Below, piece after piece: positions 1 through 64,000 of a DNA stretch of 64,000 nucleotides (its first letter is position 1; each line of letters begins with the position of its first letter). The notes under the pieces were generated by a model. The model searched no databases and was not told the origin of the DNA. It was given only the letters and a program-made list of their open reading frames with translations. Source of the DNA: Sordaria brevicollis (Eukaryota > Ascomycota > Sordariomycetes > Sordariales > Sordariaceae); NCBI GenBank assembly GCA_033439795.1, contig JAUTDP010000010.1:1116001-1180000 (forward strand). The letters run 5' to 3'. A program made the position numbers and the translations under genes.

Positions 1-990
1 TTCTCCCATCTCCGATCCATGCTCCACCAAACCCCTCCCCCTTCCTTGCTCTCCCAACTCGACAAAGACCACGGCTACCAAGTCGGCTCGTTCGGCCCCA
101 AATCCTGGACTTTCCGGGTCTGGACCAAGCGCATCCGTTATACAGATCCGCTTCCGCACCAGGTAGCGGCCATGGACCGGTTCGGCGCGCTCAAGCTCCT
201 GCGTGTGATTCTGGGCGGCAAGTTCATCCGCAGGGGCGTCGAGCTGCGCGAGCGCACGAGTCGTTGGATTTGGGCGCTGCTGGCTAGGTTACCCGATAGG
301 GGCGAGATGGACCATACGGATATCGGATGGGTGAGGGAGCTGGGGAAGAGGGCGGTGTTGATGATGGTGAGCATTGCGCAGATGGCGGCGTTGAAGGAGG
401 AGGTGGAGGGGGACTTGGAGGGCGGTGCTGGCCTCGAAGAAGGAGGTGATGATGAAGAGGAGGAAGAAGTGTTGGCTGAGCTGGAGCTGGATGTGGATAA
501 TGAGGGTATTGGGAAAGTTGAAGACGATGAAACAGGGTGTCAGCTGGCTGAGGAACAGGACGGAGTGGCACCGAGGACTGCCGAGGACGCTTCGAAAGCA
601 GCCAACCCCGGTACTGAAACTGAAGGCACCTCAAGCAAGGCTGAGCAACGCCAAGAGGCGCAAGAAGAGGCAGAGGAAGGAGAGGTTGACATGGACATCG
701 ACGACGGAGAGGTGCTCGATGACGATGAAGGCCAACCTGCTGCTGCTACTGCTGCTGCTTCCGCAAAACAGGATGCCGAGGCTGATATTGCAGCTGCGAA
801 AGCACGACTGCTCGCTCAGCTTGATGAAGATACTGCTGCTGCCGCCGCTGAAGAGCAGCGTCGGGAAGATGAGCTGACCAGACAACGACTGAACATGAGA
901 GCGACGTTGAATATGATTCTGACTGTCGCCGGTGAGTTTTACGGCCAGAGAGATCTACTGGAGTTTAGAGACCCCTTCCCCGCTCTTTAG
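1..990 (+). CDS. Gemin2/SIP1-like SMN-complex protein, 5' end outside window
   Basis: Gemin2 (Brr1 in yeast) is the partner of SMN that holds the Sm ring during spliceosomal snRNP assembly. The reading frame is open to base 1, so the ATG at 19 is probably internal and the N-terminus lies upstream. Two blocks match the family: a helical segment with SRWIWALLARL followed by a WVRELGKRA stretch (about residues 80-115), and the C-terminal LNMILTVAGEFYGQRDL, which corresponds to the conserved end of Gemin2 ending in QRDL. Between them lies an unusually long acidic Glu/Asp-rich low-complexity insert of about 170 residues that metazoan Gemin2 lacks. The assignment rests on these two motifs and their order. 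The function is known for the family; the insert's role is unknown. Confidence 0.75.
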   Translation, partial: FSHLRSMLHQTPPPSLLSQLDKDHGYQVGSFGPKSWTFRVWTKRIRYTDPLPHQVAAMDRFGALKLLRVILGGKFIRRGVELRERTSRWIWALLARLPDRGEMDHTDIGWVRELGKRAVLMMVSIAQMAALKEEVEGDLEGGAGLEEGGDDEEEEEVLAELELDVDNEGIGKVEDDETGCQLAEEQDGVAPRTAEDASKAANPGTETEGTSSKAEQRQEAQEEAEEGEVDMDIDDGEVLDDDEGQPAAATAAASAKQDAEADIAAAKARLLAQLDEDTAAAAAEEQRREDELTRQRLNMRATLNMILTVAGEFYGQRDLLEFRDPFPAL

Positions 991-1615
991 AAGAGGTAGG
1001 AAGGAAGTTGCGAACGGGGCGCATATCATATACGGCTTGATTTTCAACCTCAACAGGTTTGACCTATCCTGAGTTTTCCTGGAGCTGGAGTGCGATTATG
1101 TTAGTAGTTTTGACATGGAGTCAAAATATTCAAAAACATGTAGGAACATCTTCTAGTTGGGCTTCAAAAGGAGCTCTATATTATAGGTATGCAACGATCT
1201 CTTCAACCTCGCTCCGCCCCCTTAATCGAGGTTTCAAGTACATATCTATATCAATACAAAACAAAGGATACAACGGTCCTGTTTCATGCTCGCAATGATC
1301 GATAGAACGAAAACGTATGCCCAAAAGAACGATGACAGGATAAAAGAAGCCACCAATGCGTCTGCTCCATGCTCCTGTTCCCAACTGTAAAAACGAATGC
1401 TTGCCGCCCTCATTCCCTCCTCGTAGCAAAAACCCCCATAAACGCCATACAATATGCGAAAAATGCAACCGATGCGTTAAAAACAGTCAGGCGCCGTGGT
1501 AGTAGAGAGAGAGAGGACAAACAAGCCGAAGCGTGCCAAATAGCGAAAAGGAGAACTCCATCACCTGGACCCATGAATGGAAACAAACCACACATCTCCA
1601 AACAAGGAACCTCCT
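991..1615. other. convergent 3' intergenic region
   Basis: About 625 bp between the stops of the Gemin2-like gene (plus) and the ribonucleotide reductase inhibitor gene (minus). It should hold both 3' UTRs. Overlapping short ORFs on both strands show no recognisable protein; I see no RNA gene or repeat. Confidence 0.6.
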
Positions 1616-2572
1616 CTAATCCATATCCATATCCCCACTTCTTCCCCCACGATGACTCAACCCGCTATAATCCAAGAACGGCGCCTCCTCAAAATCATCC
1701 GCTGGAACAAGGCCAGACGACTGTGGCACATACCCGCCAAAGCTCGTAATTGTAGTCTGCGTAAATTGACTTCCCCTCCTCTTCGGCACGGCCATCACCC
1801 GCCTGTTGTCATTGTGGGCAATGGTATTCGTCTTGTTCCCGCCTCCGCACCAAGCCATGGGTTCCAAGCTGCGCGGGGCTCTGTTTTCCTCTTCTTCATA
1901 CTGATGCTCGGGAAACTGCTCGCGACGGCGCCAATCCATGTCCTCCCCAAACAATCCGGCACCGCCTTCTTCGCTGCTTCCGTCTTCGTGGATGCGCTTG
2001 CGGTTGGTATCTTGCGTAGCGAAATGGAGCGATGATGGCACACCAGTATTGTTGCTGATGGTGCTGCTGGCGTTGGAATCTTGGCTGCTATAAGCGCTGC
2101 TGTTAATGTTGACACCTTCATCTTGGACGGCGTACCCGCCGATTTTGTGGATACCGCAAAAGGGGGTGAGTTCCCGGTTGACGGTGGGAAGAGGAAGCGG
2201 TGGTGCGGCCGATACCGGACGGTTGTGACCGACGCCGTTGTTTGACCCAGAAGTAGTGTTGCTGGCACTGTTGTTGTTGCTGCTGTCCTCCATCCAAGAT
2301 GGGAAGCCAGAGGCAATCTTGCCGGTCTTGTAGCCTTCGGGAACAGACTTGCGCACGCGCATGCCGACGTTTAGAAGACTTGATCGGATGGTGGGAGGGA
2401 GAACGGGACCGTTGAGGGGAGCAGCGGTCTTGGAGGAGGAAGTGACCGCAATAGTAGAGTCAATTTGGGAATCATCGTCGGTCGGTGTGGTCTTGAAAAA
2501 GGAGGTAATTGAGCGCTGGGCAGGGTCGCTCGCTGCGCCGGCGAACTGGCGTTTGGTTCGGGAGTTGGACAT
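1616..2572 (-). CDS. ribonucleotide reductase inhibitor (Spd1/Dif1/Hug1 family) with PIP box
   Basis: A 318-residue protein with a single exon. Residues 58-84 contain the core LPPTIRSSLLNVGMRVRKSV followed by PEGYKTG, which is the signature I associate with the fungal RNR-inhibitor family (Spd1 in fission yeast; Dif1, Sml1 and Hug1 in budding yeast). These proteins restrain ribonucleotide reductase or move its small subunit, and are destroyed during S phase or after DNA damage. Residues 19-26, QRSITSFF, fit the PCNA-interacting PIP consensus (Q-x-x-I-x-x-F-F), with Lys next. A second, weaker copy, QTTITSF, sits at 272-278. The rest is Ser/Asn-rich and probably disordered, ending in an acidic DMDMD tail. 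The family link is inferred from the short core, and PCNA-coupled degradation is inferred from the PIP box. Confidence 0.7.
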   Translation of the reverse strand: MSNSRTKRQFAGAASDPAQRSITSFFKTTPTDDDSQIDSTIAVTSSSKTAAPLNGPVLPPTIRSSLLNVGMRVRKSVPEGYKTGKIASGFPSWMEDSSNNNSASNTTSGSNNGVGHNRPVSAAPPLPLPTVNRELTPFCGIHKIGGYAVQDEGVNINSSAYSSQDSNASSTISNNTGVPSSLHFATQDTNRKRIHEDGSSEEGGAGLFGEDMDWRRREQFPEHQYEEEENRAPRSLEPMAWCGGGNKTNTIAHNDNRRVMAVPKRRGSQFTQTTITSFGGYVPQSSGLVPADDFEEAPFLDYSGLSHRGGRSGDMDMD

Positions 2573-4374
2573 TGCGATTGGGGTTTGTCGGGAGGGGTGG
2601 GTTTTCGCCTCCGGAAAGAATTAAAGTTTGGATCTTGAACGGTAATTGAAAAAACAAGTTCGTGATCGGATTGAATAGTGGTGAATGGAATTAAAGAAGT
2701 TTGGTGTTGTCGGGAGAGTTTCGTTCTGGTGGGCAGATCAAGCAGATGACGTGGGAAGTGTTTCGAAGGGGGTGTGACAAGGATATGGGAGAGCCCTGAA
2801 GATGCAAGCACTCAAACCATTCGACCAACCGTTGGGCCGCTCTTTGCTGGCTGGGGCTTGGGGTTCAGTTGTTCGCAAGTCGGATTGCCGGAAGCGATCC
2901 AGTCGCATGAGGGGGTGGCCCATTATTGTGGGGCTGGGCCTCTTGCATTTGACGTTGAGGACCTTGACGAGCACTCATAGCCAAACTGTCATTGTCAACC
3001 GCCGTAGATGACACCAGCTCCACCTCCATTGGCCAGACTTGATATCTTGAGCCTTGGCAGGCTTCAACGCCAACAACAGGATGACGATGGTGAAGATTAC
3101 GAGGACGGCCAAACTCTGTGCTTTGGACATTTTCAAGCCACCATCAGAGGGATTTTCTGTAGCTTGTTATGTTGTTCAGGTTGGTCATTCTTCAACATCT
3201 TACCGATCTTAACAGGCGGACCCTGAGGTTGCTCAACTCACATGCCAATGCCATAGAGGCACAGCTAGCAAGGGCAGACAAGTAAGTATCTGCATGCGTA
3301 ATACATACAGATGTCGAGATTTCAAGCAGCATACCAAGCGTCAGTGTTGGATGATGTTCACGTCGGTTTTGGTACCTTTGAGGTTGTCCTGGACACGTTC
3401 CCTGCAACTTATTGTCTCCATCGCGTTGACTGGGTGTGTCACTGCATTTACGTTCCGTACTTGATCAAATGTGTGATCGTTTTACTGTTAGTGGCATTCG
3501 TTTGGCGGGTGGCTTTCAGCGAAACATAAACACGGCATTCACAGGAAGATTTATTATCTCAGGCTTGCTCTTTACTTCCGTATCTTTGCTGTGAAAGCGA
3601 TATGGCGAAGCAATGACTGAAGCCTACAATTTCCAGACATGGACATATCTAACGAGGAGAAGGAAGGTTTGACTGAAGCAAGATTCACCGTCGATGTCAG
3701 ATATCGCAAACGACCAATTGTCATCATACTTGGTTTCCTTAGTTGTTTCATAGATATCACTTTATAGTATGTCCCTATTTTCCTCTAGACCGCTATTTTG
3801 ACCTATAGATCTAGGCCTTTCTTCATCAAACACAACATGGGCATGACAACGCGACATAAAACAGTCCAACACAAGGTCACGGTACATCACGGCAACGAGA
3901 GATGGTAGGACGCGTGTCGTAGATTCTCGTAGATTCGTGCCGGAACAGTGTCCTCCCTATAGCCCGTCCACTGCGCTAGGCATGGAAACACCCAAGCAAT
4001 CCGCATCGCGGCTTGTCGAATGCCATCCGCCCATGGCACGTCAGTCGGGGCAAACATGAAATATGTGCCTTTTCCCGCTATCCTCCCACGCAGGCTAGCC
4101 TGCCTGAACATCAAGACAATGGCAGGAAACGCGCGCAAAGATCGAGAAAGACGAAGATGATGCAAGATATCCGGACCCCAAAAACGCCGTCCCAATTTTT
4201 GTTGATGTTGCGCGAGGTAAATCTTCTGGTGAATCCATCTTCTGTCCGCAACGAGATTGATTGACGATCGAGTATGATATTTCTATGCGCCCGACTGGCT
4301 GAAGCCTTGCAGATTCCAAGATGTCCCCATTACCACGCCGTTATGCTGAAGAAAAGAACCGATCCTCGAACCGT
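2573..4374. other. intergenic region with only weak coding candidates
   Basis: About 1.8 kb between two minus-strand genes. Several short open frames look slightly protein-like but none is convincing: a plus-strand frame from 3008 with an acidic QQQDDDGEDYEDG stretch, a plus frame from 3311 with one hydrophobic segment, and minus-strand frames between 2840 and 3130 (one listed separately). The last part, next to 4374, should contain the 3' UTR of the ribosomal protein gene. Confidence 0.5.
2975..3130 (-). CDS. possible 51-residue hydrophobic micro-ORF
   Basis: An ATG-started frame of 51 codons. Residues 5-25 form a strong hydrophobic helix (SLAVLVIFTIVILLLALKP) followed by AKAQD, which looks like a signal peptide or signal anchor. 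The tail is short and rich in Trp and Arg. Nothing known is recognised. A chance frame or the first exon of a longer gene are real alternatives, and there is no independent evidence of expression. Confidence 0.22.
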   Translation of the reverse strand: MSKAQSLAVLVIFTIVILLLALKPAKAQDIKSGQWRWSWCHLRRLTMTVWL

Positions 4375-4959
4375 CTACTTGCGGCGGAAAGAGCAGCCCT
4401 CGGTAAGACGAGCCTTACCACCGGTAGGCTGGCAGAGGACAGTGGTGCAGCCCTGGCAGATGACAACGGTCTGGGCGTGGGAGAAGACGGTGGTGATGGT
4501 GAAGCAGCCGGGGCACTTGACATCCATGAAGAAGGAGCGGGGGGCAGGCACAAGGGTCTAGGACGCATTGTCAGTATCATGTCGCGGCTAGGAGGGCCGT
4601 GGTGTTTTGTGTGTTTATCGTCGGGGATCGATGAGGCATACCTTGAGCTTGTGCTTGCGGGCCTCAGCAGCCGGGCTGGGGTTGAGGAGATCAACGGCGA
4701 GAACCTTGAAAAATCAAACTGTCAGCATCACAGCCTATGCCAAAACATCAAGAGAAGCCCATTTCCATCAAATCCAGCCCTTCATCGTCGTCGTTTTTTC
4801 GCCCATATGTCCTCCCTGGTCGGTGTTTTCGATTTCCTCCGCTGTTCCACCCGTTCCTCCGTCCAAGCGTCGATGCACATTTTTTCGTCGTCGATAAAGG
4901 GCCCAAAATCCGTTTCCATCGCCAAAACTCCAAAATCGAAAATGGCAGGGTCTTACCAT
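4375..4959 (-). CDS. rps27: 40S ribosomal protein eS27 (S27)
   Basis: Three exons give the usual 82 residues. Exon 1 (4957-4959) is only the ATG; intron 1 is 4705-4956; exon 2 (4642-4704) encodes [21 protein letters not shown]; intron 2 is 4558-4641; exon 3 (4375-4557) encodes the rest. The protein has the four-cysteine zinc finger typical of eS27 (CPGC and CQGC pairs, then the C-terminal basic CSFRRK). It is a component of the small ribosomal subunit. All junctions are GT/AG and keep the frame. The lone-ATG first exon places the translation start right at a splice donor. The gene is divergent from the phosducin-like gene, with a shared upstream region. Identification is near certain. Confidence 0.95.
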
Positions 4960-5705
4960 CTTGACTGATTATTCGATGTCGAGACAACGAGCTTTCGGTT
5001 GAATGATGAAATCTGGTGGGATTGGCGGCAGATTTGTGCTCGTTGGTGGTTGAAAAAGAGGGGAGGTCGAACCTAGCAAGACACAAAAGTTCAGGCAAAT
5101 TTTCGGTCTGTCCATTCGTGGCTAGGCAGGCGAACAGTTAGGGCTCGCTTTGCTGACCAATCAGAAGGCCCGCTGCACAGACCTTGGCTGTCAAAGTGGG
5201 GCCGGACCATTCCCTTGCCACCTTCGCCGGGCGATTCACAGGTTCGCTCCTTCAGTGGAGTGTGCAACAAGGCTGTTCACTCCAGCTGTGAGCCTGTGAC
5301 GCTGCCCGCCTCTGCTGCGTTCCCCGGGGGCGGCAGAGCGGGTTGGCGGACTGGACGGGAAGGCGGGGCAGTGATGAGATGGAGATGTCAACACAGGGAG
5401 GAGCAGACCGCCCGCCGGGTGGACATGCCAGCGAGGCCAGACAACTCCCGGAGGAGTCACTTTCTCTACTTTCCAATCCCAGAGCGACATCTTCGTTCCA
5501 GACAACTGTTCTTCTTACAAATACACTAGCGAGGTCGCGGCGATAATTCCACAGTTGCCTAACGGCTACCCCTTAGATCCTGGGCCCATCCCGTTCCACC
5601 AAGCTCTGTGAGCATCATCGACCTTCAACTTCTCCCAAAACACTCCGCAAATTCGCCCCCTTCATCAAAGCCGACACTACCCCTTGACCGCCACACACTT
5701 TCGAG
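4960..5705. promoter_or_regulatory. shared divergent promoter region of rps27 and the phosducin-like gene
   Basis: The 746 bp between the two divergent starts must contain both promoters and 5' UTRs. No TATA box is evident. The middle is GC-rich, which suits constitutive growth genes. Exact start sites cannot be seen. Confidence 0.5.
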
Positions 5706-6531
5706 ATGGCCGCCCCCGGAGACCAGCGCATTGCTGTTCCAATCGACGACCCCAACGCCGACACAGAATGGTGAGAGACAGAGAGGCACATCTCCGCGGC
5801 CAAGGCGAGCTTACAGTTCTGTTAGGAACGACATTCTTCGCAAGCATGGCGTTATCCCCGAGAAGCCTCCGAGCCCGACGCCTATGATCCAGGAAGCTAT
5901 CGAGGAGGCGCGCCGACTTGCACACGAGAACAGACTTGAAGGGAAGGACCTGGACGAGTTGGACGAGCTCGAAGACGAGGAGGACGAGGAGTTTCTCGAG
6001 ATCTACCGCCAGCAACGCATGAAGGAGCTCAGCGCATTGCAGAAGAAGTCGATACACGGCAGCGTCTACCCCCTATCCAAGCCCGAGTACTCCCGCGAAG
6101 TTACAGATGCGTCACAGAACGGACCGGTGTTTGTCCTCCTCACATCCTCATTGGGCACGAATGTCGAGTCGAGAGTCCTGTCAGAGCTGTGGCGACAGGC
6201 AGCAATGGAGTACGGCGACATCAAATTCTGCGAAATGAGAGCGTCGCAGGCTATCGAGAACTACCCCGAGCGCAACTGTCCTACGATCTTGGTCTACAAC
6301 AAGGGGGATATCGTGAAACAGGTCGTGACGCTCATGACAATGCATGGCGTCAAGACCAACATGTTGGACATTGATAACCTGCTCGTTGATGTTGGGGCGA
6401 TCCCTGACAATGACATGCGGGTTGCTAAGAGGAGGAGAGAAGTTGAGGAGGCGGAGGAGGAGAAGCTCTTTAGCAAGAACATCAGAAGCACCTCTGATCG
6501 AAAGGAAGAGGACGATGATGATTGGGACTGA
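5706..6531 (+). CDS. plp2: phosducin-like protein 2 (Plp2/PDCL3 class), CCT co-chaperone
   Basis: Two exons (5706-5770 and 5826-6531; 55-bp intron) encode 256 residues. The splice joins ADTEW to NDILRKHGVIPEKP, restoring the E-W-N-D-I-L-R-x-x-G-I-x-P-x-K-P motif that marks class II phosducin-like proteins. A conserved helix with EEARR and an acidic run follows, then a thioredoxin-like fold (about residues 100-215; PVFVLLTSSL, YPERNCPTILVYNKGD) and a charged C-terminal tail. These proteins bind the chaperonin CCT/TRiC in the cytosol and help fold actin, tubulin and other clients; the yeast gene is essential. An unspliced frame from 5608 also exists but lacks the conserved N-terminus, so the spliced start is preferred. 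Confidence 0.9.
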
Positions 6532-7931
6532 GCGGGGCACGTCATAGTACGCCGTTTTTCGTCTCGTCATCCCGGTAGTCAGGCGAGGAGACGATACGAT
6601 ACCATTCCGAGGTTGAACTCAGCGTGTTCGATCTTGAGGCAACGCCACACGAAAGGAACCGGTGTCCTTTGTGTGCGCCGCGTACCAGTTACGATTCACC
6701 GAACATGATAATCACTTAGACCTTTTAATCGGGGCAGTTGCTCCAATATCAAGTTCCCCGAAGTTGTACCTGCGTATCGAAAAGGGAATTACAATATCGG
6801 ACCTGGTCTACCGGGTTTAGCTCTGTAGCAGAGAGCTCCTCAACCTTGGGCCCAGACACTGACTTGCGCAGACTCAAAAGACGACTGACGATTCTCATAT
6901 CACTCTGCCTCATAGCGAAGTTTACCTGGAGTTTCTAACTGAGATCTATAGAGGGGTGCAACAACGTTTTCCCGTTGGACTGTACCTCGTCAGATCGGGC
7001 TATTTCATAGCAGATATGCGCTTTTCCCCTCCTTACATGCTGGAAGGCCATAATACTGCCCTTCTCTCAACGAACTTGATCTTGATTCCATCGACGAACT
7101 CGATCTTATGCTGGTACTCGTCAGGTTTGCAAAATCGACCCTTCTGACTAAGGACGGTTTTGAAGACTGACGAGTAGACCGGCGCTTCGATTCTCCAGCT
7201 TTCCTGGAATCTCTTCTTGGCCGAGACCTATACCCTAACCCTGCTTCCATGGTTTCAGGGAAGCTCGAAAAGAGGCACAGAGCTGTTCATCCTCTGGTAC
7301 TTCGTCCATCAGATACACTCGCCATTCTGTATTTCCTGCCACGCATTTCTTGATATGATTCGCAAACATTCACAAGTTATGTGACCACAAGGAACTTTTT
7401 TAACATCAATGTTCATTCACCGAGCGAGGCCTTTCTATCATGCACCTTACCCACCCACTCGTGCATGGTGGGATAGGGATGCCACCCTGCTATAAATGCC
7501 AAGATAGCGAACTAATGTTTACCCCTCGCTGCCACAAACATGTTCCCGACTTGTGATGTGAAGGGCCGTTCACCGAGCAACCGATAACTAATCTTCAAAA
7601 GAACATGCGGTGGACCGACGGACATTTCCCTCACAAATATCTCCAGTGTGACTTTCAACAATAATCTTGGGTCGCTTAAGCGCCTTCATGCGTGCCATCA
7701 AGTTATTCGCTATGCGCTCGGTTCTTGCAACTTCGGATTGGCCTGTCGAGAGTTGAGGCTGGAACGGAGGTGCGCCATCAGGCACACACGAGGAAGACGA
7801 GGCAGAACGATAGTTCGGTATAAACTTTCAGCTCGTTACCCCTCGCAAACCTGAAACTTTCCTCAGATCAATCTCGCAACCGAACCACCCATTCATTTGG
7901 ACCTCACTAAACTCGTATCGACATTTGGAAC
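6532..7931. other. intergenic region, no gene seen
   Basis: About 1.4 kb between two plus-strand genes. Only short unrelated frames occur on either strand. The last few hundred bases should act as promoter and 5' UTR of the zinc-ribbon protein gene. Confidence 0.55.
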
Positions 7932-9111
7932 ATGGCGCCCGGTCAGTATGCCCATTGCAACTTCTGGCAATATAATGACACAAGCTGATCTTCCTACAGG
8001 AGACCCTTCGCAGTCCGGAGTTATCAGCGGCCGGGTGACGAAGTCTGTGCTACAAACTCCAGGAAAGCCTAAGCCATCGCAGAGCGGCAACACCGGCAAC
8101 ACCTCCGGTGGCAGATCTGGGAAAACTCCCAAGTGGAAATACGGCTTCTGCCCAGAATGCCGCTTCGGTCATCTTGTGAGGAAGCAGATCAACCCGGACC
8201 ATTTTAACCAGGACATTGCCGGGAAGTATCGGCTCAGCTGCAGCCACAGAGAGAGGACGGGCTGCCAATACTACGAGATCAAGAACACCGACCCAATGCT
8301 TACAGCACCGACACCGCCGTCCAAGAAGACCATGTGTCCTCAGTGTACAATGGGCCGACTCGTGAAGAAGATCATGAACCCCTTCAACTTCAAGGAGCAG
8401 TGGATGGAGTGCGACAGATCCAACGCCACGGAACGGCCATGCGACTACCGACAAGACATGAACGGCAAATCTCTTGAGAGTGTAGGGGCGGGACCCGGAA
8501 AACAACCCATGGGGCCTCCCTCTGATCGTCCTGTAGACGGGAGGAAGCTGGATAAAGGGAAGGCGCCCGAACGTCCGGGCACTGTGAATAAGGCAAACCC
8601 CAAACCACGCGATCCAGATCCCGAGGCTGGACCACCACGAGCTGCAGAAGCTGTTATAGACCTTACTGAGGACGGAGAATTCACGCCCGAAACAACCCCC
8701 TCACCTGTCCCTCCCACTTGTACCATCAGCACCGCCACCGCTGTCGATGCCGGTGACTCTCCTCCTATCTCTGGAGAGGACACCAAGCCCAGAGTCGTCG
8801 AAACGGCCGCAGATATTCTTTCTTCCCAGACCGTCATCGATTTGGTCTCGGGTATGTCGTCGCAGGCCTCTGACTTGGCGGGGCCAGGGGAAGGTTCGTC
8901 CAAACAGGCGGAAACTCTCGCAAAACTTCGAAAGCCCCAGGCTGGCAGGTTGGATGATGCATACCTGGATGAATTCGACTCCTCGGATGACGAAGAACTT
9001 GCCCACTTAACGGACTACATCTACACCTCTGCACGGAAACCAACGCCGAGACGAAGCATAAAGAGAGAAGCCTCCGGCAGCCCTATAGCCAAGATCGAGA
9101 GGGAAGATTAA
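7932..9111 (+). CDS. twin zinc-ribbon protein with two SUMO-interaction-like motifs
   Basis: Two exons (7932-7941 and 8000-9111; 58-bp intron with a CTGAT branch site) encode 373 residues starting MAPGDPSQ. The unspliced frame has no ATG before the conserved part, which supports splicing. Two tandem CxxC...C...C units are present: C54/C57/C84/C92 and C116/C119/C141/C151. Each starts CPxCxxGxLVxK and ends C-x-Y or C-D-Y, resembling the C-terminal zinc ribbons of type IA topoisomerases and some helicases. Downstream the chain is Pro/Ser/Asp-rich and disordered, with VIDLTEDGE and VIDLVSG stretches that fit SUMO-interaction motifs, and a basic C-terminus. Nucleic-acid binding and a nuclear role are inference. 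I do not recognise a named orthologue. Confidence 0.75.
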
Positions 9112-10153
9112 GATGCATTGGGATCGCAGTGTACACGAAGAACCAAGCGTACAGCTGTTTATCGCCACTACAGGGTTCCCGTCTGATGGAGAGAAAGAGA
9201 TCTCAATAAATGGAGGCGCATGCACGGGAACAGCCGACGGGAACAGGCACCCGCGGTGCCAGAAACGTGCTTGTCACAACCGGAACATCAACCGAGCACG
9301 GGTATGGTGACCGAAACATACAATTACCGGAGACCACTCACAGCGCCGTGTGTCGAGACTCGAGAGCAGCTCGGACTCGGAGGAAGTCTGGACTCTTGAA
9401 CGCACGAGCCACTTTCGGTATTAACGTCTTCTGACGCCATCAGTGGGGCTCCACTTACAAATATTGTGGGGTACAGGTGGGGCTTAACGTTAAAGCTCGC
9501 GTGGATCTCGCTCTGCAAACGCGTCTTTGATGTTTATCGTTCGAAGCGCGTTGAGGGCTGTCCTAACGCACAATTAAATGTGCAGAGCGAGACACGCGTC
9601 TGTTCTGGTAGCAAATTGCCCAGGAATCCCGGATCACTCGTGCCTGCAGTGATCGTTCGGGCCTCACGCATGGGACGCTTGGCCGTTAATACCGGTAATT
9701 ACGTCTACTTGTAGCTCGGAGGTCATGCAACAATCACTCACCGTTTGTTTTCTCTTTTTTTTCTTCCTTTTTTATTTTTTTGGGTTCTTCCTTCATTCAT
9801 CAACACTGCAACTGCATCTGCGCACGTCTAATCAAGTCAGTCAACTCGGAAGCGGGGGATGGAATCTTGACCACAACGACCTCAGTTTCTAAATTCCTTC
9901 TTTTCCACTTCTATATCCGTCCCAGAACATTTCCACTTCCGGTTTCAGTCGTCTAAGACAGTTGTTAACCAAACACCTTATCCAATCTTGTCTCCTCTTC
10001 CGCACCCTTGTCTCACACACATGATAATTGGACTTGGGTAACGTAACAGACCGTTGTTTGGCCTGCTCACTCCCCCGTCTTGTGCGTACGCCACATACCT
10101 GGTATCCGCTGGGCAACTCAGACACAATCGCCGGCCAATCCCTTTCGTTAACA
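9112..10153. promoter_or_regulatory. intergenic region with pyrimidine-rich tract before the LRR gene
   Basis: About 1 kb without a credible ORF. A T/C-rich tract at 9743-9787 and a long 5' leader precede the start at 10154. Pyrimidine tracts of this kind are common in fungal promoters; the promoter role is inferred. Confidence 0.45.
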
Positions 10154-11924
10154 ATGTCACTATTCCACGATAACACCACAGACAGGGATTCCGACATGGA
10201 CGTGGACGAACCCGCCTTGCCGACTCTGCCAGTTCCGGACGAACAGCCTGCCATTACCACATATATCCCAGGCATACGCAAAAGATCCCGTGGCTACTAT
10301 GCCCCCCCTCCTCCTTCGACTGGAATGAGCAGCTCTAGTGATCCTGCATATTTCTCGAGCGACGATGATCCAGCACTGGACAACTACTTGCAAGGTCGCC
10401 GCAAGAGGCAATATGTTGGCTCGTGGTTTGATCAAGTACCGGCACCCTCAAATTCTATTATGAATGGTGATGGAGACCCCAGCCTGTCATCGAATCCCCG
10501 GAATAAGCGGCACTTGAAGAGACAACCTGATAGCGGCGTTTGGGTCGGTCAAGATGCGGCAACTGACTCCGATGACGGGATCGACCTACCACCACTTGCT
10601 GCGCGACTCCCTCTCGCTCTTCCAATTGTTAAGCGTATACCAAAACTTAGCCCAGAGGAGCAACGCGCACAAAGCGTTATTCTGAACTGCGTGGACGAGG
10701 GTCGGGAAGAGGTCGATTTAAGGTGAGCCAGGAAATCCGAATTGTCGGCTGGTTTGAGGACAAGTCCATATGTAGGATGCTCTGCTAACTTTTAGTAGTA
10801 ATATGGGTCTGGCCTCAATCTCTGACTCTGTTCTTGAACCACTTGCGGCCCTGACTCCGATTCCCATCGTAGAAAAAGATGTTGCGTTTGTGCCCAGGGA
10901 CCCAAATCTTAAGCTCTTCTTGGGAAACAATCAGCTTTCCAAGTTTCCCGGTGCTCTCCTCAACCTTGAGCACTTGACTGTGCTCAGTCTTCGAAGCAAC
11001 AAGTTGACGGAACTGCCGCCCGCCATTGGGAAGTTGACGAATCTGACAACCCTCAACATCGCCAACAACCGGTTGCGATACCTACCAGGAGAGCTGATGG
11101 ATCTGATGATGAGTGCCGTCGGGCTTCAAACCCTTAACCTCCACCCCAACCCTTTCTTTCAACCACAACACCGGCAGCACTATATTGGTGCAGGGATCAC
11201 GAGCCCACTGGATTACGCTTACGAATCACGCACACGGGGGTGGGACTGGTATGATTTCATATATGACCCAGAGCGGGGCGAAGACTTCACGCTCTTCACT
11301 ACAACACTTTGCGCCCGGACACCGGTCCAATTCTCCAACAGTGCCGGTCACGTTCTCAGCAAGTTCAGTATCCCCGACATGGCTCAACGTCTTACCGATG
11401 CCTCAAAACTACTTGAAACAGAAGACATTGAGTCGTTGTCCATGCCGCCCACTGTTAGGCAGCATCTTGAAGAGGATGGCAAGTTGAAGTCGGAGCGGTC
11501 TTTCCGGCCCAAAGGCCCATCGTCGCTTCTCGCAACCGCGATGCGAGTTGCCGCACGCTCCAAGGACGCAAAATGGTTACCAGACATGTTACGGGCAGAC
11601 GGGTGTCCTTCACACCTTGCGGACCCACTGGAGCGTGCGATCGCGGTCAATAGAATGGGTGGCCAGCAATGTACGGTATGCAGGCGGGAAACACTCTGTC
11701 CCGCGACTGAGTGGATCGAGTTTCGCGAAATTCGGCGCACGACTGTTCAGAAGAGGGTAGATGAAGATGGCAGTCCTTTACCGTGGGTCACGTTTGAGAG
11801 TATCAGCGGGCGCGAAGACGAAGTGTGGGTGCCTTTTCTTCGCAGAGGATGTTCCTGGGCTTGCATACCTACCGTTCTGAACCTTGAAAATGACTCCAAG
11901 TCTAAGTTTGGCGCGGAGATCTGA
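10154..11924 (+). CDS. leucine-rich-repeat protein, function unknown
   Basis: Two exons (10154-10722 and 10796-11924; 73-bp intron with GCTAAC branch) encode 565 residues. The first in-frame ATG gives MSLFHDNTTDRDSD. Residues 1-190 are acidic, Ser-rich and likely disordered with basic RKR patches. Residues about 228-292 hold typical LRRs, with three LxxLxLxxNxLxxLP-type units (LFLGNNQLSKFP, LSLRSNKLTELP, LNIANNRLRYLP). A C-terminal region has paired cysteines starting at 482 (CTVC, later CSWAC), perhaps metal-binding. The layout suggests a scaffold or adaptor conserved in filamentous fungi, but no pathway can be named from the sequence. Confidence 0.85.
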
Positions 11925-12703
11925 AGAGGCAGCGGAACATCGTTAATGGTATTGCAATTTATTGAATCACTTATCTAGTTTACACTTTAACGTTGGGAGC
12001 AGCGGGTTTTGGGCGTATGACGGCAACGGGGGCTTCTAGGGGGTGGCTCATTTCTAGGCAATGTGGTCAACGGGCATGGAATGGAAGTTGCTATGTGGAT
12101 AAGGGTCATGATGACGGGTGTTGGTAAAAGCTGGCTCTTGTTGTATTTTCTGGGGCAGTATTTCTCGCAGAGCGTCAATACCTAGCGAACAATTGTCGAA
12201 TCACAAGAAGTTGGTTGCTCTTTCGCTTTTACAATATTTCCCGTTTTGGAGGTGAAGTTTATGGAATGTGCTTGCCAAGGATCTCGACACTCCACCAGTA
12301 AACAGCGGGGAGCTCTGAAGTCTGAACAGGGAGGAAATTCGGGGACCCCTCCAGCCCGGGCTAGGTGCTACGTCTCCTACAGGGGAGAGCTACCTACAGT
12401 CCTACACAGTAATGTTGTTTCAACGTCACATCTTCCCAACATTGAGAGGATCCAGCTCCATCCACCTGTTTCTCTCGCGTCATCTCTTCCATTCATTCTG
12501 TTGGTGTTTTCAGCTGCCCAACTCGATTCAGCCAAGCTCTTCCAACACAATCAGTTTTACGACCAGCAACATCGAAGCCACCCGAATGCTAATGGCGATT
12601 GCGTTCCAGTAGATTGCATTTCTAAAGCTACCAATTCCCAACACTCTTTGGCGCGGGCCAAAGCAGTGCCGCTCGATTACCACCACCACCATCACACACC
12701 GAT
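11925..12703. promoter_or_regulatory. intergenic region upstream of EMC1
   Basis: About 780 bp separating two plus-strand genes. An open frame beginning at 12246 runs into the EMC1 start in another phase, but it is low-complexity (His and Ser runs) and is not a gene. The region should hold the EMC1 promoter and leader. Confidence 0.5.
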
Positions 12704-15696
12704 ATGCACCTCCCGACCCAGCTATCGGCCCTCCTCCTGGTCGCGCTGCCGTCCGTGGTACGCGCCGTGTTCCAGGACGAGGTCGGCCATATCGACTACC
12801 ACCACGAGCTCCTGGGCCTCCCCCAGCGCGAAACCACCTTCTTCCACAAGCCGAGGCGAGACGATAAGGCGAGCTTGCTCTATACCCTCAGCGATGTCGG
12901 CGTGCTCGGCGCCGTCAACCCCAGCAGCGGTGCCGTCCTTTGGCGACAGCTGCTCAATGGCACCATTACCGACGGCGGCGGCTTCTTGCGCGCGGGCGAA
13001 GGCCAGAACTGGCTGGCTAGCGCCTACGGCCAGTCGGTACACGCGTGGGACGCCGTGAACGGGAGGAATAAGTTCTGGATGGACTTTGCGGGCGAGGTCA
13101 AAGACCTGGAGGTCATGGAGATGACAGAGAACAACAGGAAGGATATTCTGGCCTTGTTCGACGAGAGCGAGTCGACTGTGCTCAGGAGGTTGAGCGGCAA
13201 CGATGGAAGGGTCGTGTGGGAGTTTAAGGAGACCACTGGCGATGTCCCTCTTCAGATCAGCACCAACGTGGAAAAGGTCTTCGTCATCAGCCTTCGCGGA
13301 TCTGCCGGCGCGTACAACATCAAGGTCACTGTTCTGGACGCCCTCAGCGGGAAGTTCGAGGACGAGCTCGTGATTGGAACTAAAGCGGACGTTCACGACA
13401 AGGGCGATGTCATTCTCGTTGGTGCCAACTCGGCTGCTCCTATCATTGCCTGGACCGATGATGTCCGCCAGAAGCTTCGCGTCAGCGTTCTTGGACAGAA
13501 GACGCGCCAGGAATTCCCCTTGCCCGCCGACACTATCTCTGTCGAGATCCATGCTCCCCATCTCGTCCAGTCTCTGCCGCACTTCCTCGTGCACAGCAAA
13601 ACCGCTACCGGCCATACCGCTGAGGTGTATCACGTTGATCTTAGGACGAACGTCATCACCAAGGCTTACCAGCTCCCTATTGCTTCAGGACTCGGCGCTT
13701 TCTCCACAGGCTCTAACGGTGCTAACGTCTACTTTACTCGTATTACCGACGAGGAGTTGGTCATTTTCTCGTCTGCCTCGGACTCTGTGCTTGGCCGCTG
13801 GCCCCTGAAGACCACCGAAACCAGGCTGGTTGCCCTTCATGGTGTCTCTGAGGTTGTCAAGAAGACCGGCTCCGACAGCTATGCTGTCAGGTCAGCCGCT
13901 GTCACTGACACCGACGAGTGGATCCTCATCCGCAACGGAGACGTCGCCTGGTCTCGCCCTGAAGGCTTGACGGGAGTTGTTGCAGCCACTTTCGCGGAGA
14001 TTCCCGAGAGCGAGAACCTCGCCAAGACTCTGGAGCAGGAGGCTCACAGCAACCCCCTCGAGGCCTACATCCACCGCGTTAAGCGTCATATTGAAGACCT
14101 CCAGTATCTGCCTGCATACCTCAACAACATTCCTAGCCGCTTGATGAGCAGTATTCTTGGCACCGAGGTCTCTACTCACGATGGTAAACTTGTTCGTGAT
14201 AGCTTTGGCTTCCATAAGCTCGCTGTTCTGGCTACAAGGCGCGGTATGATCTACGTCCTTGACGCCGGCAACCACGGCAAGATTTTGGCTAGCAAGAGGG
14301 CTTTCGACCTGCCTAAGGGACAGAAGTGGGCTGTTGCTGGAATCAAGGCAGACGACTCAACTGGCATTGTCACTATTATCGGAAAGACCAACGATGAGAC
14401 GATTGTCAAGCTTCTCCCCAGCACCACTTCGTTCAACATGGAGGTGTTTAGCAAGGGACCGGAGGGATCTCCTGCAACCCAGAGTGCTGCTCTTCTCAAC
14501 ACGGCTTCTGGACCCCGTCTTTTCCCTATTGGTTTGGACGGTGAGCTCCAGGGCTTGACCTCCGACATTCTTCCTAACCAGGTCGCTGTTGTGCGCGGCT
14601 CCGATGGAGAGCTGAAGGGCGTCTCGATTGCTGACGGAAAGCAAACCGTCTCTTGGACTTTCTTGCTGCCCAAGTCGCAGAGAATTGTCGACATTGCTAC
14701 TAGACCCTCTCACGATGCCGTCGCCTCCATCGGTCGCGTCCTCGGTGACCGTACTGTCAAGTACAAGTACCTTAACCCCAACACCCTCGTCGTTGCCGCG
14801 GTCGACGAGAGCACCAAGGTTCCTTCTCTTGTTATCTATCTGCTCGACACCGTCTCCGGCCAGATCTTGGCCTCCTCCAAGTACGAGGGTGTTGACCCCA
14901 AGAAGCACATCGAGTGCGCCATGGCGGAAAACTGGTTCACTTGCACCTACTTTGGCCAGTACCGCCTCAGAGACGGCACCCAGTCTCTTAAGGGTTACCA
15001 GATGGTCGTTTCTGATTTGTACGAGACAGAGAAGGCCAACGACAGGGGCGTCCTCGGTGATGCTGAGACCTTTTCCTCTCTTGGACCCATTGACGTCCCT
15101 GGTGAGGTCCCTCTGCCCTCGGTCGTCTCCCAGACCTTCATTCTCAGCGCCCCCATCTCTGCATTGGAGGTCACGCAAACCAGGCAGGGGATCACCTCGC
15201 GTCAGGTCCTGGCTTACCTCCCGGAGACCCACGGCATCGTTGGTATTCCCCGCATGGTTCTCGAACCTCGTCGTCCTGTTGGTCGTGATCCTAACCCGGC
15301 CGAGGTCGAGGAGGGCTTGATCAAGTACCACCCCGCCATCGAGATTGATCCCAAGAGCGTTCACAGCCACCACAGGGACGTGATTGGCGTGCAGAAGATC
15401 ATTGCCGCGCCCGCTGTCGTTGAAAGCACCAGCTTGGTCCTTGCGTACGGCATCGACGTGTTTGGAACCAGAGTGGCACCGAGCTTCTTGTTTGATATCC
15501 TCGGCAAGGGCTTCAACAAGGTCACTCTTATCGGAACTGTGTTGGCGATTACGGCTGGTGTGATGGTGTTGAGTCCTATGGTACGTACAAAACAAAAGCT
15601 GACTATAATGACGTGTGAAAGCGAAACGTGGACTGACAACTTTTTTTCCTTGCGTTTCAGGTTCGGAGAAAGCAAATCAACGCTCTGTGGATGTAA
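12704..15696 (+). CDS. EMC1: ER membrane protein complex subunit 1 (EMC1)
   Basis: Two exons (12704-15580 and 15661-15696; 80-bp intron) encode 970 residues. A signal peptide (residues 1-21, ending VVRA) is followed by VFQDEVGHIDYHHELLG, the conserved start of mature EMC1. Next comes a large lumenal beta-propeller-like region, including LYTLSDVGVLGAVNPSSGAV and related PQQ-like blades. The C-terminal DUF1620-type domain ends in one membrane helix (about 940-959, VTLIGTVLAITAGVMVLSPM) and, after splicing, the short conserved tail VRRKQINALWM. EMC inserts tail-anchored and multipass proteins into the ER membrane. Reading through the intron would replace the conserved tail with unrelated residues, so splicing is strongly supported. 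Confidence 0.95.
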
Positions 15697-15883
15697 GAGT
15701 AAGAGTTTCGGGTGGGTGTACGGCTGAACCCCTGAAAGGGGAAGGCCCATGGGTTGTATAGAAGGATTGCACATGAGCATGAAACAGAAGCGAACGTATT
15801 AATGACATTACAAAAGCAATAGCTATTTTCTTTCATGGGCACTCAACTGTCGACATAGCGGAAGTCTTCAATCGGGAATATCT

Positions 15884-16241
15884 TCATCTTTTCACGTCGT
15901 TACTGCAAGCGTCGCATCCCATGCCAATCAGCGCCCTCCTTGTCACTTGCATTAAACCTGGTGGTTCTTTCATCATCTGAAGCTCCTTCCCATACGCCCC
16001 TGCCATGTCGGTTATTACTTCTTCCGGTTTCTGTCCTCCACACTTGCCAGACGGAACTCCAATCAAGGGAGTGCTCAAAATCTTGTCTTTGTGGCAGGAC
16101 GGGAGCTAAGCAGGTTGTGTGAGAAACAGGCATTTGTTGGTCCTTCAGTTTGGCTTGTGAGTGTGTCATCCGTTTTCTACAGATACTGTTAACTTTGTCA
16201 CTGACCTTAGTCACGGTAACTGTGTATTCACGAACTGACAT
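15884..16241 (-). CDS. possible small gene, 85 residues
   Basis: Two putative exons on the minus strand, convergent with EMC1: exon 1 16206-16241 (MSVREYTVTVTK) and exon 2 15884-16105, joined across a 100-bp intron with GTCAGT donor and CTTAG acceptor, both in phase 0. The product has four cysteines and a varied, protein-like composition (for example STPLIGVPSGKCGGQ and MQVTRRALIGMGCDAC). No family is recognised. The neat splice signals argue for it; the small size and lack of a known relative argue against it. Confidence 0.4.
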
Positions 16242-17558
16242 CGTCAGTATTCCCTTCTTCTCAGCGCGAAGCGCGGCATTACGTGAATGTCTAGGCAACA
16301 CCTATCCCTGAGTCATATGTTACACAATACTATGACCACTCATGTTTAACATCAACTCCAGTCAACGGCTCAACGCGGCTTGTGCCTTTCGTCCAGCGCG
16401 CCTCGACGATCCCCTCCCGTCCTCACCACGCCCGGAGTCGGTTCTAAGCACAGCAACCGTTGAAGATCTTCAGCGAGCTTTAAGAATCTTCTGTGTATCC
16501 AGGGGCACTCATAACCACTTGGCCATGCCAGTCCGCTCCTTGTCACATCCAATATGAGCCGGTCTTCCCCATACAGCAGTCTTCGCCATGGCTCATCAGG
16601 AATTACTCACGATCCTCTTCCCCATTTCCATGTTTTTCAAGTCCTGCGCGTGACAGGCTAGAACTTCCTCTCGGGACAAAAGCTCGGTGAAGTCAGTTCC
16701 ACAACCATCAAACTCTGCCCCTGGGTGGTTGCCTCATCCTTTTTCTCTTGCATTCACCCTGGAAACCTGCCGCAAGGAGGTGACTATCTAGGGGTATTTC
16801 ACCGAGAAACCTAACACGGGAAATCCAACTCGCGTACTAGGCAGTTTCCAGGGTGCGGAGGCATGTCTCTTTTGTGCTGAAATCTCTGTCGCGTCCTCTA
16901 ATGCGTAATGTGACAGAGGTTCAAGGTGGCCGACGGCAGGCAACTCATTCGACAACCCTGGGGGAGGACGCACACCGCTTCTTCCACTGCGGTCTCCGAT
17001 CCCATTCACATCATCTCGACCCTGGGATACTGCTCGAGTCTCGACACAGCCTCTCTCCCAGAGTGTCTCGTTGTAGCTTCTGGCCTCTTTCTTACCCGAG
17101 CAAGCCGCCTTACATGCCTCTCGACCTCTAGAAGTAAAGGACAAGCCTCGTCATCTCCCCAAACTTCTCAACTTCCCCACCACTTGGCTGGCGTCAAGGT
17201 CGTCTCGCCCCGTTGCCTTGTTATCATCCAATACAAAAGGGGATACAACTTCCAGGAGACTCGGTGAAATCTCAGCACCCCAGCCAAGCTGAGCCCAGAC
17301 ATCGGCCATACCCCCAGTTTCTTCATAGAGATTGGATTCCCGGAGCTCCACAGAAGCCAGTCATACTCATCTCGCCCCTGATTTTCCATATCGCCGAATC
17401 ATCGTTACTCCCGAGGCCACTCGGCCATCGTCCAGACTCGCTTGGGTAACCTGATGCCCTCCTACACCGAACAACTGGGCCGTTGAACTCGAAACATGCA
17501 GTCGTAACCTTCCTTTTCTGACACACTTCCCCGACAAGGCAACCAGACTTGTCGTGAC
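16242..17558. other. gene-poor region, left of the MITE-like element
   Basis: About 1.3 kb with overlapping short frames on both strands and no recognised domain. Base composition is ordinary, without the AT-richness of RIP. I see no tRNA or 5S rRNA gene. Confidence 0.5.
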
Positions 17559-17561
17559 AAT

Positions 17562-17958
17562 GGGCCCGTTTGGTTCAACCAGCACAATGCATTTTACTAC
17601 TTGCCCCCCATGGAGGAGGGTACAAAGGCCAAAATGCAGCTAGAGAGGTATTGCAGCCAGATGGGGGCGAGGGAGCGCGTTGTTTTGACCGGGGTTTGAT
17701 TGGCCGGTCATTCTGCTGACAGCTATCTTCTACCTCCAAAGCGTGAAGATAGAAAGTAGCAAAATCGGCGTGCAGAGGCCTACTAATTCCCTTTGTCGGC
17801 CTTCCGAAGGCTATACCTTAGCGCGATACCTCTTCCTGCAAATGACCCCCAACGACCTGCAGCAAAACCCCAGCAATACCACAAAATGTAGTTTGCTACT
17901 TTACAGGGGTCGGATTTGTATGGGAAAACGCGTTTTGCTAGTTGAACCAAACAGGCCC
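17562..17958. mobile_element. MITE-like element with imperfect terminal inverted repeats
   Basis: A 397-bp unit bounded by inverted ends. The left end begins GGGCCCGTTTGGTTCAAC, and the right end read on the minus strand begins GGGCCTGTTTGGTTCAAC. The first 34 positions match at 29. It is flanked on both sides by AAT (17559-17561 and 17959-17961), a likely 3-bp target duplication. No ORF inside is credible, so it would be non-autonomous. The GGG..CGTT.G terminus and 3-bp duplication resemble PIF/Harbinger (Tourist-type) elements, although that group usually duplicates TTA or TAA. It is not AT-enriched, so it was not heavily hit by RIP. Confidence 0.65.
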
Positions 17959-17961
17959 AAT

Positions 17962-20900
17962 GACTCCAGTGTACGCCTTCTTATGAAAATTTCTTCGCCA
18001 TTCGCCCCATGGAGGAAATGCTCTCGGGGTCCTCGGGACTTTTCGAATTCGTAGTGGCGAGTGCGGCGTGGCAACAAGTACTCAGCATCCAGGGCCTCAG
18101 TAACTTCCATCTCGATTGAGCGCCGGATTGGAGTGGGAGAAGCGCGTCGTCATCCGCGTACTCGGTAAGTTGATAGAATTTGATCACGACAGTAAGCCGT
18201 AAGTCGAGAAGCAGTCTGACACGAGGGCACTGCCACCTTCCAAGAGCTGCTAAACCCGAGCCAGGAGCGTTTTGTATTGCCGGAGAGGCAAATCTGGTGA
18301 TCGAAGTAAGAGGTTACGGTTGGTGCTTTGAACTCGAACGTTGAAAGCATTAAAAGTTAAGCCGTTAGAGTTGCAGACTTGGTTGTTGTAGTGTATGCTA
18401 ATCGGCAAATATGTCCGTCCCAGTGGTGTGGTGACGAATGACAATCAGGAGCTAAACCCGGGGTTACACACACAAGAAATATTGGCCGAGATCGGAGCTT
18501 CTAGCCACTGCTAGCATTCGAGCGAGGTGGCTGTGCTGCATTTTCTGTTCGTCGTCAAACCGGACCTGCCGAGTGGGAGACCTCCCCAACGCCACAGCTA
18601 ACAAGTACATTCATAGTGTATAACCATGCATGCCAACTCTTTTCGCCTCCGTTCACACTTCACCGCGCATAACTCACTGCTGAGATCTTCTACACGAGCT
18701 ATGCGATCTACAAGTATACTAATCCCGAGTATTCGGCTCCTAAACTATTTTCAGAGCGGCAACCAACTGTTCGGATTGACCGATTGGCCTTTTTACTAGA
18801 TACCCGGATGCCATGCTTCGGCCCGCTCAGGCCGCTGTACCGGCGCATTCACCAAGCCATCCGTCAAACATTCGACACAGGCGAGCTGAGTGAGGCCATC
18901 ATAAACGGAGATATCAAAGATTACCACAAAGCTGATTGCGCTTGAATTTCAGCTGGCAACACCCGGATGCCTCAGATTCGGGGCAATATTAGAGAGGTGT
19001 AAGGCAATCGCTTCACACCAGCTGAATCTTTCTCGAAGGCCAGACGAAAACGAGCGCATGACTTGGTTGCTGGGGAGACCATCACCATCCTTAGCGTCAT
19101 CTCTTACTAGCCGAGACATTGGCGTCCAGATGCCCCAGGTAGATTGCCTCGCATATCGAGGAAGACGCTATCGTGGAACCGACCACCATGGTCTTTGTTC
19201 AGCCCGCCATATAGTTCAGGATACACAACGATTCGCCGCGTGTTCGGTGTCCCAACCGGAAAGAGGCAAGGCAACTAAGACCTCGTTAAGCTGTTCAGGT
19301 CTCGTGGACGGTCTCGTGCCGGTCTTGATCAGCTGTGGTGCTGTCCTGTCATGAACCAGAACCTGGGTTTGAAGGGAATTAAGGCAAAGTGTGCTTCGTG
19401 ATCGTGATCGTGATTTGGCCCAAAAAGACTGGTTGGAAAAGGCTTCGAGCACGGCGACCAGGACCAAGACCCAATATTCTGTGTACTTCGAGCCTGCGAC
19501 ACCCCCTCCTTTGTTGAATCGTCCCTAAAAAACCCCTTCCGGATCCAAGGCGGTTCATGTAACGAGCGACTTCCGATTACAGCCAACGAAGGTCCTTATT
19601 CCTTTAGGTGATAACGCCTCCACAGAATCGCATCTGGTGTATGCCTATAGCCTGCTTGCTTGCGATTCCATATTGGCCCCAGGTCTCCCGGTGATCACAG
19701 CTGTTCGAGCATCTTCCATGAAGTGGTTGGGGAGTGTCCTCGCTGAGTGTCCACTAATGTTCTCCCGTTGAGTATCTCCGGTCCCATGTCAAGTTTTGGC
19801 GGCATCGATCATAGTTTCCATGCTGTTATCTTCCGACGGCTGACGCTGACAAAATGTTTTGGGCGTGCTGTTATCGGGGCTGTCGTGGGGATCCGGATCG
19901 CAGGCTCGAAGTAGCGCCTTGACAAGCAACTCGACACTCAGGATCCGTGACCAGGCTCGTGGCATCATAACATCAAGACATGCTCGAACAAGGAAGTTCA
20001 CCTTCCGGTCTCCTGTTTTCAGTGCCTAACTTAGGGAAAACACAGATTGGGTGAGGGATGTCGACGTGGCGTGCTTGACAACGTGAGGTCTGCTCATTGG
20101 TCAGGTATTACATTCTATGCCTTGGGTTTCGAACAACGTGGTATAAAGCCGCTCCGTCAGATAAAAAAACTTAGCTTTGTGAAGCTGGTTCTCCAGAATC
20201 AAGCCCTTGTCGTAGTTCAAAGTGTTGGGGCTCAATGAGGGTTTCTCCCCCCACTGTGTTGTCAAATGATCTAAACGGCGGTGTATATGTAGCCAGACCA
20301 TCTCCATGGGTACAGCTCCCTCACCCTGCATGATTATTAGCTGTCCGACACTAGCGCACAGGAATTGAAGCGGTCATTCCCCGGGCAAATCACACAAAAA
20401 TTTCCCGCACGATGAGTTAGGAGGCTGAACTAAGTTAGGCATAGCAACTGCGCATAACGCATTAGGTTTTGGACGCCTTGCGAACTCAGACAGACATCTC
20501 AAGGAGTCAGATAAGGCAATTGTCTTGAAAACTTGCTCAAAGGGCGTCGACGGCGAGGCTTTCGATCGTTGGAATGCTGGTCCGGCACTTGTATCGCCTA
20601 TTGTTTGATGTGAAGGTGGGTCGAGTGAGCAATGGAGACACTTGCGTGTTCACGCATGCAGAGAACCTTCGCGTTCAAGTTTTCGGTGAGAACATCTTTA
20701 TCCATTCGGGGTTTGGAAACGATGAGGCTTACCTTACCGGTTCCGGCCCGGAAGATCGGGAACAATGCGCATAAAACAGTACCAGAAAATGCCACCGGAG
20801 AGCAATGCCGTCGGGCAATTCGGACCGGAAACCCAAGCTATGGCCCGAAAAGAGTCCACATGAACCAAACATAGGGCTCCAACAAGGCTGTGATGGAGAT

Positions 20901-23900
20901 ATTGATACTTCGAAGGTCATTCTTCTCGGTATTGCCAGCAGTTCACATCTTGCTCATAGACAACCCTCTGACCATTTGGAAATAAGTGTCCGAGGTTCAT
21001 CTTGATTAGCTTCATGCCCACATACGCAAGTATTGAGTCATCCACTCACTTCATTCAAATTCGGCGTTCGGTGTGAACACAATAATTGTTGTCATGTTTT
21101 TTCATTATTCAATACAATGATCAGGGAGGTTCATCGTTGTCAGATAATGGGTGGTGAGGAATCTATGTAAGAATCTCCTGACATGGGCAAGGTGCAGTGT
21201 CATTCGACGTCCCCAAAGAGGTTTTCGGTGTCAGTGGCGGAATTAAAGTAAATGGTGCCAAAGTTCTTTCAAAGGAAAGATCAAGCGATACATGCCGTCA
21301 GCGAGCTCTTTATAAGGACATGTTCAATTTCGGAATCCAGTCCTCGACGGAGCGGCCCGTCATGGTCAGTTAGGTGGCTCCTTCCTTTATAAGGTGCCAA
21401 GACCTTATACCTATGGTATCATGACGTATATCGTGAGATTTGGATAGCTGCTTCCTCGCAGCGACCGATTGCGATTGCTTGAAAACATGAAGTCGAATCG
21501 GCTTCTTTCCATAAGTAATGACCCTTTTGTCGCTGTAGGAAAATTCCCTTGCAAAATCCGTGGGCTACTAGTCAGGTCGCACACCCGAACGCATGTCTCA
21601 CTTCTGTCGCTGCAACAGCCGCCGAAACGGATGGATATGAAGCTGATGATCCCCCAAACTTCCTTTTTGAGAAGCCCCCAGCGTCTGTTTGTGAGGTTAT
21701 CATGTCCCCTTCATATGTGATCCACTGTAAGCGAACCATTTCTGAGTCTCAGCTTTCTTGCCCTATGTTTGTGATTGACGGCATATCCACGGCCGACAAG
21801 GCAACGCTATTCACAGCACCGTCTCCGATCGGCGTAAATATCACATGCATCTCGGGAGGGTTATTTGCGAGCAAGGCTGCCTTCTTCGCGGCTGAAACTC
21901 ATATGACCGAGAAAGGCGAGCAATCATATAGTCAAAGTATATCTGGCTGCAATACGTGGCGTCCATGTCTACTGAGGCTGATAAGTTCCTCCCTCAAAGG
22001 AGGTAGGCGGCGATTATGGCTTCGGTGAAGCTTTGTCAGCCGCACGAAGAAGAAGGAGTAGGTGATCAATTACTGACAACCACTATGACAAGCGCGGCAT
22101 CGGCGAGCTGCTATAGGGCATTCTAGCTTGTGATTCAACGAATGCAATTTCAAACCATCCCTGAGAAGCCACGGCACTCTTTGTCCACCCCGTCGGACCA
22201 CAACCCCTCCCTGATACCCTCTTAAACGTTTGCGGCTCGTTTGATGGCACAAACCAACTGCTACTGTGGGCAACAATCGAAAAGTGGCCGCACAATCGGT
22301 GTTTCCCTTCTCAAGCCTCATATGACCTTGACTTTATCCGACATCGAGGCCATTAGTAGCCCGGCTGGAATAAAGATACCGACTGCTTGCTAGTTTGACC
22401 GAAAACTGACAGCCCGTCAGGCAGATAGTAGATTAAGTGGTGTCTGGAAGAGTGCTTCCATGCCATCTGTTTCGTTGTTAGGTCGAGCTAGGCTATGATG
22501 TGGTTAATTACCGATGGATAGACAGAGAGGTTATGGGGCAGCGACGCCATACGGATCCCCAAATACCTTGTGTCTGTCACAGCCCGATTGTTTGCTCCCG
22601 CCACTCTGCTTCTAAACCTCGTAACGTGTTTGCTGAATAGCGGTAATTCACCGCCAACGTGTTAAGGCTACCTTGGATCTGTACTGGTTGGCATAACCTA
22701 CAGTGTTAAGCTGTTGGCTTCTGGAGATGGGCGTTGCGCTGGCTCATGGGCGGTGTAAGTGAGAACGGCCCAAGGCTTTTCCTTGAAACATGTTGAGAGC
22801 ATAACTTGACGTTCTGTAACCACGCATAACAGCAGAATTGTGTATATCGATCTTTGATTAGCAGATATCTTCGATTCGGTAGTCTGCAGATTGCCCAATG
22901 GGTGATGAGAAGTCAGCTTGGTCGACACGGCAAAGCTAAATTGGGTCACAACGGCACCTTTTCAGCCCGAACTGGCTTCAATCGTGAAGATGAATATGTC
23001 TGGGACTTGTCCTTCCATGACCCGTCAACTCATTGCTTTTGACTGCGGAGAGAGGTCTTGTGAGTGAAATAGCCGAACCAACTACTCTTGATATGTTTCC
23101 CGCGTTGACCTACGCCAGTTGTGTAGATAACAGAAATGCTGCAGATTTTAGCAGATACCTGCTGGGCATCTACTAGTTTTGATTTTGGTTTGTACAATGT
23201 CTCCCATGCGTGAGACGTTGTCGGATAGCAAGTCCTCAAGGTTAGTGCGCGAATGATTCAGTACGCTTACACAGGTGTTTAAGCTCGTAAGAGTACGCAG
23301 TTATGTTCGACCGGCCAGCGAGGATCCACGAGTACGAGTTCGCGTCCATGTAAGATCGCCATGCAAACCCTTACCCACTTAGTTTGGGGTCTAAGTCTAC
23401 TCACCAATCCAAGTACACGACAGGAAAGAAGCTGAGAGCTGGCTGCCTGTACGTTCGCGGACAGATAGGTACCTGTACCCTTCGGGCCGTCGTCTCGTAG
23501 TTACATATGTATTGTGGTGGCCCCGGAGTGAAACCGCCAAGTATGTAGCAAGCACCCGATACTGTATCTCGGTTGAAGATCAATGACGGTGCGTTTACTT
23601 GAAAACTGATGACAGCATGAGTTGGGCACCTCAACGGGCTCAAGCTGCCTCCCATATATGTAGCTCTTTGTTTCGAGCCTGATTGAAATTTCATCATCCT
23701 TTTTGTTCACATCTGGCAGGCCAGTGCCTGGGTCTCGGTGAAGGTTGAGAAACGCTAGAGCAAGATGATGAGGACGTCGGTGCTCTTTTGAAGGGGGCTG
23801 TTCAAGGACTTCGTTGGGTTATTAGGTCCGCAGAGCCTCAACTACGTACCATGTCGTAGTGCGCGGACCACTTCCACCCTTTCATTTGCTGCGCTTGAGT

Positions 23901-24764
23901 GAAGTGGTGTGTGCATTGGTTCGTGGTTCGCCATATGGCTTGGCAAGGCAGCCGGCCCACTTGAACTGTCACTATCGATTGGGGAAGAGGTGCCTGGTGC
24001 TGGGTCCCACTGTCTAAGACCGTACTAAGGTACCCACACTTGTTGATACCTTACTGTGTACACTCCCCTCCGAGCCTTCTGGATTCTCTTTTGCACATTG
24101 TACTGTACTTCGACCCATCGCAGGGCGCGGCCTCGCGTGAACTGGAATTATATGAAAGGAACACGATTCCAGACCCTTTGCGAAAGGATCAAACACAAAT
24201 CTTTGAACGATTCTGGGAAGGTCCCGTTTTATCTTTGCTCATGCTCCGATCCGTTGTACCAATTGTTCGTTTGTCAAGTTTGCCGATTACGGGCAACGCT
24301 AAGAAATTCGACTGCCACCACAGCTACGCGGTTTGCCGCTTCCATCGACCATTTTCCGCATCAACTTCATGAGAGGTCATCTTCACAAAAGCTCTCTCCT
24401 AGAATTCTTGCAACGCTGCTCCCCTCGACGACAACACCCCTGCCAAGCTACTTGCGGTCAACCCTCCATCCAAAATCGCGCGCGACCACTCCTACCACCC
24501 TTTGATCCTCCGTAGGACACCGTGGCTACCCACGCTCTTCGGTACTAAATCCATAAACCCCGACATCCTCTCACCATTGGGTCACTCTTGCGCACGGGCG
24601 GCACGCCGTAGTGTTCTGTACCTTTTAGTGATTACACCTCAGCCACACCTTCACTTCTCGACATAGGTTCACCTGAGTTACGGGTCACGTTTCAACTTCG
24701 AAAGAGGCATCCAACGTCACACTTGCACAGGCACACGCCTACACAATCTAGCTCCAGGGCAGTC
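17962..24764. other. long gene-poor region of ordinary composition
   Basis: About 6.8 kb where frames are short and overlapping. The longest plus-strand frame (21549-22028, about 159 codons without an early ATG) is weakly protein-like but matches nothing I know. It may be a decayed gene or chance. The last 700 bp presumably form the promoter and long leader of the EST1-domain gene. No tRNA, 5S rRNA, CRISPR-like array or tandem repeat is evident. Confidence 0.5.
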
Positions 24765-27231
24765 ATGGCCTCACAAAAGCCCCAGCCGGTTGACATCGGA
24801 CAAGGCTTCGTCAATTACCTCAGAAAACAAGCACGGTCTAGGCAGAAACCTGCCTCGTGTAGTCTATGCAATTTAGACTTTCCAGCGGGCACCGACCATG
24901 TGCAGTTTGAAGCACACATCAAATCGATCCATGCCCATCTTTATGACAGCAAAACATCAGACAAAGAAAAAGAAGAGTGGCTAAATGCTCAGTGGAAGGC
25001 ATCTCAGCCTACAAGTATAAATGAAAGGTTGGTCTTCCTACATGTTCTCTCCGACTTTCCCCCCACTGTATAGATTTGTACTCACCTTTAGCCATGCATC
25101 ACATCAGACATCCAAATACAGATGTTAGTTCCAAATCAGGGAAGGCAGCTCCTGCAGATGCCAACCGGGGGCCAAACTGGGGAAGACATGCCGGTCAGGA
25201 TTCGAGCAACGCTGCGCAGGCGCAAACAGACCGGGCTTTCCGCCCAAAGAGTCCTTCGCCCAGCAATAAAAGAGAGAGCTCTCGTAGCCAGTCACCCCCC
25301 AAGCGCAACAAAACTTCTGGTCGTCAGGGGGCTGTTGCGTTGGCCGATGATGCGCGTGCCGAGTTTGACCGGGGCCCAACTCAAAAGGGAATGCTTTGGG
25401 ACCCTCAAAATGATGCCACCCGAACTCGAGCACAGCCGTACGACAAATCGAACGTCGCCACAAGCCACAAATTACCTTTAGCTGCTTCGCAGGGCAAGTC
25501 GCGCCGCCAGAGTCAACAGTCCCAAAACCAGCCCAGTCGAACCCCTGCTCAGTCCGAAGACATGTCGATCGGTTTTCTTAAACAACCCGAGACCCGCGCC
25601 ATTTCCCAGGAGCAGCTTGTCACCGAGGTCAAGGGTATTTATGCTGGCCTTGTCATGGTCGAGAGCAAATGCATCGAGGTCGACAACGCTCAGAACGCCG
25701 AGACAGATCCCGCCAACAAGCCCATCAACCACGAACAATGGCAGGCTTTGATCGCCCTGCATCGCACTCTGCTCCATGAGCATCATGATTTCTTTTTGGC
25801 ATCCCAACACCCGTCTGCGAGCCCCGCCTTGAGACGCTTGGCCGCCAAGTATGCGATGCCGGCACGAATGTGGAGGCATGGGATTCACAGCTTCCTCGAA
25901 CTGCTTCGGCATCGTCTTCCTGGCAGTCTGGAGCACATGCTCACGTTCATTTACCTGGCGTACTCGATGATGGCGTTGTTGTACGAGACGGTGCCGGCTT
26001 TCGAAGAAACATGGATTGAATGCCTTGGGGATCTGAGCCGTTACAGGATGGCCATCGAGGAGGGCAATCTCCGGGACCGGGAGATTTGGACTGGCGTGAG
26101 CAGGGACTGGTACTCGAAGGCTTCTGATAAGTCGCCTACCACCGGCCGGCTCTATCACCATCTCGCCATTCTTTCTCGTCCCAATGCCGTGCAGCAACTC
26201 TACTACTATGCCAAATCTCTCTGCGTTGCAATCCCGTTCAACTCGGCTCGCGATAGCATTATGACTCTCTTCGACCCTGTTTTGGGGCCTGATTCGAGTC
26301 GTCATTCTCGACTGCATCCTATCGATCTTGCATTCGTTCAGACTCACGGCGTCATGTTCAGCGGCAAATCCCAAGACAAGCTGGAGCATTACATGGAGAG
26401 TTTTTTGAAGCCCCTTAACAATCACATTCAGGTTTCAGGATATCAATGGCGGGAGCCTGGGTATGTGCAATCGGTATCCTTCTCTTTCCCAGTATCCTAT
26501 TCTAACTTTCAGACAGATACCACATTGCTATTGCGAACTGCTGTGCCATCATTGGTTGGGGTAATGAGAAGAACCCAGTTTATCGAGCCATTAAAGCAAA
26601 AGCGAGCGTCACTGATGAGTCTTCCCGTGACCAAACCATGACTGGCACCGATGGAGCGGAACCAGATCTACAGCTCGTAACAGCTATGAGATTGGCCAAC
26701 AGGACCCATGATGTGGTCTTCGGACAGCAAGACGATCTTAATGTCGTTCCATATCTTCACGCCACTCTTGCATTTGTCTACCACTTGATCTCTTTGCCGG
26801 AGGCCATGGTCCACTTTGCCGAGTTCCCCTGGGGACTGGTGTCTAACCAATTGAACTCCCTGCTTCGGGACTACAATGCATATGACCGATTCGAGAGCGA
26901 TCAGTTCCCCAGGCCTGAGAACGAAGAGCTTCCTCGTCCCCTGCCCGAGGACTTTGCCATGCGTGGCCTTCTCTGGGTTGAGAAGTACTTCCCAAGCGAC
27001 TGGTTCTCGGAGGACAAGATTATCGACGATGAGAAGTATTTTGAGTCGTCTTCCCTATTCGACGACAGGATCACAAGGGTTCTGTACTTGGGATACAGGA
27101 TTGCCATTGAGGGAGGGGGGAAATGGCTTCAATACAACACCAACATTCATCACTTCGGGTTACACCCGCAGTATGAGCGTGAGTCCCACAGAGAATACGG
27201 CGAACTGCCTGATGCGGCCGCCCATCCTTGA
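24765..27231 (+). CDS. EST1/SMG-type DNA/RNA-binding domain protein with N-terminal C2H2 finger
   Basis: Three exons give 767 residues: 24765-25014, 25122-26460 and 26517-27231. The second intron (56 bp, GTATGT...ACAG) is clear. The first has a weaker GTATAA donor, so its exact borders are less certain. Residues 32-56 form a C2H2-like finger (C32, C35, H51, H56). A basic, Gln/Ser-rich linker follows. From about residue 200, an alpha-helical region fits the EST1 DNA/RNA-binding domain family seen in telomerase cofactor Est1, Ebs1 and SMG5-7; typical pieces are HGIHSFLELLRHRLP and TTGRLYHHLAIL followed by PNAVQQLYYYAKSL. Telomere or mRNA-decay roles are known for relatives only; which applies here is not visible. 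Confidence 0.75.
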
Positions 27232-29609
27232 CCAGTTCCTGTGCGGATGCAATACCGACAATAAAAGCATAAGACAGTATTCGAATATACGTTAAACATC
27301 AGGTTTCAAGCGGTAGAAGGTCTTGGGCAGGTGAGCCGTCTGTGTTCCTTTGATTTTTTAGTTTGCTTCAGACATTCTCTTTGCTCCAGTCTCGACATAG
27401 ATTTCAGAATTGGTCTTGGTTTTTTTCTCGTATGTATATCAGCGATTGGGTATTCAAGTGTGTACATATACGGTCCTGGGTCTCCCTTGATGGAATCCGG
27501 AGAAGAAGCGTGTTTTCAAAAGGTGTACTTTCCACCCCCTAGTGTGTAATTGTGATAGCTGTGTAATTCTAGAATAGTTCGGTGAAACTGGCAAAGAAGT
27601 TTGGAAGCGTTCTGATCAAGCAGATCACGCCAGTGTCGATGATTTCGCAGATGGCTAGTGTTATCCGGACGAGAGAACGTGAACATCGGACGGAACAAGT
27701 GTAGATGTCTGGTAACAAGGGCTATTAGCAAGGCAGCACACGCATGTCATTAGACAAGGTGACAATGATAAACTGAAGCTGGACTTCAGAATGACAACGA
27801 CGGGAACGTCTGATTTCGATTGGCCATAATTCTCCGTACAAGCACATAAAAGTGCACAAATCTCAGGGGCTTCAGCTCGAAATTTATCTCTTTACACCTA
27901 AGTCGGCTCAGGGGTATTGTTTACTTTGCCCCGGATCGGGTACCCAAAGCGCCACAGAGTGCCAGTGGGCGCTATTTTCCTTTTGGACCCCACGTGTAAT
28001 CCCAAACCTTTGGGAACACGCAGTTTCTTGGGACACCGAAGCCTAGCATGTGCTCAAAAATTCTCAATTTCTCCTACCTCCAAGTAGGTAGCAATTTCCG
28101 CCACTAGGCCCTGCCTAGTCGGTTGCCTTATGGTGCTACCCCTTGCTACAAGGAAATTAACAAAACCAGGGGGAGATTCCGATGCATCCGGATGCGAAAA
28201 GCACTGCGAAACATCGCAAAACATCAAAGACATACAAATGGAAAAACATCATGAACGCCTGGTCTGTGCCGTTGCATCCGGTACTGTAAGGCAACCGCCA
28301 GGGAGCAAGGCAGGGAATGACGACAAACTGAAAGTTCCATCCCGGGAACTCAGTTCCAACCATCCATGTGAGTTGGAAAACTGCGCCGCAGCCACAGTAC
28401 CTCTGTCCCTTCCATTTCATCTGACGTCGGGTAACACTTGACAAACAAGTCAGATATTGGTATCATTGGTATCAATACCCACTCCAGGCAGCAGCGATCC
28501 GGAACTAATACAACAGAACGTGGAAAGACCGATTAGGGAGGATTGCTGACACCGAAAAGACTCGGGCTCCGAGAAAAGGTCGAGGAAGGCGCAAAATTGT
28601 TCGGCAAAGAACTAGCTGCGCCTTCTCGAATCTGATGCTGAAGTTTCAGAAAGCTTCAGTTACGAGTTGCGACTCTGCCTCGACATTAAGCTTTTGGGCC
28701 ACAATGACACTCATCAACAATACCCAACTCTGACACGAAGATCATCAATGGTCATAAGCGAAGTGTAAGATCATCGTCCTCCAAGCCCCCAAGTAGTACG
28801 CGTCGGTCATTTTCTGTCTCAGTGTCTTCTCCGAGTCGCATCGATCTTACTGTCCAGATCTCAAGGGACAAGAAGGCGACCACGCTAAAAAGCTCAGCCA
28901 TCTTCGGTTAACGCTACTAGCGCGCCAACATTGAACTTTATCCTAACGTTGGGATCTAGAAGCGAAAATCCAACGTTAGACGGAGGATCATAGGACTAAA
29001 GCGACCGGGTTGACTTCCGATTGACTGCATTATCCTTTTGCTCCCGTGATGAAGAGATGAGGGTGTGATACAGCCGTTCACCCTCGGTGTGTGACGCTAA
29101 TGTGGGAACACAGATGCCTATTTGAACGGTTTGAGTGTCGTGAGTGTGATTCTGCGTGAATAGTTCGGGCGATATTCGCTTGTGATATTGCACGCCACTG
29201 TCAGTTGCCAGTGAGGTAAGTGCTTGAGTGAGGTGAATGAACGATCGAAAAGATAGATGACTTGAATGATCACACCGAAATTCCGCGAGTGGAAACATAT
29301 GTCCTTTTATAGACAGACTTTCTTTCGTACGTTTGCCAATCACTGAGTGTCATTAACACCGATCTCACCAGTGTACGGAACTTTCCGTCGGCGTTGAGGC
29401 TGACTGACTGCTGATATCTGACTGTCCAGTAATTATTCCAAAATGCGCTTATATCCTTTCCCAATGATGACTTCAACGGGTGCCTGCGGCCGCTTGATGA
29501 CATGTGAGCGGTCATATTCACTAATGAAGACTTCCAATGAGGATTCTTGAACCATGGTAGGACGTGATATGTAAGTACATAACCCTTCTATGTAACTACG
29601 TGTAACATG

Positions 29610-29611
<2 letters not shown>
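27232..29611. other. gene-poor region before the poly-T run
   Basis: About 2.4 kb starting with the 3' UTR of the EST1-domain gene. No convincing ORF is present. An imperfect inverted repeat lies at 28944-28978 (TAACGTTGGGAT and ATCCAACGTTA). Confidence 0.5.

Positions 29612-29696
<85 letters not shown>
29612..29696. repeat. 85-base homopolymer T run
   Basis: An uninterrupted run of about 85 T on the plus strand. It could be the poly(A) tail of a retroposed transcript lying to its right on the minus strand, or a slipped microsatellite. No recognisable retroelement coding sequence or clear target duplication flanks it. The true length is uncertain because such runs are hard to sequence. Confidence 0.9.
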
Positions 29697-29698
<2 letters not shown>

Positions 29699-32600
29699 CG
29701 GCTCAACAGGTAGGTAAGCATATGGGGAACGTCACCATCGTAGGGTCTATTTCTGTTTTATTCTGGTTTGTCACACCTCTCTCGGTCCTTTGACTGGACT
29801 TCCAAAGAACCGAAACCCCCCCAACTCATCCACTGAATCTTTTGTGTCCTTACGGCGGCATTGCCGAATTTCTGCTGTGCCACGGAAGGGTCATGGAGGA
29901 CTGGACTGATGGAAGGCTTCATATATCTGTTTGCCTTTTCTAACAGCCGCCTCTCCCGCTTGTTCCGCAAGTGCACCCCGGATCGACAAAGGTTACAGCG
30001 TGACAGGTACAGGCACACTAAATAAGTGTAATCTATCTGTGCCGCGCCTATCCGTCTTTTTAGGATGGCATACCGTCTGACATTCTGACCACGATCTTTG
30101 CGGTAGGATCTCTTGTCATCATGCCGCCTTTATTCGGTGAGCTCGAGCGATGGTTACCTATATATCATATGCTATGCGCCTGTTGTGCCCGCCGGGGTAA
30201 TGGGTTTGAAGTTTAGCGAAGATGGCCTCTTTTTCGCCTTGTATGGGCCTCACAAGCCTCTACAGAAGCTGCTCACAGGCTGGCTTGTGACTCTGCCGCG
30301 TTGCCTTGTTGAAGTTGAGACTCAAGTTTCAATGCCGTCTCACTGAATTACCGGTATAGGAAGAGGTGTCGTCAAATATGTCTCAGGGTCTGGCACTTTG
30401 TCAGATCCCTTATATCGTTGCCTGGTGTTAGCGTTTAGCGCCACCAATGAGAATGCGTTTACCTTTTTTCAGGATGAAGTGTGGCTTACCAGGCAGAGAA
30501 CTCGCTTCACGGGACTTTGGGGTCTACCACATGCAGCAGGTCAGCATTTCACAATTCGAGAATTCATCGAGAATGACTTGCTTACCTTGGTGGAAGCCTT
30601 GGCAGCTTCCAAACACTGGATGTAGCGGACCCAACCGAATGGCACAAAGTTGCCTTAATTGTAACCCTTCGCTTCGCCTCCACCCCTCCAATCCGAGCAA
30701 TAAACGGACGAGTTCGATCCTGCGTTTATCACAGTGCAACTTTCCTCAATCTTTTAAAAAAGGATGCATCAACACTGTATCCAACGCCGGTCTTCCGGCC
30801 ATTCACCAAATTCCGGATACCGCTCGTCCGTTGTATCCCCGGATTCGGCAACCCGATTGACCGGATTCAGTCTCCGATGCTACGGCCCTTGAGGCAGCAA
30901 AGTTCCCTCCGCGGAGGTAAATGCGTGTTCCGGTGCATTCACTAATGCGTATGCATTGCGACTGTAAAACCTGCATATAACTCACATTCAGATGCATGTA
31001 TTTTCTCGCGCATCGAGCGCAATAATTTGACGACACAGCTTGAGATATTTTGAAGAGCCTTATAAAACCGCGAGCTTTACCCCTCTTTCAATTGGAATTT
31101 CTTCCCCACTGCACGAGCTCGGAATGCCTTGATCTTCACCGAATGTGCAAATGTAGCTTAGCTTACCTAGCTATAGCTATAGCCTATAGCTATCTTTTAT
31201 TCATGCAATATCTCAGCCTCGGCTGAGAGCAAGTTTTGCGGGGGCGCGGGGTAAGTCGGAGTTTTGTGGTAGTGTCCATGTTTTATCGGCGTTTCAATTG
31301 ACGAGTTGGAGAGCTCGAACCTGTATTAGCCTGATAAGGCGCATCGGTAAGATCATTTTTGTGTCAGTGGCTTGGAGATTTGGTCGCCTTGTCTATGCCT
31401 ACTTTGCCTCGCGGATGATGGTGTGGCTGCACCTTTTATCTGATCCTTTACACCAAGATAATCGCGCTGACTTGCATGGCTGATCACTCTTCCCCGCAGG
31501 ACCTGATCCCAGGGTCTGCTTCATTGCAAGTGCGGCAGGGAATGAGGACGGGAGCGACAACTATTTCCGGTAAATGCAAGTTGTCTGATCAGGCTTCCGG
31601 TTCATATGTCTCTCCACACCGGGATGCCTTGTTCAGATCTGTTCAATGGATGCAATCGGCTGACCAGTTTTGGGTCCTTGTGAATTCACGTGGTTGGATG
31701 GAATGGTGGGTTGATTACCTGCATGATTTGAGGGTTGAATACGTTGCCGAATAGTTGATTGGAAACTCCCATCTTGATGACGTGAATTCACACTCAGAAC
31801 AGGAAGCGATTTACGGCGAAGTTGAATCAATGTTGATAATGAGATTTCTTATCTGATGCTGGGAAAAGGTCCAACAAAGCAATTGTGTGATATCTTTCGG
31901 TCAGTGATAAAAAGGAAGGTGCTATGCTCCGTGATGATGCAGGTAATTAAGGTTCCGTAATTACATGCGCAGAAGCTGATAATCCCGGCGGATATTCTGA
32001 AAATCCTAAACCGAAAAGGTCGGGAGGCGCCCACGATCTGGATGTTGGCGTAAGGCAACCAGGCTGCGTACGTCTCAACATCACACACCACCGGCGTTAC
32101 TGAAGTATAGTGCTAGAACCTTTACCGAACACTAGTATTTCTGCGCTTTTTACTAAAAGGAACGAAACGATCTTCAAGTGATATCTTATATTATTATCGT
32201 GAAAGCCAATCGCAATGCGATGGCCAACCACGTGCAAGTTCCCTTCTGTTATAATTCAAAGGCCTTGTTCTTCGTATGCACAAAAGAAGTATTATAAATT
32301 CTACGCACAATTACGTCGAAGAATTGTAGTAAAGTGAGTTGTTATATAGGTACTTGGTCGGCTGCTCACTCTTCGTCTAAGGTAAATTAACAACGGGATA
32401 TGTGCGTACATGCCGATATTCGTGAACATGAAAGCCACATAAAAGCCTTAACAACGTTTTCAGGCCACAAAATTCGACAACAATACATCGAATTCTTCAT
32501 GGTAAAGTGAATGCCACCAAGGCAACCTTCAATTCTCGTTCATTGGTCAAGGTACGAGGAAATGCATCCCTTCTCCTTGTGTCCCATGTCGCAAGCGCCT

Positions 32601-35600
32601 GTTCCGATGTTAGGCGCGAGCGCGCTAAACTAGGACCCCACAGCGGTACGGCCCGCTGTGTCGGGTCACCTAAGCGAGCGGTTCATGTCAGGGGTAAATC
32701 ACAAACAGTGGAGCTCCTCAAGGTCAGACACATGCTCCGATATCAGAACTTGTGCCCAATCATGCTCTTATTCTCGGTCAACAGAAGCAAGCCACCTCAT
32801 ATAATTCCCCCGAAACATACGAGACCAATTCCGGGTAGATCTCCTTGTACATATCAGATAACCGTGCATACCTTATATGGGCAAGTTCTGTCGGTCCCCG
32901 TAAGTGCATGCAGCAGCGGCCCGCTTGGTCCTGCTTTTCGTAACAAACTCGATACGAGATCGGCATCAGGAAAGAAGCTTGTGCCCAAGGTCTTAGGCTT
33001 TAACGTTACAAGCAAAGCTCTTTCTTGTGTTGACCCTTGCTTGGCATATGATGCTTAAGCTCTTGTATATCAGATTTCACATTGATCCTTCTTGGTTTGA
33101 AGAACACTGGATTGAAAGTGTTAATTATCCACAAATCACATTAGTTTGTATTAATATATACCGAAACTCACACTTGATATTTACTAGCAAAAAGGTAAAG
33201 GTAGATAAACAAAGTTCGAGGATACCTATTTTCAAACGGCATGCAAAATATCAACATTTTGTCACAACGATGGAACGGTGGGAATTTTGTTGAAAATCCA
33301 ATCTGAAGGAAAGTATAAGCGGAAAGGAAAAATGTAGGAAGGTGCCTTGAAAATGCAGTGTGTTCTTAGCCACAAATAGCTGAGGCATGCACGTTCGTCA
33401 TAAGACACTCACCTATCTCACACGCCAACAGACTGCCTGCACCGAACCTCCAAGTTCGCTCCAGATAGCCCAATCAACCTTTTTGATCGGCCTCTGACGG
33501 GATCACATTTGCTATTCTTTTTCTGCTGACTCTAGAAAGCCTGCGTTGATGGCATCAAAATCTTATCAATCAACCCTTGTCGTCGTACCTCTCTCCCAAA
33601 AGACGTGTTCTCGTGACTGCCGATCAAAACTGTCGGTCAGTCTGTTACTATAGGTCCTTTGTTTCGATCACGCCGACAATCCTAAATCATCGGCCAAATA
33701 TACTATAGAAGCAACTTCGCGGAGTTGTAGATGGCGAGATATCACCCACTCCCTCCCCTCGTTCTGACATTAACGCTAACCATCGTCCAGTTAAAAACAC
33801 AACAGAGACTATCGTCAGCAATCGTCGCTACACGAGAACATAACTTCGAACGAAAATGCCATATTCTCGAACCTATACTACAACAGCTCCTTGCTATCTC
33901 ACGATTCAGAAAAATGCCATGCAGGATTCAGAGACAACCTTTTGCATACTGATCAACAACTTGCATTTAAAAGCCACAGAGGAATGATACTTTTTTGTGG
34001 ATGGACTTGCCTCACCGCTGTGCTTGGTTTGACGGCTCTCACGAGTTACTACTCCTATCGTATATGCTTTGTGACTCTCACCTCCAAGTGCAGTACTTGC
34101 TAACATCATTTTGGGCAGCATCGCGAACCTTTGATCTCGAACCCATTTCAACCGTCACGCGTCACACCGGGCATACACGAGCCATTGCAGCTTGGAGACT
34201 CCCAAATCGGTATCCCGAGGCCATCATTTCCGTGAGTGTCGATGCTATTCTCTAGATGCCAGTACCCGTCTGCATTTGCTCTAGGGAGCCCGAAGGTCTC
34301 GTGAATAGCTGTGTTGCCTTGATCAGGCATATGCAATATCAGGGGTTACGGCTGCTGCTCTCCGATCTTCAGAAGGCAACTGCACAAATTCTTGCCTTAC
34401 CCGACCAAGACATACGCCGTTTTAACTTTCCCATTACTCTGACCCCGGTTGCGACAATGGCAATCGCCTTACCCCTCCCTCTCCTACCTCTGTTCATCAG
34501 TCATATGAAAAGGCTCACGTGGGTGATGGTGCATTTGCAACAAAGTCACTCTAACATCTCATGCCTAAGTCACCAACCGGCTTCTCAAGTGGCTGCATTT
34601 TCGTTATGGACTGAGTTTTCAAAAATTGCTACCACTCATTTTTTACCCTAGCTTTCCGACAAACGATGAAGGTCAAAGAAAATCATTTACTGTATCCCTT
34701 CTACATTTCCACGCTCTTAATCTTGGTGGTTGTTCAAAGACGTTATACAGGCTTCGGAATGTCGTACGGAACAAGCCTCACAGGAAAGCCTGCTTAATTG
34801 AGGCAAACGGTACTAGACCGTCGAGCGCGCACGTCTCCAAGTGTGTACTACGTTTTCATTTCCGGATGTCTGGGTACTCTACCCGACAACATGATTTTTT
34901 CTGCCGCAAAACACTACCTGTCTGTCTAACTAGTCGGGAAAGTTCCTGAAGTTACGCTTCCTCTAAGATGTCTCGAATCACATATTCTGAGAGTAGATAT
35001 TGGGCTTGCCAGAGAGTTTCACTTTTGGCCTTACGGGTTATATTGTTTGCATGATATCAGTCGACTACCTTTTGATGAACTCGAACAGCTTGTTAGTTGA
35101 CATTTCACTGAACCCAAGGCCTGAAGAGAGAAGTTTAGCCCACGGCATTTTACAATTGAGCACAAGATTTCCGATCATTTCGGGCATCTCGGGTACTCAG
35201 GATCGTGGGAAGGAAGGTTGCAGCTGCAGTCACCATTGAAGGGAATTGTTGAATATCGAACGAGGTCTAAAAAGCATACGCAGAGTTGCACGCAAACTAT
35301 GGCCTGATGTACGGTGACACCAAGCTCAAGTGAAGGAATGTCATCTGCGAACCATTGATATGAAATTCAAGCCGGAATCCCACGCCGGCTACAAGTTTTA
35401 TTAAGTTCATTACTCGAACCACCCGGCTGCCTTCCTTCACGCCTAGTGTTACCGCGCACCACACAAGCCGCGAGATGACATGCAATAGACGCAGATCTCG
35501 AGGACTCGACTCTTCGTCCAACTCCATGCATATTGGTAGGAAACACCACGGTATGTCGAAGCAACTGACTTCGGCTTTAGGGCCGTGCCATATAAACCCT

Positions 35601-38600
35601 TGATCAAGTCAACCAGTGTTCAATTCTAACTGAACCACAAGGCAGTCTCTGCAACATCAACATCTCTAGACTAGACCGGAAAGAGTGATCACCGCTTGCG
35701 GGATCTGGCGTATGATGGACACACACATCGGAACACGGCCGTTGTGATAAGGCAGCGGGCTCTGCCTTATCTTTTCCTGCCATGTTTACCACATCAATGT
35801 GTAGTAGTATCCACGAAAACAGTTCGTCATTTTCTGCCGGTCTTCTGGGAGTAGACAAGGCAGAAGATTGCCTCGAGCTTTATAAAAATCCCCGATTGGA
35901 ACTTCCCTCTACGCGGGCGGGTCTCTAGAATTGCTCTGAGCCCACCATCATGACACCCATTCTACAGATATCATGTGTCACAATTGCTCACGTTTTTCTG
36001 CCAGTTCCGCACAACATCTTCAACATAGGGTTGCAGCTCACTCCTCACAGAACTACCAATTTCACTTTTGACCCTCCTCGTTAATATCAGCATGAAGCTC
36101 AGCATTGCCTGCCGACGCCCGACTCATCGTGTGTGTAGCCTTACGAGGTCCTATTCGGCCATCGGTATCCCGGCGTCTATATACTGCAGGAGACAAGGCA
36201 GAAACGGCATGTGTGGATGCACTCTGTGGCCTAATCAACCAATTCCCGGAAGGAAAAGAAATGTTCACAATTGTGCAGAGCTGGGACAGTCACCAACCAA
36301 ACCTGATAGGGCTGAGTTAGGCAGGGATGAACTGGAATTCTGCTCAAGAGGTCGGTTGGGTAACTGCAGGTTGCTTCAAGCCTATTGGCAAACATTGATG
36401 CCTTACCCATGGGAAAGAAACGAGTCCTATAGGAGTGAGTGATGGTCAGCCATATGCAGATTCCCTTAGGCTTCGAGGGCTTCTTTGCAGAACGACGGCC
36501 GGTAAACAATAGCAAGTGCATGATAGGCTAAGCCTTGTCAGGTCAAAACTGTTACTGGAGCTAGTCCTCGGTATGGTAAGGCTTACGCTGCCTGGAGTTC
36601 GTCCCGGACACTTGGGAACAAATACGAAAGAACTCCAAATTCCAGAATCTGATGATGTTCAACAGGAGGGGGCTACATCATGCCGATGGGATGCCTTCTT
36701 CAATCTCCAAGATCTAGAACATTCAGAACTTTATCAGTTTGCCTGCTTCTCGGTCAAGAACTGTCAGTCTCGCTTTCTGACGTTAACATTCGTGGGCCTA
36801 GTCTCATTCTCCACACCATCAAACAAGGTGTTTCTGCAGTGGCTGATTAAAAGGCTCTTTGCCTTATCGAGGATGACGACTCCGATACGGCACTTCCCCA
36901 CATACCCAAAGGAAAGTAAACAAACAAAAAGAAGCCATGGCTGATGGCTGAGGAGAGAAGGCAACGAGGCGTATGAGGCTTCACCTCGTGTCGGGGTCTC
37001 GTGTCCCCACAGATCCGACTATAATCGTCATCTTTACAATATGTCTTGCATTCAAACCCCTCATAGCTTTCGGATGCGTTTCATCGTGGTTGGACGGACT
37101 ATCTCACCACTCCAGCCGCAGAGGGGGGGAAGATGCAGTTGTAAAAGGCGGAGTAGGGGGCTTGCTGACGAAACACCAAACCCGATGTAAACCTTACCCA
37201 CCTGCACTGCCAAGGCGGATGATGATGCTCGAGCTCTTACTGTACATAGTGAGTAGTGGCGCTAGTCGTGGAAGAAAATATCGCCTAGGGCTGACCGGTG
37301 ACCAGATCAAACAGGCCTCATCCGTTGGGCCGGGTACATGCGATGATGTTGTTGGCTATGTACCAGTTGGAGCCCTTTTTAAGAGAGAGGAGATCATGAA
37401 GGAAACTGCACAATGAGCCACGACGAAAGAATCGGAGATTAGCACCTGAAAGTGGCATCCCCAAACTTGTACCAAAACGAATTACCATACACGACGTCGT
37501 GAAAGCCCAATATGGTCAGGCTCTGGGAAATATCGCAGAGTTCACCTTGGTAGGTGACCGAAGTTGGATATTCGTGGGCTATAACCCTAACCCTTGACTG
37601 AAGTCGGCCACGAACGCGGCGTTCTGTACGACGCATGGATGCCCAAGTTCGGATATCGCACTCAAACAGATACCGCAAACAGTTCAGTGGCGCTATGAGA
37701 TGTTCAAAGGGTCCAAGTCCGAATGAAGCGGTGATGAACTGAGAGCGAGATCTTCTTCTTTTTCTAGACTCAGAAAATACTTGCTTGGCAGAAGACGGCA
37801 CGGCAGTCGTCCTTGCCCTTGGCACATCGCTGTGGAGATTCGCGGGATGGCGTTCTTGAGAACAGTTCCATTCTCCAGCGGGCGACGCCGCGACAGTGCG
37901 CTGTGTGTTTCATCTTCAGTGCTCGAACCCGGATCCCACCTTTCATTCAAAACTGACCAATAATATTGCGTAAAATGATATCTCACAAATTAAAGAACGA
38001 TCGGCGCACCGCATCGGTAAGATTGCCCCGAATTTCGAAAGTTGAAACCCCAAATTGGCGGCGCCCGTTGGACACGCTTGGCGCCATCTTTTGGTTTGCA
38101 CTTTGCAACCGAGGGGATGGGAACGGTAATTCAATTTCTTGAATCACGGACGAAGATACCTTTTCGGAAGGGGGAGCCGATGGATAAGGAAAGACGATCA
38201 GTTTCGTATAGCCACGGCAGGTATGCTAGATCGAAAAGATAACAGGTCGAGAAAGAACGACGAGAACGATGATCTCCGCAGGACGGGAGAAGACTGGAAG
38301 GGAAAGAAGGGAGTCGCTGGTGTGAGACAATTGGATTTCATGATGGAACAGATTGCCTCTACATGCGATTTGATCCTATCCATTGGATGATAGACTTGTC
38401 AGATTGAGGGTTCCATTGTCCAGTGGTAAGAGTTGCAAACGTCAACATCCAAAGAAGTTGGGGGTTTCGCAAGTTTTTTGACGATCCAGGCAACTTCTAG
38501 GTTGCGCATCCTAATGCGTGTCAGTGTCAGTCATACAGCACACAGATCCCGTTTGAAACTTGACATGCGCAACCGTTGCCCAAGTAAGGTACCCGGGTTG

Positions 38601-39046
38601 CTTGCCGGATGTGGGTGGTTTCATCTCATATTCCCATATATGGAGTATTCGTCCGGTTTGAACTGTTACTTGCAGTTTTGTGTTCAGTTCAACGAGCGAA
38701 CGGACGGGTCTGAGTGTAAGCTCGGTGTCTGCCAACTCCTGTTGCGGTCGGAAGTGGCGACCAAACGGTCTTTGACAGACATCTCCAGGATGTCTTGGAA
38801 TCTGTTTGGTTTTGAACCCTTCGTCAAGTCTCCTCTCTGCCCGGCTAAGTTCTGTCGGTAATCTGAAGCTTCTATATAGAGATCGCCGTAGGTATACGCG
38901 GCCGCTGCCGTGATGTGTTGGATTACGTTGACCATGGATTTTCGGCCGCGTGGCGTTTGCCGACTTCGACTGCTGCGGCTATGTATCTGAAACGAGACTT
39001 CCTTCAAACCGTTGACGCAGCACGGATCCTCAGGAGAAGATACTGG
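29697..39046. other. long gene-poor region left of the Harbinger element
   Basis: About 9.3 kb with ordinary to slightly AT-rich composition and only short frames. The best candidates are weak: a plus frame at 36973-37416 (147 codons, ATG start, one hydrophobic segment), and frames near 29758-30018 and 32507-33058 that look random. Also present are a GC-rich hairpin at 32634-32667, a TAGCTATAGCTATAGC-type palindromic patch near 31165-31194, and a tRNA-like half at 38409-38435. No established gene is supported. Confidence 0.5.
38409..38435 (+). pseudogene. possible tRNA-Gln 5'-half relic
   Basis: The sequence starting GGTTCCATTGTCCAGTGGTA resembles the acceptor strand and D-arm (A-box) of eukaryotic tRNA-Gln. 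No matching anticodon arm, B-box or 3' acceptor strand follows, so it is not a working tRNA. It may be a truncated copy or chance. Confidence 0.25.
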
Positions 39047-39049
39047 TTA
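39047..39049 (+). repeat. left TTA target-site duplication
   Basis: TTA directly before the left inverted repeat, matched by TTA at 42826-42828 after the right one. A 3-bp TTA duplication is the hallmark of PIF/Harbinger insertion. Confidence 0.8.
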
Positions 39050-39085
39050 GGGTGCGTTCGTGTGTCTGGGAAATGCCTTTCTGAA
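39050..39085 (+). repeat. left terminal inverted repeat of the Harbinger element
   Basis: Thirty-six bases beginning GGGTGCGTTCGTGTGTCTGG. They are perfectly inverted at 42790-42825. Many TpG steps remain unmutated, in contrast with the interior. Confidence 0.92.
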
Positions 39086-39849
39086 TGGTTTAGAAGCTAG
39101 ATTTTAGAAGTCTATTCGAATGCCTAGGAACTATTCTACCGCGGAAATCCCACTAAAACTGGCTTCTGAAATTTCTAACCCACTTAAAGACCTCCTAGCC
39201 AATTAGATAATAGTATTCTTTATGAAAATTCTATAAACCACTTCCATAATTCAAAGCTGCGGAAATTCCTTTTTGAAATCGATATTTATTATTTTCTAAA
39301 CTACGTAATTACCTTCGTTATAATTATTAATACCAATATACCCTCCCTTCGAATTACTCTAATACTTTTATAACGCCGCCAACGTTGTAAATTACGTAGA
39401 AGGGTATTATAAATAGTAATTATTACCTTAATAATTTCCCTTATGTATTAAAACCCTCGTATATTTATAAATCTATACGGGTTATGGAGGGTCTTTATTA
39501 TTAAAGACTTCCTTTATAGGTATTCGGGTCGTTTTGGAGATTTAATATATATAGCGCTCTAAACCTTTTACATTATAATATAATAATTAATTAATTATAT
39601 TATATTATTTAATTCTCGAAACGTATTTACTTATAAGAAAGTATTAATATTTATATTTATAATTAATTAAGGGATAATTTTAAAATTGGCGAATTGGATA
39701 ATAGGCTATAGTTTGGATACTATATATAAATTAATTAAATAGATAATTTTTTTTACAAAACTTAATTTATTATATTAAAATATTATATAAATAAAGCTTT
39801 TTATAAAGTTTTAAATATTTATTTTATCCTTACCTATTATAAAATTCAA

Positions 39850-40440
39850 CCTTTTAATTTTATAACCCTATGTATTATTACGGGTAATTCTAAATTATAA
39901 GAATTTAAAAAAGTATTAGGCATTTTTAACGGTTCGCACTTTTTAATTAAAATACCCGTAAATTAATAAAAATTATAGTATAATAAGAAGGGGGGGTTAT
40001 CGATTAACGTATTAATCGCTTATACCCTCGAAGGTAAATTAACCTTCGTAATACTTAATTAAGAAGGTTTAGCTAACGATATACGGATTTTAAATAACGC
40101 TTTTAATTAAAAATTTAAAATCTTATCCGGTTAGTTTTATTTTACTAATATTAAGTATAATTATAGTAATAGATTATTTATATTATATCGAAGTATTCGA
40201 TATTATTTAAAGGAGAGCGAAAGGGTAGGGTTTAGACCGGCTATTTTCGAAGAGTTATACAATTTTCGTTATAATTAAACCCGTATTATTATTGAAAAAT
40301 AAATTAATAGGTTAAAGGGGACTTTTAAAATTTATTATATTACCCCTAATTTCGATATTTCGGTATAGAATAAAATTATTTTAACGACGGCGGGTATTTT
40401 AAATTAATTATTCTAATATAACGACCTTTTTAACGTATTT
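39850..40440 (+). pseudogene. PIF/Harbinger DDE transposase, inactivated by RIP
   Basis: A single reading frame (first codon bases at positions equal to 1 modulo 3) can be followed with no indel, interrupted only by TAA/TAG codons at places where Trp or Gln is expected. It matches the HARBI1/DDE_Tnp_4 order: a GxxDGTH-like block now reading GIFNGSHF (39919-39942), a KGGLSINVL block, EGLANDIRIL (WEGSAxDxRVL in relatives), a DAGY-like block now NIKY (40147-40158), YRSIRYYLKE, then RP...EELYNFRY, the IIIEK block (ER in relatives, 40285-40299), and a TPxxD...LHN-like end. Both catalytic Asp codons have become Asn (39928 and 40147), while the Glu codon at 40294 survives. It is certainly non-functional. 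Confidence 0.85.
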
Positions 40441-41955
40441 CGAACGGTTGTAAATAAGGAAGAGGTTTTAATGCTTAAAGAGGTAATAGTAATCGAAAAG
40501 GAATTAATAAGTAATATTAATTTGGTTTATAAAGGAAAGGGAGGGGGGAATAACTTTACCTAAATTAAATTCGATAACGGAATAAAGGAATATATAATAT
40601 AATACTATAAACGTATTATAAAGAAGATGTAAAGGGGTTATTGTAATAAATTACGTAAAAGAGGGGAGGTGTAAATATATAAAGTTGAATAAAGGAGGAG
40701 GAGGGAGGAGGAAGGAGGAGGAGGGGAAACGTATTATATATCTAAACTACCTCTTAAATCGACTAAATCCGTCAAAATAATAATAATTTATATAATAACC
40801 TAAATAATAACCTAGATAATAATCTAAAATATATACTAAAGTATTAGAGTACTAGAGTACTAGAGTATTAGAATATTAGAATATAAATAATTGAATATAA
40901 ATGCTAGAATATTATACCTTCGATTTCAAAATATTTTAAATTTTAAATAAATAAATTTAATATATTAAATTACACTAACGCGGTCTTAACTCCTACTATA
41001 CCGTACGGATTAAAATTGCAATATCATTTTCAATATTTATATTACTTATAAAATTATATTAAAATTAATACCGATTAAATAAATCGATTTAACTCAATTT
41101 AACGATTATAACGGTATAATTTTTATATATATATAATTTTTTTTAGTAGTAATGTAAAATATTAAAAAAATATATTAAATCGATAAAATAAAAAAAATCC
41201 GGGGTCGCTCTATATCCCACTCCCGTTCTTATATAAGAATTATTAAATTGCCCCGTTAATAACGTTGAAATATAGCGCTCTTTTAATATTATTATAGGGT
41301 AGGGTCGATTAGTAAATTTAATAAAGGTTCAAATCCTATATTTTTATCCCTTTCCCTTTTAATCCTCTTTTTTACTTTTTTAAAATAATATTCCTTTTTT
41401 TTCTATAATATCCTTATAAATACATTGGCTTTAACTTTAGAAAATTATTATTTAGTAAAAATAACCTCAATTACATCGTTATCGACCTTATTTTCCTATT
41501 CCCGATTAAAGATATTAAACGCTTTATTTAATTACTCCCCCCCCGCTTTTTTTTCTTCGATAATTACCCTTTCGACGCGGTTGTGGTTATTTTCCTTTAT
41601 TAATGTAATCGTTAAATTCTTTAAATTCTCCGCAATAATTTTATTATTATTCTTCCTCTTCTTTTTTTTCGGATTTTAATTATTAGCGGCCGATTTCTTT
41701 AAATTACTATCCTTTATATAAGCGGGGATAGGGATATTATCATTATTTTTATTAGTTAATAAATTTAAAGGGGGATTTATATATTATACTTCCTAAATTA
41801 ATAGTAATTAGCTTAAAGTTATTATATACTCCCTAATAACTTTTTAATTATTAATAAAGGCCTATTCTATTAATTTACAATACGGGAGACCCTATTTACG
41901 AAATTAGCCGACTTCTTTATAAGCTTATTATATTTAATTAATTTGCCTATAATAT
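40441..41955. other. AT-rich interior of the Harbinger element, not resolved
   Basis: This stretch contains purine-rich GGAGGAGG patches (about 40690-40730) and no reliable frame. The 84-codon plus-strand frame at 41425-41679 is a by-product of AT-richness. It probably includes the transposase C-terminus, the space between the two genes and the 3' part of the Myb-like gene. Confidence 0.5.
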
Positions 41956-41959
41956 ATTA

Positions 41960-42200
41960 ATACTAATATAATATTATATATTAACTTTAATTATCCATTC
42001 CTAAATATTATCTTTTATAATTAGTATACTAGTATTAAAATCGAAACCGAACCTAAATAACGATTTAAAGGTATATTAAGCGCATTATTTTTTCTTTAAA
42101 TAATCAACTTTATTATATATTTATTAATTATTAAGAATAATATTAAATTCGTTATGTATATTATCGATAAATTTAATATATACCTATTCTTTATACCTAT
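41960..42200 (-). pseudogene. Myb/SANT-like DNA-binding domain relic of the Harbinger element
   Basis: One minus-strand frame, broken only by stop codons explicable by RIP, reads KVDYLKKK, then GFGFDFNTSI, then an ...EWIIKVN segment. This matches the order (K)NKxDxLKKxY - SGFGWDxxTxxVTA - DEVWxxYIKAHP of the Myb/SANT-like domain found in the second ORF of PIF/Harbinger elements and in many fungal relatives. That protein normally carries the transposase to the nucleus and to the element ends. The orientation opposite to the transposase is as expected. Mutation density limits certainty. Confidence 0.6.
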
Positions 42201-42789
42201 TCTAATTAATCAAACCAAATTCAATAACTTTCCCGAATTTAATTAAAAAATAAATTTCTTAAATTAGGGTCTATATCCAATTCTTCTTCTTATTAAAGGG
42301 GGTAATCGAAATCTTTTTACCTTTACTTTTACTATAGCTAATCGTTTAAAAAGGTTAATTAAATTAGGTAGAAGTCGGTTAATTTAATTAAATTATTTAA
42401 GAATTTAACGAGAACGATTAAATTTAAAAACCTAAAATCTAGGATTCACTTCTAATCGATTCCTAAATTTAGCTATTATCCATTTTAGTATAAAAATAAA
42501 GGAATTACGTTAAAGGAACGATAAAAGATAAAAAGAAGGCGGATGTAATTGAGGGAGGGAAGAAATAAGCGACGATAATATTAAAGATAACTATTTATTT
42601 ACTTTGTAAATGCCAATATTACGGGATTGCTAAGAAAATCTTCATTTCTATGACTTTTTAGAATTCTGAATATACGAATAGGCTTTTGAAATCAGGTTTC
42701 TGAACCGAAATTCGAGACCCCACATTTATCGGAATTTGCCGCTAAAAACGGTTTAGGAAAGGCCAATGCGTTCCTCATAAAACGTTCTT

Positions 42790-42825
42790 TTCAGAAAGGC
42801 ATTTCCCAGACACACGAACGCACCC
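42790..42825 (-). repeat. right terminal inverted repeat of the Harbinger element
   Basis: Exact reverse complement of 39050-39085, ending ACGAACGCACCC and followed by TTA. Confidence 0.92.
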
Positions 42826-42828
42826 TTA

Positions 42829-43586
42829 CAGCGACTTATCTCTCGGTTCAAGCACAAAGAACGTACAATATCTTCGTCACGGTAGTATCTCAGAATAGAA
42901 CCACCTCGCCCCGTCAAGGTACGACCATAGTCGGCCGCCATTCAGCCAGGGGGAAATATTTCAGGTTACATTTTACCGCGCCGCTGGACTGCACGGACAC
43001 CCCTGGCAGCACTCCCTACAGCCAAGAAGCTGGCATCCGCTGGCAAGATCATCGACCCCACGCATCTCTTGGGGGCATTTCGTCCAACGGCCCACGGCCC
43101 AGTGCTTCTCAACCCTTTCAAGGAAACTGATTCTCGAGAAAGCTGCCGGCCAGGGCAGCGCCCCTGTTACGCAAATCCTAGGGACTTTTACTTTTTCTTC
43201 TCGTCATCATTCAAAGAGTCTATTGTCTTCAAACACTACAGTCCCCGATTGCTTTCTTCAAAGTCTGGTGTATCCATTCCTTCGACGCAACTTCTTCACC
43301 TTCATTCAGCTCAGATCGAACTTTCGCTACGCACCACGTCGAATGCGCGTCATCATACTTTAAAACCAGCAGCTAAGCGTTTCCACAGCATCTGGAGGCC
43401 GGTCGAGTAGTTGCGTTAGTCTCGTTGCTTGGTCAAGGTGCAAGAGGCGCTGTCACGCACTGCAGAATGTAAGTACAAGACCAGATGCGTTTCCCCCCTA
43501 AAGAGGTACCCCAATGCCGGGCAGTCCAGACAGACGCTAACCACTTTGTCTCTGCGCGACAGCCGCCTCAACCACCGTCCTCGACC
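42829..43586. promoter_or_regulatory. upstream region and 5' leader of the OCH1-like gene
   Basis: About 760 bp between the transposon and the OCH1-like start. It has normal composition, so RIP did not spread. The short frame at 43069-43410 is not recognised. The last 120 bp contain a 5' UTR intron. Confidence 0.5.
43469..43562 (+). other. probable 5' UTR intron of the OCH1-like gene
   Basis: A 94-bp segment with GTAAGT donor, GCTAAC branch site and GACAG acceptor ends 24 bp before the start codon. Removing it eliminates an upstream in-frame ATG at 43485, leaving 43587 as the start. Confidence 0.65.
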
Positions 43587-44776
43587 ATGCTCACCTTTCG
43601 CCGCGCCCTGGTGGCGGCGGCCTTTTTCCTCACCGTCTTCTACCTCATATCGTCATCATCGTCGAACCCTCCATCAGTAGCAGCCCCTGCTGTTCCCAAA
43701 CCCGATGCCGATGTCGAGGCAGCGAAACATGCGTCGACCACTGCGGTGACCGACAAGAGCCCCTCAGGGGCCAATTCCGCCCAACAAAACCCCCAGGGGC
43801 AGCGACCGATCCAAGACATGTCGAGAATGACGCTATACGAGAAACTCGCCTACCAATTTCCCTACGATGTGGAATCCAAGTTTCCCGCATACATTTGGCA
43901 GACGTGGAAGTGGACACCGGCACACAGCGAGTTCACCTTTCGCGATCAAGAGGCTACATGGACACAACAACACCCAGGGTTTATCCACGAAGTCATTACC
44001 GACAAGGTCGCAGTGCATCTTATCCGCTTGCTCTACGCATCAGTCCCCGAAGTGGTGGAGGCCTACAATGCGCTTCCCTTGCCGGTGCTCAAGGCTGATT
44101 TCTTCCGCTACCTGATTCTGCTCGCGAGGGGCGGTATCTACTCGGACATTGACACCTATGCGATCCGGAGCGCCGTCGAGTGGATTCCTGATTCGGTCCC
44201 CAAAGACGCCATTGGCTTGATTATAGGCATCGAGGCCGACCCAGATAGGCCGGACTGGAAGGAGTGGTACAGCCGGAGGATTCAGTTCTGCCAATGGACG
44301 ATCCAGAGCAAGCCTGGCCATCCCGTTCTGCGGGAGGTCGTTTCGCGCATCACGAATGCGACGCTGGCAATGAAGAGAAGCGGAACCCTCAGGGGCGTGA
44401 TTGATAAGAACGTCATTGAGTTTACCGGGCCTGCTCTCTGGACGGATGTCATCTTTGAGTACTTCAACGACAAGCGTTACTTTGACATGACGCATTCTGC
44501 GGGATCGATCGACTGGAAGAACTTTACAGGCATGGAGGCCTCGAAGCGTGTAGGAGACGTTGTCGTTCTTCCTATCACGAGTTTCTCCCCTGGCGTAGGC
44601 CAGATGGGCGCCAAGGATTATGATGATCCCATGGCGTTCGTAAAGCATGACTTTGAGGGTAAGTCTTTCGCGCAGCAATGTTCCTGTTGAAAAGTAGAGA
44701 CAAGTGGCTAACGAACTCGTAACGTACAGGCACATGGAAACCCGAGAGCGAGCGCCATATCGGCGAAAACAAATAA
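43587..44776 (+). CDS. och1: OCH1-family alpha-1,6-mannosyltransferase, Golgi type II membrane protein
   Basis: Two exons (43587-44658 and 44730-44776; 71-bp intron) encode 372 residues. A short cytosolic start is followed by one membrane anchor (about residues 7-26, VAAAFFLTVFYLI), a Ser/Pro/Ala-rich stem, and the glycosyltransferase domain. Conserved family pieces are FPAYIWQTWKW, LKADFFRYLIL, GGIYSDIDT with the metal-binding DxD at D187/D189, and the C-terminal HDFEGTWKPE completed by the second exon. Och1 adds the first alpha-1,6-mannose of the outer chain to N-glycans in the cis-Golgi. HOC1-like paralogues share this fold, so OCH1 proper versus a paralogue is not settled. Confidence 0.88.
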
Positions 44777-46480
44777 AAGTTACGACAAGAGGCTTCGCAC
44801 CAATCTTCAGCGGCCTTCGGTTCTTCTTTTCAGTTTCCAGCCGACGACCCGGCCCATTCCGAGCGTCTTCGCTTTTACAGCTTGTAATTTTTTCACGCAA
44901 CTATTTCATTAGCATGGTTACGGCGTTCGTGTGCGACTATGCTACGTTTCAGCCAGGGAGATTTCGTTTCATATAAACATCGACCGTACAAGACGGTAAA
45001 CTATCGGGAAAGAGGATATAGAAAAGTGACCTGGTGTGTATACAAAAGATGGGGTGTGAAAGTAGGTATGGATGGGATATGGCCAATTCGATCTGGAGAC
45101 ATCTTACGATGTTATGATGAGAAAAGAGGGAGGCGAAGGGAACGGGAGGCAGCATTCACTGTACACGCCATTGTTATATCTCGCGATTTTATCAGCAGAG
45201 AAAGAGAGGTCTCTAGGGAATTATAAAGGATGGACACGAGTCCGAAATCACCGCCGAACCCGGAACTCTTTATCCTTCCCTTCCTGGTTGCAGTGGGCTC
45301 CATATCGGTCCCGCCGTCGGCGATGGCTCCGCTTCACCCCGCGCTGTGAGCTCCATCACGGTCCATCATGGTGGAGCTGCCGCGGACCTCGATGACATCG
45401 TGGGCGGAATTCGCTTAGGGTCGGCTTTTACACGTGAATTTGTCTGACATTCTCGGCAGCACGCCATGACGACGAACTCCTTCCTGAACACTCGACTTCC
45501 AAAGGATCTTCAGCTCGACACAAGCTACGAAAGCAAACAGGATGTGCTTGTGGCACTCCATTCGAACCTGTCTGTCAATGTCAAAGTGCAGTGCAGTGTA
45601 ACTTGGTACCTTGCTTTCACCCACCAAACAACTTTACACATTGTAACATCAGATCAAAACAACTAAGCAGTGTAGCCCACCAAAATAATCTCAACTTTTT
45701 TTTTAGGGGCACATGTAGCACTTTGCCAGCAAGAAACATCAGTTGCACCCAACTTGACCAGCTATTTTCAGGACCAGGGCAGGGCAGGCCAGGGGCACAG
45801 AAAGCATTGGCAGATGCAGACGAACTGCCAAGCAATGCGGGGGAATCTGGGGAACAAGCTCTCCTGTCCGAGCTAACGTCCAATGGAATGCAACTCTCCC
45901 CAACTGCTGTCCAGTGATGGCTAACAATACCCCGAGGCATTGGCAGTGATGGTCATGATCATTGACCCTACCCCGCACTGCCTCATCACTCTCACTCTGT
46001 CCGCCGCCCGCCCACCGCCAGTGCACTACCCCGTGTTTTGGCGGCGGCGACGGCCTTTCCCTAGTTCAGAAGGAGGGCAAAAAAAGGGGGAGCGGAAGCT
46101 ATCAAAGAGCCAGACCATACCAAAGATCGCCTGGATGGTCATCAGTGTGCAACGATGATGGGTCTCTTGCTCTAAACCAGTCGAACCCAGTTGGTTCTCG
46201 GTCGAAGCTATGTCTTGGCCGACCTGGGGGAGTTGCAAGATGGCTGGATCGTCTCTGGACTCGAGCATAGCTCTCTCCCTCCCCTCCCCTCCCCTCCCCT
46301 CCCTCCTACTCTTACGTTGATGCTCTCTTTGTTATTTGACTTTGCTGGTTCTATGATGAGGTGACGAGAGCACGTTGAGCAACTTTGAGAAACGAACAGG
46401 TTACACGAGACAGGGAGGAGGATCTATTTGGATATCACTACAGCAGACGATTTCTCCTATACCCAGACACCACACACACG
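44777..46480. other. intergenic region with CT-rich microsatellite and a hairpin
   Basis: About 1.7 kb without a convincing gene. It contains a hairpin at 45349-45378 (10-bp arms, AGCTCCATCA and TGGTGGAGCT) and a CCCCT-repeat tract at 46273-46306. The last part should be the promoter of the acyl-CoA ligase gene. Confidence 0.5.
46273..46306. repeat. (CCCCT)n microsatellite
   Basis: Four exact CCCCT units at 46281-46300 within a longer C/T-only stretch, about 180 bp upstream of the acyl-CoA ligase start. It may act as a promoter pyrimidine tract. Confidence 0.85.
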
Positions 46481-48626
46481 ATGCTCTGCCGACCTCGGCT
46501 GGCCAGCCTGTCCACTTCCGCTGGTCTCTGCGATCCAGCCTTCAGACGAAGCTTGTTCAAAGCATGGCGAAATCCTCTCGCTTATAGACCAAGATGTCAG
46601 ACTGCGAGGACAATCAGCGGATTAACAAAGAGCATTGCCCAAGGCCCAGCTGACGTAGGTTGACTGCTATCTTGTGATGATGTAGCGAATACAAGATGTT
46701 TGGCGACCCCGTGCTAATAAACGGTTTCTACAGCCGCCATTGATTCAACACACCATCCCTCAACACTTTGCTTCGGTCGTCTCCCAACATGGTGACCGTC
46801 CTGCGGTGATAGCACGATCGCCCACGGCTATACCTGATCTCTTCCCGAACCTTGCGCCCGAAAAGCTTCCCCAAGCTCTGGAGACGGCTTACACATATGA
46901 AGAGCTTGACCAGGTGTCGAACCGTCTTGCGCATTCTTTGCGGTCTCTTGGGGTCAAAAAGGGGGATAGAGTGGCTGTCAGCTTGGGCAATTGCGCAGAA
47001 TACGCTGCCATCACCTACGCTGTCTTCAAGCTCGGCGCCATTCTTGTGCCATTGAATCCTGGATTCAACGCGAAGCAAGTGTCGGCTGCTCTAAACCACC
47101 TCGACGTTGAGCTTTTGATCATTGGAGCTGTGACGGATCTTGCTTACAAACCGTGCCGAGGACGGAGCAACCTCCTGCTTCTTCGGGACATTGTTCCTGA
47201 TCTAGAGTCGGGCAAGATCGAAGCCCCTAAGGTACCATCACTACGAACAGTAGTTGTGCTCGACAATACTCCGTCCCACCCAACTGCGGAATTTCCGCCT
47301 CTAGAAACGTGCCGGTCACTTATCCCCTTCTCAATCCTCATGGATGGCTCCGGTGGTTCGGTAACCCCTGATGCGCCACTCTGCCCTTCCGAAACCATCA
47401 ACATTCAGTTCACCTCCGGCACGACCTCGCACCCGAAAGCCGCCATGCTCACTCACACCGGCATCCTCAACAACGGCGCACTGATTGCGAATCGGATGGG
47501 CCTCGAGCCCACCGACAGCATGGTCGTGCCTCCTCCCCTCTTCCACTGTTTCGGGTGCATCCTCGGTTACATGGCCACCGCCACCACCGGCGCGGCGATC
47601 CTTTTCCCCAGCCCGGCCTTCGACCCGCTCGCCTCGCTGCGCATGGCAGCCGACCACAAAGCCACTGGTCTCTACGGCGTGGCAACCATGTTCGTGGCCA
47701 TGCTCGAGCTGATCGCGGCGCAGTCGCATCTTGCCAACCCGCTCATACCACTCAAGGACATCGAGGACTTCCCCAACCACCTGCGCAAGGGCATCGCAGC
47801 CGGCAGTTCTGTTCCGGAGAGCTTGATGCGCAGACTCTACGAGAAGATCGGTCTGCGGGACTTGGTCATCTGCTACGGCATGACGGAAACCAGTCCCGTC
47901 AGTCTTATGACGGCCCCCTCCGATCCGTTTGTGAAGCGCACCGCTTCCGTCGGCAAAGTGATGCCGCACACCAAAGTCAAAGTTGTCGACCCCCTCGACC
48001 GGACCCGCGTGCTACCCGTCGGCGAGCGCGGCGAGCTCGCCTCGGCAGGATACCTGGTCATGAAGGGCTACTGGGGCGACGCAGAGCGAACGGCGGAGGT
48101 GATGATCACGGAGCCCGACAACGACGGAAGCGGCGGCAGCACGACGTGGATGTACACGGGCGACGAAGCCAGCATGGACGCCGACGGCTATGTAGAAATC
48201 ACGGGCCGCATCAAGGACTTGATCATCCGCGGCGGCGAAAACATTCACCCGCTCGAGATCGAGAACTGTCTGTTCCAGCACCCGCTAATCGCCGAGGCCA
48301 GCGTCGTGGGCGTGGCGGATGAGAAGCTGGGCGAGAGCGTGGGCGCCTTCATCATCGTGCACAAGGACGTCGAGCCCGTCGAGGGAGAGGGGCTGGAGGA
48401 AGGGGATCTGCTCTCGCTGGAGAGCACAGCGAAGGGAAAAAGTGAGGGGAAGAAGACGCTGTGCAGGCGCGAGGTGAGGGAGTGGGTTGCGGAGCATTTG
48501 TCGAATCACCTGGTGCCGAAGCACGTGTTTTGGGTTGATGAGTATCCGAAGACGGCGAGTGGGAAGATTCAGAAGTTTAAGCTGAGGGATTTGGCGAAGA
48601 CGTTGATTGCGGAGAATAAGGGCTGA
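46481..48626 (+). CDS. ACSF2-like acyl-CoA ligase (AMP-binding), probably mitochondrial
   Basis: Two exons (46481-46654 and 46734-48626; 79-bp intron) encode 688 residues. Exon 1 supplies an Arg/Ser/Ala-rich, acid-free start (MLCRPRLASLSTSAGLCDPA) that looks like a mitochondrial presequence. Exon 2 has no ATG near its start and begins PPLIQHTIPQHF, as in relatives. ANL-superfamily motifs appear in order: FTSGTTSHPK (284-293), YGMTETSP (439-446), YTGDEASMDADGY (about 532), GRIKDLIIRGGENI (about 549) and a PKTASGKIQK motif with the catalytic Lys near the C-terminus. It forms acyl-adenylate then acyl-CoA, probably from medium-chain acids. No PTS1 tail is present. A low-complexity insert lies near residue 640. 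Confidence 0.88.
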
Positions 48627-50515
48627 TTTTTTTGATGATACGAGAAAGTGCATTGTGGTGATTTGGCGGGTGAGTGTCTAGGGAGCAATGGTGGCGTTGG
48701 TTACTGGTTTCTTGTTGGTTGTGGTAGTCGGTGGTGGTAATGTCTATCTCATGTGAAGATAGAAGTGAAACGTTGTATAGCGTGGCTTTGTGAACTTGAT
48801 TGCGTACGTAGAGCGAGTGTCTTTTCTTCTTCTTTGTGAATAGAAGTTTCGGCGTGGAAGTTTACAACAAGAGCCCGTGGAGGTATCGCGTTGGTTTGGC
48901 GGACGAGGTTGTCCTGGACCATCCATCAACACATCATTACGAGATGCAAGGAACTCGTGTTCGAAGCCCCTCGTGCAGTCTTCATCACCTGCTTCCAGCC
49001 TTCAGTCCCAGGTTGGGAACATCACGATCATTGACTAAATGGTGGTGTGCGCCGATTATCGTATTCAACCGTCACTTACATAAGTGGAAGTTACGGCTCT
49101 CGGTAACATTGTTCCGGTACTCGGCAGCCTCTCACCATGCGCTCCTTCCCCGAATTTTTGAAATGCCAACCAAGGCAGCCACTCCACAGAATTGTCACAA
49201 ATACTCAATTACGGTTGCCGGAATAAGTCCCAAGTGCAAAGTGGCTTGCGGCTGAAGCCCGTAAGCTGGCTTCGGATGGCTTCTGGGCGTTTTTGCGGGG
49301 ATGTCGGTGTGGTGTGGTGGAAAGGCATCTTATACTTCAATCTCGTAACCTATATTCGGAGATTTTCCTATTCAGGTATGACACAGGGAGTGGCACTCAA
49401 CCCAACCGGTCAGCATACCACGCCACATACATAAGACGGGATTCCGGAAAATAATCACCAGCGTTATGGCAAGGGCGGCAACTAATAGTCAACGGCAACG
49501 GCAACTTATTGTGGTGTGCATACCCCAGATTTGGAAACACACGATAAGACAGGTTTGATGGATGGATTGATGATTGGTTAAGGTGACTTGGGAACATTGA
49601 ACTTCGAAGTAACTGCCGTGCGATGCTAAAGGGATACAGTCAAGGGCGAGCACCGTCCCGTTCATGTCGTTGGTCCGAATACCATTTCTATATGGACAGT
49701 ACTGGGTAAGGTAATCTTCGCTTTTCAGTTCTGTGTATCTACTTCCACTTGCACTGGTACAGACTTTGGGATTGCCTATTCTAGGGCCACAGGTGAGTAT
49801 CCTTTGCTGTGCTTCTTCCCGCGCCAGCCAAGTGTACGTAAGAATATTATTCCCTGCGCCGAGCCTCGTACCTGTCCTACACGAAGAAACCTGATAGTCA
49901 ACAGATGAAAACGGACCTGATGAGAATGGAAATGAGAATAGAAATATTGTTCGGTTAACATTGTTGTTGTGCTGCTGATCCAAGCCACTCAGGATTCTAA
50001 GAATCGTCGACAGACATTCTCTCGTAAGATTTTGATCATGTTGTCTTTTTATGGAGGGTTCTTCCTCCGTCCTTCACAGCCACGCTGCCTCATGAGGAAG
50101 AGAGATAGAAATAGACTCGGGTTCTGTGAAGTAGGGCCGGATAGGTAGAGATGGGAAGTGAGAGTGGGAGCGGGAACGGGATGTCGTCGGGAGTCGTAAG
50201 TTGGTGTGGTCGAGAATGGGTAGATGGGTACGTAGGCTTAGGTTGTAGCCGCGATGTTTGCCGTTACGTCCTCGGTTTCCCTTCGTAACCTTCGTAGCGT
50301 TCGTTCAACACGAGATCTGGGCTGTGGAGGTGAGAACTTCAGAAGTTTCTCAGAATACCATCGGAGTGAGTCCGATGAATATTTAAGACCGTCCTCTCCT
50401 CCTTCCATACTGCCACTTCTCCCTCATCATCAACAGCAGTATCATTCAAATCCCACATCATACCTACCAGACCAAGAATCTCCCAATAGCCAAACGTCAG
50501 CCTCAAACCACCACA
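48627..50515. other. intergenic region, no firm gene
   Basis: About 1.9 kb. A minus-strand frame at 49489-49983 has a Cys-containing, protein-like stretch but no early ATG, so it is not called. A plus frame at 50254-50574 overlaps the leader of the small secreted protein in another phase. Confidence 0.45.
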
Positions 50516-50833
50516 ATGAAGTTCATCACCGCCATCACCACTCTCGCCGCCGTGGCCGTCGCCACCCCCCTTAGTCCTCCTCTCGAGTGCAAGCCGGCCA
50601 CCTACGCATGCGCCAAGAACCCCCACACCAACGCCGAAGGATGGCAGGTCTGCGATGTCACCAAGAAATGGGTGGTAAGTTACCCTTTCTCCTTCCCTTT
50701 GTATCTCATATGTCATATTTTCCTGAGTCGTGAAACTAACCGACGAGTACAGTATGCTGGTGATTGTCCCCCGAAGACCATCTGCCAGTTCTTGGAGGCC
50801 AACGGAAGCCCTTATTGCATTCCCAAGTGGTAG
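50516..50833 (+). CDS. small secreted six-cysteine protein
   Basis: Two exons (50516-50674 and 50753-50833; 78-bp intron with CTAAC branch) encode 79 residues. The intron length is a multiple of three with no stop, so unspliced reading also stays open; the GTAAGT and ACAG ends make splicing likely. A signal peptide (about 1-18, MKFITAITTLAAVAVATP) precedes a mature chain with six cysteines (C25, C32, C46, C58, C64, C75) and a GWQVC...WVYAGDCPPKTIC core. This spacing resembles a widespread class of ascomycete small secreted proteins, probably disulfide-bonded. Function is unknown; nothing indicates a toxin. Confidence 0.8.
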   Translation: MKFITAITTLAAVAVATPLSPPLECKPATYACAKNPHTNAEGWQVCDVTKKWVVSYPFSFPLYLICHIFLSRETNRRVQYAGDCPPKTICQFLEANGSPYCIPKW

Positions 50834-51386
50834 AAGACACCGGTGGATGCGGATAAGATATCAGGGTTTGGGGGGGTAGGACGCCCCAAAGTCGAGATGA
50901 GGAAGTTATGGGATGGATGGCTCGGACGCAGATGGGTTCGGATTCGGGAGATTTCAACTTGGGTTTCAGGACACTCCTTTCAGATGAGACGGACTTGAGA
51001 AGCATAGCGATGCGCATCGGTATCTAAGGCTTGGGGGGCTTGTAAATACTTGTTTGGTTCATTCAGTCCTTTCTGATTTGTTCATAATATCATCGATGTT
51101 TATACTGGTTGGAAGTCATTGTCGCAACGGCATGCGAATCAACAGTGTCGACAGCTGTGGTGAACGCGGGAAACTCGGCCTGGATCAATCGCTTAGCAAC
51201 GGCTGGCAGACGGTCCGGGTTTTGTCCGACCTTAGATGTCTGCACCCAGTGACGGAAGGCAGCAGGCGTGTACTTGTATCGTGTTGATTATGTATCCAAG
51301 ACCTTGATGTGGCCTTGAGATTATTATGACATTAGACTTGTTCTATCATTTCCCTTGTGATGGCTTCAACATATTCCATCAATCAT
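50834..51386. other. convergent 3' intergenic region
   Basis: About 550 bp between the stop of the secreted protein gene (plus) and the SDR gene (minus). Both 3' UTRs lie here and no other feature is seen. Confidence 0.55.
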
Positions 51387-52175
51387 TTACGCCACAGGCC
51401 AGTTCTTGTTGAAAACGACGCACGAGCCGTTCGACACTGGCGCAATATCGCTCTGCGACAGGAACAGGCAGTACTTGGCGATAGACTCCAGAGGGGTATC
51501 GTTCTGACCGGGCTGGAAGGGCGCCGAGTTGGCCATGACCTTCTGATACATCTCCATGTGCATGCCCTTGGCGAAAGAATCGACAATGTTGGTGCCAGCC
51601 AGGCCGCCCAACAACAGAGCCATGGTGTAGATGCCCTTGTCGGCGTAGAAGCCAGCGGTGTTCTTAGTCAGCGCCATGACGCCGTGCTTGGACACGGTGT
51701 AGGCGGCACCGGACTGGAAACCATTGTAGCTGGCGTTAGAGCCAATGTTGACAATAACGCCGCCGGCTTGCTCCTGCTTCTCGAACTGCTTGATAGCAGC
51801 CTTGGTGGTGAGGAAAGGGCCAGTAAGGTTGATGGCCATGACGCGGTCCCAGAGCTCCTTGGAGCAGTCGCCAACCGGGGAAAAGTCATCCATGATGGCG
51901 GCGTTGTTGACGAGCACGTCGAGGCGACCGAACTTGGCAGCAGCAGCGTCGATGAGCTCCTGGACGGCAGCCTCATTGGAGACGTCGGTTTTCTTGGTGA
52001 GGAAGCGGTCGGCATAGGTCTTGGACCACTCTTCCTCAACAGCCGAGATACGCTGCTCGTTCACGTCGCAGATGACGACGTTGGCACCAGCGGTGAGGAA
52101 GGTCTCAGCAATCACCTTGCCGAGACCACCGGCGGCGCCGGTGACGAGAACAGTCTTGCCCTGAGCGGAAGCCAT
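51387..52175 (-). CDS. short-chain dehydrogenase/reductase (classical SDR)
   Basis: A single-exon, 262-residue Rossmann-fold oxidoreductase. The cofactor motif TGAAGGLG is at 12-19, and Asp37 at the end of the second strand (VVICDV) points to NAD(H) rather than NADP(H). NNAA is at 90-93. The catalytic residues are Ser146, Tyr159 and Lys163 (YTVSK). Length is typical. The substrate cannot be told; close fungal relatives act on sugars, polyols, steroids or secondary alcohols. The segment after the YxxxK helix reads GLAGT where many SDRs have a PG motif, which may alter the cofactor site. The antisense strand carries a long shadow frame that is not a gene. Confidence 0.9.
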   Translation of the reverse strand: MASAQGKTVLVTGAAGGLGKVIAETFLTAGANVVICDVNEQRISAVEEEWSKTYADRFLTKKTDVSNEAAVQELIDAAAAKFGRLDVLVNNAAIMDDFSPVGDCSKELWDRVMAINLTGPFLTTKAAIKQFEKQEQAGGVIVNIGSNASYNGFQSGAAYTVSKHGVMALTKNTAGFYADKGIYTMALLLGGLAGTNIVDSFAKGMHMEMYQKVMANSAPFQPGQNDTPLESIAKYCLFLSQSDIAPVSNGSCVVFNKNWPVA

Positions 52176-53182
52176 CTTAATTGGAGCGATAGATTAGGAG
52201 CTATGTGGAGAGTTAGTCTAGAGTCGGAACAAGAAATATCATGGATGGCTACTGACTGTTGATGTATCAGAAGGCTAAGGGCCGTAAGAAGGAGTCAATA
52301 ATAATATTGAATGAAGGTCAGAGGAGTGAGAGAGAGAGGTCAACACGCCCTTATACTAGATGGTGAGCTCCGATCAAATCATATCGGTGCCATCGTTAGC
52401 CCAAGGAATTCCCCATCCTGCCGGGTCCCGTCCAGGTCCCGTGCTGGTGGATCTTGAGAATGTTGAACGAATACGCTGAAGGTTGCACGATGGTGCTATG
52501 GCTAGCTCTCGAGCTTGGAGCAAAGTAGCCGTTTCATTGTTGGTTCACTGAGCTCCAATGAAAACCGTCCACCCCTTTCTTGAATCTTGACGGTGTGTTC
52601 CCCCCCGCTTCGGCAGTCGTCTTATGTCAGAAGGAGGCTGAAAGGTGAATCTGGACCGTAGCGAACATCGCCGAATTGTTTGGGTTACCGCAGACCGACT
52701 TCTTCAGATGTTGTCCACTTCATTGCGACATTGGACGAAACCGAAAGCGAGCTTCAACCTGTCTGTGTAAGTGATGAGGGGTTCCTTATCCGTATTCGTT
52801 TTCGGAATTGTATTCGCTTTCGGGATTGTGGATATGGTGAAGTTGCAATGTTGTTGTTCACGAGATGGTCTCCACGGCGACGGGAAATGTCCAGAGCGGA
52901 GTAGAAAATGCCAAGAGAAAATTGGGAACCTCGATGGCCTCCATGAAAATCCGCGGCAGGCAGTCAGAGCATGGCGGCTTGGCGTTTGCAGAATTGGGAT
53001 GTGACGTCGTCTGAATCTGTGGGCTCCAAATTTTCTGGGGAATCACTGCGCGATAAGGCCACGATAACGAGGACGGCCTCAATTCCATCCCAAGCCGAAG
53101 ACACTCGTGCTATTGTTGATCGGGTTACGATATACCGATAATCCGAGAGTCTCGACCGATGAGACATCAATAACACATTATC
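52176..53182. promoter_or_regulatory. divergent promoter region of the SDR and t6A dehydratase genes
   Basis: About 1 kb between divergent starts. Short frames only. It should hold both promoters, but no specific binding site can be named. Confidence 0.5.
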
Positions 53183-54878
53183 ATGTCGTCCTTCCTTTCC
53201 AACTCAACAAACCAATCGAAGCTCCAGCTTGCGACAGTTGCCCTCGCCTCTGCGGCTGTTACTGCTGGCGCAATCTACGGCTACCAGCAATCCCGTCATG
53301 GCGAACGCCTTAACCGCCTGAAGAAGTCCATCCCCAACCCAGCTGGGGATGCTGAGCCCGAGTTGCAGAAGGTACATATATACTACCTAGTATACCCATT
53401 CTACCTAGGGTCTATATAGCATAGCCATTGACACATAGACTAACAGCGCACTGTCTACGTCGCTCTCTAGGTAACCCGACAAGGTCCCGTCCCGAAGCTC
53501 GACAAAGAAGATGAACACAACCAAGCGCTCGCCCACCGGGCGCAAAACGGTGACTTCGACGACGAGCTGATTCTCGAGCAACTGGCCCGCAACCGCGTCT
53601 TTCTCGGCGACGAAGGGCTCGCCAAGCTGCGCAACGCCTTCGTCGTCATCGTCGGCTGCGGCGGCGTCGGCTCGCACGCCGCCACCACGCTCGCCCGCTC
53701 GGGAGTCTCCAAGCTGCGCCTGATCGACTTCGACCAGGTCACCCTCAGCTCGCTCAACCGCCACGCCGTCGCCACGCTCGCCGACGTCGGCCTGCCCAAG
53801 GTGCAGTGCCTGCAGCGCCGGCTGATCGCTATCACGCCGTGGGTGCGCTTCGACCTGCGCCTGCAAAAGTTTGACGGGTCGGTCGCGCCCGAGTTGCTCG
53901 GTGCGTGGGAGCAAGATGGGCAGATGCCCGACTTTGTCATCGATGCCATTGACAACATCGACTCTAAGGTTGAGCTGCTCAAGTACTGCTACGATAACGA
54001 CCTGCCCGTCATCTCGTCCATGGGCGCCGGCACCAAGAGCGATCCCACGAGGATTATGGTCGGCGATATCGGCACCAGCACGGATGACGGGCTTTCGCGC
54101 GCTACCAGGCGTCGCCTGAAGCTCCTCGGTGTTACCAGCGGCATTCCCGTTGTGTACTCGACCGAGAAGATGGGCGAGGGCAAGGCGGCGCTTCTGCCAT
54201 TGCCCGAGGAGGAGTTCAAGAAGGGTGATGTCGGTGATTTGGCCGCTTTGCCCGATTTCCGCGTGCGTATCCTGCCTGTGTTGGGAACCATGCCTGCCGT
54301 TTTTGGATATACCGTGGCGAACCACGTCATTCTCAAGATTTCCGGTAAGTTGGTTTGTTTCGGTCTTTATGCTATGACGTTCAGATGACTTACCAAATCC
54401 TCTCTCAGGCTATCCCCTCGATTACATCCCTCAAAAGGGCCGCGACAAGATGTACGACGGCATCCAGGCCTTCGTCCAAGCCAGCGAAGAGAAGATCATC
54501 CGCGCCGTAACCGACGGCCCTCGCGAGCTCTGCATCGGGCTCAAGGTGCCCATTCAGCCCTGCGAGGTCTCCTTCCTCGTCGAAGACATTTACAAGGCCA
54601 AGAGTGCCGTCACTGGCATCGCCACCAAGCTCGTCCTGATCAGGTGGCAAAAACCCACCCGGAACATCCTCATCAGGATAGGCGAGGGTGCTGACGAGCA
54701 GAAGTCATCCGACCTGAAGCTGTCGGAGCTCGTTTGCATGACCAAGGAGGAGGCCACTAGACACCAGAAGGAGGTGTTGCTGGGCGACAAGACCGTTGAG
54801 GAGCTCTACGATGCCGAGGTTGTTGAGAGAGTGGCGAAGAGGCAGGAGGAGATCAAGCTGTACGAGAAGTACAGGTAA
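53183..54878 (+). CDS. TCD1: tRNA threonylcarbamoyladenosine dehydratase (Tcd1/Tcd2), E1-like, mitochondrial membrane type
   Basis: Three exons (53183-53371, 53471-54344, 54409-54878) encode 510 residues. A membrane segment lies at about 17-35 (TVALASAAVTAGAIYGY), as in the yeast Tcd proteins of the outer mitochondrial membrane. The E1/MoeB/ThiF ATP-binding fold follows: VVIVGCGGVGSHAA (about 121-134), the FDQVTLSSLNRHA motif, DFVIDAIDNIDSK, and SSMGAGTKSDPTRI. The C-terminal half (about 356-510) is the dehydratase-specific region. The enzyme uses ATP to cyclise t6A at tRNA position 37 to ct6A. Symbol choice between TCD1 and TCD2 is arbitrary, since yeast has two and this genome may have one. 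Confidence 0.9.
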
Positions 54879-55639
54879 GCCTCTTCGTCCCGAAAGAGAA
54901 AAACAAGTACGATACCATCAAAAGTTATTTTTTGTTGTCATTGTCCAAAAGTCACATCACATAGAGATGATAATGATCAGAAAAAGAGCGGCTTGAGATG
55001 AAAGATATTTCAATTATGGCCGTTGAAGGACGATACTTGTACCTGATCGGCACTTAGACCGTGTCTCTACCTAATGTTCTCTTTCTGTGTTGTTGCTGAA
55101 CGAGCTCCCTGCCAGCTAGAGCAAGGAACTTCAAACAACGGAGATAATGAGAGGGAAAGAATCGCTTTGCAAGGCACTACCTTAAAGAAACAAACTCCCC
55201 GAAGAGAACTTCTTACGGGAGCATGTTCTAGAAACCCAAAGCAAGATCGGTGATAGGAGTGCACTTTCACTCTTTCGACTTTTGTTTCGAACCCAAAAAG
55301 GGCAAGAAATACAGCAAGGAGAAAGAGAAGATGAGAGGGAACAAAAATGAGTACAAGCACCACATGTGCCCAGATGACACTTGAGCGAGTGCCCCAGAAC
55401 ATCTCGAGAAAGCAAAGTTAGATTCCGCTATGTGGCTTTGTGCCCGGTTTTGGCTTGCCAGACTGTCATGATCCACCAAGTGGAATACTGTCTCTGCCTT
55501 CTGATACGATCCCTTTCGTTTTGTCGTATATTATGGTTATTGTGCCGGATGGAAGATTCTCGTAAAGTGAGTGATATCAACCGACCGACTGAGACCACGA
55601 CTCTCAGCTCAAGGCATATGTGAAAATGCCCCCAAAGAT
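54879..55639. other. convergent 3' intergenic region
   Basis: About 760 bp between the stops of the t6A dehydratase gene (plus) and the RNA cyclase gene (minus). Only shadow-like short frames are present. Confidence 0.55.
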
Positions 55640-57320
55640 CTACGGTTTCTCAACGGCAAAACCGACACCCTCGCAGACCTTGCCCTTGTTGTAGAACTTA
55701 ACCTTGGGCAGGAGCTCGCTGACCATCCAGCGCGCGGTCTTTGCGTGGAGAGTGCCCTCGCCAAACGGCTCGACGGTCTTATCCTTCCGCAGCCCTTGGG
55801 TGGCCTTCTTGTCAGTGAGATCCAGCTTCGCCATGGCCTCCTCGATGCCCGGTGCCGAGACATTATCGTCGGTCGGATCGCTGTTGCCACGAGGAAATGC
55901 CGAAAGCCCGCTCGCCAGTGCCTGGAAGATCACTAGCTGGTCCTGAAGGAACTCGTCTACCACGCCACCGGTAGAGACTTCGTCGTACAGCGCTCTCGCA
56001 ACCTTGGTTGCCACGCTTTCGCTCATGGATGCCACTCCGCCGGTTCCCGCGTTCGATGACGATCCGTTTTCGCCCTTGTTCTTGGCCTTCTTCGAGTTGG
56101 CTGCTTTCGGCATCGAAGTAAGGATGTCCCTGCCCCACCTCAAAACAGCACCGGTGCCGGCTCCTTCGTCGTCTGAGGGCCATGAGCGCGCCACAAGAAG
56201 CACATAAATGCGCGAGTTGGCTCCGCTGTCCTCCATCAGCTTGAAGTTGACCTCCACGTCGGGGAAAAGATCGCCGAGGTTTTGAACTAGGGCGCGGGAG
56301 AGAGATTCGTGCATGTCTGTCGGTGCCACGATGGAAACGTCGATGGCTTCAAGGTCGAAATCCTCGCCCTGTCTGTTTCTTCCCTTCATGCTGTAGGCCG
56401 TCGGGTTTTTGACGCGGAGGGAATCGCCCACTCGGATGGGGTGAATGCGGAAGGCCACAGTGCCGCGCTGCATCTTTCCGAGGTTCCAGCCGCGTGTTTT
56501 GAGCTTGCGCTCCACGACGATTCCGAATGCTTGCTCGAGACTCGGCAGGAGGACCTGGTCCAGGTATTCATACGAAAGGGAAAACGAGACATTGGTGCCG
56601 CCGGAGATTTCTACGTCAATGTGCTCGGGGTGATCTTGCCTCTTGTTTGTGTTGCCGCCGGCAAAGAGGAGGAAGGGGAAAATCGCTTGGAAGATAAGCA
56701 GCGTGCTGGCCGCGGCGGAATCGGCAGCAATCTTGACGGTGCGATCATGGATACCCGTGAAGAGCTTGGAGGTAGCAGGGCTCTCCCGCGGCTTGAATTC
56801 AAGCGTGGTGCTACCGATCGTGAGGCCATTAACCTCGGCGTCTGTTACGCGCGCCAGCCATTCGATGGAGGCGATGTGTTGAGCTTTCAGTCCTATGATC
56901 TTTCTGTCAATGATCATTGTCCGACGAAGTGCGTGTGCTTTGCAGGGTGAGCCACACATAGACTCGTTCTTAACCGCCTCTCACAACAAGAAGGAGCGGG
57001 GTCAAGGTGCAAGAGGCAGGGCAAGAAGGGGGAAATGGCGTATAACACGAACCTCCACCGCGGTCGCGATTTCCTCTCACGTTGATGATGCGAATAGGCC
57101 GAGTGAGAACGGCAGCAAGCGCGCACGCTATGCGGACGAGCTGTCCTCCTCCCTCGCCTGTGTTGCCATCAATCACCAGGACTGCTGATCGCGCCGCTTT
57201 CGATTTCTTCAGGGCTGCCTTCCTTTGGTGGGGCAGCATGTGCTCCGGATCATCTTCGCTTGATCGCAAGATGATATTTGCTGTCCCAGAACAGGTGGGA
57301 TTGCTGGAGTGTTGCGCCAT
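55640..57320 (-). CDS. RTCA: RNA 3'-terminal phosphate cyclase (RtcA family)
   Basis: Two exons (57053-57320 and 55640-56892; 160-bp intron) encode 506 residues. Splicing joins NVRGNRDRGG to GLKAQHIASIEWLA, restoring the conserved GLKAQH element; the donor GTTCGT is unusual. GNTGEGGGQLVRIACALAAV (53-72) is the family's N-terminal motif. The C-terminal LHAKTARWMVSELLPKVKF holds the His (about 472) that aligns with the catalytic, AMP-accepting His of bacterial RtcA, and DEFLQDQLVIFQALASG is also conserved. The enzyme makes RNA 2',3'-cyclic phosphate using ATP. It is longer than bacterial RtcA through a Lys/Ser/Gly-rich insert, and its RGWNLGKMQRGTV segment departs from the usual RGxxPxGGG signature. 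The retained His argues for the enzyme rather than inactive Rcl1. Confidence 0.9.
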
Positions 57321-58285
57321 GATTATCTGGTCGCTGTCGCAGGTTGAATGGATCGTGCTTGTGTTCGCAGCAATCGGATGTCCTGATTGATTTTAGTTGA
57401 AATGGGGTTGGTAGAGTGGTCGTAAAAGAATCCCAGCGGGGGCGCTTGAACTTCACTCGTTTGCGCAGAATTCGAGTTTTGCGCGATGCGAAAGATGCTG
57501 CGGTTGACTTTCGCGGATGGAGGAAATAATTGCAGCCCGTGGATGTCTTATTTGTAGGTGGAAAAATGCAGGTACGTATGTTGCATTCGACACAGGTTTT
57601 CGACCTTGCGCAGCCTGAAAATGAATGCAAACCGGTGAAGTAAGAAGATAGCCTGAGCCAGCTTGTGAAGTGAAGATGATGGTGGGAAGGATCTCGGCGA
57701 GGTGAGTCAAAGGTTCCGAATGGTTGTTGTGCGGTGACGGTGGTACGGGTTCGGGCCGGGGTCAATTGTTTTCGGAAGATTTCAATGACTTTGTGTGGCG
57801 CGGTACCAAACAAAGGTAAGGTGCGAGGTGATCGGACGGGAAGACCTCTTCTTGGGTCATGCGCCTTGGCTTTTATCGACCATTTTACTTTTAACTCCTG
57901 ATATGGACTCGGCCATGGAATCGGTTGCCCCGGGAGCGGGAAGATAAAATCAACCGATTACCAAATGCAAGTGACCGAAGCGATGACCTCGAGCAAACAA
58001 CCTGGAATGCAGGACTGGCAACCACCCATCGACTAAAGTACTCTGCACGCTTCACCTGTCGGTTCCAGGACCAAAATCGAGGAGTTATCACATGATGACT
58101 TGTCATTGCGTTGATATGCCTGAAAAGTGCAAATAATCGATCTTTTAAATGAATAACTTGGTGCGTTCTATCTACCTCTTGTTTACCTGTATAACTCTGT
58201 GGCTAGTTCATTGCTGTATGATCTTTGTCCGAGGCTATGTGTAAAGGAACGAGAAACTAACAAGCCTCCTTCCAAGAGCCAAAAA
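57321..58285. other. intergenic region upstream of the RNA cyclase gene
   Basis: About 965 bp. It contains the cyclase promoter (right of 57320) and the 3' UTR of the next minus-strand gene. Frames here are short shadows with no recognised product. Confidence 0.5.
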
Positions 58286-58964
58286 TTAAAAGATAATGAA
58301 GGGTGGCATGGGCACGTCCAAATGTTCTCCATTATCTTCGGACGTGTCCTCAACCAAAATTTCCGTGCTCTCGACTATCCGAGCAGGATATAAAGCGGAT
58401 GATCCAGTTCTTGTATCATCATGCTTCATATCCTGTTCTTCCAAGGACGTTAAGGTTGGGACGAGGTGCGCTGCCATTTCTTGTGGTCTTTGGGTGGTAT
58501 TGCTCCCATCGTTGGCCTCGACAGGGCGAAGGCGGGAGTACCAGGCCTGGGACTCGGTAACGTATGCGTCCACCCTCGCAGCTCTTGTCGTTTCGAACTC
58601 GAGTAAGTTGCTCACTGGAGTATCATGGGGAGCTGAGGTAGTCGGCGAGGTACTGGACGTGTGGGACAAACTGGCCAACCGTAACATCAGCAAGTGGGAT
58701 ACAGGACAAGCGAGAAGAAGGCTTAAATAGTTACATTGGTGGCTCTCCACCAGGAGTATTTGTCATGTTAGATGCCTGGGATGACCCATGACTTTCTCCA
58801 ACTCCTTCAGGAGCAGGTGTCTCTTGTGCCTCTCGAAGCGATGCAGTTTCGGATCTAGCAGTGAGGGTATGCTCGTCACTCGACTCTTGGTCATCGTGGC
58901 TCACGGCTACTGTATTGGATGTAGCGCCGGAGTTCGAGCGTGGGCTTTGCGTAGGAGTCGACAT
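58286..58964 (-). CDS. acidic Ser/Thr-rich protein of unknown function
   Basis: Two exons (58735-58964 and 58286-58670; 64-bp intron with GTAACT donor and GGCCAG acceptor) encode 204 residues from the first available ATG (MSTPTQSPRSNSGATSN). The chain is rich in Ser, Thr, Glu and Asp and is probably disordered. The only ordered-looking part is a helix near FETTRAARVDAYVTESQAWYSRLRP, cut here to about residues 105-130. There is no signal peptide, membrane segment or known domain. The two frames fit together exactly at the splice site, which supports a real gene. Function is unknown. Confidence 0.55.
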
Positions 58965-61900
58965 ATTGCTGCGAGAGCATGGATGCCGATACAATCTTGG
59001 TGTATATGTTTGTTCAAGAATCAAGTAAGGCTCTCCCGATGAAGGTGCCTGAGGGTATAGAAACAAAAACAAACTAAAATCATTTGAAGGAGAAGTTGGT
59101 AAATATGGAGGAAAGAGGTCTTTAAATATGAAAACGGTCCATCCAACGGACAGGAGAACAGAAAACACTCGACAAAGGCTAGTGGTTGGATGGTGGTTTC
59201 ACAAGAGAAGTGTTGGGATTCGTGGCATTGGGACATGGCGGCTTGATGGCATGCTCCCTGGGAAGGATTGCTTCCACCAGTATTCTACAGCGTCACAAAA
59301 GAGGGGGTCTTTAGCAACCGGGAACTGTTCCGATAGGGCTCGGTCCATAACCAAAAGGACGGGAGTAGACGTTGAATCTGACTTTGGAGGTTGTGTTGGG
59401 AAACGGGGACGTACTGTGTAAGCGAGACTGATGAGCAGAGGAATTAGCTTACCTTGTGGGCGGCATCTTCCTCCATCTGTTTCACACCGTCATCTCATAC
59501 CTTGCCTTTCAACTATGAGTGGTTGACGGCTTGATCTGCAAGGTGTAAAGGCGAGATAAGGCGACCGACAGAGTGGCATGTCTGCTAAGGCGTCGACTGT
59601 TGGGTTCGTGACGTGAGACAAATTATACCGTTCTCCGAATAAGTTACAACGGGAGCTTGATGTCTGGGTTTTTTGGAGACTCGGGGGAAAGATACGCTTC
59701 CTCCCGATCACAGTTTCCGAGTTATCATTTTGTTGAAACCCATGATTGCCGAATAAAAGTTTGAGATTGACCATCTTCACGAGGCAACTGTTGGGCAGAA
59801 CGGCAGACAGCTCATGATAACAAGGGAGGGGCGTAATTTCCGGCCATCGTCTGGGGCGGAACATCCCAGCTGCAGCACCGAGATGGTGGGTGGTCGTGTC
59901 GGGAGCGGCGTACATCCATCATGGACGGTCCCGTGTTTATTGTGACTCGGTGCTTCAAGAAAGCAAGTCCCATTCCAATCAGCTAGAATGGAGTTATACA
60001 AGACGACCGAGCCTTTGTTCAGAATTCACTTATCAAAAAACAAGTGTAAAATGACGTCCTCGTGTGGTATAATGAAACGGTGAAGGGTGAGGCCATGTCA
60101 AGTGTCTCGTACCAACTTGGGAGACACGATGATCTTTTGACCCATACTCTGTTATCGTCGAGGCTGGTACCATAATACAGCCAGAACGACCTGAGGAGCG
60201 GTTGTGGTGGCTCCCAGATCCTGGGTAAACGAGTGATCGGACAGGCAAAGATGCCATTTGTTTTTCCGCTAACAGTCCCACGTCCGCGGTCTCGGATTTG
60301 ACTAGTCTTGGATCAAGTTTCCGTATTATTGTAGATCCATTCTCGTTGAATTAAGCGGGCAAGAGGTCGTAAACTGCTTTCTTTGTAAAGGTACTGCGGG
60401 GCTTGAGATACAAGCAAGTGGCGCAAACTGTTCTGTCAAGCCTGGAAAATGGCATTGCTTTTCTGTTCTTCATAGGGCTATGGAGTAGTTCTGACGGGCC
60501 AGTTTCCAACTCATGTTTGGCCGCCACCGGGCAGCCGTTGTGATAGATGTGCGGGTGCCGAGGATCATGGGTTGGGAGTAGAAATGTTGGGGATAGCAAG
60601 TCCCTAGGAGGGTGCTCATCATATTCGGCTCCCGATATGTGCCACATCGAGCCCTTCTCGATGGTCATTTCTGCATTCTGACACTGGAAATCAGGCGAAC
60701 AACGATGGAGAAAATTAGAGCACCCCTTTCAGACTCACAGGGCGGCATAATGAAAGTTTGCTGAGGCAGTGTCGTCTTTGAGTTACCCTCACTCAGCCTC
60801 GAAGGATAGCGGGAAAGGATAAACGGACATAATTGACCAGCAAAGTCTACACATAAACCTAGTGTCTGATAAGCCCCTGGATTCTCGGCTCATCTGAGAG
60901 CAATTGGTAAGATCAACTCACCAGCAAATGAATAAGAAACGATTTCCTGTTGTTTGAATGCGCAACGAATCATAATACAAAGTCCCTATCGGAATTTTTT
61001 CCTTCTCGACGTCGTCCTGACCACCGCCGAATTTGACAGCAACATTTCGGGGAATTGTTGCGACATTCCCGGCCAAAGTTTCAGCTTCTCATGGATTTAG
61101 CAACAAATGAATCTGATCTTCGGTGAGACTGTAAATCAAGGCAGCAGCGCTTTTGATCTATATCGTTACCCAAGTGGTGATTTGCCCTCCTGGAAAAAGC
61201 GGATCATGTTGGGCCAAGAGTATCACAACCGCGATAGCAGGAGAGCGAGCAAAGTATTGGATGGTAACATGTCCACCATGGAGAGTTATCATAAAGGAGA
61301 GAGGCCGTCAGCAAGGCAACAAAGCTAACCTACGTGGCAGGAACAAGATTGGTGACAATAAGTCACCATCTAAGTAAGGCGGACACCGAGATACCCGTCT
61401 CCCCTGTTTCTGTTCCCGGTGAAGAGGTTTCCATATCGAACAAGAAAGCCTCGCGACGGAGAGTGGAGGGAATTCGACGACAGTAGATGTGCTATCATTT
61501 GTGACAGACGAAAAGAGGCCGGGAAGGATCGGGAGGCGAAAAGACAACGTTCAGGGCAGTGCACACACGAAAGAGCCGCCGTGGGACGAGCGCGTAGTGT
61601 AAATTGCTTGCTCACTACCGTTGACAGCCGGAAAGTAAGCCTCGTCGCAGAGACCGGGAACATTTCCCGGTGGTCTCAGATGCCCGCAAAGACAGACTGC
61701 CGTAACAAGACATGCCTTCAGGGAAGAGCAAGGACCAAGGACCAAGGAGGCCAAACCCAAGTCCCACTGGCCAGGTCGTGACAGTCTTGTGCGCCTAAAC
61801 GAGGCAAAGAAAGTGCATTTTCTCAACGAAGTGTAATGGGTTGGCGCGATATGATGTGATAGACCCCTAAGAAATAGAAGCGGTGTGCAAACATTAGGTT

Positions 61901-62597
61901 GTGGCGGAGGATGTGCTTTTGTGGAAATAAGTTGGACGTGGACGGACTGAGGACTGCGGTTCCAACTTATTCGACGGCCTTGGGTTCGGCCATGGCCCAA
62001 CGTTTGAACGTGTTGGAGGAAAGTGCAGCCCTCAGTGCCTTTCTACGGATGGCGGATCCATTCACCCCCATGAAGAAAAAGAGGGGAGATGAAACGCAAT
62101 AGCAAACTAGTTCAGCTGCTCTATACAGTCCTCAATGCAACATAGACGACCACAGAGTAGAATAGGATTGCATCTTGGATGCGCGAACATCCCGATCCAG
62201 CTGAAGCTGATGCACCATCAGGCCGCGATGGCGCCCGCAACAACCTGGAATGACTTGGTTTGGCCCCCATGATACTGCAAGTCATCCCGCGCAACATCCA
62301 CATTTGTTTTTACGGGGAAGGAATCACCACTATAATGATCTGCAATCCGCTGCACTGGGAGGGAAAGAACGAAGAATCGATGGGCAGCTGCGACAACCCA
62401 CACGCACGATGATGTGCGAACTATTCAGTTGGCATAACATAACGTATGGAGTGCATCGCTGAAAAAGGTGGCTGTTCGGGAACAGCGTAATATTGGTGGC
62501 TGGGAATGACAAGAAAAAAAGAGGGATATCTCAGTAACTAAATGACAAGAATTGAACATGAGGATGGGTTTCCCGATGGAAGCGATGAACGAAATGA
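58965..62597. other. gene-poor region with weak minus-strand ORFs
   Basis: About 3.6 kb. Besides the ORF listed at 60351-60668, a minus frame at 59490-59915 (141 codons, ATG start) and overlapping frames of both strands at 61419-62000 are possible but unsupported. No RNA gene or repeat is seen. Confidence 0.45.
60351..60668 (-). CDS. possible small protein, 105 residues
   Basis: An ATG-started frame beginning MTIEKGSMWHISGAEYDEHP. It has mixed, protein-like composition, a Pro/His-rich middle, and a CATC motif near the C-terminus. No known family, signal peptide or membrane helix is seen. It may be a lineage-specific gene, an exon of a larger one, or chance. Confidence 0.3.
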   Translation of the reverse strand: MTIEKGSMWHISGAEYDEHPPRDLLSPTFLLPTHDPRHPHIYHNGCPVAAKHELETGPSELLHSPMKNRKAMPFSRLDRTVCATCLYLKPRSTFTKKAVYDLLPA

Positions 62598-64000
62598 TCA
62601 TGCCGAACTAGTATGGGCAACGCCTGAATCGGCGTCGAGCGAAAGACCCAAAGAGTCCTCGAAATCCAAGTCCCTGAACTGACCATCCTCGACGACCCAA
62701 GGTTGCCCATCCTTCTTTGGCGTGTACAGCACCTCGCAGGCGCGACCGACAACCAAAAGCCCGGGTGGGCGGCTTCCTTCCTGTTCGATGGCCTGCTCAA
62801 CGTACCGAAGTGTTGTCCTGATCACGCGCTGATCAGGGCATGTAGCTCTCTCGATAACGGCACAAGGCGTATCAAGCGGCCACAAAGCCCGCTGCTTCTC
62901 GCCCTCCGAAACCTCCCCAAACCCATCGACCTCCTCGAGACGCGTCGTCAACTCCTTGACCAGTCCACCGATACGATGCAGCGCCATCAAGAACACGACC
63001 GTACGACTGCCGACAAACTCGGGCGGCACAGGCGGCTTGCCCTTCTTGCCCGTTCCAGTGCAAATGAGCACCTGATCCGACACGTCACGCTGGGTGGCGG
63101 GAATACCCGCAAACAGCGGCGCGCTCAAACTGCTCGTGATACCCGGCAGAACAACGACACGATCGCCGAGTCCGTGCTCCCGGAAGAAAGCGACCTCCTC
63201 GCCGCCGCGTCCGTAGATAAAGGGATCACCCTGCTTGAGCCGCAACACCGTCTTACCCGCACGAACACCCTCCAGAGCCTGCTCGAGCAGCTCTTCCTGC
63301 GCACGATCGGCGTTTCCGGGGAACTTGCGAGCGATAGAGACGGGCGTCCGACGCGGAATCATATCCAGAACACCCGAGGGAACAAGCTTGTCGGCGAGAA
63401 TCAGGTCGGCTGATTGAATGGCCTTGTATGTGGCCCGAGTGAGAAGATCTGGGTGGCCTGGGCCGCTGCCGGCGAGGAAGATGCGTCCCTTACGGCCATT
63501 GCTGGTTGTGCTGTTACCACCCTCGCTGGCGGTGCCAGGGGAAACCGGTTGTGGTGATGCCGAGGAACTGTCGCCGCTGAACCCGGGATATGCCTGGAGG
63601 ATGCTCTCCACGTCATCGTCGGTGATCTCCACCAGCTTCTTCAGCGGCCAGTACTCGCACACTTGCGCCAACCACCTCATGCGGCGCGTCTTCGCCGCCT
63701 CGGCCTGCACATCCAACTCGGTAACAAGTTTGTTAAACGTTGCCGACTGGTCGATGGAGTCGTCGACGCCCTCGTTCACCGCGGCGGCAATGGCGCTTTC
63801 CGCAGCAGTCCTGGCCTCCGCGTCCTCAGTAATGATTCTCCTCCTCACATCTCCAAGTCGGGCACACGCCGCTCCCAATCCCTTGGGCAGCGCTGAGGCC
63901 ACTTCTCTCCTGATCCTACTGGCCAGCTTGCAGCCCCGGCCATTGGTCGTGACACCAATCTGCAGAGGCCCGTCGACGTGGACGCTCAAGAGGCTGAAAG
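62598..64000 (-). CDS. met1: siroheme synthase, Met8-Met1 fusion (uroporphyrinogen-III C-methyltransferase), 5' end outside window
   Basis: The frame is open to the window edge, so the N-terminus is missing. About 465 residues are visible. The first part (GPLQIGVTTNGRGCKLASRIRR... ending RLGDVRRRI) matches the middle of Met8/CysG-N, the precorrin-2 dehydrogenase/ferrochelatase. After a linker, from about residue 168, comes a tetrapyrrole methylase: GRIFLAGSGPGHPDLLT, LKQGDPFIYGRGGEE, VLPGITSSLSAPLFAGIP, and a C-terminal PPGLLVVGRACEVL. It turns uroporphyrinogen III into precorrin-2 with SAM, on the way to siroheme, the cofactor of sulfite and nitrite reductases. The two functions are separate proteins in budding yeast and fused here as in bacterial CysG. 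Confidence 0.9.
   Translation of the reverse strand, partial: FSLLSVHVDGPLQIGVTTNGRGCKLASRIRREVASALPKGLGAACARLGDVRRRIITEDAEARTAAESAIAAAVNEGVDDSIDQSATFNKLVTELDVQAEAAKTRRMRWLAQVCEYWPLKKLVEITDDDVESILQAYPGFSGDSSSASPQPVSPGTASEGGNSTTSNGRKGRIFLAGSGPGHPDLLTRATYKAIQSADLILADKLVPSGVLDMIPRRTPVSIARKFPGNADRAQEELLEQALEGVRAGKTVLRLKQGDPFIYGRGGEEVAFFREHGLGDRVVVLPGITSSLSAPLFAGIPATQRDVSDQVLICTGTGKKGKPPVPPEFVGSRTVVFLMALHRIGGLVKELTTRLEEVDGFGEVSEGEKQRALWPLDTPCAVIERATCPDQRVIRTTLRYVEQAIEQEGSRPPGLLVVGRACEVLYTPKKDGQPWVVEDGQFRDLDFEDSLGLSLDADSGVAHTSSA

Follow-up and report, generated by a model that had tools for sequence, protein, structure and literature searches.

A PIF/Harbinger-type transposon with RIP-mutated large copies and unmutated miniatures in Sordaria brevicollis

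The window analysed here is a stretch of 64,000 nucleotides from Sordaria brevicollis (assembly GCA_033439795.1, contig JAUTDP010000010.1, positions 1,116,001 to 1,180,000 of the forward strand). It contains an AT-rich block of 3776 bp, whose G+C content is 25%; that of the 300-bp flanks is 51% and 55%. The protein of the window's EMC1 gene has 94% identity to those of Copromyces sp. CBS 386.78 and Neurospora sp. IMI 360204 and 93% to that of Sordaria sp., with the following match at 71%, which places the host within or beside the Sordariaceae. Coniochaeta, to which a partly de-RIPped rDNA alignment had seemed to point, reaches 62–63% and is rejected on this ground. The features of the block are listed below in window coordinates.

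39047..39049, no strand: left copy of the TTA target-site duplication, read from the sequence
39050..42825, plus strand: whole PIF/Harbinger element of subfamily A, 3776 bp, with a RIP-saturated interior
39050..39085, plus strand: left terminal inverted repeat, 36 bp, based on end pairing and on identical ends of other copies
39277..41265, plus strand: ORF1, the transposase frame, open except for TAA and TAG (stops read as Q; start and end provisional, introns possible)
39931..40404, plus strand: DDE_Tnp_4 (PF13359) domain within ORF1, whose match in the genome sequence includes 3 TAG and 6 TAA codons
41097..42209, minus strand: ORF2, the second frame, convergent with ORF1; about 296 residues are conserved from one subfamily to the other, and Pfam gives no match
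42790..42825, minus strand: right terminal inverted repeat, 36 bp, based on end pairing
42826..42828, no strand: right copy of the TTA target-site duplication, read from the sequence

The terminal inverted repeats begin with GGGTGCGTTCG and are complementary at 36 of 36 nucleotides. The repeat finder reports a longer pair, of 40 nt, at 98%. An earlier note on this DNA had described 36-bp perfect inverted ends, a TTA duplication and an AT-rich 3.8-kb block, and all three descriptions hold. A 28-bp pattern of the ends, allowing up to 3 mismatches, matches twice in the window, whereas 100 shuffled sequences give a mean of 0. Across the genome (53 Mb) the pattern matches 16 times, as eight convergent pairs, and the reversed control gives 0. 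A chance inverted repeat is thereby ruled out. Each 600-bp flank has a single genome match, which is itself. The flanks are therefore single-copy, which rules out the possibility, foreseen by the same note, that the ends belong to a larger repeat. Viral contigs contain 0 exact matches to the end pattern, as expected for a fungal element. The 11-mer GGGTGCGTTCG also occurs in one paper, on mushroom mycelium.

With its stops read through, ORF1 matches PF13359 at an E-value of 8.4e-12 and 45.4 bits (Pfam cut-off 24.8). DDE_Tnp_4 is the domain carried by PIF/Harbinger transposases. TAA and TAG were read as residues in all PF13359 matching of RIP-damaged frames. The domain is found at E ≤ 0.001 in all six copies or pieces scanned (five of subfamily A and one of subfamily B, described below). 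In the genome search, the window copy on C2, the copies on C23 and C12, and a B copy on C1 score above the cut-off. The putative catalytic triad is RIP-damaged; its three positions are acidic in 0/6, 3/6 and 1/6 copies. The triad of PIF/Harbinger transposases has 47–48 residues before its last acidic residue. In the ORF1 alignment, where the triad was placed by its presumed motif, 48 residues lie between columns 291 and 340.

The second frame, ORF2, is matched by no family in the Pfam scan, so that the usual Myb/SANT partner is not demonstrated. Based on the architecture of related families, ORF2 is presumed to encode a DNA-binding, Myb/SANT-like helper. Comparison of subfamilies A and B suggests that both frames once coded for proteins. 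The third codon position holds 11 of the 16 transversions in ORF2 (p = 0.004) and 15 of the 30 in ORF1 (p = 0.043). The comparison used one B copy, over the ranges where that copy stays in frame, and the ORF1 value is weak because these ranges were chosen after a first look at the data. The two opposed genes of the earlier note thus stand as convergent frames, one on the plus strand and one from 42,209 to 41,097 on the minus strand, but neither is intact, as both contain many in-frame TAA and TAG codons. Likewise, its term "structurally complete" applies to the architecture only, both frames being broken by RIP-type stops. Between the two frames, at 40,834–40,881, is a short array of 8-bp tandem repeats resembling TACTAGAG.

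The read-through alignments yielded nothing at E ≤ 0.001, either for ORF1 against 5843 candidate proteins or for ORF2 among the 7993 candidates sharing most words, and PDB profile searches with the frames gave 0 matches. The protein search requires exact 5-residue words, and the missing relatives are therefore not evidence of absence; RIP-damaged queries are poor probes. Single-sequence folds were too poor for use, with a mean pLDDT of 42 for ORF2 and 31 for the other fold.

The eight end pairs in the genome correspond to five large copies of subfamily A and three miniatures of 372 bp. The large copies are on C2 (the window), C23, C12, C7 and C26, and those on C7 and C26 are each split by an LTR element. 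The nested LTR retrotransposons are 7278 and 5528 bp long, with LTR matches of 265 and 178 bp, respectively, and are likewise RIPped. A sister subfamily, B, has the ends GGGTGCGTTCGGCAATCTG and four large copies, approximately 81% identical to the window element. Two of these, both on C1, are uninterrupted (3746 and 3745 bp, each 81% to the window element), while the other two are split, over 30 kb on C5 and over 21 kb on C12. Listed with subfamily B are three miniatures of 312 bp. The 312-bp miniature aligns to positions 1–232 (81%) and 3701–3776 (84%) of the window element. It thus seems to have arisen from B by internal deletion. In the 372-bp miniature, the shared sequence amounts to about 84 bp at one end and 37 bp at the opposite one, and its interior is accounted for by neither subfamily. 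Both miniatures are short, present in three copies each, and have the ends and duplication length of the coding element, as is characteristic of Tourist-like MITEs. With five A copies, four B copies and six miniatures, the element is clearly not the only copy in the genome, so that the lack of any other copy, which the earlier note had named as refuting its proposal, is excluded. Further fragments are seen at 65–85% identity. The 19-mer AGGTGCGGTCGACTGTCTG is repeated identically at many genome sites and seems to be a marker of an unrelated repeat.

Genome-wide, at least 33 DDE_Tnp_4 matches were listed, all of them carrying in-frame stops; this number is a lower bound, because the C7 and C26 copies of the same family were missed. 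No intact transposase was seen among the matches listed, and one could still lie outside them. Many of the listed matches are other Harbinger-like families.

Perfect 3-bp duplications flank 13 of the 15 insertions, including five of the six miniature insertions. Their sequences are TTA (six), TAA (two), CAA (two), TTG, TGA and CCA (one each), so TTA or TAA accounts for eight of 13 and five differ. The two imperfect pairs are TTA/TAA at the C26 copy and TTA/TTT at one C7 miniature. All 13 perfect duplications fit YNR, a pattern spotted post hoc. The several copies with the same ends, the TTA-type 3-bp duplications and the PF13359 score over the cut-off support the assignment to PIF/Harbinger that the note had proposed.

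The large copies have decayed almost exclusively by transitions, which make up 97–100% of the differences in every compared pair of A copies or pieces. Among the uninterrupted A pairs, the extremes are 438 transitions to 5 transversions and 462 to 14. CpA is scarce among invariant C/G columns (25/445). Transition-only decay and loss of CpA/TpG in repeats identify these copies as RIP targets. RIP was discovered in Sordariaceae. Retention was measured in four of the nine known large copies as the share of CA+TG in CA+TG+TA. It is 0.08–0.10 in the interiors versus 0.79 in the remaining window. At the edges it is 0.7–1.0 in the outer 60 bp and 0.25–0.90 at 61–120 bp. For the nested LTR elements, the values over 60 bp are 0.67 and 0.81 at the left edges and 0.25 and 0.31 at the right edges. 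The 372- and 312-bp miniatures are un-RIPped. In the part of the literature consulted, RIP is stated to require duplications longer than 400 bp (PMC4188875). The start of C1 (about 5831–102197) contains rDNA-like units that repeat in tandem every 9.6 kb or so and are also RIPped; the G+C content of the eight units read is 0.20–0.25.

The block at 39,050–42,825 is thus best explained, with a probability of about 0.9, as a full-length member of a PIF/Harbinger family that split into subfamilies, gave rise to miniatures, and had its large copies mutated later by RIP. The DDE transposase encoded by ORF1, probably with the ORF2 protein, would have bound the 36-bp ends, excised the element and inserted it at TTA-like sites of 3 bp. 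Divergence into subfamilies A and B would have followed, and two miniature families would have arisen. Later RIP would have mutated the large copies and broken both genes, while the miniatures, below the approximately 400 bp said to be needed for RIP, remained unmutated, perhaps owing to their length.

The order of events could also have been different. Copies damaged by early RIP, with their ends intact, might have been mobilized in trans, in which case the present copies inherited shared RIP mutations. The ends of the A copies would permit this: among the ten, including the two of the reference, six are identical to the reference over 36 bp and four have 1–2 RIP-type changes. The C7 and C26 copies are also closer to each other (89.4%) than the other long pairs are (86–88%). 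However, the long pairs differ by about 11–13% transitions and 0.03–0.37% transversions, as would be expected if nearly identical copies had been RIPped independently. Mobilization after early RIP is considered quite improbable. Shared changes at CpA sites are uninformative on inherited RIP because these sites are saturated. Preservation of the ends could be ascribed to selection for mobility instead of a weakness of RIP at repeat edges, as the outer 60 bp are so well retained relative to the interiors in the four large copies measured. The nested LTR elements are a mixed control here, their left edges being spared too and their right edges not, and no intact transposase that could exert such selection was seen among the DDE_Tnp_4 matches listed. 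Selection on the ends is therefore considered unlikely; since the left LTR edges are also spared, a weakness of RIP at repeat edges is the simpler explanation, although unproven.

A Tc1/mariner identity for the element is very improbable. Guest of Neurospora crassa, a close relative of the present host, is a short inverted-repeat element, as are the Sordaria miniatures, and comes from the same fungal family. If the element were akin to Guest, the TTA could be a TA duplication plus one base. Rasmussen et al. 2004 (cited in PMC2851567) call Guest a Tc1/mariner element in their title, and on that account it is not regarded as a relative, being set apart by title and not by sequence. As to the Sordaria element itself, PF13359 is the sole transposase domain found, and TA is absent from five of the 13 perfect duplications (CAA, CAA, TTG, TGA and CCA). 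These two facts reject a Tc1/mariner identity.

An apparent PIF/Harbinger family with its own MITEs is thereby added to Sordariaceae. It provides a natural length series within one family, RIP-saturated copies of 3.7 kb versus un-RIPped derivatives of 312 and 372 bp, together with a measurable edge gradient, so that the limits of RIP in repeat length and at repeat edges become testable in nature. It can be speculated, tentatively, that the sparing of the outer 60–120 bp and of derivatives below approximately 400 bp maintains, in a RIP-heavy genome, a lasting reservoir of dead copies with competent ends and of intact miniatures. If a transposase were to arrive, it could mobilize this reservoir at relaxed YNR sites, and miniaturization might then be a real escape route from RIP, not a side effect.

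No description of this family was found in the parts consulted of the literature on Harbinger-type elements and related fungi. In the main text of the N. crassa pangenome paper, the words Harbinger, PIF, MITE and Tourist occur 0 times. Among fungi, PHISTA elements of rust fungi are likewise classed with Harbinger, but they have TA duplications and a TET/JBP gene, in contrast to the 3-bp duplications of the Sordaria element, whose scanned frames contain no TET/JBP match (PMC12730594).

The consulted sections on rice mJing/Jing describe a comparable relaxation of the target site. There, about 67% of the 3-bp duplications are TAA/TTA, and the others are one or two bases off (PMC6850418). The mJing ends, GGCTGCGTTCG, resemble the Sordaria ends, GGGTGCGTTCG, and in both cases miniatures accompany a larger coding relative. 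However, mJing/Jing is a plant element with 11-bp ends, whereas the Sordaria element has 36-bp ends and large copies killed by RIP (PMC6850418).

Insertion of canonical Harbinger elements duplicates 3 bp, and Nuwa elements have genes for a transposase and a Myb/SANT protein (PMC12730594). In the Sordaria element, by contrast, no Myb/SANT domain was detected in ORF2. With canonical PIF/Harbinger and with the Nuwa lineage of the PHIS superfamily, it shares the DDE_Tnp_4 transposase, the 3-bp duplications and the two genes (PMC12730594). The element and its Tourist-like MITEs thus seem to form a new PIF/Harbinger family, which belongs to a known superfamily and is not a new kind of system.
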